Assembly (NCBI GenBank): GCA_903875135.1
Contig: CAIQUZ010000109.1
Location: forward strand, 186,001 to 250,000
DNA: 64,000 bases
Source: an uncultured beta proteobacterium
Lineage (GTDB): Bacteria > Pseudomonadota > Gammaproteobacteria > Burkholderiales > Burkholderiaceae
Direction: 5' to 3'
Part shown: piece by piece, positions 1-64,000 of the stretch
How positions within the stretch are numbered: position 1 is the stretch's first letter
Layout: every line of letters begins with the position of its first letter
Notes under the pieces: model-generated
Seen by the model: the letters and a program-made list of their open reading frames with translations, nothing else
The model's database searches: none
What the model was told of the DNA's origin: nothing
Translations under genes and position numbers: made by a program

Positions 1-537
1 AGCCTTGGTTTAGAAAAATTCTTCGCGAAGGCGAATGAACTGGGCTGCGTCATCTTTATGCATCCACTCGGCTTTACACAAGGTGAGCGGTTAACCAACC
101 ACTACTTTAATAATGTCATTGGTAATCCTCTTGAAACAACCATCGCCGTCAGCCATTTGATTTTTGATGGTGTCGCTGCTCGTTATCCAAAGATTAAGTT
201 TATCTGCGCCCATGGTGGTGGTTTCTTAGCTCACTATTGGGCTCGTATGGATCACGCTTGGGGTGCTCGTAAAGATTGTCGTACAGTGATTAAAAAGAAA
301 CCGTCCTCATATTTAGAGAAATTCTATTTTGATACGATCACCCATGATTCTGAAATGCTCGGCAACCTGATTCGTCGCTTTGGTGCTGATCATGTGCTCT
401 TAGGTACTGATTACCCTTACGATATGGCAGATGATCATCCATTACAAACGATTCGTGGTGTCAAGAGATTATCTGTTGCAGATCGTCAATTGATTGAAGG
501 CGGGAATGCTATCAAGATGATGAAAATTAAACTGTAG
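1..537 (+). CDS. Amidohydrolase-2 family protein (ACMSD-like), 5' end cut off by window
   Basis: The open frame enters from the left edge, so only the last ~178 residues are present. They show the metal-dependent hydrolase / decarboxylase pattern of the amidohydrolase-2 (aminocarboxymuconate-semialdehyde decarboxylase) family: an HP pair (MHPLGF), CAHGGG in mid-segment, and GTDYPYD near the C-terminus supplying the metal-binding Asp. Family members decarboxylate or hydrolyse aromatic or ring-fission acids, and the exact substrate cannot be read here. An intrinsic terminator follows 18 bases after the stop, so this ends its transcription unit. Confidence 0.85.
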   Translation, partial: SLGLEKFFAKANELGCVIFMHPLGFTQGERLTNHYFNNVIGNPLETTIAVSHLIFDGVAARYPKIKFICAHGGGFLAHYWARMDHAWGARKDCRTVIKKKPSSYLEKFYFDTITHDSEMLGNLIRRFGADHVLLGTDYPYDMADDHPLQTIRGVKRLSVADRQLIEGGNAIKMMKIKL

Positions 538-555
538 TAGTTATTCATACCCAAG

Positions 556-587
556 AAAAAGGATTCGTAATGAATCCTTTTTTTTTT
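556..587 (+). terminator. Rho-independent terminator after the amidohydrolase gene
   Basis: An 11-bp perfect stem (556-566 with 572-582, AAAAAGGATTC arm) has a 5-base loop and runs into about ten T residues (578-587). It lies directly downstream of the stop at 537 in the correct orientation. Confidence 0.85.
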
Positions 588-746
588 GAAGGTATTAGAC
601 ATGCACCCTTTAAAACATCGAAGGCAAAGGACTTCATAACTCCTTCCAACCTGTCCACTGTATTCCATCACTCGTATAACCACCCTCACCACCAAAAATC
701 ATATGGGGTATTCCTTGATGATGATTTGTCTGTTTTATATGAGAAT

Positions 747-777
747 GTAAAATTTAAGTTTGGAACTTAAATTTTAC
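747..777 (-). terminator. 14-bp perfect hairpin downstream of the leftward binding-protein gene
   Basis: The arms 747-760 and 764-777 are perfectly complementary with a 3-base loop. The hairpin lies 73 bases past the stop of the leftward gene ending at 850. It lacks a clean T-run, so it may be a weak terminator or an mRNA 3'-end stabiliser. Confidence 0.5.
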
Positions 778-849
778 AAAAATAAAAACAAAAAATATTA
801 ATAATCAGTTACTTACAAAATGAAATGATTTTAAATTTCGCTGTAATTT

Positions 850-2100
850 TTATTTTTCAAGGTTATTCGATACCGGATAGTCTCTCGAATACACAGGATT
901 TGATAAGAATTCAGCACTTTTGTATTTCCAAAACTGCGTAACACCTGGATACGTTTTGATGATCGTGTTGGTTAATTGACCATTCACGCGCTCTACTTTA
1001 CGAATATAAATATCCATAATGGGGTTACCTAAAGCATCTAAGGTAATTTTTCCACGAGGGTCGTTGTTGACCTGCACATTGCGCAGTGCATTCATAAAGG
1101 ACTTCTTATCTTCAATGTTCGACTTATTGTCTTTAAGCGCTTGTTCTAGCATGAGCATCGCGCCATAAGCTCCAACGGAATAATAACCAGGCGCTTGTTT
1201 AAACTCTTTGAGCATACCTTGATTGAATTTTGTATTATTTGGATTATTCAAGGTTTGAGCATACCAACCTGGTGAAATGACACCTAAGGCCTCATCACCC
1301 ATCGAACCCAAAATCCCTTCATCTACAGCCGTCATATTCCCTAAGACCGGAATCTTTCCTTGCATGCCGTATTCTTTATATTGACGTAAAAACTTAACAC
1401 CATTACTTCCAGCATAGGCAATGTAGATGGCATCAACATTGGTCTTAATTTGACTAATATATGCGCCATAGTCAGCCGTATTCAAAGGCGACCATAACTT
1501 TTGTACAATCTTGCCTCCATTTTCTTCAAAGGTTCTCTGGAAACCTCCAACGTTCTCATGACCAAAAGCAAAGTCATCCCCTAAAACAGCTATGCGCTTG
1601 TACTTTAGTTCTTTAGCTACATACTCACCAAAGGGTTGATTCGGTTGCGCCGAACTGCCTACCGCTCTCACAAACCAAGGATTCGGTTTACGTTGGGTTA
1701 AATCTTCAGCACCGGCCGACGGAGATATTGTCGGAATTTCTGCTTTACGAATATAGTCATCAACAGCAATCGCTTCAAATGCCGCCAAAGGACCAATTAC
1801 AACATTTACTTTATCTTTTTCAACAAGCTCAGCGATCTTTGCTTTCGTAATTGCCGGCTGCCCACCAGTATCACCAGTGAATAATTCAACTTTGCGACCA
1901 GCAATCATATTGTTGTGTTCTTTTAAATATAACTTCAAACCGTCTTCCATTTGAATACCACCCGCGGCTAAAGCTCCAGACTTAATCGTCAGAAAGCCTA
2001 CTCGTATCGGATCAGTACTAGCTGCTAATGAAATTTGTGCACTTAGTAATGTGAAGCTTACCAATGCAACACCTTGAATGAACGTTCTTTTACTGACCAT
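850..2100 (-). CDS. ABC transporter periplasmic substrate-binding protein (Liv/Peripla_BP_6 type)
   Basis: This 416-residue protein has a typical signal peptide (basic MVSKR start, hydrophobic core, LAAS cleavage region). The mature start IRVGFLTIKSGALAAGG matches the receptor ligand-binding fold used by branched-chain amino acid and aromatic acid importers. Mid-protein segments VVIGPLAAFEA and LGDDFAFGHENVGGFQRTF are also typical. No cognate permease or ATPase genes adjoin it, so it is an orphan receptor or feeds a transporter encoded elsewhere. It diverges from the hydrolase gene at 2229 with a 128-bp shared upstream region. The ligand is unknown. Confidence 0.85.
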   Translation of the reverse strand: MVSKRTFIQGVALVSFTLLSAQISLAASTDPIRVGFLTIKSGALAAGGIQMEDGLKLYLKEHNNMIAGRKVELFTGDTGGQPAITKAKIAELVEKDKVNVVIGPLAAFEAIAVDDYIRKAEIPTISPSAGAEDLTQRKPNPWFVRAVGSSAQPNQPFGEYVAKELKYKRIAVLGDDFAFGHENVGGFQRTFEENGGKIVQKLWSPLNTADYGAYISQIKTNVDAIYIAYAGSNGVKFLRQYKEYGMQGKIPVLGNMTAVDEGILGSMGDEALGVISPGWYAQTLNNPNNTKFNQGMLKEFKQAPGYYSVGAYGAMLMLEQALKDNKSNIEDKKSFMNALRNVQVNNDPRGKITLDALGNPIMDIYIRKVERVNGQLTNTIIKTYPGVTQFWKYKSAEFLSNPVYSRDYPVSNNLEK

Positions 2101-2228
2101 TTTTGCCCCTTGAATTATATTGATTGATATCTGTATATGCTATATTACAACGAGTTTAGAAGGCGATGATGAAATACCTATTCGAAATCAACGCCCTTTT
2201 CAAGCAACCATACATATAAAGACAAAAC

Positions 2229-3032
2229 ATGACTCAAGCTATTGCTACTCAAGAAAATAATATCCAACATGACGGTAAAAATTTAAGCTTCAAAACAGCC
2301 GGTAAAGGCCGTGCCATTGTGCTATTTCACTCTCTGTTAGCCGATCAATCGAGTTGGGACCATATTATCCCTACTCTGGTCAAAACCCACCAAGTGATTC
2401 AACTAAGCCTTCCTGGATTTGATGATTCTAATTTTGTTGGTGGATCTCTGAACGCTATTTCAGATCAAATTGCCAGTGTGATTCAAACCTTATCTCTCGA
2501 ACCATCTCCCATCTTCATGGGAAATGGTTATGGTGGATTCGTGGCATTAAATACGGCCCTTCGTTATCCAGATTTGCCGTATAAATTAGTTTTAGCTGAT
2601 TGCGGAGCTTGTTTTACCGAACCTGGTAGAGCTGCATTTAAGGGGATGTCAGAAAATGCGAAGAACAAAGGACTTTCGGCCATTGCTGATGTCGCTATGC
2701 GACGTCTTTTTGCACCCGCTTATCAAGAATTACATCCCGAGCTCATCGCTGAACGTAAAGAACGTTTTTTACGATTAAATCTAGAAACCTTTCACGGTGC
2801 ATGTGAAGCCCTATCAACGATGGATTTAAGAACGGCTGTAACTCAACTTCACATCCCTTCTTTAGTGGTTGTCGGAGAACTTGATGAAGCAACCCCAGCT
2901 CCGATGTCTGTGGAGTTAGCAGAACTTCTCCCAAATGCTTCTCTACATATTTTTCCGGGCCTAGCCCACGTACCCCAACTTCAAGATCCAGCAGCTTTTT
3001 TAAAGGGTATTGAATCTTTTATTGCAGTATGA
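2229..3032 (+). CDS. Alpha/beta-hydrolase fold protein lacking the nucleophilic serine
   Basis: This 267-residue protein aligns by pattern with the ring-fission-product / 3-oxoadipate enol-lactonase type alpha/beta hydrolases. It has an oxyanion-loop region (VLFHSLLADQSSW), the core strand with nucleophile elbow, a helical cap, an acid in VVGELDEATP (Asp219) and a His in GLAHVPQLQDP (His247). The elbow reads G98-N-G-Y-G-G, so the usual G-x-S-x-G serine is Gly100 (codon GGT at 2526-2528, one base from AGT). Either catalysis is lost or the fold serves a non-hydrolytic role. It is followed 21 bp later by a dehydrogenase gene, probably in one operon. Confidence 0.8.
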   Translation: MTQAIATQENNIQHDGKNLSFKTAGKGRAIVLFHSLLADQSSWDHIIPTLVKTHQVIQLSLPGFDDSNFVGGSLNAISDQIASVIQTLSLEPSPIFMGNGYGGFVALNTALRYPDLPYKLVLADCGACFTEPGRAAFKGMSENAKNKGLSAIADVAMRRLFAPAYQELHPELIAERKERFLRLNLETFHGACEALSTMDLRTAVTQLHIPSLVVVGELDEATPAPMSVELAELLPNASLHIFPGLAHVPQLQDPAAFLKGIESFIAV

Positions 3033-3053
3033 CCCAACTTACTAAGGAATACG

Positions 3054-4055
3054 ATGGCAACTTTTAAAAAACAAATTTCAAAGGTTCGTGCTCCCGCATC
3101 GCCTTTACCAAAGAGCAATGATGTTGAACTCTCCAAACAAAAACCTGCTGTAGGATTTATTGGTCTTGGTATTATGGGTTCAGCGATGTCCATGAATTTA
3201 GTCAAAGCGGGATTTCATGTCTATGGCTTTGATCCTAGCCCTAAACAACAAAAACTCATGAAAAAAGAAGGTATCGATATTCAAGCTTCTGCCAGTGATG
3301 TCGCCGCCAAAGCTACCCATATTTTATTATCGCTACCATCTGTTCCTGCCTTAATCAGCGTTGCTCAGGATATTGCCAACTCCGCGAAAAAAGGAACCGT
3401 TGTTGCTGAATTAGGAACTCTACCCGGTGAGGCAAAAGAAGCGGCTCGTGCAATATTGGCATCAAAAGAAATCACACTGCTCGATTGCCCACTATCAGGA
3501 ACTGGCGCTCAAGCAAAAACAAAGGATCTCGTTGTCTATGCCAGTGGCGACAAAAAAGCCATCCAAAAAATGACTGCTGTTTTTGAAGGTTTCGCCCGCG
3601 CAATCTATAACATCGGTGAATTTGGCCAAGGCATGAAAATGAAATTGGTGGCTAACCATTTAGTCGCGATTCATAACGTCGCCTCTGCCGAAGCGATTCT
3701 ACTCGGCGTACAAATGGGACTCGATGCGAATCAAATCGTAGAAGTCATTGGTAATAGTGCTGGAAGCTCCAGAATGTTCCAAGTAAGAGGTCCTTCCATG
3801 GCTAACCGTACTTGGGGTGAAGCAACCATGAAGATTGATGTTTGGAATAAGGATATGCATCTTATTAGTGGCGCTATCGAATCCTATGCAGTTCCCGCAC
3901 CCGTGTTTGCTTCTTGTATTCCAGTCTATAACGCAGCCAATGCTCTAGGTCATGCCAAAGATGATACAGCTGTCGTCTATAAAGTCTTAGAAAACTGGGC
4001 AACACCGATGCCCACAAAGAACTTAAAGAAGTCGAAGAAAAAATCCAAAAAGTAA
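3054..4055 (+). CDS. NAD(P)-dependent beta-hydroxyacid dehydrogenase (3-hydroxyisobutyrate dehydrogenase / tartronate semialdehyde reductase family)
   Basis: The 333-residue product has the Rossmann motif VGFIGLGIMGSAMSMNLVKAGFHVYGFDPS beginning at about residue 33. The substrate-binding DCPLSGTGAQA segment follows, and then the helix with the catalytic Lys region (GMKMKLVANHL). Such enzymes interconvert beta-hydroxyacids and semialdehydes. Two oddities appear: a ~30-residue N-terminal extension before the Rossmann fold and a lysine-rich tail (KNLKKSKKKSKK). An AAGGA ribosome site stands 5-6 bases before the ATG. The stop abuts the stop of the converging helicase gene with no terminator between them. 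Confidence 0.85.
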   Translation: MATFKKQISKVRAPASPLPKSNDVELSKQKPAVGFIGLGIMGSAMSMNLVKAGFHVYGFDPSPKQQKLMKKEGIDIQASASDVAAKATHILLSLPSVPALISVAQDIANSAKKGTVVAELGTLPGEAKEAARAILASKEITLLDCPLSGTGAQAKTKDLVVYASGDKKAIQKMTAVFEGFARAIYNIGEFGQGMKMKLVANHLVAIHNVASAEAILLGVQMGLDANQIVEVIGNSAGSSRMFQVRGPSMANRTWGEATMKIDVWNKDMHLISGAIESYAVPAPVFASCIPVYNAANALGHAKDDTAVVYKVLENWATPMPTKNLKKSKKKSKK

Positions 4056-5357
4056 CTACTGAAGACGACGGTAGAAATCTTTGACGTGCGCATCCGTGCG
4101 TACGTCATTGGTTCGAATCGGTTGCAGTAACTCAATCCCCTCAAGCGTAGTACAACGACTCAACGCTACGTAGACTTGTCCTGGAGCAAACGTTCCACCT
4201 GATAAGTCCACTTTGACTTTTTCCAATGTTTTACCTTGACTCTTATGAATGGTCACGGCCCACGCCAGCATGAGCGGGAACTGCTCAAATTTACCATTCA
4301 CCACAGGTTTAATTTGGTTTTCTTTTTCATCAAACTCATATTGATAAGATTCCCAAGCAAAAATAGGTACTTCAACGAGATGCCTCATTCGTGAGCCTGA
4401 CGTAGGGTCAAGCTCAACTGTAATTGATTCGGTTTCAAACTGAACCACTTTTCCTAAGGTTCCATTCATCCAACGACGTGGCATATTGCGATCATTCGCA
4501 GTGAACATAACACGTGCGCCCAGTTTTAAAGTCAAATCGAGTGGGGAAGGCAGATTTCTTTCGTCAATATTAAACTTTCCATCTACCCTTCCTTTATAAA
4601 CGCGCGTTTCCGTATCCAAGCCACGCATCTCTTTGGTGTTCATACTGTCCGCACGCTGATTCGTTGTGGTAAGCGTTATCGCTTGTTGATCGCCTGACAT
4701 CCCTGGATGAAAGCACGAATCATTGATCATCTTCAAGGCCGCATCGGCTCCCTGATTCATACGAATTTGATTCAAGAGATCAGTAAACACTTTATCTTTT
4801 TGCCTAAAAATTTTCATGAGCTCAATGTACGTAAGTTCTGAACGATATAAAACCTGCGCATTAAAAAAATAGGCGGCGTCATAACCACGTTCACGCAAAA
4901 CTTCCATTTCTTCTTGACGAACAACTGGCGGTAACTGAAACAAATCGCCAACAAAAATGACCTGTATCCCCCCAAATGGTTTGCCTTCACGAGGACCATT
5001 AACTCTTAAAAACATATCAATTGCATCAATCATGTCCGCCCTGACCATGGAAATTTCGTCAATAATCAGAATCCCAAGTTTGTTATACAAGCGGCGGTCT
5101 TTGAGCTTTTTGATGTCATTTTCTGGAAATATAAGTCGCGGTGGAAAGCGGAAAAAAGAATGTATTGTCACGCCTCTCACTTGTAAGGCAGCCACTCCAG
5201 TTGGGGCAACAACTGCAACTTGTTCTTTCAGCTCATTGCGCAAATAATTGACGAGTGTTGTTTTACCCGTGCCAGCACGACCACTAATAAATATAAATGG
5301 ATCTTTACGATCAATGGCAGTTAATACCGCTTCATACTCTGGAGTAATCTCAATCAA
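4056..5357 (-). CDS. Pif1-like / RecD-type superfamily 1 DNA helicase
   Basis: This 433-residue ATPase has helicase motifs in the order expected for Pif1/RecD2 proteins. These are GRAGTGKTT (Walker A, residues ~25-33), ILIIDEISM (Walker B), VGDLFQLPPV (motif III), AWAVTIHKSQGKTL (motif V region) and QVYVALSRCT (motif VI). Pif1 helicases unwind 5'-3' and resolve replication or recombination intermediates. It lies 6 bases downstream of the FrnE-type gene, so the two are probably co-transcribed although they have no obvious common function. No accessory DNA-binding domain is visible. Confidence 0.88.
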   Translation of the reverse strand: MIEITPEYEAVLTAIDRKDPFIFISGRAGTGKTTLVNYLRNELKEQVAVVAPTGVAALQVRGVTIHSFFRFPPRLIFPENDIKKLKDRRLYNKLGILIIDEISMVRADMIDAIDMFLRVNGPREGKPFGGIQVIFVGDLFQLPPVVRQEEMEVLRERGYDAAYFFNAQVLYRSELTYIELMKIFRQKDKVFTDLLNQIRMNQGADAALKMINDSCFHPGMSGDQQAITLTTTNQRADSMNTKEMRGLDTETRVYKGRVDGKFNIDERNLPSPLDLTLKLGARVMFTANDRNMPRRWMNGTLGKVVQFETESITVELDPTSGSRMRHLVEVPIFAWESYQYEFDEKENQIKPVVNGKFEQFPLMLAWAVTIHKSQGKTLEKVKVDLSGGTFAPGQVYVALSRCTTLEGIELLQPIRTNDVRTDAHVKDFYRRLQ

Positions 5358-5363
5358 GGATGT

Positions 5364-6035
5364 TTACTCTTCTACTACCGAAGCTTGCTCTGCTGCAATT
5401 TGACGTAATGAATTGGCAAATACCTCAGCAGATTGACCACCTTGAATCAAATATTTTCCTTCAACAATCACTGACGGAACTGCCGAAATTCCAATCGATC
5501 GGTAATAGGCCAAAGCCTCTCGGACTTCATTCGTATAATTATCAGACTCAATCACTTCTTTTGCCATCTGCTCATTTATTCCGGCACGTTGAACAGCTCT
5601 GAGCAATACTGCCTGATCATCTAAGTCTTCATTCAATGTGAAATATGCTGTCAGTAACTCGCGCTTTAAAAGATATTGGGCACTTAAACTAATTTTTTCC
5701 TGTGCCCAGTGTAACAAACGATGGCACGTAAAAGTATTGTAAATTTTCGGACGTATTGCTTCGTTAAAAGGGAAACCTGCCTCCTTCGCTCGTTGCTGAA
5801 TTTGCGTTTGATTAGCAATGATTTGTTCACGAGTTGAGCCATATTTACCCATTAGGTGTTCAAGCGTATCTTGTCCACCAGGGGGCGTCCCAGGATTGAG
5901 CTCAAATGGATGAAATTGTAACTCTACAGAGATTTGATCTTTTAATTGTTCCACAGCCTGCTCTAAGGAACCAAGGCCAATTGCACACCATGGGCATGCC
6001 ACATCTGAGACGAAATCTATACGGATATTTTTCAT
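5364..6035 (-). CDS. DsbA-family oxidoreductase (FrnE / HCCA isomerase-like)
   Basis: The 223-residue protein starts with a thioredoxin-fold strand (KNIRIDFVSDVACPWC) carrying the CPWC redox pair at Cys14/Cys17. A helical insertion follows, then a cis-Pro loop (GISAVPSVIVEGKYLIQGGQ). This matches the FrnE branch of DsbA-like proteins, which is cytoplasmic. No signal peptide is seen. Known relatives act as thiol-disulfide oxidoreductases in stress defence or as 2-hydroxychromene-2-carboxylate isomerases of aromatic degradation, but the CxxC pair favours the first. It is first gene of a leftward pair with the helicase. Confidence 0.85.
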   Translation of the reverse strand: MKNIRIDFVSDVACPWCAIGLGSLEQAVEQLKDQISVELQFHPFELNPGTPPGGQDTLEHLMGKYGSTREQIIANQTQIQQRAKEAGFPFNEAIRPKIYNTFTCHRLLHWAQEKISLSAQYLLKRELLTAYFTLNEDLDDQAVLLRAVQRAGINEQMAKEVIESDNYTNEVREALAYYRSIGISAVPSVIVEGKYLIQGGQSAEVFANSLRQIAAEQASVVEE

Positions 6036-6132
6036 AGGTAATCAGTGGAAAAAGAAGAATAATGCATAGAATAATCGAAAATCTTAGATTTATTTAAATT
6101 TAGTAAAATAAAGCGCTTGGAGAACTTTATTT

Positions 6133-7389
6133 ATGTCGACAAACGCATTTCCTACTCAAAACACCTGGGAAGAAGTTGGGTCTAGCAGAATTCCTTTTTG
6201 GGCGTATACGGACGAGTCTATTTATCACCAAGAGCTTGAAAAACTATTTTATAAAAACCACTGGTGTTATGTAGGCTTAGAAGCAGAAATCCCTAATCCG
6301 GGTGACTTTAAGAGAACCGTGATTGGTGAACGCTCTGTGATTCTCTCACGTGATCAAGAAGGTGCTATCCACGTCTTAGAAAATGTTTGTGCCCACCGAG
6401 GTATGCAATTTTGTCGTAAGCGTCATGGTAATACCAGCGAATTTGTCTGTCCATACCATCAATGGAACTACAGCCTCAAAGGTGATTTACAAGGAGTACC
6501 CTTCCGACGTGGGGTCAAAAAGGATGGCGAAATACAGGGCGGAATGCCAAAAGATTTTAATCCCAAAGAACACTCTTTAAACCAATTGAAAGTAGCTGTT
6601 CGAGGTGGTGTCGTTTTTGCATCTTTTGATCATGATTTAGAATCCTTTGAAGATTACCTCGGCCCAGAAATTTTGAGCTACTTTGACCGTTTATTTGATG
6701 GTCGTCAACTGACGATTCTCGGATATAACCGACAAAGAATTCCAGGTAACTGGAAACTCATGCAAGAAAATATCAAAGATCCTTATCACCCTGGCTTACT
6801 TCATACTTGGTTTATTACCTATGGTTTATGGCGGGCTGATAATGAATCAAAGCTAAGGATGGATAAACATTTCCGCCACGCAGCCATGATCTCTAAGCGA
6901 GGAAATGCTGGGGTAACATCTGAAGTAACGGCTGGAATCACTAGCTTTAAAAATACCATGGAAATTAACGATAAACGTCTGATTGATATTGTTCAAGAAG
7001 ATTGGTGGAAAGGCCCTTCTGCTGTAATGATGACAATTTTTCCATCCGTTATTTTTCAACAACAAGTCAATAGTGTCTCAACACGTCATATCCAACCCAA
7101 TGGGCATGGTTCCTTTGATTTTGTCTGGACGCACTTTGGTTTTGCGGAGGACACGCCAGAAATGACAGAACGGCGTTTAATTCAAGCAAATTTATTTGGG
7201 CCTGCAGGCTTTGTATCTGCTGATGATGGTGAGGTAATAGAACTTTCACAAATGGGCTTTGAGCAAAAACCAGCACATCAAGTTCTTGCTCAACTTGGCG
7301 GGACGGATTGCGAAGATACCGAACATATGGTCACAGAGACATTGATTCGCGGCATGTATAACTATTGGCGAAAAGTGATGGCAATTTAA
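6133..7389 (+). CDS. nagG: Rieske ring-hydroxylating oxygenase large subunit, salicylate 5-hydroxylase (NagG) type
   Basis: The 418-residue subunit has a Rieske [2Fe-2S] domain with Cys86-x-His88 and Cys106-x2-His109. It also has the catalytic-iron motif Asp216-x2-His219-x4-His224 in QENIKDPYHPGLLHTWF. The sequence closely resembles, from memory, the large subunit of salicylate 5-hydroxylase (gentisate-forming), including YRNHWCYVGLEAEIPNPGDFKR-like and GNWKLMQENIKDPYHPG segments. Anthranilate 1,2-dioxygenase AndAc is a near relative and cannot be excluded. The small-subunit gene starts one base after the stop. No ferredoxin or reductase gene lies nearby, so electron donors must come from elsewhere. 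GGAG precedes the ATG by about 10 bases. Confidence 0.85.
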   Translation: MSTNAFPTQNTWEEVGSSRIPFWAYTDESIYHQELEKLFYKNHWCYVGLEAEIPNPGDFKRTVIGERSVILSRDQEGAIHVLENVCAHRGMQFCRKRHGNTSEFVCPYHQWNYSLKGDLQGVPFRRGVKKDGEIQGGMPKDFNPKEHSLNQLKVAVRGGVVFASFDHDLESFEDYLGPEILSYFDRLFDGRQLTILGYNRQRIPGNWKLMQENIKDPYHPGLLHTWFITYGLWRADNESKLRMDKHFRHAAMISKRGNAGVTSEVTAGITSFKNTMEINDKRLIDIVQEDWWKGPSAVMMTIFPSVIFQQQVNSVSTRHIQPNGHGSFDFVWTHFGFAEDTPEMTERRLIQANLFGPAGFVSADDGEVIELSQMGFEQKPAHQVLAQLGGTDCEDTEHMVTETLIRGMYNYWRKVMAI

Positions 7390-7390
7390 T

Positions 7391-7861
7391 ATGTATTCTG
7401 AATATCTCCTTCAAGTGGTTCACCTTAACGCTAAATACGCTCAAGTCATTGACAGTGAAAATTGGAACGGATGGATTGATCTATTTGTTGAAGACTGTGT
7501 TTACAAAATTGTGCCGCGTGAGAATTATGAAAGAAATTTTCCATTAGCCACTTTATCCATGCTTTCCAAAGGTATGCTCAAAGATCGCGCTTACGGTATT
7601 TCAGAAACTCTATTTCATGACCCTTACTATCAACGTCATGTCATTGGTGTGCCTTTGATTCATGAGGTGAAAAATAATCTGATTTATTGCGAATCGAATT
7701 ACGCAATCTTTCGCACCAAACTCAGTCAAGAATCAACAGTCTATAACGTAGGACGATATATCGATGAATTACTCATCACAGAACAAGGTCTTAAAATTCA
7801 ATCTCGGCTATGTATCTATGATTCAGAAATGATTCCAAACTCATTAATCTACCCTATCTAA
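7391..7861 (+). CDS. nagH: Ring-hydroxylating oxygenase small (beta) subunit, NagH type
   Basis: The 156-residue protein has the SnoaL/NTF2-like cone fold pattern of Rieske oxygenase beta subunits, with YFEDCVYKIVPREN-like start, FHDPYYQRHVIGVP and the C-terminal SRLCIYDSEMIPNSLIYPI typical of the salicylate 5-hydroxylase / anthranilate dioxygenase group. It is structural and shapes the alpha3-beta3 complex rather than supplying catalytic residues. It is translationally coupled to the large subunit (one-base gap). Its stop overlaps the stop of the converging ATPase gene, so the two operons meet tail to tail without a terminator. Confidence 0.85.
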   Translation: MYSEYLLQVVHLNAKYAQVIDSENWNGWIDLFVEDCVYKIVPRENYERNFPLATLSMLSKGMLKDRAYGISETLFHDPYYQRHVIGVPLIHEVKNNLIYCESNYAIFRTKLSQESTVYNVGRYIDELLITEQGLKIQSRLCIYDSEMIPNSLIYPI

Positions 7862-8565
7862 ACACCTAGATATTTCACGAGATTAGGATCATCCAATATA
7901 TCTTTCGAAGCTCCAGAGAGAACGATTTTACCTTTTTGCAGTACCAAAGCACGATCAGTATTGTGGAGTACTTTGCGCCAGTCACGATCAACAATCAACG
8001 TCGCCATCCCACTTGTGCGAATTTCTTGAATCACACGCCAAATCTCTGCCACAATTAAAGGCGCCAATCCTTCTGTTGCTTCGTCGAGAATCAATAAATC
8101 AGGATGCGTCATCAGCGCACGGCCAATGGATAACATTTGCTGCTCGCCACCCGATAATTGCTCGCCTAAATTTTTGAGTCTTTCAGACAAGCGAGGGAAA
8201 GTTGCCATCACCCGATCAAAAGTCCAATCCAGTTGCCCTCTACGTCCAGGCTTTGCACACATCAAAAGATTTTCTTTAACGGTTAAATTAGAGAATATTC
8301 CTCTTCCCTCAGGCACATAGGCAAGTCCTAATTGTGCCACTTGATATGGCGCCATTTTTAAGGAAGATTGACCATTGATTAGAATTTGACCTTCTCTTTT
8401 TTGTACATGACCCAAAATACTTCGGATCAGAGTACTTTTACCCATCCCATTGCGCCCTAGTAACCCAATGGTTTCATGAGAATCAATTGCATAATCAATG
8501 CCATGTAATACATGACTACTACCATACCAAGCATGTAAATCATGCACCTCTAATAAATGACTCAT
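7858..8565 (-). CDS. ABC importer ATP-binding protein, LivF type (benzoate cluster)
   Basis: The 235-residue ATPase has Walker A GRNGMGKST, signature LSGGEQQM and Walker B LLILDEATEGL. It is last of the five importer genes linked to the benzoate genes, and its ATG overlaps the preceding ATPase stop by four bases (ATGA). With its LivG-like partner it should power uptake of an aromatic carboxylate, most likely benzoate, judging from operon context. The substrate is inferred, not visible in the sequence. Confidence 0.9.
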   Translation of the reverse strand: MSHLLEVHDLHAWYGSSHVLHGIDYAIDSHETIGLLGRNGMGKSTLIRSILGHVQKREGQILINGQSSLKMAPYQVAQLGLAYVPEGRGIFSNLTVKENLLMCAKPGRRGQLDWTFDRVMATFPRLSERLKNLGEQLSGGEQQMLSIGRALMTHPDLLILDEATEGLAPLIVAEIWRVIQEIRTSGMATLIVDRDWRKVLHNTDRALVLQKGKIVLSGASKDILDDPNLVKYLGV

Positions 8566-9332
8566 GAAGATTCAGCCCCTAAATAAGCAGACTGAACTTG
8601 GGGATCATTACGTACCTGATCGGGAGTACCCTTAGCGATCACTGAGCCATTAACCATCACTGTGATAACATCAGCCACTTTAAAAACAGCATCCATATCA
8701 TGCTCGACTAACATCATGGCGTGATCTTTACGCAGGTCACTTAAAAAATTCAACATTCGATCAGTTTCATCAGCCCCCATACCAGCCAGAGGCTCATCCA
8801 ATAACAAAACCTTAGGATCCGTTGCTAAACACATAGCAACCTCAAGCTGCCTTTTCTGGCCATGTGATAGCAAGCCTGCCGGCCTCTCTAATACATGACT
8901 TAAACCAGTTTTATCGAGGATGTGTAAAGCATATTCATTACTAAAAGAGCAGTTTTGTCCGTTTTGCCAAAATTGCCAAGGCTTTTGAAGTTTGGATTGT
9001 GCAGATAATCGACAATTCTCTAAAACCGTCAGTTCTAAAAAAATGGTATTGCGTTGATAACTTTTTCCAAGACCCATTTGAGCCCTAGTAGGTTGTGATA
9101 ACTGCGTCACATCTTGACCAAGAAGCTCAACACTTCCTGAGCTCAGTGGAATTTCTCCGGAAATCAAATTAATCAAGGTTGATTTACCCGCGCCATTAGT
9201 ACCTATTGCAGCATGAATCTCACCCAAGGCTAACTCAATATCAACAGCGTTAACAGCAACCAACCCACCCCATCGACGCGTCAGACCCTTTGCTTTCAGA
9301 TAGATCGTTGAACTCACTTTCTCATCCTTCAT
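8562..9332 (-). CDS. ABC importer ATP-binding protein, LivG type (benzoate cluster)
   Basis: The product has Walker A GTNGAGKST, a signature variant LSHGQKRQLE, Walker B LLLDEPLAGM and the H-loop LVEHDMD. The open frame extends 22 codons further upstream (to 9398), but the ATG at 9332 is favoured because it begins just before the ABC core and overlaps the LivM-like stop by 11 bases. The product is then 256 residues. It pairs with the downstream LivF-type ATPase to drive the membrane pair encoded just upstream. Confidence 0.85.
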   Translation of the reverse strand: MKDEKVSSTIYLKAKGLTRRWGGLVAVNAVDIELALGEIHAAIGTNGAGKSTLINLISGEIPLSSGSVELLGQDVTQLSQPTRAQMGLGKSYQRNTIFLELTVLENCRLSAQSKLQKPWQFWQNGQNCSFSNEYALHILDKTGLSHVLERPAGLLSHGQKRQLEVAMCLATDPKVLLLDEPLAGMGADETDRMLNFLSDLRKDHAMMLVEHDMDAVFKVADVITVMVNGSVIAKGTPDQVRNDPQVQSAYLGAESS

Positions 9333-10311
9333 CCTGAATGGATTTAGAGAGGATTTGGGGTGTTTTTGCTTTGGACGACCATAAGGCACTAAGACCAAAT
9401 AATCCTTTTGGTAATAATGCTACGCTGATGATAATCGTGAGTCCTAGACCCAAATGCCAATGTTTAGAAAAGGCCCCAAAAATAACTTCGGATCGAAAAA
9501 ACTCCTCTAAAAGAGCAAAGACAACCGAGCCAAAAAATGCTCCACGCAGGTGGCCAAGGCCACCTAAAATAATCATAATGAGAACCGCTCCCGATAAGTG
9601 CCAACTTAATAACTCAGGATTAACAAAACCATCTTTCACAGCGAATAAATAGCCCGATAATCCTGCCACCATTCCTGAAATAACGAAAGCGGCAAGTTTG
9701 TAATAGTAGGTGTCATAACCAATTGCCCGCATCCTGACTTCATTAATCCGAATCCCTGCTAGAGCTCTTCCGAATCTAGAGTGCGTGATCAAACCTAAAA
9801 ATCCGAATACAGCTAACAAACAGATTAAAGTAAATAAATAAAAACTCTGCGAACTATTTATTGTATAACCAAAAAAATTAGGTTTAGTGTATAGATAAAT
9901 ACCATCAGTGCCACCACCAACAGGTGTGTCATGGATCACGTAATAGGCCATTTGCGCAAAAGCAAGAGTGACCATAATAAAATAGACCCCTTTAGTTCTA
10001 AGCGATAGCGCACCAACAAAAAAAGCATAAATCCCAGCAAATATCATTGAAAGTGGGAGAAGATAAGCAATTTGTGGTGAGGCTTGATCCGCAGATAATT
10101 TAACGATCGCATATGCTCCAATCCCAAAAAAAGCGGATTGCCCAAAACAAATTAAACCTGTAGTTCCGACCAACAACTCAAGACTTAGCGCAAAGATGGC
10201 ATAAATCATAGTCTTTGTCATCCAGTCAATACTGTACTCAGAGCCAACAAAAGCTATCGAAGTAAGTACAGTAAAGATGACCAACAAAAATAGTATTTGT
10301 GATCTATTCAT
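9322..10311 (-). CDS. ABC importer permease, LivM type (benzoate cluster)
   Basis: This 329-residue, highly hydrophobic protein has about eight to ten membrane segments. It carries the BPD_transp_2 pattern, with ALSLELLVGTTGLICFGQSAFFGIGAYA near the start and GGLGHLRGAFFGSVVFALLEE near the end. The C-terminal ~25 residues are hydrophilic. Its start overlaps the LivH-type stop by four bases. It forms the inner-membrane channel with the adjacent permease. Confidence 0.9.
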   Translation of the reverse strand: MNRSQILFLLVIFTVLTSIAFVGSEYSIDWMTKTMIYAIFALSLELLVGTTGLICFGQSAFFGIGAYAIVKLSADQASPQIAYLLPLSMIFAGIYAFFVGALSLRTKGVYFIMVTLAFAQMAYYVIHDTPVGGGTDGIYLYTKPNFFGYTINSSQSFYLFTLICLLAVFGFLGLITHSRFGRALAGIRINEVRMRAIGYDTYYYKLAAFVISGMVAGLSGYLFAVKDGFVNPELLSWHLSGAVLIMIILGGLGHLRGAFFGSVVFALLEEFFRSEVIFGAFSKHWHLGLGLTIIISVALLPKGLFGLSALWSSKAKTPQILSKSIQDEG

Positions 10312-11192
10312 GAACCCGCCTTAAATAATCCACTCGGCTTATACAACAGAATTCCAGCCATCAGAACATAAACGAGTACGCCAGCCACTTCAGGTAACAG
10401 TACCTTACCAAAAGTATCCACAAATCCAATAAGAAGAGATGCCACAAATGCACCACGAATCGATCCAATCCCACCGATGACAACAATCACAAAACAAATG
10501 ATCAATACTCCTTGGCCCATCCCGGGATAAACGGAGGAAACTGGCGCCGCAACCATTCCAGAAAATGCGGCTATTGCAACGCCCGCGGCAAAGACAATTC
10601 GATATAAAAACTGAATATTAACGCCTAGTGATTGAATCATTTCTCGGTTAACACTACCCGCCCGAATCATCATCCCAAGTTTGGTTTTACTCAATACTAA
10701 ATACATCATAAGCGCTAGTGATAAGCAAACTACTGAGATAAATAAACGATAGACCGGATAAGTCATCACATCGCTTAACTGCAAACTTGAAGATAACCAC
10801 TGCGGTATTGCTACGCCATGAACATCATCCCCCACCAACAAACTTCGAACCTCTTCAATAACGAGTATCAAACCATAAGTCATAAGCACTTGTTGTAAAT
10901 GATCACGCTCATATAAATAACTATAAAAAATCCATTCTAAAAAATAACCAATCACAATGGCAATCAAAATGCCAATGATGAGGGTGAGAAAAAGTCCACC
11001 ACCAAAGGTATTTGCAAACAAAGGAGATAAACCAAAGGCAAGATATGAACCCATCATGTAGAAACTACCATGAGCAAGATTAATTACTCCCATAATGCCA
11101 AAAATGAGAGTGAGTCCAGCAGCGACTAAAAACAATAAAAGACCGTATTGAACTGAATTTAAAGTTTGTATAAAAAAGGTTGATAAATCCAT
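10308..11192 (-). CDS. ABC importer permease, LivH type (benzoate cluster)
   Basis: The product (~294 residues from the ATG at 11192; a TTG three codons earlier is also possible) has the LivH signature segments LVAAGLTLIFGIMGVINLAHGSFYMMGSYLAF and CFVIVVIGGIGSIRGAFVASLLIGFVDT, and seven to eight membrane spans. It is second in the transporter run after the binding-protein gene (27-base gap). The ribosome site is weak at either start, so the choice rests on codon type and family length. Confidence 0.88.
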   Translation of the reverse strand: MDLSTFFIQTLNSVQYGLLLFLVAAGLTLIFGIMGVINLAHGSFYMMGSYLAFGLSPLFANTFGGGLFLTLIIGILIAIVIGYFLEWIFYSYLYERDHLQQVLMTYGLILVIEEVRSLLVGDDVHGVAIPQWLSSSLQLSDVMTYPVYRLFISVVCLSLALMMYLVLSKTKLGMMIRAGSVNREMIQSLGVNIQFLYRIVFAAGVAIAAFSGMVAAPVSSVYPGMGQGVLIICFVIVVIGGIGSIRGAFVASLLIGFVDTFGKVLLPEVAGVLVYVLMAGILLYKPSGLFKAGS

Positions 11193-11219
11193 AAAATCCA
11201 ATAGGTCTTAAATCATTTA

Positions 11220-12383
11220 TTACATATTACAGCCGCGAGCTGAGTCAGCAAGTGACTTACTAGCAATACCAATTACCTTGTTCTCTTTACCTACAACTTG
11301 ACGTAAGTAAAAGTCTTGAATAGGATTATGAGCTTTTGAAATAGTGAATGGGCCTCGTGGGCTATCAATCTTTGCCGCGACAACAGCTTTGGCAAATTCA
11401 TCCTTCTTGCTAATGTCACCCTTTGTCGCTACTAGACCAATCGTCAACATTTGAGCAGCGTCATAACCTTGTACCGCATATACATCGGGCTGTAATTTAA
11501 ATTGTTTTGCGTATGCCAATCTAAATTCATTATCACGCTTCGTATTTAAGTTATCACCATAATGCAAACTTGTCAGCATCCCTTGAGCTGCCTCTCCTTG
11601 TCCTTCAAGTGTGCCATCGGTTAAGAAGCCTGGACCAACTAAAGGAATTGATTTATTTAAACCAGCCGAGGCGTAGTCTTTAACAAATTTAACGGCGCCA
11701 CCACCTGCAAAGAAAGAATAAACAATATCAGGCTTAGCTGCGGCAACTTCAGTTAACAAGGCCTGAAACTCGACGCCAGGAAAAGGTAGATTTAACATTT
11801 TGGTAACCTTACCACCACCTTTTTCAAATCCCTCTTGAAAGCCCTTAACTGATTCTTCCCCAGCTGCATAATTCCAAGTAATAGTCATCGCTGTTTTATA
11901 ACCCTTCTTTGCAGCAACTTCACCCATCGCGTAACCGGGCTGACCATTGGTGAAAGAACTTCTAAAAATATTTTTAGCGCATAAAGGGCCAGTAATCGCA
12001 TTTGCACCTGCATTCGGAATAATGAGCATCGTTCCAGTATCTTTTGCAACCTTTGCCATTGCCATCGCAACGCCTGAGTGCACAGTACCAATGACAACAT
12101 CAACGTTGTCACGTTTGATTAACTTATTAATGTTATCTGTAGCCTTTGAAGGCTCAGACTCATCGTCTACTCTGACATAAGTAATTTCACGTCCAGCAAT
12201 TTTTCCACCTAACTCTTTGACATACAACTGAAATCCATTATCAATTGCATTACCCAGTGCCGCATAAGTACCGCTATAGGGCAACATCATCCCCACTTTT
12301 AAGGGTGGTAGGCTTTGAGCATGAATGACTTGCGCACTCATAGTGAATGCAACCGCCATAGTGCAAAATTTAATCAGTTTCAT
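11220..12383 (-). CDS. ABC importer periplasmic binding protein (Peripla_BP_6), benzoate cluster
   Basis: The 387-residue protein has a clear signal peptide (MKLIKFCTMAVAFTMSAQVIHAQ). The mature start LPPLKVGMMLPYSGTYAALGNAIDNGFQLY is typical of Liv-type receptors for aromatic acids in Burkholderiales. An AGAGGA ribosome site stands before the ATG. It lies inside the leftward run after the CoA ligase and hydrolase genes, which supports benzoate or a close analogue as ligand. It has two receptor-family relatives in this window, at 850-2100 and 44885-46153. Confidence 0.9.
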   Translation of the reverse strand: MKLIKFCTMAVAFTMSAQVIHAQSLPPLKVGMMLPYSGTYAALGNAIDNGFQLYVKELGGKIAGREITYVRVDDESEPSKATDNINKLIKRDNVDVVIGTVHSGVAMAMAKVAKDTGTMLIIPNAGANAITGPLCAKNIFRSSFTNGQPGYAMGEVAAKKGYKTAMTITWNYAAGEESVKGFQEGFEKGGGKVTKMLNLPFPGVEFQALLTEVAAAKPDIVYSFFAGGGAVKFVKDYASAGLNKSIPLVGPGFLTDGTLEGQGEAAQGMLTSLHYGDNLNTKRDNEFRLAYAKQFKLQPDVYAVQGYDAAQMLTIGLVATKGDISKKDEFAKAVVAAKIDSPRGPFTISKAHNPIQDFYLRQVVGKENKVIGIASKSLADSARGCNM

Positions 12384-12410
12384 GTTATCGATTCCTCTTT
12401 AGTCAAAATT

Positions 12411-13202
12411 TTAAGAATTATTTTTAAGTTGTTGGATAAAGTTAAATATAGCGTCCATTGCTATTATAGGGCTGTCTCGGTGTGGTGAATGCCCACAGTT
12501 AGGGATTTCCACTAGTTCTATTCTTTCGACATATTTAGCTATATCGTTAATCTGAGACATTGTGCCATAGGGGTCTTGCTGACCTTGCATGGCTAAAATG
12601 GGACATTGAATGAGCGCTAATTCTTTTTCAATATTCCAATTGATAAACTCTGGCTTTAACCATACGTCGTTCCATGCATAAAAAGCCGAATCTACATCTT
12701 GATGGAATTTCGCTAACCTAGGCCTTAACTCTCCCTGCTCATATTCAATCTTGGCTTGATAAATGTTTTTTACCGTAATATCTTCTACAAAAATATGCGG
12801 CGACATCAATATTAATGACTTCACTAAGGTCGGCGCAAGAGCTCCAATTAACAGCGCAATGGAACCGCCATCACTATGTCCTAAAACATGAACCGGTTGT
12901 TGGATATTGAATGCCGAAAGTACGGCAGGAAAAACCTCATCTGCTTGCTGATGTAAAAAATCTAACTCCCATACTTCTTTACGATCTTTTGGTGACGAAG
13001 CGCCATATGCAGGTCTAGAATAGATCAAGCCGCGCATGCCTAAACGCTTGGAAAGATGATCGGGGAAATCACGCCACATCGCAACCGACCCCAATCCTTC
13101 ATGTAAAAAGACTAATATAGGTGCATCACTTGAAGTCTCACCAACCCATTCGTATTCAATTTGAATGATGCGGTTACGCCAGGGAATATCGATAAATGAC
13201 AT
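12411..13202 (-). CDS. Alpha/beta hydrolase in the benzoate operon
   Basis: This 263-residue protein has an intact nucleophile elbow GHSDGG (VHVLGHSDGGSIALL), an oxyanion HEGLG motif, an acid region around QGQQDPYG, and a catalytic His in NCGHSPHRDSP. No signal peptide is visible, so it is cytosolic. Similar hydrolases occur in box clusters and have been suggested to act as thioesterases or lactone hydrolases on ring-opening intermediates. The reaction here is not established. It lies 11 bases after the ligase stop. Confidence 0.85.
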   Translation of the reverse strand: MSFIDIPWRNRIIQIEYEWVGETSSDAPILVFLHEGLGSVAMWRDFPDHLSKRLGMRGLIYSRPAYGASSPKDRKEVWELDFLHQQADEVFPAVLSAFNIQQPVHVLGHSDGGSIALLIGALAPTLVKSLILMSPHIFVEDITVKNIYQAKIEYEQGELRPRLAKFHQDVDSAFYAWNDVWLKPEFINWNIEKELALIQCPILAMQGQQDPYGTMSQINDIAKYVERIELVEIPNCGHSPHRDSPIIAMDAIFNFIQQLKNNS

Positions 13203-13213
13203 TGGTATTGAAC

Positions 13214-14818
13214 TTATTGTTTATTGATTTCTTGGTTGCGCAAACGAAAACGCTGAATTTTCCCCGTTGCCGTCTTTGGGAGTTCTTTAACAAACTCTAT
13301 CATACGAGGATATTTAAATGGCGCTAATCGATCCTTCACAAAATCTTGTAAATCTTTTTCAGAAATACTATGCCCTTCCTTCAGAATGACAAATGCTTTT
13401 GTTTTTACTAGACCTTGGCTATCAGGTACGCCAATGACCGCGCTCTCAAGAACTGCAGGATGTTGCAGTAACGTCCCTTCAACCTCAAACGGAGAGACAT
13501 AAATACCACTCACTTTAATCATGTCATCGTTGCGTCCTGAATAGGTATAGTAACCATCTTCATCGCAAACATATTTATCACCTGATTTTGTCCATTCCCC
13601 TTGGAACGTTTCACGGGTTTTAGTACGATTATTCCAATACATCACTGCTGAACTAGGGCCTTTAACAAATAAATCACCAATCTGTCCAATCGCAACACGC
13701 TTGCCATCGTCTCCGCGTAAATCAATTTCATAGCCAATAACTGGCTTACCCGAGGTCCCATATTTAACATCATCAGGACGATTCGATAAGAAGATATGTA
13801 ACATCTCTGTAGAGCCCAAGCCATCAATAATTTGACAGCCAAAATGTCTCGTCCACTTTTCACCCAACTCTTGTGGCAGTGCTTCTCCAGCTGATGAACA
13901 CATACGAAGCGCAACCAAGTCTTTTCCTGGTAAATCTGGACTAGCCAACATGCCGCCATAACCCGTTGGAGCGCCAAAAAATATCGTCGGCTTTAATTCA
14001 GTAAACCTTTTGAAGCAAGCTGTTGGGGTTGCTCTCTCAGACATCAGAATGGTGGTAGCACCAACTGATAAAGGAAAACTGAGTCCATTGCCAAGGCCAT
14101 AAGCAAAAAATAACTTTGCAGCAGAAAAACAAATATCATTCTCTTGAAGCTGTAAAACAGTTTTTGCATATAACTCCGCAGTCCAATAAGGATTCGATTG
14201 TGTATGCAAAGTTCCTTTAGGTTGCCCTGTGGAACCAGATGAATATAACCAAAAGCCGGGATCATCAGGATGGGTTTTAGCGGGAGGAACAATTGTTCCC
14301 GCTTCATTTAAAAAGTCATCAAACTCAATCCACTCCAAATCTTGATGTGCGTTGATGAATAGCTTTCGATCATCAACCGTTGGGTGAGAAACAATCACCT
14401 CTAAAACTTCATGCCCATCTTGTTGATTTGCAAGATCGAGAGCTTTGATTAAAGTAGGTATGAGAGAGGAGCTTAAGACAACGACTTGTGCCCTACTATG
14501 CGCGAGCATGTAGGAGTAATCTTCTGGTGTTAACAAGGTGTTGACGGCAACAGGAACTACGCCACAGTACATACTTCCTAAAAAACTCACCGGCCAATCA
14601 TTGGTGTCTTGCATCAGCAAGAGGATACGCTCTTCACGTTTAAGGCCACTTTTGAGTAATGATGTACCAAATTGCGCAATTCGCTCATTCAACGAGGCGA
14701 AGGTCAACGAACCAAAATCATCAATATAAGCAATCTTCTCTGGGCGATCTTGATTCGTTTGCATCAAATATTGTGCAAAATTAAATGTATTTCCCAGATC
14801 TTGGTGGATCAATGACAT
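13214..14818 (-). CDS. Benzoate-CoA ligase
   Basis: The enzyme activates benzoate to benzoyl-CoA with ATP, the entry step of the box pathway. The ANL-family core is clear: FWLYSSGSTGQPKGTLHT (P-loop-like motif), IDGLGSTEMLHIFLSN (A5 region typical of benzoate-CoA ligases), YTYSGRNDDMIKVSG (hinge) and the C-terminal catalytic Lys in PKTATGKIQRFRLR. I start it at the ATG at 14818 (534 residues), which has an AGGGAG site 7 bases upstream. The open frame extends 31 codons further but reads as unrelated sequence. It follows the DUF4863 gene by 10 bases. Confidence 0.93.
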   Translation of the reverse strand: MSLIHQDLGNTFNFAQYLMQTNQDRPEKIAYIDDFGSLTFASLNERIAQFGTSLLKSGLKREERILLLMQDTNDWPVSFLGSMYCGVVPVAVNTLLTPEDYSYMLAHSRAQVVVLSSSLIPTLIKALDLANQQDGHEVLEVIVSHPTVDDRKLFINAHQDLEWIEFDDFLNEAGTIVPPAKTHPDDPGFWLYSSGSTGQPKGTLHTQSNPYWTAELYAKTVLQLQENDICFSAAKLFFAYGLGNGLSFPLSVGATTILMSERATPTACFKRFTELKPTIFFGAPTGYGGMLASPDLPGKDLVALRMCSSAGEALPQELGEKWTRHFGCQIIDGLGSTEMLHIFLSNRPDDVKYGTSGKPVIGYEIDLRGDDGKRVAIGQIGDLFVKGPSSAVMYWNNRTKTRETFQGEWTKSGDKYVCDEDGYYTYSGRNDDMIKVSGIYVSPFEVEGTLLQHPAVLESAVIGVPDSQGLVKTKAFVILKEGHSISEKDLQDFVKDRLAPFKYPRMIEFVKELPKTATGKIQRFRLRNQEINKQ

Positions 14819-14828
14819 GAGTGACTCC

Positions 14829-15326
14829 CTATCCTGTAAATTGAATTTGCCCCTGAGGCAGAAGATACAGAACATAGGCACGACCATTGGATACGGTGGG
14901 AGCATGCTCACTGTTCGGGGGAGTTACCATCCAACCGGCAGAACGACCGTCAAAGAGCACCCCACTATCCAATGGCATGATTAAATCAATCTCGCCTAAT
15001 GGATGAATATGACGCGGGCCAGCAATATTTTCCATATCCACAACGTCAACTGAAAATCCATGCAAATCATCTGCTGGCTTAAAAATACGACCATATTTAA
15101 TTCCAGCACCTTCGCGTTGACAAAGCCAGGCTTCTCTTACACCAAGATGCGTGAGTGTTTTGAATTCTTCGAACAAAGAACTACCTGGCGGATATTCCTG
15201 ATTTAACCAAACATCTAAAGCATCATCCAACGCGCGCCCTTGAAGCTGAGAAGTCAGATGAGAAAGCAAATGCCGATATTGGGCAATGCTAGGGGAAATC
15301 TCAGCGACTTTAGGTGTTTCTGACAT
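14829..15326 (-). CDS. DUF4863 / hydroxylaminobenzoate-lyase-like protein of box cluster
   Basis: This small acidic protein (165 residues from the ATG at 15326, with GGAG about 10 bases upstream) has a cupin-like second half (HIHPLGEIDLIMPLD...GRSAGWMVTPPNSEHAPTVSNG). From memory it resembles the DUF4863 family, whose members include 4-hydroxylaminobenzoate lyase. It recurs beside boxABC genes in betaproteobacteria with no proven role there. It is the promoter-proximal gene of the leftward benzoate operon. The family assignment is moderately sure and the function is unknown. Confidence 0.7.
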   Translation of the reverse strand: MSETPKVAEISPSIAQYRHLLSHLTSQLQGRALDDALDVWLNQEYPPGSSLFEEFKTLTHLGVREAWLCQREGAGIKYGRIFKPADDLHGFSVDVVDMENIAGPRHIHPLGEIDLIMPLDSGVLFDGRSAGWMVTPPNSEHAPTVSNGRAYVLYLLPQGQIQFTG

Positions 15327-15365
15327 CGAATAGAACTCCAAAATATGAATTATTATGCAAGTTTC

Positions 15366-15394
15366 ACTCTAAATTGTTAAAATCTCTCTGTCAA
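15366..15394 (-). promoter_or_regulatory. Sigma-70-type promoter of the leftward benzoate operon
   Basis: On the minus strand a perfect -35 TTGACA (15389-15394) is followed after 17 bases by a weak -10 TAGAGT (15366-15371). It overlaps the rightward boxR promoter. Confidence 0.55.
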
Positions 15395-15404
15395 GCACTA
15401 TAAT
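15374..15404 (+). promoter_or_regulatory. Candidate boxR promoter
   Basis: A TTGTTA element (15374-15379) and a consensus TATAAT (15399-15404) are separated by 19 bases, slightly longer than ideal. The two box promoters interlock, which would let one bound repressor block both. Confidence 0.45.
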
Positions 15405-15461
15405 TCATACTCAAGGGTTATTCCTAATGCGTTGATTGCCGAACATAGGACATTATTATTC

Positions 15462-16337
15462 ATGGCTGAAGCAGAAAATACCGACTTAAAAAAATTAGGT
15501 GAGAGAGTTAGCTCCATCCGCTCACGGCGTGGCATGACCCGTAAATCGGTGGCACAAATTGCCAACGTCTCTGAACGTCACTTAGCCAATCTGGAGTACG
15601 GCAAAGGTAATGCTTCTTTTTTAATTCTGTCCCAAATCGCCCTTGCTTTAGAATGTAGCCTCGCTGAACTGATTGGTGATCCAACCACATTAACTCCAGA
15701 ATGGTTAATGATACGAGAATTATTAATTCCTCAAGATGAAAAAAATATCCGGCAGATTCGGATGAAAATTACTGAAGAATTAAACCAAACACAAAACACA
15801 CCAAAAACTCACTCTCGAATTGCTTTAATTGGTTTACGAGGCGCTGGAAAATCGACGCTTGGTCATATGTTAGCTGAAGATTTAGGTTATCAATTTATTG
15901 AACTCAGTCGTGAAATTGAAAAATTTTCTGGGTGTTCTGTATCAGAAATTCAAGGTCTTTATGGCATGAATGCCTATCGCCGATATGAAAGACGAGCAAT
16001 CGAAGAAACGATTCAAATCTATCCAGAAGTCGTCATCGCAACTCCTGGTGGCATTGTTTCTGATCCCGCTAGTTTTAATCTAGTACTAGGGCACTGCACA
16101 ACGGTATGGCTGCAAGCCAAACCTGAAGACCATATGCAACGCGTCATCGATCAAGGGGATTTAAGACCGATGGCCGATAATAAGGAAGCGATGGAAGACC
16201 TGAAAAAAATTCTGTCTGGACGTGCTGCTTTTTACTCCCAAGCTAATTTCAATATCAATACGAGTGATACCGATCTAGAAAATACCTTCGCTCTTCTCAG
16301 AGCAAAAATCAGGGGATCCTTACAACTAGCAGCATAG
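15462..16337 (+). CDS. boxR: BoxR, benzoyl-CoA-responsive transcriptional regulator
   Basis: This two-domain protein has an N-terminal XRE-type helix-turn-helix (LGERVSSIRSRRGMTRKSVAQIANVSERHLANLEYGKG). It is followed by a shikimate-kinase-like domain with Walker A GLRGAGKSTLGHML and the ELSREIEKFSG...YRRYERRAIEE segments. That architecture is the hallmark of BzdR/BoxR regulators, which repress benzoate genes and are relieved by benzoyl-CoA. The start is placed at the ATG at 15462 (AGGA 11 bases upstream, 291 residues), although the frame opens 10 codons earlier with TTG. It stands between the divergent benzoate operons and reads in the same direction as boxC. Confidence 0.92.
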   Translation: MAEAENTDLKKLGERVSSIRSRRGMTRKSVAQIANVSERHLANLEYGKGNASFLILSQIALALECSLAELIGDPTTLTPEWLMIRELLIPQDEKNIRQIRMKITEELNQTQNTPKTHSRIALIGLRGAGKSTLGHMLAEDLGYQFIELSREIEKFSGCSVSEIQGLYGMNAYRRYERRAIEETIQIYPEVVIATPGGIVSDPASFNLVLGHCTTVWLQAKPEDHMQRVIDQGDLRPMADNKEAMEDLKKILSGRAAFYSQANFNINTSDTDLENTFALLRAKIRGSLQLAA

Positions 16338-16354
16338 TCATTGATATTTGATAT

Positions 16355-16399
16355 AAAGTGCATAAAAGTACTTTACAATCCCAAAACATGAATTATAAT
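16355..16399 (+). promoter_or_regulatory. boxC promoter with adjacent palindrome
   Basis: TTTACA (16372-16377) and TATAAT (16394-16399), 16 bases apart, form a strong sigma-70-type promoter. A 10-bp palindrome AAAGTACTTT (16365-16374) overlaps the -35 and a TGCATAA element (16359-16365) lies just upstream. TGCA elements are the known recognition core of the BzdR/BoxR family, so this is a candidate operator. Confidence 0.6.
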
Positions 16400-16438
16400 T
16401 CCCATTACATCATCTAATTTTAGAAAGATTGCAATCAT

Positions 16439-18097
16439 ATGGATATATCTCATCGCGTTGAATATCAAACCAATCCATCTCTATACCGACATTGGAAACT
16501 CGAATTTGCAGGCCCTATCGCCACCCTAACGGCCGATTTTGATGAGGATGGCGGACTTCGTCCTGGATATAAGCTCAAATTAAATAGCTATGACCTTGGC
16601 GTTGATATCGAACTCAATGATGCTGTTAATCGAATTCGCTTTGAACATCCTGAAGTAAAAACGGTTGTTCTCACTAGCGGCAAAGATAAAGTCTTCTGTT
16701 CTGGCGCCAATATCTTCATGCTAGGGGTTTCTAGCCACTCATGGAAAGTTAATTTCTGTAAATTCACTAATGAGACGCGTAATGGCCTTGAGGACTCATC
16801 AACCTATGATGGCCTAAAATTTTTAGCCGCTATTAACGGCGCTTGCGCTGGTGGTGGCTACGAACTGGCTCTAGCCTGTGATGAAATTGTTTTGATTGAT
16901 GATCGATCAAGCGCAGTTAGTCTTCCTGAAGTTCCTCTCTTAGGGGTCTTACCCGGGACCGGTGGCTTAACACGAGTGACCGATAAAAGACACGTCCGTC
17001 ACGATCTTGCGGATATCTTTTGCACAACCAGTGAGGGTGTCCGGGGCCAAAAAGCAAAAGATTGGCGCTTAGTTGACGAAATAGCAAAGCCAGCCGTATT
17101 TAAACAAACGGTTTTAGACCGTGCCATGATACTTGCCCAACAAAGTGATCGCCCCAGTAATGGTAAAGGTGTCTCCCTTACCCCACTCAACCGAACCATC
17201 AACGATGATGCACTGAGCTATGAACATGTTGAAGTATTGATTGATCGTGCTAAGCGGATTGCTACATTTACGATCAAATCGCCCACCAAGACAACTATCG
17301 ATTCTATTGAACAAATTGAATCCACTGGATCAAACTGGTATCCATTTGCAATGGCAAGAGAACTCGAAGACGCTATCCTCAACATGCGTACCAACGAGTT
17401 AGATATTGGGATTTGGCTGATTAAAACTCGTGGTGATCACGCCGCAGTGAGTGCAATGGACCAAACCTTGATGGCTCATCAACAACATTGGTTTGTTCGT
17501 GAAACAATTGGTTTACTGCGTCGTACCCTAAGTCGTTTTGATGTTTCTTCGAGAAGTTTGTTTGCGCTTATTGAGGAGGGTTCTTGCTTTAATGGTACCT
17601 TTTTAGAATTTGCTCTCACTTGCGATCGTATTTATCACTTAGTACTTCCAAATGATGACGCGAAAACTCCCAAGATCATGGTAAGCGATGTCAATTTTGG
17701 TACCTATCCCATGATTACTAGCCAAAGTCGTCTTGGCAGAAGATTTTATGATGAGCAAGAGGCACTTGATGCTGTCAGAGCTCAAGCAGGCCAGTTACTC
17801 AATGCTGATCAAGCATTTGCAATTGGACTTAATACTTCAAACCCCGATGATATAGATTGGAGCGACGAAGTAAGAATTGCGATCGAAGAAAGAATCTCCA
17901 TGTCTCCAGATGCATTAACAGGTCTTGAGGCAAACCTTCGTTTTAATGGACCAGAAAATATGTTTACAAGAATTTTTGGTCGATTAACCGCTTGGCAAAA
18001 TTGGATTTTTCAACGCCCTAATGCGGTCGGCGAAAAAGGGGCCTTAAAAGTCTATGGCAAAGGCGATAAAGCGCAATTTGATTGGCACAGAGTTTAA
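16439..18097 (+). CDS. boxC: Benzoyl-CoA-dihydrodiol (2,3-epoxybenzoyl-CoA) lyase BoxC
   Basis: BoxC hydrolytically opens the ring of 2,3-epoxybenzoyl-CoA, giving 3,4-dehydroadipyl-CoA semialdehyde and formate. At 552 residues it has the family's double-length crotonase layout. The first crotonase-like half shows VFCSGANIFMLG, INGACAGGGYELALACDEIVLIDD and PEVPLLGVLPGTGGLTR, and a degenerate second half shows FALIEEGSCFNGTFLEFALTCDRIYHL. It is the first gene after the promoter at 16372-16399. Cytosolic. Confidence 0.95.
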   Translation: MDISHRVEYQTNPSLYRHWKLEFAGPIATLTADFDEDGGLRPGYKLKLNSYDLGVDIELNDAVNRIRFEHPEVKTVVLTSGKDKVFCSGANIFMLGVSSHSWKVNFCKFTNETRNGLEDSSTYDGLKFLAAINGACAGGGYELALACDEIVLIDDRSSAVSLPEVPLLGVLPGTGGLTRVTDKRHVRHDLADIFCTTSEGVRGQKAKDWRLVDEIAKPAVFKQTVLDRAMILAQQSDRPSNGKGVSLTPLNRTINDDALSYEHVEVLIDRAKRIATFTIKSPTKTTIDSIEQIESTGSNWYPFAMARELEDAILNMRTNELDIGIWLIKTRGDHAAVSAMDQTLMAHQQHWFVRETIGLLRRTLSRFDVSSRSLFALIEEGSCFNGTFLEFALTCDRIYHLVLPNDDAKTPKIMVSDVNFGTYPMITSQSRLGRRFYDEQEALDAVRAQAGQLLNADQAFAIGLNTSNPDDIDWSDEVRIAIEERISMSPDALTGLEANLRFNGPENMFTRIFGRLTAWQNWIFQRPNAVGEKGALKVYGKGDKAQFDWHRV

Positions 18098-18126
18098 ATT
18101 TTTTTAATTACACCACGGAGATGCAC

Positions 18127-19554
18127 ATGTCTACTATAAATTACAGCGATAAGATACCGAATAACGTCAACTTAAGCGAAGACCGTACGTTACAACGTGC
18201 GCTCGAGCAATGGCAACCTAATTATATTAATTGGTGGAATGATATGGGGCCTGATCATTCTCATAATTTTGATGTTTATCTGAGAACCGCAGTGAGTGTC
18301 GACCCTTCTGGTTGGGCACAATTTGATCACGTTAAAATGCCTGACTATCGTTGGGGTATCTTTTTAAATCAGGCTGAACAAGACCGTAAGATTAACTTTG
18401 GCGACCATAAGGGCGAAGATGTTTGGCAAGACGTTCCTGGTGAATACCGTGCGAATTTACGTCGCATTATTGTTACCCAAGGAGATACTGAGCCCGCATC
18501 CGTTGAGCAGCAACGCCATTTGGGACTAACTGCACCTAGCCAATACGACTTACGTAACCTATTCCAAGTGAATGTCGAAGAAGGTCGTCACCTCTGGGCG
18601 ATGGTATATCTACTCCATAAATACTTTGGACGCGACGGTCGTGAAGAAGGTGAAGCACTCCTCGAGCGCCGCAGTGGCCAGGAAGATAATCCACGCATCT
18701 TACAAGCCTTTAATGAAGAAACTCCCGACTGGTTAAGCTTTTTTATGTTCACTTACTTTACCGATCGCGATGGTAAATTCCAATTATGCGCACTGGCTGA
18801 ATCGAGTTTTGATCCGCTTGCTCGTACTACTAAATTCATGTTGACCGAAGAAGCGCACCACATGTTTGTCGGAGAAAGTGGTGTCTCACGCATCATTCAG
18901 CGTACTTGCCAAATGATGAATGAACTCAAAACCGATGACCCTGTTAAATTACGTGCGGCTGGCGTGATTGATCTCCCGACCCTGCAACGTTATTTGAATT
19001 TTCATTTCTCAGTGACCATCGACTTATTTGGCGCTGACGAGTCTTCAAATGCAGCGATCTTCTACTCCACCGGACTTAAAGGCCGTTATGAGGAGAACAA
19101 ACGTCAAGATGATCACTTATTAAAAAATGACTCATATAAAGTGTTAAATGCATCGAATGGCCATTTAGTCGAGAAAGAAGTTCCGATGCTTAACGCACTC
19201 AATGAAGTCTTGCGAGATGATTACATTAAAGATAGTATCGGTGGTATCGAGCGTTGGAATAAAGTGATTGAAAAGGCAGGTATCAGCTTCCGCTTAAAAG
19301 TACCACATAAAGCATTTAACCGCAATATTGGGGCCTTATCCGGCATCAAAGTATCACCGCAAGGCCAAATTATTAGCGATAATGAATGGTTAGCTAAAAA
19401 GAATGAATGGTTGCCAACAATGGAAGATAGATTGTATGTAGCAAGCTTAATGGGTCGAGTAGTTGAGCCTGGTAAATTTGCGAACTGGATCGCTCCTCCG
19501 ATGATTGGCATCAATCGTCAAGTAGTGGATTTCGAATATATCCGGTTTAATTAA
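18127..19554 (+). CDS. boxB: Benzoyl-CoA 2,3-epoxidase subunit BoxB (diiron oxygenase)
   Basis: BoxB is the class I diiron component that inserts one O2 atom into benzoyl-CoA as a 2,3-epoxide. The start is the ATG at 18127, preceded by GGAG at 6 bases. The resulting 475 residues match family length, and the frame opening at 18082 inside boxC is not the start. Candidate iron ligands are Glu122, the EEGRH group (151-155), Glu225 and the EEAHH group (241-245). Electrons come from BoxA, encoded downstream. A strong intrinsic terminator follows the gene. Confidence 0.95.
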   Translation: MSTINYSDKIPNNVNLSEDRTLQRALEQWQPNYINWWNDMGPDHSHNFDVYLRTAVSVDPSGWAQFDHVKMPDYRWGIFLNQAEQDRKINFGDHKGEDVWQDVPGEYRANLRRIIVTQGDTEPASVEQQRHLGLTAPSQYDLRNLFQVNVEEGRHLWAMVYLLHKYFGRDGREEGEALLERRSGQEDNPRILQAFNEETPDWLSFFMFTYFTDRDGKFQLCALAESSFDPLARTTKFMLTEEAHHMFVGESGVSRIIQRTCQMMNELKTDDPVKLRAAGVIDLPTLQRYLNFHFSVTIDLFGADESSNAAIFYSTGLKGRYEENKRQDDHLLKNDSYKVLNASNGHLVEKEVPMLNALNEVLRDDYIKDSIGGIERWNKVIEKAGISFRLKVPHKAFNRNIGALSGIKVSPQGQIISDNEWLAKKNEWLPTMEDRLYVASLMGRVVEPGKFANWIAPPMIGINRQVVDFEYIRFN

Positions 19555-19566
19555 ACGCAAGATTAA

Positions 19567-19590
19567 GAGCACGATGGTGCTCCTTTTTTT
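19567..19590 (+). terminator. Intrinsic terminator between boxB and boxA
   Basis: A 6-bp GC-rich stem (GAGCAC 19567-19572 with GTGCTC 19577-19582) and 4-base loop are followed by seven T residues (19584-19590). It lies inside what is otherwise a single rightward operon, so it may set a lower level for boxA and the genes after it. Confidence 0.75.
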
Positions 19591-19624
19591 GAATGCATCA
19601 ATCACTTTTATTTGAGTGTATTAA

Positions 19625-20893
19625 ATGAACGCACCTTCAGAAGTCATACAACAACATCTCATTGATCCAGAGGTATGCATCCGTTGTAATACGTGCGAAG
19701 CAACCTGCCCAATTGGCGCAATTTCACACGATGATCGTAATTATGTCGTTGATGCCTCGATCTGCAATTTATGTATGGCTTGTATTTCACCCTGCCCTAC
19801 AGGCTCTATAGATAATTGGCGTAAAGTTCCAGTATCTAAAACGTATTCCTTAAAAGAGCAATTATTGTGGGACGAATTACCAAGCGAGTTACCTGATGAT
19901 CAAGTTATTGTTCTTGTAAAAGCTCCTGTCAACGCAAGTACGAATCCTAAAGAGCAAAATGTGGGAACTGAGTTACAGCCACTCATCCAGCAGACTCAAT
20001 ATGGCTCAGTAATACCTCCCTGGTCAGCCGCTCATCCATATATCAATATGTATGGCCCTAAATCACATCATAAATCAATTACCGCAACTGTAACTGGGAA
20101 TGTTCGTGTCACTGAGGTCGGCAAAGAAAATGATACTCATCACATTGTTTTGGATTTTGGTAAAACACCCTTCCCAGTTCTCGAAGGACAATCTTTAGGC
20201 ATTATTCCTCCGGGCGTTGATCAATATGGCAAAGCTCACTATGCCAGAATGTATTCCATCGCAAGCCCGAGAGATGGTGAACGCCCAAGCTATAACAACG
20301 TATCTCTCACCATTAAACGAGTTTTAGAAAATCGAGCTGGCCTCCCCGTTAAAGGTGTTGCCTCAAATTTTATGTGCGATCTTAAGGTCGGAGATAGCGT
20401 ACAAGTAATTGGTCCATTTGGAACAAGTTTCTTAATGCCTAATCATGCCAATAGTAATATCATCATGATCTGTACGGGAACAGGGAGTGCCCCAATGCGA
20501 GCAATGACAGAATGGCGGCGTAGACAATCTAAATTAGGTCAATTAGAAGGTGGCAAACTGATGCTGTTCTTTGGCGCAAGAACACAAGAGGAACTACCCT
20601 ACTTCGGGCCCTTACAAAATCTCCCAAAAGACTTTATTGATACTAATTTTGCATTTTCAAGAACCCCTAATCAAGATAAAAAATATGTACAAGACCTAAT
20701 GCTAGAGCGAACAGGAGATATCGGAGAACTTTTAAAAGACCACAACACCTTTATTTATGTCTGCGGACTCAAACAAATGGAAAGCGGCGTTATTGAGTCT
20801 TTACAACATATTGCTAATCAGGCTGGTTTATCATGGGAGTCATTGTCTGAGACCCTAAAAAATGAAGGTCGATTACATTTAGAAACTTATTAA
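19625..20893 (+). CDS. boxA: Benzoyl-CoA 2,3-epoxidase reductase component BoxA
   Basis: BoxA carries electrons from NADPH to BoxB. The 422-residue protein begins with a two-cluster bacterial ferredoxin domain (Cys18, 21, 24, 28 and Cys47, 50, 53, 57 in CxxCxxCxxxCP patterns). A ferredoxin-NADP reductase-like FAD/NADPH domain follows from about residue 150 ([24 protein letters not shown] for [24 protein letters not shown] for nucleotide). The length is close to known BoxA. It is separated from boxB by the terminator at 19567-19590. Confidence 0.94.
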
Positions 20894-20949
20894 TATAAAT
20901 ATATGGGCACTGATCATTCTCAATGTGCCCTTGAGTGGAAGACAGAACT

Positions 20950-22437
20950 ATGCCTGAATTAAAAAATCAACCGATTCTAGTGATTGGTGCTGGTATTATG
21001 GGTGCCGGTATCGCACAAGTAGCCGCTCAATCAGGGCATCAGGTTTTTTTATTCGATCAAAAAGAGGGGGCTGCTTCACAAGCTCTCGACAAAATGAGAC
21101 TTACTTTTACTAGTCTCATTAAAAAAGAAAAAATAACACAAGAACAAGCTGATCAAACTTTAAGTCGTATTCAAGTGATTACCATTCTTAAGCAAGCAAC
21201 AGAGGTGAAGTTAGTCTTAGAAGCCATTATTGAAAATCTTGCTATCAAACGTACTCTCTTTGCGCAACTCGAAACAATAGTTTCATCTAGCTGTATCCTC
21301 GCCTCAAATACTTCATCATTATCCATTACGGCGATAGCCAATGGCCTAAGTCATCCAGAACGTCTCGTTGGGATGCATTTCTTTAACCCAGTTCCTCTCA
21401 TGAAGCTTGTTGAAGTGATCTCTGGCTTACAAACCTCTAAAGAAACAAGTGATACTATTTTTAACTTATCGACGGCGTGGAACAAAACTCCTGTTCATGC
21501 TAAATCAACACCAGGTTTTATTGTCAACCGAATTGCACGCCCGTTTTATGCAGAGGCTCTTGCTATGCTTCAAGAACAAACTTCTAGCATTGAAGTCATA
21601 GATGCTTGTATTAAATCTGTCGGATTTAAGATGGGCCCGTTTGAACTAATGGATCTGATTGGTCATGACACAAACTTTGCTGTTACATCTTCAGTCTACG
21701 AAGCCTTTTTTTACGATAGTCGTTTTCGACCATCTATTGTGCAAAAAGAACTTGTTGATGGAGGACTGCTGGGTCGGAAAACAGGAAAAGGATTTTATGA
21801 TTATTCAGAAAATTCTCCTAAAGCTATCCTGCCCACATTAGAAATAGAACCTGTTAATAAAACAATAAACCTTGTTTTACATGGCAAAGGGATTTTGATT
21901 GAACATTTCGCCACTCAACTTAAGAGTCAAGGTCTAGGCTTTCAACGTCAAGAAAATAGTTCTTGGATAGGTCTTGATATCAACGGCCATCAATTACATC
22001 AAACGAATGGCATGACTGCATCGAGTTTAGGCTCTACATTTGCGGTCTTCGATATTTGTTTACTTCCAAATCACCAGCCATTTATTGCCTGGGCAATTTC
22101 TGAAGAAGCATCTGAAGAGTGGAAAAAATCAGCTCCTAATTGGTTAGCGAATCTAGGTTTAAAACCGTTACAAATTAAAGATACGCCTGGATTAATTGTC
22201 GGTAGAACAATTGCTATGTTAATAAATGAAGCTTGTGATGCAGTCACTCAAGGTGTCTGCTCTAAAGAAGCCACAAACCAAGGGATGAAACTAGGGGTTA
22301 GCTACCCTGTTGGTCCATTCGAATGGCTTGATCAATTAGGCAAAGTTACAGTTGCTCAAATTCTGAATCAACTAGATGACTATTACAGAGGGGAACGCTA
22401 CCGAGTAAGTCCGTTACTTAAAAAGTCTAATTTGTGA
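20950..22437 (+). CDS. paaH: 3-hydroxyacyl-CoA dehydrogenase (PaaH-like, 3-hydroxyadipyl-CoA)
   Basis: The NAD-binding motif [18 protein letters not shown] near the N-terminus, the catalytic His region [18 protein letters not shown] and a duplicated C-terminal 3HCDH domain ([12 protein letters not shown] and, near the end, [13 protein letters not shown]) give the ~500-residue PaaH/PaaC architecture. In this context it should oxidise 3-hydroxyadipyl-CoA to 3-oxoadipyl-CoA after ring cleavage. The ATG at 20950 is chosen because GGAAG lies 8 bases upstream. A GTG five codons earlier is less likely. It is the only beta-oxidation gene of the route in this window. Confidence 0.88.
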
Positions 22438-22456
22438 ATCACGTTAAGATAATTTC

Positions 22457-23443
22457 ATGAAAATCTATAGATTTAATATGAGACAACTTTTTTTACTAGG
22501 TGTATTTGGTGTTTTACTTGCACTTTCACAAACATCAACTGCCCAGTCTTTTCCATCAAAACCCATCAAGATTATTGTTCCATTTGCTCCTGGTGGCCCC
22601 ATCGATCAAACTGCAAGAATTATTTCCCAAAAAATGAGCGATATGTGGGGGCAATCTGTTATTGTTGAAAATAAGACGGGTGCCAACGGTATTATTTCTG
22701 CTGAACATGTTTTTAATAGTCCCGCTGATGGCTATACGTTACTTTTTTCTGTCATTCATCATAGTGTAATGCCGAGCCTCAAAGCAAATCTTAGTTACGA
22801 TATTGAAAAAGATTTTATTCCAATTAGCTCCGTCGCTATTTATCCTATTATTTTAGTGGTTAACAATAACTTTCCCGCAAAATCTGTTCCTGAATTAATT
22901 CAATATGCACAAGCAAATCCTGATAAATTAACTTTTGGTCACTCTGGCTATGGAGGTGGCACACATTTAGCTGGTGTCCTATTCAATATGCAGGCTAAAG
23001 TTAAAGTACGTGATATCCCATACAAAGGAAGCGCTCCAGCTATGGCAGACCTTTTAGGTGGGCATGTCGATATGATGTTTAGTGATGCGCCAACAGCAAT
23101 GCAACACATTTTGGCCGGCAAACTCCGTCCTTTAGCAATCTCCACATCTGGAAGATTAGGCGCACTCCCGAATATTCCTAACTTCACTGAAATTGGCTTA
23201 CCGAATTACAACGCTTATTCTTGGGGTGGTATTTCTGTAAAGAATGGAACCCCAAAAGAAATAGTTGCAAAGCTCAATCAAGATATTGTCAAAATATTGA
23301 ACGACCCAAGTACAAAAGAACGATTTACTCAAATTGGAGCAGAACCTCAGCCAAGCAGCTCTAGCCAATACGGAGCCTTTATTCATTCAGAATTATTAAA
23401 ATGGGCTGAAGTAGTCAAACAAGGTCAAATTAAAATTGATTAG
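22457..23443 (+). CDS. Bug/TctC-family periplasmic solute-binding protein
   Basis: This 328-residue protein has an N-terminal signal peptide (hydrophobic LFLLGVFGVLLALSQ, cleavage near TSTAQS). The mature start FPSKPIKIIVPFAPGGPIDQTARIISQKM and PYKGSAPAMADLLGGHVDMMF are hallmarks of the tripartite tricarboxylate transporter receptors that are abundant in Burkholderiales. No TctA/TctB membrane genes are nearby. It sits between the dehydrogenase and monooxygenase genes in the same direction, so it may bind an aromatic acid or act as a sensor. The ligand is unknown. Confidence 0.88.
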   Translation: MKIYRFNMRQLFLLGVFGVLLALSQTSTAQSFPSKPIKIIVPFAPGGPIDQTARIISQKMSDMWGQSVIVENKTGANGIISAEHVFNSPADGYTLLFSVIHHSVMPSLKANLSYDIEKDFIPISSVAIYPIILVVNNNFPAKSVPELIQYAQANPDKLTFGHSGYGGGTHLAGVLFNMQAKVKVRDIPYKGSAPAMADLLGGHVDMMFSDAPTAMQHILAGKLRPLAISTSGRLGALPNIPNFTEIGLPNYNAYSWGGISVKNGTPKEIVAKLNQDIVKILNDPSTKERFTQIGAEPQPSSSSQYGAFIHSELLKWAEVVKQGQIKID

Positions 23444-23452
23444 GAAATACTT

Positions 23453-24574
23453 TTGAAGAAAATTGGAATAGTAGGCGCTGGTATTGGTGGGCTTACCCTT
23501 GCAGCGCTACTACAAAAAAATGGGTTTGAAGTTGTCGTCTTCGAGCAAGCAAAACAATTTGCTCGAGTAGGTGCGGGGATTCAACAAAGCGCTAATTCTA
23601 TCAAAGTCTTACGTGAACTCGGATTGGAGTCCCATTTAAGAGGGTTGGCATTTTGTCCCCAAAATTGGAATAACCGTGAGTGGGATAGTGGCGAAGTGAA
23701 GTACGAGCTTCCATTAGGCTCTCATTTTGAAAATAAGTATGGAGCTCCTTACCTTTTATTACATCGAGGTGATTTACATTCTGCGATTTTATCCAAGGTA
23801 AAAGCAGAATCAATTGTTTTACAAAAAAAGTTTACTCGGTATCAATCTTTTAACCAAAAAGTCATCGTAGAGTTTGAAGATGGAACTACTGAAGAAGTAG
23901 ATGCTTTAATCGGTGCAGATGGAATTCATTCACGAGTACGCGAACAAATGCTTGGTGCTGAACAGCCTCGCTTTACTGGTCGCGTCGCCTATCGAACAAC
24001 TTTCCCCGTATCTTTATTGAATGGAAAGACGATTGATGATTGCACAAAATGGTGGGGTATCGATCGACATATTGTTATTTATTACATCACGCCACAAAAA
24101 GATGAAATCTATTTCGTTACGAGTGTTCCTGAACCCGAATGGAATAATGAGTCATGGTCGGCAAAAGGAGATCTCAACCAACTACGTGATGCTTTCAAAG
24201 GTTTCCATCAACAAGTACAAGATGTTTTAGCCGCTTGCCCAGACGTCCATAAATGGTCACTCTATGAACGTGACCCTTTAGAAAGTTGGAGCGAAGGGCA
24301 TATCGCTCTTATGGGTGATGCATGTCATCCTATGGTCCCTTATATGGCTCAGGGTGCTGCCATGGCAATAGAAGACGCCGCTGTTTTGACAAAGCTGCTG
24401 TGTCAAACAGATAATCTACATAAAGCATTTAACCAATTTGAAATGATCCGAAAACCTCGCACCTCCAAAGTACAACTGACCTCTCATAAAAACCAGTGGA
24501 TGAGTACACGCACCGATTCAGATTGGGTTTATGGCTATGATGCCTGGCAAGCTTATACTACCTCATCAGAGTAA
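23453..24574 (+). CDS. FAD-dependent aromatic monooxygenase, 6-hydroxynicotinate 3-monooxygenase (NicC)-like
   Basis: This single-component flavin hydroxylase has 373 residues. It shows the GxGxxG FAD motif (IGIVGAGIGGLTLAALLQ), the VGAGIQQSANSIKVLRELGL segment, the DG motif (ALIGADGIHSRVRE) and the GD motif (HIALMGDACHPMVPYMAQGAAMAIEDAAVL). The stretch CTKWWGIDRHIVIYYITPQKDE resembles NicC of nicotinate degradation more than salicylate hydroxylases. Decarboxylating para-hydroxylation of an aromatic or pyridine acid is likely, but the substrate is open. The start is a TTG at 23453, chosen because AGGAAA stands about 6 bases upstream and no ATG is close. It begins 9 bases after the preceding stop. 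Confidence 0.85.
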   Translation: MKKIGIVGAGIGGLTLAALLQKNGFEVVVFEQAKQFARVGAGIQQSANSIKVLRELGLESHLRGLAFCPQNWNNREWDSGEVKYELPLGSHFENKYGAPYLLLHRGDLHSAILSKVKAESIVLQKKFTRYQSFNQKVIVEFEDGTTEEVDALIGADGIHSRVREQMLGAEQPRFTGRVAYRTTFPVSLLNGKTIDDCTKWWGIDRHIVIYYITPQKDEIYFVTSVPEPEWNNESWSAKGDLNQLRDAFKGFHQQVQDVLAACPDVHKWSLYERDPLESWSEGHIALMGDACHPMVPYMAQGAAMAIEDAAVLTKLLCQTDNLHKAFNQFEMIRKPRTSKVQLTSHKNQWMSTRTDSDWVYGYDAWQAYTTSSE

Positions 24575-24603
24575 TCTACTGCAAAGTAAGATTCCTCCCA
24601 TTA

Positions 24604-25815
24604 TTAACAAGATTGGATTAAATTTCTCACAACTGGATAGACTTGGGTCTCCCATCGCTTACCATTAAAAACGCCGTAATGCCCGACACCAATTTGTAGA
24701 TGATGAGATTTCATGTAAGGCGGTAGTGATGAACAAAGATCTTGTGCGGCAAGTGTTTGCCCTATTCCACAAATATCATCCCTCTCACCTTCAACAGTTA
24801 ATAAAAAAGTCTTTTTAATTTTTTTAGGATTTACAATTCGTCCTTCAAACGTTAAAGACCCCTTCGCCAAATCACAGTCTTGGAATATCTTTTGAATGGT
24901 TTCAATATAAAATTCTGCAGATAAATCCATAATGGCAAAATATTCTTCATAAAAATCATGAATATTTTGCGCTTTATCATCATCACCAGATACTCGATAT
25001 TCATACAGTTTTTTAAAAGATTCTTGGTGTCTTTTTAGATTCATACTCATAAAGGCATTGAGTTGAACAAAACCTGGGTAGACTTTTCTACCACCACCTT
25101 GATATTGTCTTGGGACAGTATCAATCAATTTTTTCTTGAACCAAGATAGAGGTTTTTGGTTAGCAAGATCATTGACTTTGGTAGGGTTATTTCGAACATC
25201 AATCGGTCCAGCCATTAAAATCAAACTTAATGGCACGCAAGGATGTTGATCTTCTGACATGATTGAAGTTGCGACTAAACAAGCGACGGTTGGCTGACAA
25301 ACTGCCATCAGGTGAGACTTAGGACCTAGCACTTCTAAAAAATCAATCACCTGACGAACATAACTATCAAAATCAAACTTCCCTTTATTTAAAGGAATAT
25401 CTCTGATATTTAACCAATCAGTAATATAAACATCATGATCTTTTAGCAAGGTCTTCACTGTCCCAGATAACAAAGTGGCGAAGTGCCCCGACATTGGAGC
25501 AACTAATAAAACTCTCGGTTGCTGACTGATGCCTACTTTTTTGAAGTGCAGTAAATGACAAAATGATTTTCGAATAATTACTTCTTCAACAACTGAAATT
25601 CGATTACCAAACTCATCAACAATTTCATCAATACCAAACTTAGGCCTAACGTGAGAAAAACCCAATAAAGCTAATTGTTCGTTGACCGCCATAGCATGAC
25701 GATACATAAACCCATTCTGAGGTACTTTTTGATGAAGCCAATAAAATAATGAATCCGCCTTAAAACGTAACGGATTCATTAAATTACTGGCTAGCTGATA
25801 TGCAGAGTACATCAT
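24604..25815 (-). CDS. phaZ: Intracellular polyhydroxyalkanoate depolymerase
   Basis: The 403-residue protein matches the PHB-depolymerase family that mobilises stored granules. It shows RVLLVAPMSGHFATLLSGTVKTLLKDHDVYITDWLN, the lipase-box-like LMAVCQPTVACL with Cys173 as expected nucleophile, a late Asp in EGERDDICGIG and a terminal His in VGHYGVFNG. It has no signal peptide. It is last of a leftward run with cupin and GST genes (12-base gap). It meets the NicC-like gene tail to tail without an evident terminator. Confidence 0.9.
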   Translation of the reverse strand: MMYSAYQLASNLMNPLRFKADSLFYWLHQKVPQNGFMYRHAMAVNEQLALLGFSHVRPKFGIDEIVDEFGNRISVVEEVIIRKSFCHLLHFKKVGISQQPRVLLVAPMSGHFATLLSGTVKTLLKDHDVYITDWLNIRDIPLNKGKFDFDSYVRQVIDFLEVLGPKSHLMAVCQPTVACLVATSIMSEDQHPCVPLSLILMAGPIDVRNNPTKVNDLANQKPLSWFKKKLIDTVPRQYQGGGRKVYPGFVQLNAFMSMNLKRHQESFKKLYEYRVSGDDDKAQNIHDFYEEYFAIMDLSAEFYIETIQKIFQDCDLAKGSLTFEGRIVNPKKIKKTFLLTVEGERDDICGIGQTLAAQDLCSSLPPYMKSHHLQIGVGHYGVFNGKRWETQVYPVVRNLIQSC

Positions 25816-25827
25816 TTGATTAAAAAG

Positions 25828-26262
25828 TCATTTCCAAGGGGTGACTGGTGGAATTTCACATGGGCCAACGGCATCGACTGTTGAAAAATCTGCCGGACCG
25901 ACAATTTCTAAATACTCCATATCTGGAGAATAATCAAATAAATAGTGTACGATTCCTGGTGCCTGATGCACACAATCCCCAGCAGCAACTAGCGTAGGCT
26001 TATCTTCATACATAAATCTCGCCCACCCTTTCATCATAATGACAATCTGAAATTCGGCCACATGGAAGTGCCACCCAGTTCCATTTTCAGGAGGTAAATT
26101 CGCTTTCACCAAATGCGCGATTACTCTTCCTTTCGTAGCCTCAGCAACACCTAAATCACGATACAAAAAGAAATCTCTCAACCCGCCCTTTAAATACTGA
26201 GTATCAGTTGGTTTAATGTGCGAGAAATCGGTTGTAATTTTAAAATCAGTAATAGTATTCAT
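25828..26262 (-). CDS. Cupin-domain protein
   Basis: This 144-residue single-domain cupin has motif 1 GTGWHFHVAEFQIVIMMKGWARF and motif 2 GDCVHQAPGIVHYLFDYSP, which keep the metal-binding His and Glu positions. It could be a small dioxygenase, an isomerase or a ligand sensor. Nothing in the sequence fixes a substrate. A GGAG ribosome site lies 8-9 bases before the ATG. It is co-directional with the GST gene upstream (2-base gap) and phaZ downstream. Confidence 0.8.
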   Translation of the reverse strand: MNTITDFKITTDFSHIKPTDTQYLKGGLRDFFLYRDLGVAEATKGRVIAHLVKANLPPENGTGWHFHVAEFQIVIMMKGWARFMYEDKPTLVAAGDCVHQAPGIVHYLFDYSPDMEYLEIVGPADFSTVDAVGPCEIPPVTPWK

Positions 26263-26264
26263 TA

Positions 26265-26927
26265 TTAAAACTCCACGTCAAGTTCTTCAATTTCATCGGG
26301 TTCTTGAAGGGCGCCCATCACCCATTCCTTCATCTGCGGTAAAGACATGATTTGATCACAATACCGCTGACATAGACCACTAACAGGAACGTTATAGGTC
26401 TGGAATCTAGTCACTACCGGTGCAAACATGGCATCGGCTAATGTCGGACTTTTACCAAATAGGTAAGGCCCCTTATAGGTTGTTAAACACTCTTCCCAGA
26501 TAATCAAAATTCGATCAATATCTAATTGCGCTTTAGACCAAATCTTAAAGTCTTTAAACTTAGCTTTAATATTCATCGGCAATGAACCACGTAAAGAGGC
26601 AAAGCCCGAATGCATTTCACCACATATCGATCGACAATGTGCCCGATGGATAGGATTTGAAGGCAATAATTTTGCATGAGGAACTATTTCATTCAAATAC
26701 TCTCCAATTGCTAGGGTATCCCAAACTTTGGACCCAGAATGCTCTAATCGAGGCACGAGTATAGATGGCGAGAGCAACAATAGTTCAGCACGATTTTGAG
26801 CACTATCTGAATCAATAAAGACTTCTGAAAACGCGATACCTGAAAATTTGACCATGAGCCACCCTCTTAGTGACCATGAAGAATAATTTTTACTACTGAT
26901 TGTCAAAGTTGTTTTTTTAATAGGCAT
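26265..26927 (-). CDS. Glutathione S-transferase family protein
   Basis: The ~220-residue protein has the thioredoxin-like N-terminal domain (TLTISSKNYSSWSLRGWLMVKFSGI, with the SSWSLR active-site region of this subgroup) and a helical C-terminal domain (YLFGKSPTLADAMFAPVVTRFQTY). I place the start at the ATG at 26927, while the open frame reaches a TTG at 26948. Neither has a strong ribosome site. This subgroup is common beside catabolic genes and may conjugate or isomerise electrophilic intermediates. It heads the GST-cupin-phaZ run. Confidence 0.85.
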   Translation of the reverse strand: MPIKKTTLTISSKNYSSWSLRGWLMVKFSGIAFSEVFIDSDSAQNRAELLLLSPSILVPRLEHSGSKVWDTLAIGEYLNEIVPHAKLLPSNPIHRAHCRSICGEMHSGFASLRGSLPMNIKAKFKDFKIWSKAQLDIDRILIIWEECLTTYKGPYLFGKSPTLADAMFAPVVTRFQTYNVPVSGLCQRYCDQIMSLPQMKEWVMGALQEPDEIEELDVEF

Positions 26928-26997
26928 CTTTATAATCAGTTCAGACAAGAGTTAAGATAATTTCAATCTACGCCTATCCAATCCATGATTTTTTTTC

Positions 26998-27018
26998 TTA
27001 AGCACAAGTTATGTGCAA
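26998..27018. promoter_or_regulatory. NtrC-geometry dyad, copy 1
   Basis: GCAC-N7-GTGC occupies 27002-27016, extended by TTAA before and AA after. The arm and spacer pattern matches the NtrC enhancer consensus TGCACC-N5-GGTGCA. It is the first of two such sites in the 198-bp region between the GST and transglutaminase genes. Confidence 0.5.
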
Positions 27019-27064
27019 GACACGATCGAATGCACCAATTCTAAAAATGATGACAACCGTCTAA

Positions 27065-27085
27065 TTAAGCACCATTAATGTGCAA
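27065..27085. promoter_or_regulatory. NtrC-geometry dyad, copy 2
   Basis: A second TTAAGCAC-N7-GTGCAA occurs here (core 27069-27083), 67 bases from the first and about 40 bases before the transglutaminase start. Both copies share the flanking TTAA and AA beyond the dyad, which argues for a real paired operator. Confidence 0.5.
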
Positions 27086-27125
27086 AAGACTTAATTCCTT
27101 CACGAAAAATCAATAGACTTAACAT

Positions 27126-30100
27126 ATGACAATTCATATCGCCTTACACCACCAGACTGATTATCAATACTCCAAACTCATTCAAATTGAACCCCAAGTA
27201 GTTCGACTTCGACCAGCGCCTCACTGCAGAAGCAAGATTATTTCTTATTCCTTAAAGATAGAGCCTACTGAACACTTTATTAATTGGCAACAAGATCCTT
27301 TTGCTAACTATCAAGCTAGGCTCGTTTTTCCCAAGAAAACGAAACACTTTACAGTCACGGTAGATTTGATCGTAGAAATGGCCGTCTATAACCCGTTTGA
27401 CTTCTTTTTAGAACCAGAGGCTCAAAATTACCCTTTCAAATACAAAGAAAATTTAAAGAGTGAATTAACGCCTTACCTTGTTCAATCTAAAAGTAACCCG
27501 TTACTTTTAGATTATTTTACAAAAATTGATCGTAGAAAAAAAAGAACGATTGATTTTGTAGTCGATATCAATCAACAATTACAAAAGGATATTCAATATT
27601 TAATTCGTTTGGAGCCAGGGGTTCAGAGCCCAGATGAAACCCTTTTTAAAAAGTGTGGTTCATGTCGAGATAGCGCATGGCTACTAGTGAATCTCTTTCG
27701 TTTATGTGGTCTTGCTGCAAGATTCGTTTCGGGCTATCTCATCCAATTAAAAGCCGATGTTCAAGCTATTGATGGTCCAAGTGGCACTGATAAAGACTTT
27801 ACCGATTTACATGCCTGGTGTGAAGTGTTTCTTCCTGGAGCTGGATGGGTTGGTTTAGACCCTACCTCAGGACTAATTGCTGGAGAAGGACATATACCGC
27901 TAGCGTGCACCCCGGCACCTTCCAACGCAGCACCAATTGAGGGAGTCATTGAAGCATGTGAAGTTCAATTTGAACATCATATGGAAATTCTCCGCATTTA
28001 TGAATCTCCTCGAGTAACAAAACCCTACGATGATGATCAATGGAAAAATATTCTTCAATTAGGGGATCTGGTTGATCAACAACTGATCGACCAAGACGTT
28101 AGACTAACGATGGGTGGTGAACCAACCTTTGTCGCTATGGAGGGCGCAGATGAACCAGAATGGAATACAGCTGCAATGGGTCCTACAAAGCGCGACTATG
28201 CCAGCAAACTGACTCAAAAATTAAGCGCTCAATATTCACATGGCGGAATTCTACATTGTGGCCAAGGAAAATGGTATCCAGGAGAACAACTGCCACGTTG
28301 GGCATTTTCTTTATTTTGGCGGACAGATAAAAAACCAATTTGGCAAGATGCAAAACTATTTTCTCAAGAAGCTGATCAAGCACAATATACCCAACAAGAC
28401 GCCAAGAAACTGATCAAACAACTCTGCCTCAATTTAGGGCTCCCTGGGAATTCCTTTTATGAGGGGAAAGAAGATGCTTGGTATTACCTATGGCGGGAAT
28501 CAAAACTCACAACGGATCAAAATGTTACTAACCTCGATATCGACGATGTCATGGAAAGAAATAGAATTCGCCGTACCTTTAATCAAGGTCTTAAAAGTAG
28601 TGTTGGATACGCTTTGCCGATAACTCCAAATCCTGTGCAATCAAAAAAATCGACGCGATGGTTAACCTGCAAATGGAAAATGCGTGATTCATTTCTATCA
28701 CTAATCCCCGGCGATTCTCCAATGGGCTATCGCCTCCCATTAAGTTCAATCACCTTTCAAAACTCTAAAGCAATAGCTTCCAAAGAGTATTTATCCTCTG
28801 AGATGATTAGAACTACCTTATGTGTTGAAGTTCGAGATTCAAAAAGAACTGGCGGTCCTGAGGCAGAACATCAAGGCGGAGGCAAAAATCAATTTATTTA
28901 TGTTTTTATGCCCCCAATAGATGATTTAGATGATTATCTTCATCTGCTTCAAGTTATCGAGAAAACCGTTGCCACATTAAAGTTAAAAATTGTTTTAGAG
29001 GGTTACCCCCCTCCACGAGATTCAAGACTTCAAGTTCTGCAAGTTACACCTGATCCTGGTGTCATAGAAGTGAATATTCAACCCGCAAATAACTGGCAAG
29101 ATATTGTTGCTCAAACTGAGTTTTTATATCTATGCGCACATGAGACCAAGTTATCTGCGGAAAAATTTATGATGGATGGTAAACATACTGGTACGGGCGG
29201 AGGCAATCACTTTGTTTTAGGTGGAAAAAACGTCGATGACAGTCCATTTTTAAGAAAACCTGAACTACTCGCTAGCCTCCTTCGCTACTGGCATAACCAC
29301 CCTAGCTTAAGCTATTTATTTAGTGGTCTTTTTATTGGGCCAACAAGTCAATCACCACGCATTGATGAAGCTAGAAATGATCAAATTTATGAGTTAGATA
29401 TCGCTTTAAAAGAAATACAGCTTAACCAAAAAAAACATGGGCATAAAATGCCCCCCTGGTTAGTTGATCGAACTCTACGAAATATCTTAATAGATGTAAC
29501 TGGAAATACGCATCGAAGTGAATTTTGTATTGACAAACTCTTTTCACCAGACTCTAGCACAGGAAGACTAGGTCTTCTTGAGCTTCGCTCATTCGAGATG
29601 CCTCCTCACGCGCGGATGAGCCTAACTCAGCAGCTTTTTTTACGAGCATGTGTAGCCAGATTTTGGAAAGACCCCTATCAAGCTTCTTTAACAAGATGGG
29701 GCACAGAACTTCATGATCGATTCTTATTATCAAATGCCATCCGCCAAGATTTTCATGATGTAATTGATGAAATGAACTTAGCGGGTTTTGAGTTTAAGAA
29801 AGATTGGTTTGAGCCTCATTTAGAATTTAGGTTTCCGCTCATAGGAAGTATTGACGTTATGGGAGTTCATTTAAGTCTTCGTAATGCTCTTGAACCATGG
29901 CACGTAATGGGTGAAGAAACCACGGGTGGTGGCACTGCACGCTATGTAGATTCATCACTTGAAAGAATTGAACTTCTTGTCACAGGAATCAACCCTCATA
30001 GACACGTGATTAGTTGTAACAAAATTGCCGTTCCACTGCAAACCACAGGAAAAGTTGGAGAATTTGTCGCAGGCATTCGGTTTAAGGCATGGAATCCACC

Positions 30101-30380
30101 ATCCAGCCTGCACCCAACCATCGGGGTTCACTCACCTCTTACTTTTGATATTGTTGACACATGGAATCGTCGATCTTTAGGCGGTTGCCAATACCATGTT
30201 ATTCATCCAGGAGGTGTTAATTACAATCACTTACCGATTAATTCGTATGAAGCAGAAAGTCGTAGATTATCCAGATTTTTTGCCATGGGTCACACCACAG
30301 GCCAACTGAAAAAACTCCCTTCCACCTTTGACCTACCTCAAAGCAGGGAATTTCCATATACTTTGGACTTAAGAAGATAA
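27126..30380 (+). CDS. Transglutaminase-like protein with DUF2126 domain
   Basis: This large 1084-residue protein begins with a transglutaminase N-terminal beta domain. The papain-like core (~residues 170-260) has the catalytic Cys in [17 protein letters not shown], the His in [20 protein letters not shown] and the Asp after it. The remaining ~800 residues match DUF2126 ([59 protein letters not shown]-like segments). This protein type is encoded with circularly permuted ATP-grasp/alpha-E proteins in a conserved operon thought to make or cleave peptide-like modifications. The true substrate is unknown. It has no signal peptide, so it is probably cytosolic. Confidence 0.88.
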   Translation: [1084 protein letters not shown]

Positions 30381-30392
30381 AATAATGATATT

Positions 30393-32987
30393 GTGAAATT
30401 TTTAAAACCAATCTATGAGACGGAAGATCCTGTCTCTCCTATACAACTGGCGGAACTTCTCATACAGACAGGTACTGAGAATCATTTTGATGAATTAAAA
30501 AACCGTACCTCCCCCTCCCCCAAGAAGTCATATCTGACACCAAATTGGGAAACATTTTTTACGACCATAGGCACTCGAGGAATCGAGAATCTCAATTTAA
30601 AAGAACAAGATTTATTGAATGCTGTGAAAGAAAACGGCATCACGTATAACGTTTATGCAGATGAAAACGGGCCTCAAAGACCTTGGTCTCTGGATATTTT
30701 TCCACTCATCATCGATCCTTTGAATTGGCAAAAAATTGCTTCTGGAGTATCACAAAGAGCGCAATTACTAGAGCTAATCATGAAGGATATCTATGGCCCA
30801 CAAAATCTCATTAGAGAGGGACTAATACCTCCCGCATTAGTCCATGGTCATCCAGGTTATTTAAGAATGATGCATGGCGCCAATTTATTAGGTCACAAAC
30901 ATCTTCATATTATGGCGTTTGACTTAGCGCGAAACGCTACTGGTGAATGGAGTGTCATTTCCCAAAGAACCCAAGCACCTTCGGGTCTTGGTTATCTTTT
31001 AGAAAATCGGAATCTCGTTTCTCAACAATTTCCAATTGCTTTTGAAAAAATGAACATCGAGCCTCTTGCCAGCACCTATCGTGAATTGATCGACGCGCTC
31101 AAACTATCTAGTCCAGCAGGATTTAATTCAAACATTGTTCTGCTTACCCCAGGTCCATATAACGAAACGTATTTTGAACATGCTTATCTAGCCCGTTTTT
31201 TAGGACTCACTCTTGTGCAAGGTTCAGATTTAACGGTTCGCAACCAATGTGTCTATCTCAGAACACTTGGAGGTCTAGAACAAGTACACATTATTATAAA
31301 ACGCCTTGACGATCTCTTTTTAGACCCGCTCGAACTTTTACCCGACTCAACCCTTGGCATTCCAGGCATTTTACAAGCCATTCGCTCAGGCAATGTCTTG
31401 ATTGCGAATGCCCCTGGATCCGCCTTTTTAGAGTCTCCAGCTTTACTGGGGTTCTTGCCAGGTATTAGCGAAAAACTACTAGGTCAGCATCTTGAATTGC
31501 CTGCGATGGATACATGGTGGTGTGGCGAATCTGCAGCCTTTGACTCTGCGATGTCGAATATTCATAACACGGCAATTAAACCAACTTACCCAAACAGTGA
31601 AGGTCATCAAAGTTTCCCCGCAATATTAACAAAAGATTTAAGCCCACAAGAACTAGAAAAATGGATCTCCAAAATTAAGGAGCAACCTGATGAGTACACT
31701 GTTCAAACTTATCTGCCATTAGCACAAATGCCATCATGGGAGAATTCGCAAATCAAGCAAAAGTCCTATGTATTAAGGGTATTTGCATTGAGTAATGGCG
31801 CCAGTTCTTGGAGTATTCTTTCTGGGGGGCTTGTTCGAATTGCCACAAAAACTGATGGAATTGCATCAATGCAACGTGGTGGAAGTAGTGCTGATGCATG
31901 GGTTCAAACTAATACTCAGATACAAAACCCCAACTTAGCGAATCTCTATTCAATTGAAGCAAATGCGCAGAAAAAAAGAGTCGTGACTAGCCGAGCCGCT
32001 GAAAATTTATTTTGGTTTGGACGCTACTCAGAGAGAAGTGAAAATACGATTCGTCTAGCGCGACTGTATTTAAAAAGCCTCAACAATGAATATCATGATG
32101 AAAGCTCTATTTGGTTATTATTAGGCAGTCTTTGTAAAACTCAGTCGTTAGTCCCACAAGATATTGATCCCATATACAACCTTAAAGGGGTTCGTAATCG
32201 TTTATTTGAAAAAACCCTTATCGAAACATTACATGACCAATCCTCCCTACCAAGTGTTGGCTTTAACTTATTAGCTATGCAACAAGCAGCATCCTCAGTA
32301 AGAGAACGATTAGCACCTGAACAGTGGGCGATTATTCATGAATGTATCGATCAGTTTAGAAAAGATCTCAATTACACAAAGATTAATCAAGAATACTCCA
32401 CCAATCAAGCGATGGAAGCATTAGGACAGGCCAGTAAATCATTAGCTGCCATCACCGGTGGTCAAACTGATAGGATGACGAGAGATGATGGTTGGCAATT
32501 ACTCAGCATTGGGCGATACCTTGAACGATTAATGTTCCTTTGTGAGGTCTTTTTAGAAGCTATTTCGCTAGATCTCTTTAATGGACTTCCACATGATGTA
32601 TCTGGGTTCGATGGACTTTTGTACTTATTCGATAGCACCATTACTTACCATAGCCAACATCAACAAAATAGAAGTCTTAACTCATTTATCGATCTTGTCA
32701 TTACTGATAACGAAAATCCACGTTCTTTTGCCTGGATTATTCATCACTTAGATAATAGAATCAAAAAATTGAATCGAATTAACCCCAACCAACCCATTCA
32801 ATTTGACCATCCATTTATTAACGCGGTGATGCCTTCGATAGAAACATTATGTGAGGTCAATCAAGAAAATCAATTATTGAATTTAACTCAATATATACGC
32901 AGCATTCAACAATCTATTTTTTCTGTAGCTGATGATATCAATGCTAATTACTTCAGCCACATCTATAAATCCAACTACCGCATTTAA
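30393..32987 (+). CDS. Circularly permuted ATP-grasp type 2 protein fused to alpha-E domain
   Basis: The N-terminal ~480 residues resemble circularly permuted ATP-grasp amidoligases (YADENGPQRPWSLDIFPLIIDPLNWQKIASGVSQRAQLLELIMKDIYGPQ, GSDLTVRNQCVYLRTLGGLEQVHIIIKRLDD). From about residue 530 (SRAAENLFWFGRYSERSENTIRLARLYL) the helical alpha-E domain runs to the end. In many genomes these two domains are separate genes; here they are one 864-residue chain. Family knowledge predicts ATP-dependent peptide-bond formation. The start is a GTG at 30393, 12 bases after the transglutaminase stop, with no strong ribosome site, so translational coupling is likely. Confidence 0.85.
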   Translation: MKFLKPIYETEDPVSPIQLAELLIQTGTENHFDELKNRTSPSPKKSYLTPNWETFFTTIGTRGIENLNLKEQDLLNAVKENGITYNVYADENGPQRPWSLDIFPLIIDPLNWQKIASGVSQRAQLLELIMKDIYGPQNLIREGLIPPALVHGHPGYLRMMHGANLLGHKHLHIMAFDLARNATGEWSVISQRTQAPSGLGYLLENRNLVSQQFPIAFEKMNIEPLASTYRELIDALKLSSPAGFNSNIVLLTPGPYNETYFEHAYLARFLGLTLVQGSDLTVRNQCVYLRTLGGLEQVHIIIKRLDDLFLDPLELLPDSTLGIPGILQAIRSGNVLIANAPGSAFLESPALLGFLPGISEKLLGQHLELPAMDTWWCGESAAFDSAMSNIHNTAIKPTYPNSEGHQSFPAILTKDLSPQELEKWISKIKEQPDEYTVQTYLPLAQMPSWENSQIKQKSYVLRVFALSNGASSWSILSGGLVRIATKTDGIASMQRGGSSADAWVQTNTQIQNPNLANLYSIEANAQKKRVVTSRAAENLFWFGRYSERSENTIRLARLYLKSLNNEYHDESSIWLLLGSLCKTQSLVPQDIDPIYNLKGVRNRLFEKTLIETLHDQSSLPSVGFNLLAMQQAASSVRERLAPEQWAIIHECIDQFRKDLNYTKINQEYSTNQAMEALGQASKSLAAITGGQTDRMTRDDGWQLLSIGRYLERLMFLCEVFLEAISLDLFNGLPHDVSGFDGLLYLFDSTITYHSQHQQNRSLNSFIDLVITDNENPRSFAWIIHHLDNRIKKLNRINPNQPIQFDHPFINAVMPSIETLCEVNQENQLLNLTQYIRSIQQSIFSVADDINANYFSHIYKSNYRI

Positions 32988-32988
32988 T

Positions 32989-33912
32989 ATGCAATTAGAA
33001 ATTCTTCATGACTCAACCTATACCTACGCAGGACAAGTAGAAACTGTTCGTCACCAAGCTCATCTAAAGCCTCGCTCGAATATGTATCAAAATATTTTGT
33101 TCTCTCATATTCAAATTAAACCAACCCCAGATGTATATTATGAAACTCAAGATATTTTTGGCAATTACTCTTCCTATTTTTCTATTCAAGAAAAACACCC
33201 TACTCTCGTAATTCAATCTCGCAGTCAAGTTGAAACTTTTTCAAACGCGAATCATCAACAATTAGAACAAATACCGAGCTGGGAAAATGTTAGGGAATAT
33301 TTTAAATATTCAACACTCCAAAAATGGGATAGCGCATCTGAGTTTTTATTTAACTCTCCATTGATTCAGTATGATGCGCAGTATGTTCAGTTTGCGAAAG
33401 AAGCCTTCTTTCCTCAGCGTAATATTTTAGATGGCGCAATAGCACTGATGGAGCAGATCTATCATCAATTTGAGTATCAAACAAAATCAACCAATATCAA
33501 TACTCCGACTCGCGAAGCTTTTGATCAAAAAAAAGGTGTTTGCCAAGATTTCGCTCATATATTCATTAGCTGTATGCGCAGTATTGGCCTACCTGCAAAA
33601 TATATCAGTGGCTATCTTTTAACTACCCCTCCACCAGGTAAAGTTAGGCTCATCGGCGCTGACGCATCCCACGCTTGGACTTCCGTTTATATTCCTAGTT
33701 TTGATCTTTACAATAAGTTGTCCTCTGGAGTTTGGTGCGATTTTGACCCAACAAATAATCGTTGGGGAATCGGTAGCCCTGGTGAGGATTATGTATTTTT
33801 AGCGCAAGGCAGAGACTATGCTGACGTCTCCCCTATTCGGGGCGTGATTAAAGGAGGTGCTAATCACGATATAGAAGTTTCAGTAACGGTTCGGCCAATT
33901 CAAACAGATTGA
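32989..33912 (+). CDS. Transglutaminase family protein (second in operon)
   Basis: The 307-residue protein starts with MQLEILHDSTYTYAG, the standard N-terminal beta domain of this family. The catalytic core has Cys in KKGVCQDFAHIFISCMRSIGLPAKYISGYL, His in DASHAWTSVYIP and Asp in WCDFDPTNNRWG. The ATG at 32989 follows the ATP-grasp stop by one base, and the frame extending to 32932 is not needed. It completes a transglutaminase / ATP-grasp-alpha-E / transglutaminase set. No Anbu-type peptidase, often encoded with such sets, is present in the window. Confidence 0.87.
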   Translation: MQLEILHDSTYTYAGQVETVRHQAHLKPRSNMYQNILFSHIQIKPTPDVYYETQDIFGNYSSYFSIQEKHPTLVIQSRSQVETFSNANHQQLEQIPSWENVREYFKYSTLQKWDSASEFLFNSPLIQYDAQYVQFAKEAFFPQRNILDGAIALMEQIYHQFEYQTKSTNINTPTREAFDQKKGVCQDFAHIFISCMRSIGLPAKYISGYLLTTPPPGKVRLIGADASHAWTSVYIPSFDLYNKLSSGVWCDFDPTNNRWGIGSPGEDYVFLAQGRDYADVSPIRGVIKGGANHDIEVSVTVRPIQTD

Positions 33913-33976
33913 TCCCTATCAAAGTTCAATCTTTTTCTTATGTTAAGCTAATTAAAACAACAATATGGAGAACTGT

Positions 33977-34939
33977 ATGAACCACCGAAGAAACCTATTA
34001 ATGGCTTTAGGTGCAAGTTTCGCATCCAATGCCCTTGCGCAGACTCCTCCATCGCCAAGTCCATCATCTAAGGGTCCCATCATATGGGGAGATATGGATC
34101 AAACAGCTTTAGATAATGCGTACGACCAAAGTTTCTATGCTCCCAATATCAAACAAGTCCAAATTAGATATGCCTCAAATAGTGATATTACGAGAAGTAG
34201 GCTAGGCAATCCTATCAGGCTTGCCTATGGCCCTACTCCGATTGAAGCACTTGACGTTTATTTGTGTAAAAGACCAAAAGCTCCAATCCAAATCTTTATC
34301 CACGGCGGAGCTTGGCGTGCGGGATTAGCGAAAAACTTTGGCTTTAAAGCAGAAACCTTTGTTAATGCTGGAGCCCATTTTGTGGTTCCAGACTTTATTA
34401 ATGTGACTGAATCCAACGGTGATCTGATGCCTATGATCAATCAAGTTCGATACTCAATTGCTTGGGTGTATAGAAATGCCCACACCTTTAATGGTGACCC
34501 GAATCGAATCTACCTCTCCTCTCACTCCTCTGGTGCGCATCTTGCAGGGGTTGCGTTAACGACCGACTGGGCGAAAATGGGTCTTCCAAAAGATATCATT
34601 AAAGGTGGCGTTTTATGCAGTGGCATGTATGATCTTCAACCAGTTCGTTTATCAGCGAGAAGTAACTACGTCAAATTTACAGATGAGATTGAAAATGCAC
34701 TTAGCTCTCAACGTCATCTCCATTTGTTAAATACACCCATCATCGTTGCACATGGGGATATGGAAACTCCAGAATTTCAACGTCAATCCAAAGATTTTAC
34801 AAAAGCAGTCAAAGACGCAGGCAAACCCGTCAAGTACATCCTTGGTCAAGGTTATAACCACTTCGAAATGCCAGAAACCTACGCTAACCCTTATGGCATA
34901 TTAGGCAAGGCGACCTTGGAGCAAATGCAACTCGCCTAA
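33977..34939 (+). CDS. Exported alpha/beta hydrolase (esterase / kynurenine-formamidase-like)
   Basis: The start is the ATG at 33977, with GGAG about 6 bases upstream. An in-frame ATG four codons earlier is less well placed. A short signal peptide (MNHRRNLLMALGASFASNALAQ, twin-Arg-like but without the full Tat motif) precedes the hydrolase. It has an oxyanion HGGAWRAG motif, nucleophile SSHSSGAHLAGV with Ser in S-x-S-x-G, acid in AHGDMETPEF and His in GQGYNHFEMPE. This layout is that of hormone-sensitive-lipase / arylformamidase relatives. The export and the substrate are inferred. It converges with the molybdenum hydroxylase gene after a 4-base gap. Confidence 0.82.
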   Translation: MNHRRNLLMALGASFASNALAQTPPSPSPSSKGPIIWGDMDQTALDNAYDQSFYAPNIKQVQIRYASNSDITRSRLGNPIRLAYGPTPIEALDVYLCKRPKAPIQIFIHGGAWRAGLAKNFGFKAETFVNAGAHFVVPDFINVTESNGDLMPMINQVRYSIAWVYRNAHTFNGDPNRIYLSSHSSGAHLAGVALTTDWAKMGLPKDIIKGGVLCSGMYDLQPVRLSARSNYVKFTDEIENALSSQRHLHLLNTPIIVAHGDMETPEFQRQSKDFTKAVKDAGKPVKYILGQGYNHFEMPETYANPYGILGKATLEQMQLA

Positions 34940-34943
34940 GAAA

Positions 34944-37334
34944 TCAACTAATCACACCCAAAGTCTTTAACAGTTTTTCTGGAGTTACTGGCTGATCAAA
35001 GTTATGCACGCCAAAGGGGGCAATGGCATCATTGATCGCATTGACTACAGCTCCAGGAGCACCTGCGGTTCCTGCTTCACCAGCGCCCTTTGCACCTAGC
35101 AAAGAAGATTTTGTTGGTGTTTGCACGTGAGCTACTTCAATGTCTGGCATCTCAGAAGCCATTGGAACTAAATAATCAGCCATATTTCCGTTGATCATCT
35201 GTCCTTGAGAGTCGTATAAACACTCTTCAAATAAAGCCCCACCAATACCTTGCACAATTGCGCCACGCATTTGTTCATCGACTAACATCGGATTAATTAC
35301 ACGTCCACAGTCTTCAACCGCCCAATGCTTGAGTAACTTAACAAAACCAGTATGAACATCAACCTCTACATAGGATGCCTGCACCCCATTTGTAAAGATA
35401 AATGGGTAATCCTTTTGGGAGTAATGACGAGTTACTGTCAGTTCCGCATGGAGATCTCTTGGAAGAGTATCCGTACGGTAATAACCCACTCGCCCAACTT
35501 CACTCAAGGGAATTTTTTCTTGTTGAGTCAACCGATCAACCACTTTGCCATTTTTTACATTGAGTTGACTAGAATCGATTTGTAACATCGCTCCAGCAAT
35601 CTTCAGGATATTTTCACGTAAGGCCATACCAGCTAAAAGGACGGCTTCGCCACCAATACCTGCACCACGTGAGGCCCAAGTGCCACCACCGTAAGGAATT
35701 GTATCGGTATCTCCAGTTCGTACACGAACCTGATGAATGGACACACCGACTGCATCTGCTGCAATCTGAGCAAAAATACCTTCCGCTCCCTGACCTTGCT
35801 CACCAACACTGACCGATACCGTGATCACCCCTGTTGGATCCATACGAATCGTTGCACCATCCTGCGATGCAATTCGAGCCCCACCAACACCGTAAAACGC
35901 CGGGCTTGGATTGGTGAGCTCAATTAAGGCAGCAAAACCAATACCTCGGTAAATCCCTTTTTTACGAAGCGATTTTTGTTCTAACAGCAAACTGGGGTAG
36001 TCCATCAAATCTTCGATTTTGGCTAAACATTGCTCGTGCGATAACACCTCCAATTTAATACCTGAAGCGCCAGTGTAAGGGTAAGCATCGTCAGGGATGA
36101 CATTGCGTTTGCGAAACTCTAATGGATCCATACCTAATTTTCTGGCAGCAAGATCGACCAAGCCTTCCGTCACCGCGCAGGCAATTGGATGTCCAACACC
36201 GCGATACTGGCATGTAGGCGTTTTATTTTGAAACACCACATTCAGATTAGCGCGGTAATGTTGGTGTTTATAAGGACCGCCAACCAAGTTAACCACTTGA
36301 TTACCTTCAATTGCACTGGTTCTTGGGAACATTGAATACGGCCCAATTCCAGTCAGATCATCAATCTCAAAAGCTAGTATCTCACCTTCTTTTGAGGCAG
36401 CGATGCGTCCTTTGATCACATGCTCACGAGCATGAATATCACTCAAATAAGACTCTAAGCGATCTGCCACAAACTTTACTGGACGTTTGAGCATCATCGA
36501 AATACCGACCGTGGCAAAGTCATCCGGATATGCGTGTACCTTAATACCAAACGATCCACCAACGTCGTAACATACGACTCTGACATCTGACTCGATTAAA
36601 TCAAATTGACGACAATATAAATCCTGCATCATATGCGGCGCCTGTTGCGAGTGATACACCGTCAAGCGACCATCAGGAGAGAAGTGAGCAATCTGTGAAC
36701 GAGGTTCTAAAGTAACCCCAGTATGACGTCCAAACTTAAAGGTTGCCTCAGCAACAACCGCCGCCTGACTAAATTGAATATCAACATCTCCCACATTTAA
36801 AGAACGTTTAAAACAAATGTTGTCACCGAGCTCTGGATGGATCAACGTCTGATTGGGGTCTAAAGCAGCATGCATATCGAGGATAGCAGGCAGCTCTTCC
36901 CAGTCCACCTGTAAATGTGGCAATGCATCTTCTGCTTGTGCTCTGGTCTTGGCAACAACAGCAACTACAGGCTCACCTTGCCAACAAGCCCTATCAACTG
37001 CTAGCGCATGTTGTGGAGCAGACTTCATCCCTACCAAGTGGCTGAGTGTTGCCACCCATGGCTTGCAGATTTGAGAAAGCTCTTTACCGTCAATCACGGC
37101 TACAACTCCAGGCATACTTAATACGCTGTCTTTATGAATATTTTTGATGCGCATATGTGCTACTGGTGAGCGCCAATATACTACATGAACCATGCGGGGT
37201 AATTGTAGATCATCAATATATTTACCTTGTCCTTCCGTCAGGCGCTTCGCGCCATGACGAGGTTCACTACTACCGATGTAACGTTGCTCATTCGTCACCG
37301 GAGCTAATATAGGAAGTTCACTGGGTTTATTCAT
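34944..37334 (-). CDS. Molybdenum hydroxylase large subunit (xanthine dehydrogenase / CoxL-like)
   Basis: The 796-residue molybdopterin-cytosine-dinucleotide subunit starts at the ATG at 37334, where AAGGAG stands at good spacing. The frame extending to 37481 runs back into the next gene. Seen motifs are RYIGSSEPRHGAKRLTEGQGKYIDDL at the start, DVGGSFGIK, YRGVGHPIACAV where many relatives have YRGAGRPE, GGGTWASRGAGIGG, and the active-site Glu in GAKGAGEAGTAGAPGAVVNA. The AYxCSFR motif of true CO dehydrogenase is absent, so it hydroxylates some other (hetero)aromatic or aldehyde. It is last of the M-S-L subunit operon. Confidence 0.88.
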   Translation of the reverse strand: MNKPSELPILAPVTNEQRYIGSSEPRHGAKRLTEGQGKYIDDLQLPRMVHVVYWRSPVAHMRIKNIHKDSVLSMPGVVAVIDGKELSQICKPWVATLSHLVGMKSAPQHALAVDRACWQGEPVVAVVAKTRAQAEDALPHLQVDWEELPAILDMHAALDPNQTLIHPELGDNICFKRSLNVGDVDIQFSQAAVVAEATFKFGRHTGVTLEPRSQIAHFSPDGRLTVYHSQQAPHMMQDLYCRQFDLIESDVRVVCYDVGGSFGIKVHAYPDDFATVGISMMLKRPVKFVADRLESYLSDIHAREHVIKGRIAASKEGEILAFEIDDLTGIGPYSMFPRTSAIEGNQVVNLVGGPYKHQHYRANLNVVFQNKTPTCQYRGVGHPIACAVTEGLVDLAARKLGMDPLEFRKRNVIPDDAYPYTGASGIKLEVLSHEQCLAKIEDLMDYPSLLLEQKSLRKKGIYRGIGFAALIELTNPSPAFYGVGGARIASQDGATIRMDPTGVITVSVSVGEQGQGAEGIFAQIAADAVGVSIHQVRVRTGDTDTIPYGGGTWASRGAGIGGEAVLLAGMALRENILKIAGAMLQIDSSQLNVKNGKVVDRLTQQEKIPLSEVGRVGYYRTDTLPRDLHAELTVTRHYSQKDYPFIFTNGVQASYVEVDVHTGFVKLLKHWAVEDCGRVINPMLVDEQMRGAIVQGIGGALFEECLYDSQGQMINGNMADYLVPMASEMPDIEVAHVQTPTKSSLLGAKGAGEAGTAGAPGAVVNAINDAIAPFGVHNFDQPVTPEKLLKTLGVIS

Positions 37335-37344
37335 GATAATCTCC

Positions 37345-37827
37345 TTACTTAAGGTTAGAATGACGTTCTTCAAGAACGTGTGCAATGGCATCGACAATGG
37401 CTTGATAACCTGTGCATCGACAATAGTTTCCGGAGATCCACTCTCTGATTTCAGAACGAGTTGCATGAGGTTTCGTTTCAATCAACTCTGCTCCAGCGAG
37501 TAACATTCCCGAAGTACAAAAGCCACATTGCAGTGCATTGAATTGCAAGAATGCTTGTTGCAAATCTTTATAGACTCCATCCGCAGTTAACCCTTCAATG
37601 GTCTGCACATCGGCACCATTGGCCTGCACTGCTAATACTAAACAGCCTCTGACAATCTGACCATTGACCTTGACAGTGCATGCACCGCAAGCGCCTTGCT
37701 CACAACCCAAATGCGATCCAGTGAGGTTCTGATCTTCGCGGATAAAATCGACCAAGTGTTGTCGTGGTTCAACTTCTGCATGGATCAATTGTCCATTGAG
37801 TGTCATCGAAATCGACGTTGTATTCAT
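37345..37827 (-). CDS. Molybdenum hydroxylase iron-sulfur subunit (CoxS-like)
   Basis: The 160-residue subunit has both [2Fe-2S] motifs: plant-type CEQGACGACTVKVNG with its further Cys in VRGCLVLAVQ, and the helical QCGFCTSGMLL...GNYCRCTGYQ motif. The start at the ATG at 37827 has AAAGGAAA upstream, and the open frame reaching 37890 overlaps the preceding gene and is not needed. It passes electrons from the molybdenum site to the FAD subunit. Confidence 0.92.
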   Translation of the reverse strand: MNTTSISMTLNGQLIHAEVEPRQHLVDFIREDQNLTGSHLGCEQGACGACTVKVNGQIVRGCLVLAVQANGADVQTIEGLTADGVYKDLQQAFLQFNALQCGFCTSGMLLAGAELIETKPHATRSEIREWISGNYCRCTGYQAIVDAIAHVLEERHSNLK

Positions 37828-37843
37828 AATCAATTTCCTTTCA

Positions 37844-38713
37844 TTATTGATGAGCGATGTGCTTGAGAGCACGTTCAAGTAAAACACCAACTAGATGTGT
37901 TTTCATTTGTGCTGAGTTTGTTAAATCAGCTAAGGTCGCTATTTCTGACTTAGCCATTTGAATCGCACTTGATAAAAATTCAGGGCTGATTAATGACTGA
38001 ATATTTTTACCGTTCAGGCTCTCTTGCACACCTAAGGCCATCAACGGCGTTGATGCTACAGAAAAATAAACGATGCGACTATCAATAACAACATCTTGTT
38101 TGAGTTCAACCTGACAAACGATACCTGTCGCAGCATAATCTCCATGACGACGGGAAAGCTCTTCAAAATAATGCTTATTAGTAGCTGTGCTTAAGTTAAA
38201 TTCTGTGGCCACTAAAATCTCATTTGGTTCTAATGCCGTCGTATACAAATCCAAGAAAAAATCTTTTGCCAAGACTCTTCTCTCACCCTGCGCACCTTGG
38301 ATCACCATAACACCATCTAAAGCGATAGCACAGGCTGGCCACTCCGCGGCTGGATCACCATAAACACAAGAGCCTCCCCAGGTACCTAAATTACGAATCG
38401 CGCGATGGGCAATATGAGGTACTGCCTCACTCAAAATAGGTAAATGCTGTTGAATAATGGGAGAATTTTCAATCTCCGTATGCGTTGTCATCGCTCCAAC
38501 TCGAACGACTTGATCAATCTGAGTAATGCCCTTGAGTTCTGCAATACTTTGCAAATCAATCAAGATCTCTGGATTGGATAATCGCATGTTCAGAGAAGGC
38601 AATAAACTTTGACCACCAGCCATCAATTTGGCATTATCTCCATACTTGCCCAAGAGTTGAATCACCTCTTGAATTGAATTAGCTCTTTGATAATTAAATG
38701 CTGCCGCTTTCAT
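37844..38713 (-). CDS. Molybdenum hydroxylase FAD-binding subunit (CoxM-like)
   Basis: The 289-residue protein has the FAD-binding PCMH-type motifs AKLMAGGQSLLPSLNMRLSNPEILIDL and HRAIRNLGTWGGSCVYGDPAAEWPACAIAL and the CO-dehydrogenase flavoprotein C-terminal domain. It is first gene of the three-subunit leftward operon, divergent from the VOC gene, with a 144-bp shared regulatory region. Confidence 0.9.
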   Translation of the reverse strand: MKAAAFNYQRANSIQEVIQLLGKYGDNAKLMAGGQSLLPSLNMRLSNPEILIDLQSIAELKGITQIDQVVRVGAMTTHTEIENSPIIQQHLPILSEAVPHIAHRAIRNLGTWGGSCVYGDPAAEWPACAIALDGVMVIQGAQGERRVLAKDFFLDLYTTALEPNEILVATEFNLSTATNKHYFEELSRRHGDYAATGIVCQVELKQDVVIDSRIVYFSVASTPLMALGVQESLNGKNIQSLISPEFLSSAIQMAKSEIATLADLTNSAQMKTHLVGVLLERALKHIAHQ

Positions 38714-38801
38714 GGGCGTCTCCTTGTTTCATTGATTGGCTTTTATTGCCATTTATAGAATATGAATGATTTTTATTTTACTCAATAATACTGCTATTAT
38801 T

Positions 38802-38819
38802 TGATGTATGCACACATCA
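38802..38819. promoter_or_regulatory. Inverted repeat in the divergent VOC / molybdenum hydroxylase region
   Basis: TGATGT (38802-38807) and ACATCA (38814-38819) face each other across six bases. It lies just downstream of a TATTAT -10-like element (38795-38800), where a repressor would block the rightward promoter. A second small dyad TGGC-N7-GCCA sits at 38737-38751. No regulator gene lies next to it. Confidence 0.35.
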
Positions 38820-38857
38820 TATTTGATATTCATTTAACCTTTATTAGAGGATAAAAA

Positions 38858-39337
38858 ATGGGCGAACTCGTCATTAACCATCTAGCCATTCGCAGCCCCG
38901 ATGCAGAAAAAACAAGGGATTTTTTTATGAAAACCCTCGATTTAACCCCAGGGCCTAGACCTAATTTTCCATTTCCAGGTTACTGGCTCTATAAATCCGA
39001 CTCTGACCACTCTAACTATTTAAATGCAGTCGTTCATATCGTTGGTATTGACCCCAACGATAAAGAAGGCTTGATTGGGTACTTGGGAGACCGTGAACTT
39101 CCAGAACTGCATGGTACTGGCGCTATTGATCATATCGCCTTTTACGCCACAGGCCTTGAAGAAATGCTGAAGCACTTAGCCAAGATCGATGTGCCGGTTC
39201 GTGAACGCCTCGTACCGGCTATTGGTCTGCATCAAGTTTTTTTAGATGACCCCAATGGTATTGTGATCGAACTAAATTATCCTGCTCACGAACGCACCGA
39301 CCTTGATGTGAAAAATCAGCAAGTTGCTAAGGTATAA
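38858..39337 (+). CDS. VOC-superfamily (glyoxalase/extradiol-like) protein
   Basis: This 159-residue protein has the paired beta-alpha-beta modules of the vicinal-oxygen-chelate fold. INHLAIRSPDAEKTRDFFMKTLDL carries the first metal His, GTGAIDHIAFYATGLEEML the second and GIVIELNYPAHER the terminal Glu. Small VOC proteins of this kind occur as lyases, isomerases or dioxygenase-like enzymes in catabolic clusters. It lies 24 bases before the flavin monooxygenase gene in the same direction, suggesting consecutive steps. The substrate is unknown. Confidence 0.82.
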   Translation: MGELVINHLAIRSPDAEKTRDFFMKTLDLTPGPRPNFPFPGYWLYKSDSDHSNYLNAVVHIVGIDPNDKEGLIGYLGDRELPELHGTGAIDHIAFYATGLEEMLKHLAKIDVPVRERLVPAIGLHQVFLDDPNGIVIELNYPAHERTDLDVKNQQVAKV

Positions 39338-39361
39338 CTTTTCCTCTTTTAGATTGAATAC

Positions 39362-40594
39362 ATGTCAAAGATTTTAGTTGTTGGAGGCTCTCTAGGAGGC
39401 CTTTTAGCTGCCAACTTACTCCGTAGCCAAGGCCATGAAGTAGATATACTCGAAAGAGTCTCTGGCTCACTCGAAGGTCGCGGTGCCGGTATTGTCCCTC
39501 ATCCAGTATTAATTAAAGCCCTGAAGATGGTTGGAGTTGAAATTGACCATAACTTGGGTATACAGGTCGACCACCGTGTTACTCTCGATAAAAATGGAGG
39601 CCTCATTGCGGATATGGAACTACCGCAACTCTTTACATCATGGGGCAAACTCTATCATTTGTTAAAAGAAAACTTTCCAGCCAAACACTATCATTCAGGT
39701 AAGAATGTGGTCTCTTTTGAACAAAGCCAAGAGGCAGTCTCAGTCCACTGCGAAGACGGAACAAGTTATAACGCTGAATTACTCATTGCCTCCGATGGAC
39801 TTCGCTCAGCGATTCGACACATCATCGCCCCTCAAATCAAACCGGAATATACCGGCTATGTTGCTTGGCGCGGCGTTTGTGAAGAAAGCGCTTTAAGTCA
39901 ACATATGCGTGACACCCTTTTTAATTATTTTGGATTTGGTCTACCCGAAGGAGAGCAAATGCTTGGTTATCCCGTTGCGGGAAATAACAATAATTTACAA
40001 GTTGGGCAACGTCGTTATAACTTTGTTTGGTATCGACAAGCCCCTGAAAATACCATTCTCAAGGATTTGCTGACTGACGCCGATGGAATTTTCCATCCAC
40101 AAGGAATCTCGCCAGTACAAGTGAATTGGCGTCATATCGCAGCAGTTCGTGAAGCGGCTAAAAAGAATTTAGCACCACAATTTGCAGAAGTTCTTGAAAA
40201 AACTGGAATGGTGTTTTTCCAACCCATCTACGATGTATTCTCAGAACAAGTTGCCTTTGAACGAGTTGCTCTGATGGGTGATGCCAGTTTTGTGGCGCGT
40301 CCACACGTTGGGATGGGCGTCTCTAAAGCAGCCGAAGATGCTTTGTCCATACTGAGTAACATTACCCAGTATGGAGCAACTGCAAAAGCCTTTGAGCAAT
40401 ATCAACAAGAACGACTCATCCCAGGACAACGTGTGATTGCCAGAGCTCGTTACCTCGGTAAATACATGACCGCTCAAGGTCAAGCAGAACTCAAGAATAA
40501 TCATATCGGAATTGCACAGCGAGTAATGCGAGAAACCGCTGTGGATATTGCAGATATCATCATGAGCGATGAACTAATTCCAGAAAATATCTAA
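39362..40594 (+). CDS. FAD-dependent monooxygenase, 2,6-dihydroxypyridine 3-hydroxylase-like
   Basis: The 410-residue flavin hydroxylase has ILVVGGSLGGLLAANLLRSQGHEVDILER for FAD, followed by the SLEGRGAGIVPHPVL stretch that I associate with the 2,6-dihydroxypyridine hydroxylase group of nicotine degradation. It also has the ASDGLRSAIR (DG) motif and VALMGDASFVARPHVGMGVSKAAEDA (GD motif). The divergently encoded molybdenum hydroxylase could supply a hydroxylated N-heteroaromatic substrate. That pairing is inferred. It ends at an intrinsic terminator shared with the opposing operon. Confidence 0.82.
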   Translation: MSKILVVGGSLGGLLAANLLRSQGHEVDILERVSGSLEGRGAGIVPHPVLIKALKMVGVEIDHNLGIQVDHRVTLDKNGGLIADMELPQLFTSWGKLYHLLKENFPAKHYHSGKNVVSFEQSQEAVSVHCEDGTSYNAELLIASDGLRSAIRHIIAPQIKPEYTGYVAWRGVCEESALSQHMRDTLFNYFGFGLPEGEQMLGYPVAGNNNNLQVGQRRYNFVWYRQAPENTILKDLLTDADGIFHPQGISPVQVNWRHIAAVREAAKKNLAPQFAEVLEKTGMVFFQPIYDVFSEQVAFERVALMGDASFVARPHVGMGVSKAAEDALSILSNITQYGATAKAFEQYQQERLIPGQRVIARARYLGKYMTAQGQAELKNNHIGIAQRVMRETAVDIADIIMSDELIPENI

Positions 40595-40617
40595 AAAAAA
40601 CCGCATCGATGATGCGG
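40593..40617 (-). terminator. Intrinsic terminator of the leftward importer/deacetylase operon (probably bidirectional)
   Basis: A 7-bp GC-rich stem (CCGCATC 40601-40607 with GATGCGG 40611-40617) and 3-base loop are followed on the minus strand by eight T residues. It lies between the convergent monooxygenase and deacetylase genes. Confidence 0.85.
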
Positions 40618-40648
40618 CTTAGCTTGGTGTAGCACTGCTTTTTTATTA

Positions 40649-41545
40649 TTATTTCTTCATGATAGGCGGCGGAAACTGCGCTCTATATAAATCATTAATC
40701 TGTTCACCCGTTCGAATAGAAACACCCTTTTTGGTTTGAATGTAATCTAATAACTGCTCAAAATAACCAATACGATGCGGCGCTCCCGTAATGTATGGGT
40801 GCACACTGATGGCCATGACACGCGGAATGGTATGACTGTCTGACAACAAACGGTCGAACTGTTCTTTACCACGCAACAACATCTCATCACCACGATGTTG
40901 TTGTAAGAGCATCATCGGAATATCGTTCGTCTCTACCGTGTAGGGGACTGATAAAACGGGCTTTGGTGAGGCCTCAATCCATGTCGGCTGATCGTCTAAT
41001 GGCCAGTCGGCAACATACTGTATTCCAGCCTTAGATAAATGATCAATGGTGACTTCAGACTCAGTTAGACCTGGACTTTCCCAACCAATTGGGTCTTGAC
41101 CAGTAAAGTTCTTGATGGTGTACATCGTCTTTTCGATTGCTTCCAATTGATCAGGCAATTTATGCATCGGTCCCTGAACATAGGAATGACCCATCATTTC
41201 CCAACCATGCTTCAATGTTGACTCAACAACGCGTGGATAGGATTCACAAACAATCCCGTTGGTAGCCAAAGTGGGAACAATATTACGCTGCACTAAAGCA
41301 TCAAAAATACGCCAAAAACCAACGCGCATACCGTATTCATGCCAAGACCAGTTCGGGACATCAGGTAGTAGTGGTTGACCCATCGGTGGACTAAGCACCA
41401 TTCTAGGCATCGCATTCGCCATGGTCCAATGCTCGACATTGACGATGATCCAAACTAATAAATTATTCCCATTGGGTAAATGCCACATCGGACGATCCAC
41501 AATGGGCAAAAACGGCACACGCTCGCTTGGTAATGAAAATTTCAC
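40649..41545 (-). CDS. Polysaccharide-deacetylase-fold amidohydrolase (PuuE allantoinase-like)
   Basis: This 298-residue protein belongs to the cytosolic NodB-fold group that includes PuuE-type allantoinase. It has LLVWIIVNVEHWTM where the usual catalytic Asp-Asp pair lies, GWEMMGHSYVQGP for the metal His, IGWESPGLTESEVTIDHLSKAGIQYVADWPLDDQP, and VMAISVHPYITGAPHR. The substrate is probably a C-N amide or ring rather than a polysaccharide. The start is a GTG at 41545 with AAGGG 7-8 bases upstream. It is last in the leftward importer operon. Confidence 0.8.
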   Translation of the reverse strand: MKFSLPSERVPFLPIVDRPMWHLPNGNNLLVWIIVNVEHWTMANAMPRMVLSPPMGQPLLPDVPNWSWHEYGMRVGFWRIFDALVQRNIVPTLATNGIVCESYPRVVESTLKHGWEMMGHSYVQGPMHKLPDQLEAIEKTMYTIKNFTGQDPIGWESPGLTESEVTIDHLSKAGIQYVADWPLDDQPTWIEASPKPVLSVPYTVETNDIPMMLLQQHRGDEMLLRGKEQFDRLLSDSHTIPRVMAISVHPYITGAPHRIGYFEQLLDYIQTKKGVSIRTGEQINDLYRAQFPPPIMKK

Positions 41546-41559
41546 AATAAAACCCTTAA

Positions 41560-42288
41560 TTAAACACCCATGTATAACTGACGCACTACGTCATTGCTGG
41601 CAAGCTCAGTAGCGCTTCCTTCAATCTTGATTTCACCATGGACAATAACATATCCACGATCAGCAATTCTCATTGCTTGTGTGAAGTTTTGTTCCGCCAT
41701 CAGTACGGTTAAACCTTTTTCCGCTTTTAACTCAGCAATCTTTTCAATCATTTGTTTCACAATAATCGGGGCCAGTCCAACGGAAGGTTCATCAATCAGT
41801 AAAATTTTGGGCATTGTCATCAAAGAACGTGCTAAAGCAACCATTTGCTGCTCTCCACCACTCATACTTCCGGCTCGTTGATTAGCTCTTTCCTTCAACT
41901 TTGGAAATACCCCAAAACAATATTCTAAATTTTCCTCTACATGAATACGTGCTAAAGGTCTAGATGCACCTAAAAGAAGGTTTTCTTTCACCGTCAATAA
42001 CGGAAAAAGTCTTCTTCCTTCTGGAACCATGGCAACCCCAAGATTGACAATCGCTTCCGGAGACAATTTACTTAAATCATGTATTTGATCATCGATCATG
42101 ACCTGAGCAATACCTGCCGTATGCTTGACAAGACCCGCCACGCATTTGATCAGCGTCGATTTACCGTTACCATTTGTTCCGAGCAAGGCAACCGTTTCCC
42201 CATTACCTACCTCCATCGAAATACCATGAAGAACCTGCACGGATCCATAGGCAGCTTTAATGTCCTTTAGGATAATTTTATTCGCCAA
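41560..42288 (-). CDS. ABC importer ATP-binding protein, LivF type (second importer)
   Basis: The 242-residue ATPase has Walker A GTNGNGKST, signature MSGGEQQMVALARSL, Walker B ILLIDEPSVGL and the LivF-typical LMAEQNFTQAM. The start is a TTG at 42288 with AAGG 7 bases upstream. It overlaps the end of the LivG-type gene by 11 bases, and no nearby ATG fits. Confidence 0.88.
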   Translation of the reverse strand: MANKIILKDIKAAYGSVQVLHGISMEVGNGETVALLGTNGNGKSTLIKCVAGLVKHTAGIAQVMIDDQIHDLSKLSPEAIVNLGVAMVPEGRRLFPLLTVKENLLLGASRPLARIHVEENLEYCFGVFPKLKERANQRAGSMSGGEQQMVALARSLMTMPKILLIDEPSVGLAPIIVKQMIEKIAELKAEKGLTVLMAEQNFTQAMRIADRGYVIVHGEIKIEGSATELASNDVVRQLYMGV

Positions 42289-43021
42289 GATATGCCTTAA
42301 TCACTTCTGGATTACTAATAACATCTTGCGGATCACCATCAGCAACTTTGGAACCCGCGACCAATACCATCAGGCGTTCTGAAAAACGCATTACCGCACT
42401 CATAATATGTTCGATCATCAGCACGGAAATACCTTTTGCTTTCATACCCATAATTAACTCTAAAATTTCATCGACCTCAGCGCCAGATAATCCTGCTAAA
42501 GCTTCATCAGCAATCAATAGCTGTGGATTTGCCGACATGGCTCTTGCTAACTCCAACTTCCGTAATTCAACCTGTGTCAAACTCGATGAAATCGCATCGG
42601 CTTTATTCATCAGGCCTACACTTTGAATAATGCTCAGCGCTTTTTCTTCATGCGTTCGATGATCATCAGCTTCTGAGCGCAAATGCCCCGCAAAATTAAT
42701 CACTACTTGAATATTCTCAATCACCGTCATCGATTTAAAAGGCTTTGGAATCTGGAAGCTTCTAGCAATACCTGCATGAACACGTGCATGCGTGGCCAAT
42801 TGAGTGATATCTTCACCACGCAATTGAACGCTACCACCATCAATCTTCAACATTCCAGAGATGCAATTCACAAGCGTACTTTTACCTGATCCGTTGGGAC
42901 CAATTAAACCTAATCGCTCCCCAGGATAAATGATTAAATCGACCTGATTTAAGGCCGTAAATCCTCCAAATTTCTTAACGATGCTAGAAGCTTGAACGAG
43001 GGGTTTTTGAGATTGATCCAT
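42278..43021 (-). CDS. ABC importer ATP-binding protein, LivG type (second importer)
   Basis: The 247-residue ATPase has Walker A GPNGSGKST, a signature region LTQVELRKLELARAM (diverged from LSGGQ), Walker B LLIADEALAGL and H-loop MIEHIMSAVM. Walker B has Ala-Asp-Glu-Ala in place of the common Asp-Glu-Pro. It follows the LivM-type gene by 3 bases. Confidence 0.88.
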   Translation of the reverse strand: MDQSQKPLVQASSIVKKFGGFTALNQVDLIIYPGERLGLIGPNGSGKSTLVNCISGMLKIDGGSVQLRGEDITQLATHARVHAGIARSFQIPKPFKSMTVIENIQVVINFAGHLRSEADDHRTHEEKALSIIQSVGLMNKADAISSSLTQVELRKLELARAMSANPQLLIADEALAGLSGAEVDEILELIMGMKAKGISVLMIEHIMSAVMRFSERLMVLVAGSKVADGDPQDVISNPEVIKAYLGE

Positions 43022-43024
43022 GAA

Positions 43025-43954
43025 TTATTTCTTTTTAAAAATACCCATTAAACCATTCGGTGCAAGAGTCACGAAGAAGACGAGTACCGCTCCTACGATG
43101 AGTAAATTCCATGTTGCAGATAGCGTCACTGATGCGACTTGTTGAATGGTTCCGAGTAACAATGCGCCAATCAAAGGCCCAAGCCAAGAACCTAATCCGC
43201 CAACAATCGGCATTGCAATACTATTCACCGCAAAGGATAAATTAAAGGTTGCAGTCGGTTCCATATATGTAATTAAATAAGGAAAAGTCGTACCCGCTAA
43301 ACCCATTAATGCACCACTAATAGTTGTGGCGATTAACTTCAGTCTTAATGTAGGCACACCTAAACCCTCAGCCGCAAGCTCATCATCACGAATCGCCATC
43401 AGTCCTTGACCTAATGAAGATTTTTCAATGGTACGCGCCACAATGACAGAAAAGATCGCCATCGCTAAAATCAAGAAAAATAGCCAGTGAATATATTGAC
43501 CAACACCGATTGGCGACTCGCGTGGAACAATCACGTAAACACCCCTAGCCCCACCTAAAAATGGCGTATTGGTCACGATAGTATTCAACACAACCGATAA
43601 GGCGAGAGTAGCAATCGAGAAGAAAACCCCCTTCAGTCTTAAAGTAAGGTATCCCATCCCCAGGCCTATCAGGCCTGCCATGAATGTTCCTAATAAAATA
43701 TTGTATCCCTGCGGCCAACCCAACTTATATCCAACCACAGTTGAGTATGCGCCAATCGCAAAAAAAGCCGCCGTACCAAAATTAACGTACCCAGCGTATC
43801 CACCCAAGATATTCCAAGCCGTAGCCAGAATCACAAATTGCAACACCGTGTAGGCGGCAAAAAAGAAATATTCTGATTGAACCCAAAAAGGTAATGACCC
43901 GAGCAATAGAGAAATCAGAACAACCCCAATATAAAAGGCGCGATTGGTCTTCAT
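43025..43954 (-). CDS. ABC importer permease, LivM type (second importer)
   Basis: The 309-residue membrane protein has AWNILGGYAGYVNFGTAAFFAIGAYSTVVGY near the start and MPIVGGLGSWLGPLIGALLLGTIQQVA near the end, both diagnostic of BPD_transp_2 permeases. There are eight to ten membrane spans. It overlaps the LivH-type stop by four bases. Confidence 0.9.
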   Translation of the reverse strand: MKTNRAFYIGVVLISLLLGSLPFWVQSEYFFFAAYTVLQFVILATAWNILGGYAGYVNFGTAAFFAIGAYSTVVGYKLGWPQGYNILLGTFMAGLIGLGMGYLTLRLKGVFFSIATLALSVVLNTIVTNTPFLGGARGVYVIVPRESPIGVGQYIHWLFFLILAMAIFSVIVARTIEKSSLGQGLMAIRDDELAAEGLGVPTLRLKLIATTISGALMGLAGTTFPYLITYMEPTATFNLSFAVNSIAMPIVGGLGSWLGPLIGALLLGTIQQVASVTLSATWNLLIVGAVLVFFVTLAPNGLMGIFKKK

Positions 43955-44829
43955 TTTCCGAAAATACCTTGTGGTCTAAAGGCTAAAGTCAACAGTAACA
44001 AACCGAAGGATACTGCCGGAGACCATGACGGCCCAGCAAAGGTTGCTGTCATACTCTCAGCCACCCCTAAAATCATGGCCGCAAATAAAGTACCCATCAG
44101 ATTACCCATACCACCGAGTACGCAGACGGCAAAAACTAATCCAATGTAGTCTCTGCCAGCCGCAGGCTGAACACTCTGAATAATGATAAGCATTGCACCA
44201 CTAAAGCCCGCGATTAAAAGCGATAAGCCAAAAGCATAACCTTTGATTTTGACGGGATTGACGCCCATCAGTTGCAACGCTAATGGATCTTGAGCAACGG
44301 CACTTACCGCACGCCCAAAATACGTGGATTTAAAAAACTGTCGAATGACTAACAAAAGACCTATGGATAACAGGAAAGGTATTAACAATCGATATGGCAG
44401 ATTCACAAAACCTAAATTGAGCGTGGCATCCGTATAGCCGGTGTTCACGTTACGGTAATCAACACCAAATAGGAGAAGTAAAAGCATTTCTAAGATAAAT
44501 AAAATACCAAAGAAAAAAGCCAAGCCTCTTAATGAATCACCACCAGCATTTTTCTCAAATCGATCATAATAAATTCGATAAATCGACAGGCCGATCAAAA
44601 AGAAAAATGGCGACATCAATAAGGCAGACAATATCGGATCAAGTCCAAAATGCTCGTTCAGCCACCAAGCAACATATGCGCCCAACATAATGAACACAGG
44701 ATGAGCAATATTGACAATATCGAGCATGCCAAAGGAAATAGAAATCCCAAGACTCATGGCAGCATAAAATCCGCCAAGTAATAGCCCAGAAATAATTGCA
44801 TTAAATAGTAAATCTAAAGGTATATCCAT
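43951..44829 (-). CDS. ABC importer permease, LivH type (second importer)
   Basis: The 292-residue membrane protein has LGISISFGMLDIVNIAHPVFIMLGAYVAWWL and FAVCVLGGMGNLMGTLFAAMILGVAES. These match LivH-type channels with about eight spans. It lies 55 bases after the binding-protein gene, and the gap carries no clear terminator. Confidence 0.9.
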   Translation of the reverse strand: MDIPLDLLFNAIISGLLLGGFYAAMSLGISISFGMLDIVNIAHPVFIMLGAYVAWWLNEHFGLDPILSALLMSPFFFLIGLSIYRIYYDRFEKNAGGDSLRGLAFFFGILFILEMLLLLLFGVDYRNVNTGYTDATLNLGFVNLPYRLLIPFLLSIGLLLVIRQFFKSTYFGRAVSAVAQDPLALQLMGVNPVKIKGYAFGLSLLIAGFSGAMLIIIQSVQPAAGRDYIGLVFAVCVLGGMGNLMGTLFAAMILGVAESMTATFAGPSWSPAVSFGLLLLTLAFRPQGIFGK

Positions 44830-44884
44830 TGCTCACTCTAAAAGATCCATCTCTGACACAGCGTCAAAGATGGTAAAGTTTATT

Positions 44885-46153
44885 TTACTTACTGGCCTCT
44901 TGATAAGGAGTAATCAATTCTCCCGACTTCATATCACTTGGAGAAATAATTGGCGCAGGACCGGGTTTACGGAACTGATCAATGTCGTTACCCTTAACAT
45001 CTCTATATTGAACGTATAAAGGACGACCGACTTCCCATTCGCCGTTAGATGCAAACTTTACATCACCTACAACGGTATTAAATTTTGTTGCATGAATGTA
45101 GTCGATTAATTTTTTATTATCAATACTGCCAACCTTTTCAACCGCTTGTCCTAAGATTTGCATTTCTGCATAAGCGTATGGTGGCAAGTAATAACCTAAT
45201 GGATCGACCCCTTCTTTTTCAGCACGAGATTGATAGATTTTTAAGAAGGCTTCAACACCAGAAAACTTCACTGTCTTCTCTGGAACATAGAGCTCATACC
45301 CCAAGACACCATTGAGCAATGGACCTAATTGTTTCTTAGTGGATGCCGAGCCTAAACCAATCATGGTTCCACCAAACACCGTGGTTTTTAAACCAATTTC
45401 ACGCGCCGCACGAATAATTCCGGGGGTTTCGCCTGGGTAAGATGCTACATAAACGATATCGGGGTTGGTCGCTTGAATTGCACGCAGAACAGGTGTGTAA
45501 TCTGTCGTGTTAGGCGGATAAGTCTTGTCATAAACCACTTTTAAGTTATATTTCTTGACAACTTCTCTTGCTCCCTCAATCGTCATCGCTGGGAATTCTG
45601 CATCACCACCAATAAAGGCTACCGTTTTGGGTTTTTCTTTAGCCGTCATTGCGGCATCAAAGAACCCACCCGCTAAACCAACTGCAGGCTCTTTACCATT
45701 GGGCATCATTTGGAAATAACCAGGGTAATTAAACTTCGCATTAACGTTCGTCCCAAACAAAGTAATAAAGACGAGATTGCGCTGCATGATGGTTGGCATC
45801 GCAGGGGCAATGAGGTTCGTTCCATAGGGAGATACGACCATGTCAACTTTGTCGGAATCTAATAATTTCGTATATAAACCTGGAACCAAAGATGGATTAC
45901 CTTGGTCATCGTAATAAACGTATTCAACTTGACGACCAATCAAACCACCCTTTTTGTTGATCTCTTCTCTCCAAATTTCCATGGATAACAAAGCAGCTTT
46001 TCCATTGGCTGCAAGTGGACCAGTCAAAGCCATACTAAAACCAATCCTAAGAGGTGGTTTACCTTGTGCAATGGCTTGAGTGGCCATACCTAATGAACTA
46101 AATAAAACTACTGAAAGTACTAAAAGACGACGACGCATTGATAAAACAAACAT
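44885..46153 (-). CDS. ABC importer periplasmic binding protein (second importer)
   Basis: The 422-residue receptor starts at the ATG at 46153, because GGAG stands 6 bases upstream; a TTG four codons earlier is rejected. The signal peptide spans MRRRLLVLSVVLFSSLGMATQAIAQ, and the mature start KPPLRIGFSMALTGPLAANGKAALLSMEIW fits the amide/urea/aromatic receptor branch of Peripla_BP_6. It is first in the operon that ends with the PuuE-like deacetylase, so its ligand may be the deacetylase substrate or a precursor. The ligand is not readable from sequence. Confidence 0.88.
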   Translation of the reverse strand: MFVLSMRRRLLVLSVVLFSSLGMATQAIAQGKPPLRIGFSMALTGPLAANGKAALLSMEIWREEINKKGGLIGRQVEYVYYDDQGNPSLVPGLYTKLLDSDKVDMVVSPYGTNLIAPAMPTIMQRNLVFITLFGTNVNAKFNYPGYFQMMPNGKEPAVGLAGGFFDAAMTAKEKPKTVAFIGGDAEFPAMTIEGAREVVKKYNLKVVYDKTYPPNTTDYTPVLRAIQATNPDIVYVASYPGETPGIIRAAREIGLKTTVFGGTMIGLGSASTKKQLGPLLNGVLGYELYVPEKTVKFSGVEAFLKIYQSRAEKEGVDPLGYYLPPYAYAEMQILGQAVEKVGSIDNKKLIDYIHATKFNTVVGDVKFASNGEWEVGRPLYVQYRDVKGNDIDQFRKPGPAPIISPSDMKSGELITPYQEASK

Positions 46154-46421
46154 GTATTTCTCCAAAATTTACTAATGATCAAATGCTAATCTATTTCCAT
46201 TGAGTTGCTATCTATGGAAAACCCTTAAAGAAGCAAATACTTCACATGATGATGATCAATAATGATGATGGAAATTAACACCAATACCCGAATAAGGTAT
46301 TTATTTCATTGAAAAATATCTCATGGGCTATTAATAAGGAGCTTGATCAGTACTTAGCAAAATATAGAAAATTGCATAAATATAAAATGTTGATACATGA
46401 TCAATTAGGCACTTTACGATA

Positions 46422-47336
46422 TCAGTGACGAATCGGCCAATCTAAGCGAAGTTGAGAGACAAAATGATGGTTTTTCTGGGAGACCGGATCAGTAAATCTG
46501 AGCTCCTTCGCTAAAAGCTGTAAGGGAGTTTCATAAAGACGATGCTCTGGGGCTGTATAGGACATCATTTGGGGATAAATCTGATCATGGCGGATGGGGA
46601 TGCCCAAAGCACTCATATGAACGCGTAACTGATGTTTTTTTCCAGTCTGTGGGCGGAGCTGATACAACGCAAACCGCTCATCATGCTGGATCATCTGGAT
46701 CGTCGTGAGGGCATTCGCCACCCCTTCAGACTCTTGCATTTGCATAAAACGGGCCCCTTTTTCAATCCGACTCTGGCGGATATGTGGCCAAGTGATTTGA
46801 TCGGTATAGTCGGCGACCGCTAGGTAGGTTTTTTGTATCACTTGTTTACGAAATAGCGATGCATAAAGATCTCGTGTCTGAGCCTGCTTAGTAAAAATCA
46901 CGAGCCCTGCAGTTTCAAGATCAAGTCGATGAGCGGCACTTAAGCTATCAATACCCGTTAAGTTTCTTAAACGCACTAACAATGTTTCTTGAATATAAGG
47001 ACCAACGGGCGTCACTGGTAAAAAATGTGGCTTATCTGCCACCAACAAATAGTCGTCTTCATAAAGAATGGACTCCTGAAATGGAATCACAAAGTTTTCT
47101 TGCGCCTCACGATAGTAATAGACCATCCGCCTAGGTAAATATGAGGCATCAGGTGTCAATGGGTGTCCCAGCTCATCAAAGACTCTGCCAGCTAGCATGC
47201 GATTCTCCCAACCAGCTCTTGTTCCCCTCGGGAATCGCTTCTCTAGAAAATCAAGTACCAATAAATAAGGCCCTTCTGGAAGAAAGACCTTACTTGGACC
47301 TACACCGTTGATATGCAGAAGATTCTTACGTTTCAT
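46422..47336 (-). CDS. RluA-family pseudouridine synthase
   Basis: The 304-residue enzyme has the catalytic motif HRLDLETAGLVIFTKQAQTRD with the nucleophilic Asp, and KTYLAVADYTD, LRPQTGKKHQLRVHMSALGIPI typical of the RluA/TruC branch. No S4 domain is visible at the N-terminus, but ~90 residues precede the core. It isomerises a uridine in rRNA or tRNA; which one is not clear. It is last in the leftward translation block, 25 bases after typA. Confidence 0.88.
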   Translation of the reverse strand: MKRKNLLHINGVGPSKVFLPEGPYLLVLDFLEKRFPRGTRAGWENRMLAGRVFDELGHPLTPDASYLPRRMVYYYREAQENFVIPFQESILYEDDYLLVADKPHFLPVTPVGPYIQETLLVRLRNLTGIDSLSAAHRLDLETAGLVIFTKQAQTRDLYASLFRKQVIQKTYLAVADYTDQITWPHIRQSRIEKGARFMQMQESEGVANALTTIQMIQHDERFALYQLRPQTGKKHQLRVHMSALGIPIRHDQIYPQMMSYTAPEHRLYETPLQLLAKELRFTDPVSQKNHHFVSQLRLDWPIRH

Positions 47337-47361
47337 TCAGAATCTCTCTTCTCAACAAGGA

Positions 47362-49182
47362 TTAATCACGCGAAGCTTTTTTGCGCTCATGTTCTTTTAA
47401 GTAACGTTTTCTTAAACGAATACTTTTGGGCGTCACCTCAACCAACTCATCATCGGCAATGAATTCCACAGCGTATTCTAATGACATCTGAATCGGCGTC
47501 ACTAAACGTACTGCCTCATCAGTCCCAGAGGCGCGAACGTTAGTCAGCTGCTTACCTTTAATTGGATTGACAACTAAATCGTTATCCCGTGAATGAATAC
47601 CAATGATCATTCCTTCATACAAAGGATCACCTGGGGAAACAAACATACGTCCACGGTCTTGTAATTTCCATAAAGCGTAAGCAACGGCTTCACCATTATC
47701 TTGACTGATCAAAACACCATTATGTCGCTCACCTAAAATGCCATCTCTGACGGTATCGTAGGTATCAAAAGTATGACTCATGAGACCCGTACCACGCGTC
47801 ATCGTCAAGAAGTCTCCCTGGAATCCAATCAAGCCACGCGCAGGAATTCGGTACTCTAATCGAGTGCGACCCTTACCATCACTGACCATATCTTGTAACT
47901 CGCCCTTACGCTTACCTAATTCTTCCATCACGGAACCTTGAGTCACATCTTCAACGTCAACGGTTAAATTCTCATAAGGCTCTAATTTATTACCATTCGC
48001 ATCTTCATGAAATACAACTCGTGGACGTGATACCGCTAACTCGTATCCTTCACGACGCATGTTCTCAATCAAAATCGTTAAATGTAATTCGCCGCGACCA
48101 GACACTTCAAAAATCGTGTCATCATCCGTATCTTTGACACGCAGTGCCATATTGGCTTTTAACTCACGATCTAAACGATCACGTAATTGACGGCTTGTAA
48201 CAAACTTACCTTCACGTCCTGCGAGCGGACTCGTATTCACCATAAAGTTCATTGTTAACGTAGGTTCATCCACCTTGAGCATCGGTAATGCATCAGGATT
48301 GTCCACCGCACAAATCGTCGTCCCAATCGCAATTTCCTCAATACCATTAATCAACACAATATCGCCAGCAATCGCTTCGGTAACAATCTCACGCTCAAGA
48401 CCTTTAAACTTTAAACACTGATTAATCCGCCCCTTAAATGGCACACCATCAGGACCATTCAAACAAATGACATCCATGCCAGGCTTAATCGTTCCACGGG
48501 ATATTCGTCCCACACCAATTTTTCCAACATAACTGTTGTAATCAATCGATGAAATTTGTAACTGAAGCGGCCCAACAATATCATCGTCACGAACAGGAAC
48601 GTGCTCAATCAAGGTCTCAAACAAGGCCCTCATATCACCCTCTCGTACATCGGGCTTCATTCCAGAAAAACCATTTAAACCCGATGCATAAACAATTGGA
48701 AAATCTAACTGCTCTTCAGTAGCACCTAACTTATCAAATAATTCAAAAGTAGCGTTTTCAACATACTCAATACGTGCACCAGGACGGTCCACTTTATTAA
48801 TCACCACAATCGGACGCAATCCTAAAGCGAGGGCTTTTTTAGTCACAAAACGCGTCTGTGGCATTGGGCCTTCCACCGCATCAACCAATAACAATACGCC
48901 ATCAACCATGGACAAGACACGTTCTACTTCACCACCAAAGTCGGCGTGACCTGGAGTATCAACAATATTAATATGCGTACCCTCATACTCAACAGCACAA
49001 TTTTTTGCCAAAATCGTGATACCACGTTCTTTTTCAAGATCATTCGAATCCATGACCCTTTCAGTAACAGCTTGGTTGGATCGGAAGGTGCCAGATTGAC
49101 GTAATAACTGGTCAACGAGAGTCGTTTTACCGTGGTCAACGTGGGCAATAATGGCAATGTTTCGGATAGCGCGCTTGGTCAT
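47362..49182 (-). CDS. typA: Ribosome-associated GTPase TypA/BipA
   Basis: The 606-residue translational GTPase has G1 AHVDHGKTTLVDQLL, the switch I RGITILAKN, G3 DTPGHADFGGEVERV and G4 VINKVDRPGAR. EF-G-like domains III and V and the BipA-specific C-terminal domain (GTDEAVRLVTPIQMSLEYAVEFI...RLRKRYLKEHERKK) follow. It aids ribosome assembly and stress or low-temperature growth. Its length matches the family. It lies 20 bases after truB. Confidence 0.97.
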   Translation of the reverse strand: MTKRAIRNIAIIAHVDHGKTTLVDQLLRQSGTFRSNQAVTERVMDSNDLEKERGITILAKNCAVEYEGTHINIVDTPGHADFGGEVERVLSMVDGVLLLVDAVEGPMPQTRFVTKKALALGLRPIVVINKVDRPGARIEYVENATFELFDKLGATEEQLDFPIVYASGLNGFSGMKPDVREGDMRALFETLIEHVPVRDDDIVGPLQLQISSIDYNSYVGKIGVGRISRGTIKPGMDVICLNGPDGVPFKGRINQCLKFKGLEREIVTEAIAGDIVLINGIEEIAIGTTICAVDNPDALPMLKVDEPTLTMNFMVNTSPLAGREGKFVTSRQLRDRLDRELKANMALRVKDTDDDTIFEVSGRGELHLTILIENMRREGYELAVSRPRVVFHEDANGNKLEPYENLTVDVEDVTQGSVMEELGKRKGELQDMVSDGKGRTRLEYRIPARGLIGFQGDFLTMTRGTGLMSHTFDTYDTVRDGILGERHNGVLISQDNGEAVAYALWKLQDRGRMFVSPGDPLYEGMIIGIHSRDNDLVVNPIKGKQLTNVRASGTDEAVRLVTPIQMSLEYAVEFIADDELVEVTPKSIRLRKRYLKEHERKKASRD

Positions 49183-49202
49183 CGTAATACTTTCAATAAA
49201 AA

Positions 49203-50222
49203 CTAAAAATGAGAATTCTGTAAATGATGCTTGATGGATGTGTCAATCATTAAAGAATGAGGAATAAAACTTTGTTCTAATACATGTTCTAAACGATCGG
49301 TGGCCAATAAACGTTTGGGGTGTAACACTTCATTCTTCACGTCTACTAAGCCCATAAATTGTCGAGAAGTTTCTTGAAGATGATAAATTCTTAAAATTGG
49401 TGCATTCAAAATATCTGGTGCTGCATCGACAATGGCATCCCGTAAATGAATCCGTTGTCCCATCTTCAAGCGCAGAGCTAAGTGGTGCTCTAGCACCAAA
49501 GCAGGAACATGCGTAATTAAGGAGTCAACTTCCATCATCTCTTGTAACTGTGCTACCTGTTCGATGGAGTGCGCATCTTCAATTTTTAAATGGCCAATCT
49601 GGGTGCGGCGAAGTTCAGTCATATGCGCGCCACACGCTAAAGCATCACCCATGTCGTTAATCAAACTGCGGATATAAGTACCCTTACTACAACTAACTTT
49701 CATCACAGCTACTGGCCAGATGGCAGACAAGATTTCTAGATGCGTAATCGTCACTTCCCTGGCCTCTAAGTCAAACATTTCACCTTCACGGGCATAGGCA
49801 TATAAAGGTTTACCATCCCGTTTAATCGCTGAATACATGGGTGGTACTTGCGATATTTTCCCTAAAAACCGTGGCACAATATTTTGTAATTGCGCATCAA
49901 AATGATCGAGCAATAACGGTGGAAAATCTTGCGTTCTAGCAATCACTTTTCCTTCAGAATCTCCAGAATCCGTTTTGACGCCAAAGAGCATCGTGGCAAT
50001 GTACGTTTTATCCGCATTGAACAAATCTTGAGAATATTTTGTCGCCTCACCTAAACAAACGGCCAACAAACCTGTCGCAATTGGATCAAGTGTGCCCGTA
50101 TGACCAGCTTTATCTGCGTGCACCGCATGCTTGACCATCGTGACTGCTTTTTGAGAGCTGATACCGCGAGGTTTATCAATTAATATCACCCCATCGGTCC
50201 AGCGTAATGCATCATTACGCAT
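49203..50222 (-). CDS. truB: tRNA pseudouridine-55 synthase TruB
   Basis: The 339-residue enzyme has the GVILIDKPRGISSQKAV start, the catalytic Asp motif GHTGTLDPIATGLL, and CSKGTYIRSLINDMGDALACGAHMTELRRTQIG. It makes Psi55 in the T-loop of tRNA. The C-terminal extension exceeds the E. coli protein by about 25 residues. Its ATG overlaps the rbfA stop by one base (TAATG), implying coupled translation. Confidence 0.97.
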   Translation of the reverse strand: MRNDALRWTDGVILIDKPRGISSQKAVTMVKHAVHADKAGHTGTLDPIATGLLAVCLGEATKYSQDLFNADKTYIATMLFGVKTDSGDSEGKVIARTQDFPPLLLDHFDAQLQNIVPRFLGKISQVPPMYSAIKRDGKPLYAYAREGEMFDLEAREVTITHLEILSAIWPVAVMKVSCSKGTYIRSLINDMGDALACGAHMTELRRTQIGHLKIEDAHSIEQVAQLQEMMEVDSLITHVPALVLEHHLALRLKMGQRIHLRDAIVDAAPDILNAPILRIYHLQETSRQFMGLVDVKNEVLHPKRLLATDRLEHVLEQSFIPHSLMIDTSIKHHLQNSHF

Positions 50223-50599
50223 TAATGTTCCTCTTTGGGGTTTTCAGGAACACTACTTTGTAGCGCTTGATCAATCAATAACGACATGGCAATCCCTCGT
50301 TCGATCGACTGATCGAGCAAAAAATGCAAGGTAGGAACAGTATGAATATGCAAGCGCTTAAATAAGATCGAATGTAAATAACCCGCTTTTTCTTTAAGGA
50401 CTCTGGCAGCAATCTCAGGGTCAGCCCCTAAGACGGAGTAGTACACCTTCGCATGTGCAAGATCCGGCGTGAGTTCAACTGATTGCAAGGTCACCAAACC
50501 CATCGAAGAGTCACGAATCTCCTGGGGAATGATCTCTGCCAGATCACGCTGGATTTGATCCGCAACACGCTGGTTACGATGTTTAGGTGCTTTTGCCAT
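50222..50599 (-). CDS. rbfA: Ribosome-binding factor A
   Basis: This 125-residue KH-like protein has [23 protein letters not shown] and [19 protein letters not shown], and its length is normal. It acts in 16S rRNA 5'-end maturation of the small subunit, especially in cold. It lies 5 bases after infB and one base overlaps truB. Confidence 0.95.
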
Positions 50600-50604
50600 G
50601 ACTC

Positions 50605-53403
50605 TTAGAGGGTTCTTGCAACTTCGGTAACTTCAAAAATTTCTAACTGGTCACCCTCTTGAATATCGTTGTAGTTTTTCAGAGATAAACCACACTCAAG
50701 TCCTGCTCTCACCTCTTTAGCGTCATCTTTAAATCGTTTGAGAGAGTCGAGTTCACCCGTCCAAACCACCACATTATCTCTAAGTAAACGGGCCTTCGAT
50801 GTGCGTTTAACCACGCCGTCAACCACCAAACAACCGGCAATAGAACCAATCTTAGAGACAGAAAATACTTGACGAATCTCAACTAGGCCAGTAATTTCTT
50901 CTTTCTTATCCGGTGTCAACATGCCACTTAAGGCGGCTTTAATTTCATCAACAGCATCATAAATAATGTTGTAATAACGAATATCTACTCCATTGGACTC
51001 GGCTAATTTACGGGCTAAAGCATCCGCTCTGGAATTAAATCCAATCACCACCGCTTTAGAAGCAACCGCCAAGTTAATATCAGTTTCAGTAATACCACCA
51101 ACAGCGGCATGCACAATTTGCACTTTCACTTCCGGCGTAGAAAGTTTGGTTAATGATTGGGATAAGGCCTCTTGTGAACCCTGTACATCCGCCTTAATAA
51201 TGATTGGCAAGAACTTGGTTTCAACGCTGCCCTCACCCACATTTTCGAACATGTTCTCAAGCTTCACAGCTTGTTGTTTCGCTAATTTCACATCCCTGAA
51301 TTTACCTTGACGGAACAAGGCAATCTCACGCGCCTTACGTTCATCGGTCACAGCCAATACTTCTTCACCAGCAGCAGGAACTTCAGATAAGCCCTGGATC
51401 TCCACTGGTATCGAAGGACCAGCCTCTTGGCAAGGCTTACCGTTTTCGTCTAACATCGCACGCACACGCCCAAATGATTGACCAACTAACAACATATCAC
51501 CACGCTTTAAGGTTCCAGACTGAACCAAAATAGTAGCAACTGGTCCTTTACCTTTATCCAACCTTGCTTCAATGACTAAACCTTTAGCCGGAGCATTAAC
51601 GGGCGCTGTTAGCTCCATCACTTCTGCTTGTAATAAGACGCTCTCTAATAACTCATCGATACCTAAACCTGTCTTGGCAGAAACTTCGAGGAACGGCGAA
51701 TCTCCACCGTACTCTTCAGGTACAACTTGCTCAGCAACCAACTCTTGCTTGACTCGCTCTGGATTTGCCTCAGGCTTGTCGATTTTGTTCACCGCAACAA
51801 CAATCGGTACCCCAGCCGCTTTTGCATGCGCAATCGCTTCTTTGGTTTGTGGCATAACACCGTCATCAGCAGCGACGACTAAAATGACAATATCGGTAGC
51901 CTGTGCCCCACGAGCACGCATGGCAGTAAATGCTTCATGACCTGGCGTATCTAAAAACGTAATCATGCCCCGTGGGGTTTGCACGTGATATGCCCCAATA
52001 TGCTGAGTAATACCACCGGCTTCGCCCGACGCTACTTTGGATAATCGGATCCTATCGAGTAAGGAAGTCTTACCGTGGTCGACGTGACCCATTACGGTCA
52101 CAACAGGGGGGCGAGGTAGCTTAATGATATCGACATGAACCTCTTCATCACCTAAATCTAATTCAGGATCATCAATCTTGGCAGCGTGCGCAACGTGCCC
52201 CATCTCTTCAACAATAATCATTGCTGTATCTTGATCAAGCACTTGATTTATGGTGACCATCTGACCCATGCCCATCAGTAACTTAATTACTTCAGCAGCC
52301 TTCACCGCCATTTTGTGCGATAAATCAGCAACAGTGATTGTCTCGGGAATATGCACATCACGAACAACTGGCTCAGTCGGTGCCACAAAATTCGTCGGAA
52401 CATCAGAGTTCGAGGAATGTGATTTCTTTCTTCCGCCGCCAGTTCGCCATCCACCACCAAGACCACCCGTTGAATCTCCACGAGTTTTCAATATCTTCTT
52501 TTTAGCGCCTTCCTCTTGCCAAGTAGAAGAAGTTTCGGTTGTTTTGATTAATTTACCAGTTGGCTTAATAATCGTCTTTTTCTTTTCTTCAGCACCTTCT
52601 ACTTTTACCGGCTTGTGTAAGGTACCTTTTTTATCATCCACTACTGACGGTGCTGGCGGAGCTGGTGCCTTCAGTACACGCGATGGTGCACTCATCATCT
52701 CGCGAATAGCTAATGCCTCAGCTTCAGCTACCGCTCTTCTCGCACGTAAGGACTTTAGATCTTCTTCAGAGGTATCTTTTTCTTCAACAACAGGAGCAAC
52801 TGGTTTTGCAACCGGCTCAGCTTGAGAGTTGAGAGTTGCGTCAGAGACAACCGACTCAGGAACAGCGTCAATTTTTACTTCTTTGGCGATTTCTGCCTCT
52901 TTAGCCGCTTGAATCTTTAATTTGCGAGCATCAGTAGCTGCTTGAAGCTCCGCTTCTTGGCGAGCCAATAGTTCCGCTTGACGATTCGCTTCTGCTGCAC
53001 GCTTTGCTAACTCAGCATCATCCAAAATTGAAACGGGCTTTGAGGCCTCAACAACTGGAGCAAGCACTTCGGCAACTGGAGCCTCTTCCCCGCCGGCTTC
53101 CGCACCCTTAACGATCACTCTTTTTTTACGAACTTCTACCTGAACAGTACGTGTTCTCCCAGCAGAATCGGATTGACGAATTTCACTCGTCTCACGTTTC
53201 GTTAAAGTGATTTTTTTACGCGCACCTGCATCAGTAGGAGCGGGGGGGTTTTCAATATGATCCAATAGTTCCTTCTTCTCTTTATCCGTCAGCGTATCTG
53301 TTACAGCTTTTTTATCAATACCAATTGACCTTAACTGCTCAAGAACTTCATCAGTTGAGCGCTTTAACTCTTCAGCTAATGTCTTTACAGTCATAGTCGC
53401 CAT
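50605..53403 (-). CDS. infB: Translation initiation factor IF-2
   Basis: This 932-residue protein has the IF2_N segment at the start ([26 protein letters not shown]) and a long charged, Ala/Glu/Lys-rich linker (~residues 60-330). A second IF2_N segment precedes the G domain [19 protein letters not shown] with DTPGHEAF and NKIDKPEA, and then domains II-IV. It delivers fMet-tRNA to the 30S subunit. Two in-frame ATGs (53403 and 53394) are both possible starts. It follows nusA by 15 bases. Confidence 0.97.
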
Positions 53404-53418
53404 GCGATTTCTTTATCC

Positions 53419-54894
53419 TTAATTAAACCAATGTGCCCGCGCTGTCATAATGAGTGTCTTTGCGCTTTCTTCATCCATTTGTGTAATATCCATCAATTCA
53501 TCAACAGCTAACTCAGCTAAGTCTTCCCGCGTTTGAATCTGATTCTCTTGTAATTTCAAAATCGTCTCAGGCAAAATACCTGTCACAGAAATTAACTCTT
53601 GCGAAACCTCTTTGGTAGAAGCATGTAAAGCATCTTCCATCTCTTTCAGAGAATCACGCGCCCGAGTTCTTAACTCATTAACAGTATCTTCATCAAAGGC
53701 TTCAATTTCTAGCATTTCGCTCAAAGGAACATAGGCAACTTCTTCAAGACTGTTAAAGCCCTCTTCAATCAAGATGTCAGCAACTTCAGCATCAACATCT
53801 AACTTGGCCATAAATATCTCACGCACCTTTTGCATCTCATCTTCTAATTTTTTAGCAGACTCTTCAGGTGTCATGATATTAATTTGCCAACCAGTGAGCT
53901 CACTGGCTAATCGAACGTTCTGTCCACTGCGACCAATCGCAATCGCTAAATTTTCTTCATCAACGACAACGTCCATGACATGCTTTTCTTCATCAACCAC
54001 AATCGATGAAACCTGAGCTGGTGCCAACGCACCAATCACAAACTGCGCTGGATCTTCTGACCATAAAACAATATCAACAGCTTCGCCAGCAACTTCGTTA
54101 CGAACCGCAGTAACACGCGTGCCTCGAACACCAACGCAAGTTCCAATGGGATCAATGCGTTTATCGTGGGTCACTACAGCAATTTTTGCGCGAATACCAG
54201 GATCACGTGCAGCACCTTTTAACTCTAAAAGACCTTGCTCAATTTCTGGAACTTCGTTTTCAAATAACTTGAGTAAAAACTCAGGGCAAGTTCTCGATAA
54301 TTCAATTTGCGGGCCACGTGCCTCACGATCCACTTTTAAAATATAAGCGCGGACACGATCGCCACTGCGTAAGTTTTCTTTCGGGATCATCTGATCACGA
54401 CGCAATAGGGCCTCAACACGTCCAGACTCAATAATTAATCCATTCTTATCCGCACGCTTGACCGTGCCGTTCATTACTTTTTCGCCACGCTCTAAGAAGT
54501 CATTCAAAATCTGTTCACGTTCCGCATCGCGAATGCGTTGCAAGATGACTTGCTTTGCTGCTTGCGCCCCAATCCGGCCAAAGGCGACGGATTCAATCTG
54601 CTCTTCAATGTATTCACCCGTCTCAATATCAGGAATTTCCTCTTGAGCTTCAAATAACAAAATCTCTTTATCAGGCTCTTGTAAACCGGATTCACTAGGT
54701 ACCACTAACCAACGACGAAATGATTCGTATTCACCGGTTTGACGATCAATTGCTACACGAATATCAACATCAATGTCATAACGCTTTTTGGTGGCAGATG
54801 AGAGTGCCATCTCTAACGCATCAAAAACAACACCACGATCAACGTTTTTTTCGTGTGCAAGTGCATCTACTAAAATGAGAACTTCACGACTCAT
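53419..54894 (-). CDS. nusA: Transcription termination/antitermination factor NusA
   Basis: The 491-residue protein shows the NusA N-domain ([33 protein letters not shown]), the S1 domain ([29 protein letters not shown]), two KH domains (with [29 protein letters not shown]) and two C-terminal acidic repeats. It binds RNA polymerase and regulates pausing. Its ATG overlaps the rimP stop by four bases. Confidence 0.97.
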
Positions 54895-55385
54895 GATTTT
54901 TTTCCTTTGAAATCAAGTACTGGAACTAACCGCGCTTTATCAACGTCAGTTAATGAAAACTCAAGCATTGCTGACTCACCAGGCTTTGGCTCTATCAACA
55001 ATCCCCAAACTGCATCCCGAGATTGAGGATCTCCTGACAGCAGACCCTGTAATATCCCAGAAAAATTCTTTCTGTTACCCATTGCTACATGTAGCTTTAA
55101 AGTAATCTCTAAGCCCTTAAAACGCTCAAAATCTTGCGCCGTTTTAATGATTCGATCAACCCCCGGTGATGACACCTCCAATCGCTCAAATGGAATGTTC
55201 TCTACCGGCAACATGTAAGTCAACTGATGGCTGACTTTTTCACAATCTGCGACCGTAATAGGCATCTCAACATCGCGATTCTCAATCGTTACTCGAAGTA
55301 ATCCCCTACCTTCTCTCTCAATATCTACAAGGTGGTAGTCCAAACTCTCGACAACGTTCGCAATTACTAGGTTTTGATCAGCCAT
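54891..55385 (-). CDS. rimP: Ribosome maturation factor RimP
   Basis: This 164-residue protein has [54 protein letters not shown], the diagnostic RimP core. It is needed for 30S subunit maturation. It is the first gene of the rimP-nusA-infB-rbfA-truB-typA block. Only ~32 bases separate its start from the rluB terminator, which leaves little room for a promoter. Confidence 0.96.
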
Positions 55386-55417
55386 ACTTTATGTCAAACA
55401 TCTAAAAACGATTTCAT

Positions 55418-55445
55418 GCAAAAAAAAATGGGCAAATGCCCATTT
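55418..55445 (-). terminator. Intrinsic terminator between rluB and rimP
   Basis: An 8-bp stem (AAATGGGC 55426-55433 with GCCCATTT 55438-55445) and 4-base loop are followed on the minus strand by a T-tract from the complement of the A-run starting at 55418. It lies 48-75 bases past the rluB stop. Confidence 0.8.
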
Positions 55446-55492
55446 CTTACTAAAACTCTTCGAATTTCAGCAAAATAGAATTATAAACTAAT

Positions 55493-57253
55493 TTATTCCA
55501 TCCCACTAGGTTTCTTTGGCCTAGGACCCTTAAAACCTGTTTTTGGACGGTTTTTAGGACCTCGATTGGTAGGTCGACCACTACGTTGACCCCCACCTCC
55601 GCCTGCGGCGCCCACAAAACCACTTTCATGCGTGACTTTTGGACCTCCTGGGCGTTGATGACGACCACCTTTTTTCGCCTGTCCACCACCATTACCATTT
55701 TGGTGATGTGTCTGACCATTTTTATGTTGTGTGAGCCCTAAATGGTTATCTGCCATTTTTAAGGCCTCTCTAGACCCCCAATATGAGACCGAAGTCTGCA
55801 TCGGATCTGGTTGCCCCTGAGCATCCGTATTACGGTCATGACCTCGATGCTGCGGTTTACCTGATGCCCCTGAAGATACTGGCGCCTTAAGACCTGCCAT
55901 TTTCATGAGTTGAATCACTTGATCCGTAGGAACCTCTTCAAAGCGCCCCCTTCGTAATCTTGGAGGCAAAATAAAGATACCGTAGCGGGTTCTGATCAAT
56001 CGGGAGACCATATGCCCCACCGCTTCAAACATTCGGCGTACTTCTCGGTTTTTACCCTCAGTAAGTGCGACATGGTACCAACGATTTGCCCCATCGCCAC
56101 CACCATCAGCTAAGCGTAAGAATTTTGCTACCCCATCTTCTAAGGTGATACCCGTTTTTAAGAGTTGCGACTGATCATGTTCTAACTCGCCCAAGATCCG
56201 AACCGCGTATTCACGTTCAATACCATACCGAGGATGCATTAATCGATTCGCCAGCTCTCCAGAAGTCGTAAACAGTAAAAGACCTTCGGTATTAAAGTCC
56301 AATCGGCCCACCGCTATCCAACGACCATTCTTGGCCTTTGGTAATCGCTCAAAGACCGTCGGCCTTCCCTCAGGATCAGATTGACTAACAATTTCTCCAG
56401 CGGGCTTGTGATACATCAATACTCGTGGTGGCTTCGTCTGAATCTTCCGATGCACCATCTTGCCATTAATCCGCACTTGATCCGTCGGACCAATCCGCTG
56501 TCCAATATGCGCGGGCATACTATTCACAGACACACGCCCTTGAATAATTAACTCCTCCATCTCACGCCGAGAACCCATCCCCGCATCCGCTAATACCTTG
56601 TGCAATTTAACCGTGTCTTCATCTTCGACTTCATCATCTAAACCATCGAGATCCGACCAAACTTCATTGCGCATCGACATTGGCAAATCTTGCACATTGG
56701 CAAATTGATATTGATTGAGCGCCTCATCATTTTCAGGTTGCTCATTGTTATCATTCGAATCATCCCACTCTGAAGAGCTTGCATCTTGGATGGCTTTTAA
56801 ACTAGGATCGACTAAGGTCATCGGTGAATTTTCATCATCCGTCATAGCACCCGTTGTCACTTCAATCTGTTCTGGACTATCTAACAACGCATCAAACTCA
56901 CCAGAAACCACTTGGGCAAATAGTTGCTCACTTTGCTCCTTTAAAGGATTTGGCTTATTTTGTGGAGGACGCTGATGAGGGTGACGCGGACCAGATCTTG
57001 GACGATTACCACCTTCACTACCCTCTTGAGGTGGTGCACCTTCAGGATGATCTGTCGATGGTGAACCCTCAGGACGAGGCCGTTTATTGCCAAAGCGCCC
57101 ACCCTTACGACCATAACGGGGATTTCTGGGGCGTTTTGACTCCCCACCCTCGGTGGTCTGTGGTGTGCCCTGATCTGCAGAAAGCTCTTTATTTTCTGAC
57201 GACCCCTCTGTTACAACACGGGGCGCTTCGTCAGGTCTTTCTATTTCAGTCAT
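55493..57253 (-). CDS. rluB: 23S rRNA pseudouridine-2605 synthase RluB with long disordered tails
   Basis: The catalytic part (~residues 215-450) has an S4 domain ([31 protein letters not shown]) and the RsuA-type motif [19 protein letters not shown] with the nucleophilic Asp. Around it lie an acidic/Pro/Arg-rich N-terminal extension of ~210 residues and a Gly/Asn/Gln/Lys-rich C-terminal tail of ~130 residues. At 586 residues it is about twice the E. coli enzyme, as in other Burkholderiales. It overlaps the scpB end by 8 bases. Confidence 0.93.
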
Positions 57254-57968
57254 GGGTCTTATTCTTTTCGTCGATGGATGATTCTGTCGTTATATCTATT
57301 TTCAAAGAAGCGTCATGGGTGAGCTCCTCTTGATTCAATTCATCTAGCGCCAGGTCTTGCGTTTGCGGCTCTTCTTGTTCTTCAAAATCATCATTGGCAG
57401 TATCTAATAAAGTGCCCTCAAAGTTAATCACTTGCTGGGCAATTTGATCAACAATGACGCCTTCTTCCAGTGATGGCAAAGATTGCAAATTCGGGATACT
57501 CATATCGTCTAAAAATTGCTTGGTAGTGGCGTATAAAGCGGGACGTCCAATCGTATCTTTATGACCAATCACCTCAATCCAAACGCGATCTTCTAGCTGC
57601 CGGATAATCTGGGTACTAACCGTTACCCCACGAATTTCCTCAATTTCACCGCGTGTTACCGGTTGACGATAAGCAATAATTGCTAAAGTTTCCATCACGG
57701 CACGTGAATATTTTGGTGGCTTTTCAACCGTTAATCGATCTAAATATTCACGCATCGATAAACGACTTTGAAAACGCCAGCCTGTCGCAATATTGACCAA
57801 CTCCATCCCTTTTTCTGACCAGTCTCTTTGCAACTCATTGAGCCAAGTAATGATGTTCTCAGGACTAACTTCATCGCCATACAAACGAGTCAATTCATTC
57901 ATCGATAAAGGTTCATCACTGCATAAAAGAGCAGTCTCAAGAACTAATTTATAGTGGTTTTCAATCAT
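57246..57968 (-). CDS. scpB: Chromosome segregation / condensin subunit ScpB
   Basis: This 240-residue winged-helix protein has [62 protein letters not shown] and [14 protein letters not shown], which define ScpB. The C-terminal ~70 residues are acidic. With ScpA and Smc it forms the bacterial condensin, but scpA is not in the window. It is first of the leftward block. Confidence 0.93.
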
Positions 57969-58191
57969 ATTTCAATGAGATTTGAAATTGCTTTCAATCT
58001 TTACTTTCTATTTACTCTATCAAGAGTGATAAAACTCAGTTTTTAATGTGGTGTATTGCTTGATTCTCTCAATCAGAAAAGAGTCTTTAATGATTATCAG
58101 AGGAGGACATGCGTTACTGATTCAACTTTGTTATCTATCCGTTGATGTTTCAGTTTTTGCGAATAGGCTATTATATCGAAATCCTGGCAAT

Positions 58192-58211
58192 CGGTAAAAC
58201 ATGTTTTACCG
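58192..58211. promoter_or_regulatory. Perfect 20-bp palindrome upstream of the patatin gene
   Basis: CGGTAAAACA and its exact complement TGTTTTACCG abut at 58192-58211, with no mismatches, 28 bases before the ATG. It could be an operator or, in RNA, a hairpin of 8 bp with a 4-base loop. No T-run follows, so a terminator is unlikely. Confidence 0.6.
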
Positions 58212-58239
58212 CTAAATTGTACCCCTTCTGAAGATACTC

Positions 58240-59196
58240 ATGAAAACGGCTCAAAAACCCTCCGTACATCAAGTCATTCAACTGACTCTATGCCTGAGCC
58301 TCGCTCTTTCTGTGATCACGGCCTGCTCACCCATTGCGCCTAAAAAATCCCCTCCCGTAGACGCGGAAGTGACCGTCACAACACCTCCTACAGCCCCGCC
58401 GCCAAGAATACCGGTGATTGGCCTCGCTTTAGGCGGAGGCGCCGCAAGGGGTTTTGCCCATATCGGCGCTATCAAAGTTTTAGAAGCGAATGGGATCAAG
58501 CCAGACATTATTGTTGGCACCAGTGCTGGTAGTGTCATTGGTTCTATTTATGCTACGGGTATTACAGCCAATGAATTACAACGGATTGCCATCAATCTCG
58601 ACGAAGCGACCATTACCGATTGGATGAATCCTTTCTCAAGTAGGCTCGGCGGAATGATTAAAGGTGATGCCCTGCAATCAACCATCAATCAACTAGTGAA
58701 AAACCGATCAATCGAGAACATGAAAATTCGATTAGGAATTGTGGCTACAGATTTAAAAACGGGTAACCCAATTTTGTTTCAACGAGGTAATACTGGGCAA
58801 GCCGTTCGAGCCTCCAGTAGCGTACCTGGCATTTTTATGCCAACCATGATCCTTGGCAGAGAGTATGTGGATGGTGGACTATCCTCTCCAGTTCCCATTA
58901 AATACGCTAAAAGTTTAGGTGCTGACATCGTTATCGCGATCAATATCTCCGCCGATCCGTCCGATCAAAATGTATCAGGTATCTTAGGCACCCTTCTGCA
59001 GACAACGACCATCATGGGACGAACCATCACCAATTGGGAGTTACCACTCGCAGACGTCATCGTCGTGCCCCAACTGTCGCAAATGAAAGGGACCGACTTT
59101 AACGCCAGAAACTCTGCCATCCTGGCCGGTGAAGTGGCTATGCAACACCAATTAATTCTGCTAAAAATGAAAATTGAGGAGTTCAAAAAACAATAA
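58240..59196 (+). CDS. Patatin-like phospholipase, probable lipoprotein (RssA-like)
   Basis: The 318-residue protein has a lipoprotein signal with lipobox ITAC at Cys29, a Pro/Thr-rich linker (~36-58) and then a patatin domain. It has the oxyanion GGGAARG (65-71), the nucleophile elbow GTSAGS (Ser95) and catalytic Asp in EYVDGGLSSPVPI. It should be a membrane-anchored serine acyl hydrolase of the envelope. The intergenic region upstream (271 bp, divergent from scpB) carries the 20-bp palindrome. Confidence 0.88.
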   Translation: MKTAQKPSVHQVIQLTLCLSLALSVITACSPIAPKKSPPVDAEVTVTTPPTAPPPRIPVIGLALGGGAARGFAHIGAIKVLEANGIKPDIIVGTSAGSVIGSIYATGITANELQRIAINLDEATITDWMNPFSSRLGGMIKGDALQSTINQLVKNRSIENMKIRLGIVATDLKTGNPILFQRGNTGQAVRASSSVPGIFMPTMILGREYVDGGLSSPVPIKYAKSLGADIVIAINISADPSDQNVSGILGTLLQTTTIMGRTITNWELPLADVIVVPQLSQMKGTDFNARNSAILAGEVAMQHQLILLKMKIEEFKKQ

Positions 59197-59217
59197 AGGG
59201 TAGCGAAACTACCCTTT
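59195..59217 (-). terminator. Hairpin between the convergent patatin and NlpC genes
   Basis: A 9-bp perfect stem (AAAGGGTAG 59195-59203 with CTACCCTTT 59209-59217) overlaps the patatin stop. On the minus strand it is followed by a T-rich stretch, so it terminates the leftward NlpC gene best. Confidence 0.65.
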
Positions 59218-59239
59218 GAAGATGATGGTCACATCTGAA

Positions 59240-59809
59240 TTACTTTGTAATCATATCCATTTGAAGATTGTTTCTGTATGCAGGATCAACGCGACGGGCT
59301 CCATCAAAACGCTGATCCCAATAAACAGTCGTCATGTCATCGACTCGAACACCTGACCCACGAGCAGGTGCGTGAATAAATTTGTTTTCACCAACATAAA
59401 TCCCAACATGAGAGTTTTCACGTTGCAAGGTATTAAAAAAGACTAAGTCGCCAGGCATCAAACTGTCTCTGGAAATTTGTAATCCAACCTTACTCATATC
59501 ATCCGTTTTACGCGGAAAGAGAAATCCTAAATTATCTTTGAAGACATATTTCACAAATGCACTAGCATCAAAACCGGTTTGCACTTTGTCATCCCAACGA
59601 TAACGCACACCAATGAGCTGCATGGCGTTGTTAATCAAACTCGCTGTACTATCTGAAACGGTAACTGCCACTTTTTTGTAAAAGGCAGGCTTAGCAACCG
59701 CCTCCGTCGAAGCCTCTTCCGTCGATTGCGCCAAAACCCAAGGGGACACAAAGGACACCAGGGTTACGGAGATGACTAAGAATTTTTTCGTAAGTTGTTG
59801 ATTATTCAT
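59240..59809 (-). CDS. NlpC/P60 (C40) family protein without the catalytic cysteine
   Basis: The 189-residue protein has a signal peptide (KKFLVISVTLVSFVSPWVLAQ) and a C40 domain from about residue 60. The usual GFDCSG motif reads GFDASA, so the nucleophilic Cys is Ala82 (GCT, complement of 59564-59566), two base changes away from a Cys codon. The His positions are kept (His134 in NSHVGIYV, His146 in FIHAPARGSGV), and PGDLVFF is normal. It is therefore probably a catalytically dead peptidoglycan-associated protein rather than an endopeptidase. It stands alone between hairpins. Confidence 0.85.
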   Translation of the reverse strand: MNNQQLTKKFLVISVTLVSFVSPWVLAQSTEEASTEAVAKPAFYKKVAVTVSDSTASLINNAMQLIGVRYRWDDKVQTGFDASAFVKYVFKDNLGFLFPRKTDDMSKVGLQISRDSLMPGDLVFFNTLQRENSHVGIYVGENKFIHAPARGSGVRVDDMTTVYWDQRFDGARRVDPAYRNNLQMDMITK

Positions 59810-59853
59810 GGTTTAATTGTTTAAAGTTAAAGCTTTCTACAAGTCTAAACGAC

Positions 59854-59884
59854 TTTATGACAAATTTCAAGAACTTGTCATAAA
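59854..59884 (-). terminator. 10-bp hairpin between the Yej ATPase and NlpC-like genes
   Basis: TTTATGACAA (59854-59863) pairs with TTGTCATAAA (59875-59884) around an 11-base loop. A smaller AAGTC/GACTT hairpin lies at 59840-59855. There is no T-run after it on the minus strand, so it may be a weak terminator or 3'-end barrier for the oligopeptide transporter transcript. Confidence 0.45.
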
Positions 59885-59889
59885 AAAAA

Positions 59890-61515
59890 TCAAAAAGCTT
59901 CATGAATTAATTGCCGAGTATAAGCACTTTTAGGGGATTTTATGATTTCTTCAGTCTCTCCAAACTCGACCACATCCCCATGTTGCAACACCATGATCCG
60001 GTGTGACATCGCTCGAACCACAGCGATATCATGACTGATAAAAATATAGGCTAGGTTGTATTTTTGCTGTAAATCCGTTAAGAGAGCTAAAACTTGTTTC
60101 TGAATCGTGACATCTAGTGCCGATGTAGGCTCATCTAAAATCAAGATTTCTGGCTTTAGGATCAATGCCCTAGCTATCGCTATCCGTTGACGCTGCCCCC
60201 CAGAAAATTCATGTGGATACCGATCAATTGCTGATTTTTCTAAGCCTACCTCGGCTAAAACCTCAGCGACACGAGCTAATTTTTGCGCCTTACTTAAGTT
60301 GGGTTGATGGACGTCTAAACCCTCAGCAATAATCTGTCCAACCGACATACGAGGAGATAAAGAGCCAAAGGGGTCCTGAAAAATGACTTGAAACTTGGCC
60401 CGCATGGCACGCTTATCGGCAGCACTTAACTTCGTCCAAGATCGCCCTAATAACTCCACATGGCCCTCCATCTTTGCCGGAGTTCCTCCTAGCAAATCCA
60501 ACAGAGCCATTCCTAAAGTGGTTTTACCTGAACCCGACTCACCAATAATCCCTAATGTTTCACCCTGACGCAAATCAAAATCAACACCTCTTAAAACAGA
60601 CGTGTATTTTGTTTTTTGATAAAAATGAAATAATTGACTCCAACCCGACTGCTCAGCAGGATAGCCCACTGCAATACCTTTGGCATCTAACAAATGCGTT
60701 GCCAGCGGAATAATGGGTAACAGATTTTTTTCTGGCCGACTATTAACAAGAGACTGTGTATAAGCAGACTGTGGAGCTTCAAAGATGTTTTGCGTCGTAC
60801 CACTTTCAACAACTTTTCCCTGATGCATCACCACGACGTGCTGAGCAAATTTTTTCACTAAATTGAGATCATGACTGATTAATAAAATCGACATACCCTG
60901 ATTTTCAGAATGCTTCTGTAAATCCTTCAGTAAGTCTAAGATTTGTTGACGTAAATTCACATCTAGTGCAGTCGTAGGTTCATCGGCAATTAATAGCTTG
61001 GGCTTAGTCGATAACGCCATGGCAATCATCGCCCGTTGTCGTTGCCCTCCCGATAGCTGATGGGGATAAGCGTTCATCTTATTTTTTACATCAGGTAATC
61101 CAACTCTCTCTAGCATTTCCATGGCACGTCGAGTAGACTCCTCTTTCAGAATCATGGGCTCATGAATCGTAACCGCCTCAATAATTTGATAACCAATGGT
61201 AAATAAGGGATTCAGAGCCGTCATCGGCTCTTGGAAAATCATCGCAATCTCACGCCCTCTAATCGTCCTTAATTCCTCCATCGGAATTCTTAATAAATTC
61301 TTATCTCCCCAATGGATATGGCCTCTGACATCCGCCCCATCGGGTAATAAACCCAAAATCGATAAGGCAGTTAAGGATTTACCAGAACCAGATTCACCAA
61401 CAATGGCGATCCGTGATCCCGGAGGAATCTCCAAATTGAGGTGATCGACCACGCTGCGCTCTTTACGACCTTGTCCAAAAGAAATATTTAAGCCTTGTAT
61501 TTTTAGGGAAGGCAT
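59890..61515 (-). CDS. yejF: Oligopeptide ABC importer ATP-binding protein with two ABC domains (YejF-like)
   Basis: This 541-residue protein has two complete nucleotide-binding domains, with Walker A GESGSGKSLT and GESGSGKTTL, signatures LSGGQRQRAM and FSGGQRQRIA, and Walker B LLIADEPTTALD and ILILDEPTSALD. That fused layout is typical of YejF and related dipeptide/microcin-C importers. Its ATG overlaps the permease stop by one base. Confidence 0.92.
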   Translation of the reverse strand: MPSLKIQGLNISFGQGRKERSVVDHLNLEIPPGSRIAIVGESGSGKSLTALSILGLLPDGADVRGHIHWGDKNLLRIPMEELRTIRGREIAMIFQEPMTALNPLFTIGYQIIEAVTIHEPMILKEESTRRAMEMLERVGLPDVKNKMNAYPHQLSGGQRQRAMIAMALSTKPKLLIADEPTTALDVNLRQQILDLLKDLQKHSENQGMSILLISHDLNLVKKFAQHVVVMHQGKVVESGTTQNIFEAPQSAYTQSLVNSRPEKNLLPIIPLATHLLDAKGIAVGYPAEQSGWSQLFHFYQKTKYTSVLRGVDFDLRQGETLGIIGESGSGKTTLGMALLDLLGGTPAKMEGHVELLGRSWTKLSAADKRAMRAKFQVIFQDPFGSLSPRMSVGQIIAEGLDVHQPNLSKAQKLARVAEVLAEVGLEKSAIDRYPHEFSGGQRQRIAIARALILKPEILILDEPTSALDVTIQKQVLALLTDLQQKYNLAYIFISHDIAVVRAMSHRIMVLQHGDVVEFGETEEIIKSPKSAYTRQLIHEAF

Positions 61516-62546
61516 TATGCATTACTCCTACGGCGCGGATCAAAAGCATTCCGTAAAGCTTCACCCATGAAGGTCAGTAATAATAAGGTACCAACCAACA
61601 CAATGAACGTCGCTAGTGAAATCCACCAGGCATCTAAATTCGATTTACCTTGCGATAACAACTCCCCTAGACTTGGCGTGTCCGGAGGAACGCCTAATCC
61701 TAAAAAATCTAAGCTGGTCAGGGATAAAATAGCGGCACTCATCTGAAATGGTAAAAAGGTAATCACTGGAATCAAACTGTTGGGCAAAATATGCCGGTAC
61801 ATAATCTGCCAATTGGATAAGCCCAATGCTTTGGCCGCTTTAACATACTCCAAACTACGATTACGATAAAACTCAACACGAACATAATCGGATAAATTAA
61901 TCCAACTAAACAGAGATAACAAAATAACTAGTAACCAAATACTGGGGCTAAATACCGATGCAAAAATAATCAGTAAATATAACTCAGGCAAAGATCGCCA
62001 TACATCAATGATGCGTTGAGTGATCAGATCAAATCGCCCCCCCAGATAGCCCATCAGACCGCCCAATAGAACGCCAATAAAGACACCAACAATGGTGAGA
62101 GCTAAACCAAACAAAATCGAAAGCCGGAATCCATAAATTAAACGTGCTAGAACATCTCTCCCTCGGTCATCCGTCCCCACCCAATTATCCAAAGATGGTG
62201 AAGCCGGATTAGGCTCCTTTGAAAAATAATTGAGGGTTAAATAACTGTATTCAATCGGCGGAAAAATCGCCCAATTACCCCCCTGACGAATATTTTGACG
62301 AATCAAGGGATCGTGATAATCCGTTGGCGTTTCAAAATTACCACCAAAAACTGTCTCAGGATAATCTTTCAAAATAGGAAAATACGTATTGCCCTGATAC
62401 TTTACCAATAAAGGTCGGTCATTAGCGACCATCTCAGCGCACAAACTAATGCCAAATAAGATCAAAAATATCCAGAGGCTGGCATAACCCAATCGATTAT
62501 TTTTAAATCGTTGCCATGCCGTATTTTTTTTCTTGAGTGTCGACAT
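61515..62546 (-). CDS. yejE: Oligopeptide ABC importer permease (YejE-like)
   Basis: The 343-residue permease has an N-terminal segment (RFKNNRLGYASLWIFLILFGISL), a long periplasmic loop with GNFETPTDYHDPLIRQNIRQGGNWAIFPPIEYS, WVGTDDRGRDVLARLIYGFRLSILFG, and the EAA-type motif KAAKALGLSNWQIMYRHILPNSL. The large loop is a YejE feature. It overlaps yejB and yejF by one base on each side, so the three are translationally coupled. Confidence 0.9.
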   Translation of the reverse strand: MSTLKKKNTAWQRFKNNRLGYASLWIFLILFGISLCAEMVANDRPLLVKYQGNTYFPILKDYPETVFGGNFETPTDYHDPLIRQNIRQGGNWAIFPPIEYSYLTLNYFSKEPNPASPSLDNWVGTDDRGRDVLARLIYGFRLSILFGLALTIVGVFIGVLLGGLMGYLGGRFDLITQRIIDVWRSLPELYLLIIFASVFSPSIWLLVILLSLFSWINLSDYVRVEFYRNRSLEYVKAAKALGLSNWQIMYRHILPNSLIPVITFLPFQMSAAILSLTSLDFLGLGVPPDTPSLGELLSQGKSNLDAWWISLATFIVLVGTLLLLTFMGEALRNAFDPRRRSNA

Positions 62547-63619
62547 TAAGACCCTCCTCCACCAAATTGAATTCTGGGATCAACGAGAACGTAACCAATA
62601 TCAGAAAGCAACTTCGTAAATAAACCAATCAATGTAAACACATATAAAGTCCCAAATACTACCGGATAATCTCTTCGCATCACTGCTTCAAAGGACATCA
62701 ACCCAATACCATCTAAAGAAAATAAAGTCTCAATAAGTAATGATCCCGCAAAAAAAGCACCAATAAAAGCCGCGGGAAAGCCAGTAACTAAAGGAATCAT
62801 AGCGTTACGAAAAATATGCCGCCACAAGACTAAATGCTCTGGCAAACCTTTGGCTCTCGCCGTAGTGACATACTGTTTACGGATTTCTTCTATAAAAGAG
62901 TTTTTCGTCAGCATCGTAATCACCGCAAAGCTACCCAAGACAGAAGCCGTAATTGGCAATACCAAATGCCATAAGTAATCCAATATCTTCGACATCATCG
63001 AGAGTGATTCAAAATTATCAGAAACCAAACCCCGCAGAGGAAATATTTGTAAAAAAGATCCGCCACCAAACAATACGAGTAATAAGATACCCATCACAAA
63101 CCCCGGAATGGCATAACCAATTAAGACCAATAAACTCGAAATCGTATCAAAGCGTGTCCCATCGCGAATCGCCTTGGAGATTCCTAGCGGAACTGAAATT
63201 AAATACGTAATAAAAAAAGTCCACAAACCAATACTAATAGAGACCGGTAATTTCGAAACAATCAATTCCCAAACACTCTGATGTTGATAATAACTTTGCC
63301 CTAAATCAAACTTGGCAAATTTACCAAGCATACTAAAGTAACGCTCAATCGGGGGTTTATCAAAGCCATAAAGAGCTTTGATCTCGGCTAAATTTTTCTC
63401 ATCAATCCCTTGCCTACCACGATAGGTACTGCCACCACCCGTTGCTTCTCCTGCACCAACTCCCGCACCACCCCGCCCTTTTAATTCGAGGACCATTTGC
63501 TCAACTGGACCACCAGGAACAAACTGTACAACGGCAAAGGTTAAGGTTAAGACGCCAATCAAGGTTGGAATCATGAGTAGTAATCGTTTGACGATATAGG
63601 GAGCTAAACCATGTCTCAT
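62546..63619 (-). CDS. yejB: Oligopeptide ABC importer permease (YejB-like)
   Basis: The 357-residue permease has IVKRLLLMIPTLIGVLTLTFAVVQFVPGGPVEQM, a Gly-rich periplasmic insert (GRGGAGVGAGEATGGGS) of the YejB kind, and YVTTARAKGLPEHLVLWRHIFRNAMIPLVTG as ATPase-coupling motif. It has six membrane spans. It starts 2 bases after the binding-protein stop. Confidence 0.9.
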   Translation of the reverse strand: MRHGLAPYIVKRLLLMIPTLIGVLTLTFAVVQFVPGGPVEQMVLELKGRGGAGVGAGEATGGGSTYRGRQGIDEKNLAEIKALYGFDKPPIERYFSMLGKFAKFDLGQSYYQHQSVWELIVSKLPVSISIGLWTFFITYLISVPLGISKAIRDGTRFDTISSLLVLIGYAIPGFVMGILLLVLFGGGSFLQIFPLRGLVSDNFESLSMMSKILDYLWHLVLPITASVLGSFAVITMLTKNSFIEEIRKQYVTTARAKGLPEHLVLWRHIFRNAMIPLVTGFPAAFIGAFFAGSLLIETLFSLDGIGLMSFEAVMRRDYPVVFGTLYVFTLIGLFTKLLSDIGYVLVDPRIQFGGGGS

Positions 63620-63621
63620 GT

Positions 63622-64000
63622 TTAATCTTTCTTCGGCGGTTGAGCTTCACGCCACCAGTTACTTAAAACCCAACCTTCGGCCGTGTAATACAGGGGAGGC
63701 TTCGGAAACCCTAACTGGGAACTGTAAGCAACTCGGTGGGTCGGGTTATACCAATGCGGCACGACAAAATAGTGATGAATCAAAATACGGTCCAAAGCCC
63801 GCGTAGCAACATAGAGCTTTTCTCGCGTCTCCGCCCGAGTAATCATCGCAATTAAATCATCTACAGCGTGTAACTGAATCCCGATGTGATTATCCGAACC
63901 TTTTTGTCCAGCCGCTTCACTCCCAAAACGATCCCATAACTCATTACCGGGACTTTGCGTATCTTGATACCGGATTGTCGTCATATCAAAATCATGTTCA
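63622..64000 (-). CDS. yejA: Oligopeptide-binding protein (YejA-like), N-terminal part beyond the window
   Basis: The frame stays open to the right edge, so only the last ~126 residues are seen. WDRFGSEAAGQKGSDNHIGIQLHAVDDLIAMI and ILIHHYFVVPHWYNPTHRVAYSSQLGFPKPPLYYTAEGWVLSNWW match the C-terminal lobe of YejA/SBP_bac_5 receptors. Together with the genes downstream it forms a YejA-B-E-F importer operon, whose known members import peptides including microcin C-like compounds. The ATG at 63982-63984 is internal. Confidence 0.85.
   Translation of the reverse strand, partial: EHDFDMTTIRYQDTQSPGNELWDRFGSEAAGQKGSDNHIGIQLHAVDDLIAMITRAETREKLYVATRALDRILIHHYFVVPHWYNPTHRVAYSSQLGFPKPPLYYTAEGWVLSNWWREAQPPKKD

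Follow-up and report, generated by a model that had tools for sequence, protein, structure and literature searches.

A DUF2126 operon with a fused, probably non-ligase ATP-grasp protein and NtrC-like boxes in common with an Anbu operon in a Polynucleobacter-like bacterium

The DNA analysed here (the window, 64,000 nt) comes from a Polynucleobacter-like bacterium and carries an operon for a widespread set of bond-making and bond-cutting enzymes. The explanation that we consider the best (probability about 0.55) is that this bacterium has two nitrogen-linked gene sets serving one nitrogen-related product, and that in the window set DUF2126 would be the ligase and a fused ATP-grasp/alpha-E protein its non-ligase partner. 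Nitrogen shortage would switch on both sets through NtrC-like boxes. One set provides the Anbu protein along with an alpha-E protein, a transglutaminase and an ATP-grasp protein whose motifs are intact. In the window set DUF2126 would act as the ATP-using ligase and the fused protein, whose alpha-E domain would be functional, as a scaffold or a partner for substrate binding, while the Cys-His-Asp transglutaminase domains may cut or rearrange amide bonds of the product. Both sets would act on the same product, a peptide or a peptide-modified compound, and Anbu would come from the other locus.

The operon of the window and the Anbu operon

The operon consists of three genes on the + strand, all with frames open throughout. 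The features of the region are:

24604..26948, - strand: PHB depolymerase, cupin and GST genes, divergent, with a control region common with the operon
27002..27016: NtrC-like palindrome 1 (GCAC-N7-GTGC), 109 bases ahead of the DUF2126 start
27069..27083: NtrC-like palindrome 2, 42 bases ahead of the DUF2126 start; the site of relatives lies 43-45 bases before theirs
27126..30380, + strand: transglutaminase-DUF2126 protein, 1084 aa; residues 6-246 contain the transglutaminase domains, followed by a putative amidoligase domain
30393..32987, + strand: fused circularly permuted ATP-grasp and alpha-E protein, 864 aa
30702..31844, + strand: ATP-grasp domain, residues 104-484; predicted degenerate, with S190-Q-R192 instead of E-D-N and no Gly-rich loop after K396
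31986..32954, + strand: alpha-E domain, residues 532-854; conserved motifs E547-R548 and E711-R712
32989..33912, + strand: second transglutaminase-like protein, about 307 aa, with visible Cys-His-Asp motifs

Profile searches identified Bact_transglu_N (4e-23), Transglut_core (1e-17) and DUF2126 (PF09899, 1218.6 bits against a cut-off of 27 for the curated model) in the first gene, CP_ATPgrasp_2 (8e-131) together with Alpha-E (1e-52) in the single protein of the second, and Bact_transglu_N (2.9e-20) and Transglut_core (1.6e-18) in the third. The domain profiles and the gene order bear out the arrangement proposed in the earlier note, i.e., an ATP-grasp/alpha-E fusion flanked by two different transglutaminase proteins. 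The further statement that all catalytic Cys, His and Asp residues are visible is true of the transglutaminase motifs, found by inspection in both proteins (C180, H229 and D245 of the DUF2126 protein are each conserved in at least 70 of 71 sequences), but the ATP-grasp motifs are missing. For the third gene, 32989 is a more likely start than 32932: it is one base past the stop of the second gene, and a start at 32932 would place the beginning of the transglutaminase N-domain only at residue 22.

A genome search for Anbu, which the earlier note had suggested, was positive. The sole match to the Anbu profile in the genome (G000:C109:95839-96567, E 3.9e-126) belongs to an ATP-grasp/alpha-E/transglutaminase/Anbu operon on the same contig (about 92.6-96.6 kb), about 116 kb away from the window operon, and the standalone ATP-grasp of this second operon has its motifs intact. 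A search with Pfam PF00227 missed the gene, a false negative, and it was recovered from the neighbourhood of the second alpha-E match and with the Anbu profile. The description of the system as being without Anbu is thus correct for the operon and for the window, where the profile search found none, but not for the genome. DUF2126 proteins are present in 92 of 299 sampled Pseudomonadota genomes, yet no paper naming the family was found in the literature searched. Anbu was found in 58 of these 92 genomes compared to 57 of the other 207, with a Fisher p of 9e-9 that is overstated because the species are related; 34 of the 92 lack Anbu, which is therefore not essential to the set. Within the genus, the fused gene and Anbu are not significantly associated (p 0.07).

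NtrC-like boxes and nitrogen

An NtrC-like control region common to the window operon and the Anbu operon is reported here as new. The 2.7 Mb genome has 12 exact palindromes, of which two are upstream of the window operon and one upstream of the Anbu operon; seven are within reading frames, one, near a contig edge, is beside a gene that neighbours glnA in relatives, and one precedes a gene read by eye as being of the sulfate-permease type. The boxes are conserved in relatives. In two of these (G002 and G033) the examination covered 24 of 36 sites, namely 16 in positional order and 8 picked by hand. Fourteen are within reading frames. The 10 that are intergenic lie before glnA (four), amtB (one), PII (one), the Anbu operon (two) and the DUF2126 operon (two). 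Of the 16 that were not hand-picked, 12 are in reading frames and the other four lie ahead of PII, DUF2126, the Anbu operon and glnA. A mechanically called frame on the opposite strand overlaps the amtB site and was taken as spurious.

Palindromes are in little to moderate excess over the reversed control, with 12 against 10 in the own genome and 19 against 11 and 17 against 8 in two relatives. For the window alone, at least two exact sites occurred in 10 of 100 shuffles, and the TGCAC form with one mismatch showed no enrichment. A sequence scan for sigma-54 -24/-12 promoters gave no consistent site at either operon, and even the best candidates at glnA were not significant relative to shuffles (p about 0.1); the box is also close to the start codon. 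From the sequence of the boxes we infer that NtrC would bind to them; the two operons are probably induced together by nitrogen shortage.

This agrees with the NtrC dependence published for Burkholderia. In the table values of the report on B. cenocepacia, genes I35_5080-83 (DUF404/407, DUF403, transglutaminase and large transglutaminase) are at -6.0 to -9.4 in an ntrC mutant, and a PHB depolymerase gene and a GST gene are also listed as NtrC-dependent (PMC5491218). Published data for Pseudomonas putida show PP_2685 and PP_2688 to be higher on nitrate than on ammonium (PMC8050072) and PP_2686-2688 to rise under nitrogen limitation, with the Anbu gene PP_2685 barely up (1.12, 4.81 and 1.45 in three strains) (PMC7801951).

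The sharing of NtrC-like boxes with glnA, amtB and PII within the genus, as well as this published response to nitrogen limitation, would also be expected of a nitrogen-scavenging hydrolase module, in which the transglutaminase-like enzymes and Anbu free nitrogen held in proteins or amides, without synthesis of a dedicated peptide. We regard this as possible but rather doubtful, as it leaves conserved ligase-type domains, i.e., the intact ATP-grasp of the Anbu operon and DUF2126, without a role, and recombinant Anbu is described in one study as having neither peptidase nor amidase activity (PMC6376114). The shared boxes suggest nitrogen limitation as the growth condition for a product search, and the genus has cultured strains.

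The fused ATP-grasp/alpha-E protein and its DUF2126 partner

The earlier note had named a loss of key ATP-grasp residues as a refutation of its proposal; at the sequence level such a loss is seen, in that the E-x-N motif and the Gly-rich loop are absent. We take these motifs to be the metal/ATP site from the ligands D318, E330 and N332 of E. coli GspS; the residue types at these positions were confirmed, and a profile alignment is in the right register with a weak score (E 0.13). All 22 standalone ATP-grasps have both E-x-N (E-D-N) and the loop (GG-Y-G). Among 292 fused proteins, the Asn is found in none, the Glu in two, both in none, and GGYG or GGFG in none. The 292 are not independent, being 240 database matches (the best 120 of each of two queries, among them the window protein again) and 52 genome sequences; truncated or short sequences (L024 and L025 of the fused type; L039, L043, L044 and L084 of the standalone type) were excluded from the counts. 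Because of this loss, ligase activity of the fused ATP-grasp is improbable throughout the fused family. The alpha-E motif residues are in contrast kept in both kinds, e.g., R548 and R712 each in 26 of 26 and 50 of 50 sequences, two over-long fused frames being excluded. DUF2126 is likewise conserved. The tree splits cleanly into fused and standalone proteins, with a support of 0.37 for all columns and 0.92 without the motif columns.

An 88-row alignment shows that the fused family has invariant and specific residues of its own (E258, E347 and W375-W376-C377-G378). At the position of the loop lysine, 237 of the 240 database matches have K, as do 21 of the 52 genome sequences, in which the loop is poorly aligned. 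It is conceivable that such residues, e.g., the invariant Glu or the WWCG, bind Mg-ATP and that the fused protein is an active ligase; with both site motifs gone from all 292 proteins this is unlikely, even though the role of the site comes from the GspS ligands and a weakly scoring alignment. If the fused ATP-grasp is dead, DUF2126 and the standalone proteins are the better targets for ligase assays.

The Pfam name of DUF2126 is 'Putative amidoligase enzyme'. A glutamine-synthetase-like ligase reading is without statistical support, since comparisons with GCS2 profiles (E 0.04-0.7, the best match spanning only 39 columns) and with other profiles (E 0.27-0.98) were not significant; Amidoligase_2, found in 3 of 80 genomes of the sample, was too rare for a good profile. 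The absence of DUF2126 profile positions 271-319 from the window protein was considered as damage and rejected, as it falls in a variable stretch.

The three-gene set was found in 36 of 40 loci examined and the PHB depolymerase/cupin/GST trio adjoins the operon in 18 of 25. The set is patchy in the genus, with DUF2126 in 13 of 37 sampled genomes (own included), a broken set in one relative (G023) and, in another (L046), no DUF2126 although the two remaining genes and the boxes are retained, but a decaying leftover in this lineage is very improbable given the open frames, the conserved boxes and the dN/dS values, 0.09 for DUF2126 and, in two comparisons with high dS (1.1 and 2.7), about 0.055 for the fused gene. 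The reading with DUF2126 as ligase and a non-ligase partner can tentatively be taken further: the fused proteins might be one ancient pseudo-ligase family kept as the DUF2126 partner subunit, and nitrogen-starved cells might run two linked amide-forming machines, ATP-grasp with Anbu and DUF2126, on a nitrogen-related product.

Comparison with known systems

The window operon brings ATP-grasp, alpha-E and transglutaminase genes together, and in this respect, as in the Pfam name of DUF2126, it fits where the earlier note placed it, among the amidoligase/transglutaminase sets of the survey by Aravind and colleagues, so far as papers citing that survey describe them; the ATP-grasp residues do not fit, and the genome is not free of Anbu. 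The Anbu operon reported previously (PMC6376114; PMC5666114) consists of ATP-grasp, alpha-E, transglutaminase and Anbu. The first three families are common to the window set, which differs in having DUF2126, the ATP-grasp/alpha-E fusion, no Anbu and an ATP-grasp without its site motifs. In this genus the Anbu operon has the same kind of upstream box.

The rlo operon of P. aeruginosa likewise combines an ATP-grasp and a transglutaminase-type protein; its transglutaminase, RloB, is inactive and located in the membrane, RloA is a retropepsin, and neither DUF2126 nor alpha-E is named in the available text (PMC12239564). A solved structure, PDB 3n6x ('Putative glutathionylspermidine synthase'), matches the window ATP-grasp domain (E 1.4e-73), but it is of the standalone type and keeps the EDN and GGYG that the fused domain lacks.

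The three-gene arrangement is common and also occurs in another phylum. The plasmid operon ACIX9_RS19305-19295 of Granulicella tundricola (Acidobacteriota) shares the three genes, their order and the motif losses, and has no exact box upstream in the stretch examined. The B. cenocepacia cluster I35_5080-83 includes, as listed in its report, a large transglutaminase protein as in the window set (PMC5491218). In a B. cenocepacia sequence record, ATP-grasp, alpha-E, transglutaminase, DUF2126, the fused protein and the second transglutaminase are consecutive, and the first of them is preceded by a GCAC-N7-GTGC box; judged by gene order, this record would correspond to that cluster. The six genes are thus at one locus in B. 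cenocepacia, whereas in the window genome they are split over two.

Distribution of the operon and a second, Anbu-containing set

The window occupies G000:C109:186001-250000 in a genome of 2.70 Mb (129 contigs, completeness 92.8%) whose close relatives are labelled Polynucleobacter, Burkholderiaceae or beta-proteobacterial MAGs. The window operon is real and belongs to a known, biochemically unsolved group; the domains earlier claimed for its three genes were all found by Pfam, and gene 3 most likely starts at 32989. The earlier note had also described the system as one without Anbu. A Pfam proteasome profile search of the genome gave no match, but the neighbourhood of a second alpha-E match proved to be an operon of four genes (fetched locus L023), about 116 kb from the window operon in the same contig. 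The genes of the two sets are:

window:27126-30380, +, transglutaminase-DUF2126
window:30393-32987, +, fused ATP-grasp/alpha-E
window:32989-33912, +, second transglutaminase
L023:6602-8014, standalone ATP-grasp
L023:7996-9006, alpha-E
L023:9011-9808, transglutaminase
L023:9840-10649, protein starting MTYCV (Anbu)

The MTYCV protein was matched by no Pfam model at E 0.001 and resembles solved Anbu chains (E 2.9e-78 to 5loy, 'Designed Anbu Protein'; E 2.7e-66 to 5nyf). With an Anbu profile, Anbu was found in 74/101 genomes of a genus sample and 115/299 of a phylum sample, own genome counted in both. DUF2126 genomes without Anbu do exist, because 34 of the 92 in the phylum sample lack it (58 have it), but the present genome is not one of them. 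In one relative (G377:C1:1112597-1138733) the Anbu gene and the CP ATP-grasp each occur twice, about 22 kb apart.

DUF2126 was found in 22/61 genomes of a relatives sample (13/37 genus members, own counted) and 92/299 of the phylum sample. Forty loci of the latter, hand-chosen for spread over genera, were fetched, and in 36 of them the fetched stretch held all three members of the set, DUF2126, fused protein and second transglutaminase (exceptions L080, L088, L096 and L113). A Granulicella (Acidobacteriota) plasmid has the same three genes in the same order. The DUF2126 protein has 240 positions that at least 70 of 71 sequences keep; the Cys, His and Asp of the transglutaminase are among them, as are many charged residues. 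Pfam labels DUF2126 a putative amidoligase, and profile comparison did not confirm a fold.

Other features of the region were also seen. An alpha/beta hydrolase gene, its start signal-peptide-like by eye, follows the operon (window:33965-34939); among the genus loci examined the MAG relative L046 alone shares this placement, and the contig of the near-identical relative L045 stops short of it. DNA identity between window:23600-33200 and L045 is 99-100% until about 27.4 kb, with a dip (87%) near 27.8 kb and values of about 79-86% beyond 30.2 kb (dS of the fused gene 1.15), reflecting either allele exchange or a chimeric contig. At window:16439-20893 enoyl-CoA hydratase-type, weakly PaaA/PaaC-type and ferredoxin-reductase-type proteins stand in series and resemble the benzoyl-CoA oxidation (box) genes.

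ATP-grasp motifs of fused and standalone proteins

The first of two points worth following is the ATP-grasp, which by its motifs is degenerate in every fused relative examined. Standalone ATP-grasps carry V-L-E-D-N-x-R-x-P-S-G and a loop lysine followed by G-G-Y-G, whereas in the window protein V-I-S-Q-R-T-Q-A-P-S-G and I-K-P-T-Y-P stand at these places, the Gly-rich loop being absent. In a joint alignment E, D, N, lysine and GG-Y-G were all present in 22/22 standalones, whereas the N was found in 0/292 and the E in 2/292 fused proteins, these being 52 from genomes (window counted) and 240 database matches, the best 120 for each of two queries, with the window protein among them again. Independently of the alignment, GGYG or GGFG was found in 22/22 standalones versus 0/292 fused proteins, as was E-[DE]-N-x-x-x-P-[SA]-G. 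The same losses are seen in fused proteins of Granulicella, Azospirillum, Caballeronia and Burkholderia. Standalone D144, E157 and N159 align, at a weak profile score (E 0.13), with E. coli GspS D318, E330 and N332, which we take to be metal ligands. The fused gene does not appear to be decaying: dN/dS is about 0.055, many residues of its product are invariant in the family and the alpha-E motifs are retained. In a tree, fused and standalone proteins split cleanly, with support of 0.37 from all columns and 0.92 without the motif columns.

A putative NtrC-like control region at both operons

The second point is an NtrC-like control region that the window and Anbu operons share. Two exact GCAC-N7-GTGC palindromes stand between DUF2126 and the divergent GST gene, in a gap of 177 bases. 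The genome has 12 in all (10 for the reversed control), one of them upstream of the Anbu operon, 63 bases from the start of its ATP-grasp gene. Upstream of DUF2126, at 33 loci in or near the genus with a placeable start (several being the same genome fetched twice), the site was exact in 27, had one mismatch in five and was absent in L028; it lies 43-45 bases from the start except in the window and L045, where two sites exist and the more distant one, at 109 bases, is the one given. L025, L061 and L067, for which no start was obtained, fall outside this count, and L026 and L032, outside the genus, have no site upstream of DUF2126. Among 20 further genus loci of the Anbu operon the site is exact in 16 (63-66 bases), has one mismatch in L154 (64 bases) and L173 (63 bases), and has two, at a different place, in L172; at L171 the proper start was not found. 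The Anbu operons of L023 and L074 have exact sites too. A sigma-54 promoter scan at both operons found no consistent -24/-12 site.

In two complete relatives, G002 and G033, 24 of 36 sites were examined (16 in order of position, eight hand-picked); 14 lie within reading frames and 10 are intergenic, preceding glnA (two per genome), amtB (G002), PII (G033) and, in both genomes, the Anbu and DUF2126 operons. The assignments as glutamine synthetase, ammonium transporter and P-II are backed by Pfam.

Single sites were also noted elsewhere. In the own genome a palindrome (L143:1501-1515) stands 70 bases before a gene of sulfate-permease type, judged by eye. In L025 (G023) DUF2126 is split into three frames and the other two frames are shortened (L025:5502-11997), with an exact site kept at 5443-5457. 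L046 has no DUF2126 gene, by real deletion or assembly fault; two sites and a short remnant (L046:9660-10010), by eye like the DUF2126 C-terminus, stand directly 5' of the fused gene.

Comparison with published nitrogen control

Literature searches found no paper on 'DUF2126' and none joining NtrC with Anbu; ATP-grasp with pseudoenzyme gave a tubulin-ligase-like protein only, and Polynucleobacter with NtrC gave Zwartia work only. One study of the Anbu system reports no peptidase activity of Anbu and release of phosphate from ATP by the ATP-grasp of that operon (PMC6376114); further background is in PMC5666114, PMC12239564, PMC12096838, PMC3597751, PMC8407117 and PMC10274813. In Pseudomonas putida, expression of PP_2685 and PP_2688 is higher on nitrate than on ammonium (log2 4.44 and 3.99; PMC8050072), and under nitrogen limitation PP_2686-2688 are up 11- to 37-fold, ascribed to NtrB/NtrC, with values of 1.12, 4.81 and 1.45 for the Anbu gene PP_2685 (PMC7801951). 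In an ntrC mutant of Burkholderia cenocepacia H111, I35_5080 (DUF404/407) changes by -8.2, 5081 (DUF403) by -9.4, 5082 (transglutaminase) by -9.4 and 5083 (large transglutaminase) by -6.0, and a PHB depolymerase by -6.6 and a GST by -5.3 (PMC5491218). For relatives, the literature thus already places such clusters under nitrogen control; the sites at both sets in Polynucleobacter come from the present analysis. The NtrC-dependent PHB depolymerase and GST of B. cenocepacia (PMC5491218) are of the same kinds as genes that stand divergent beside the window operon.
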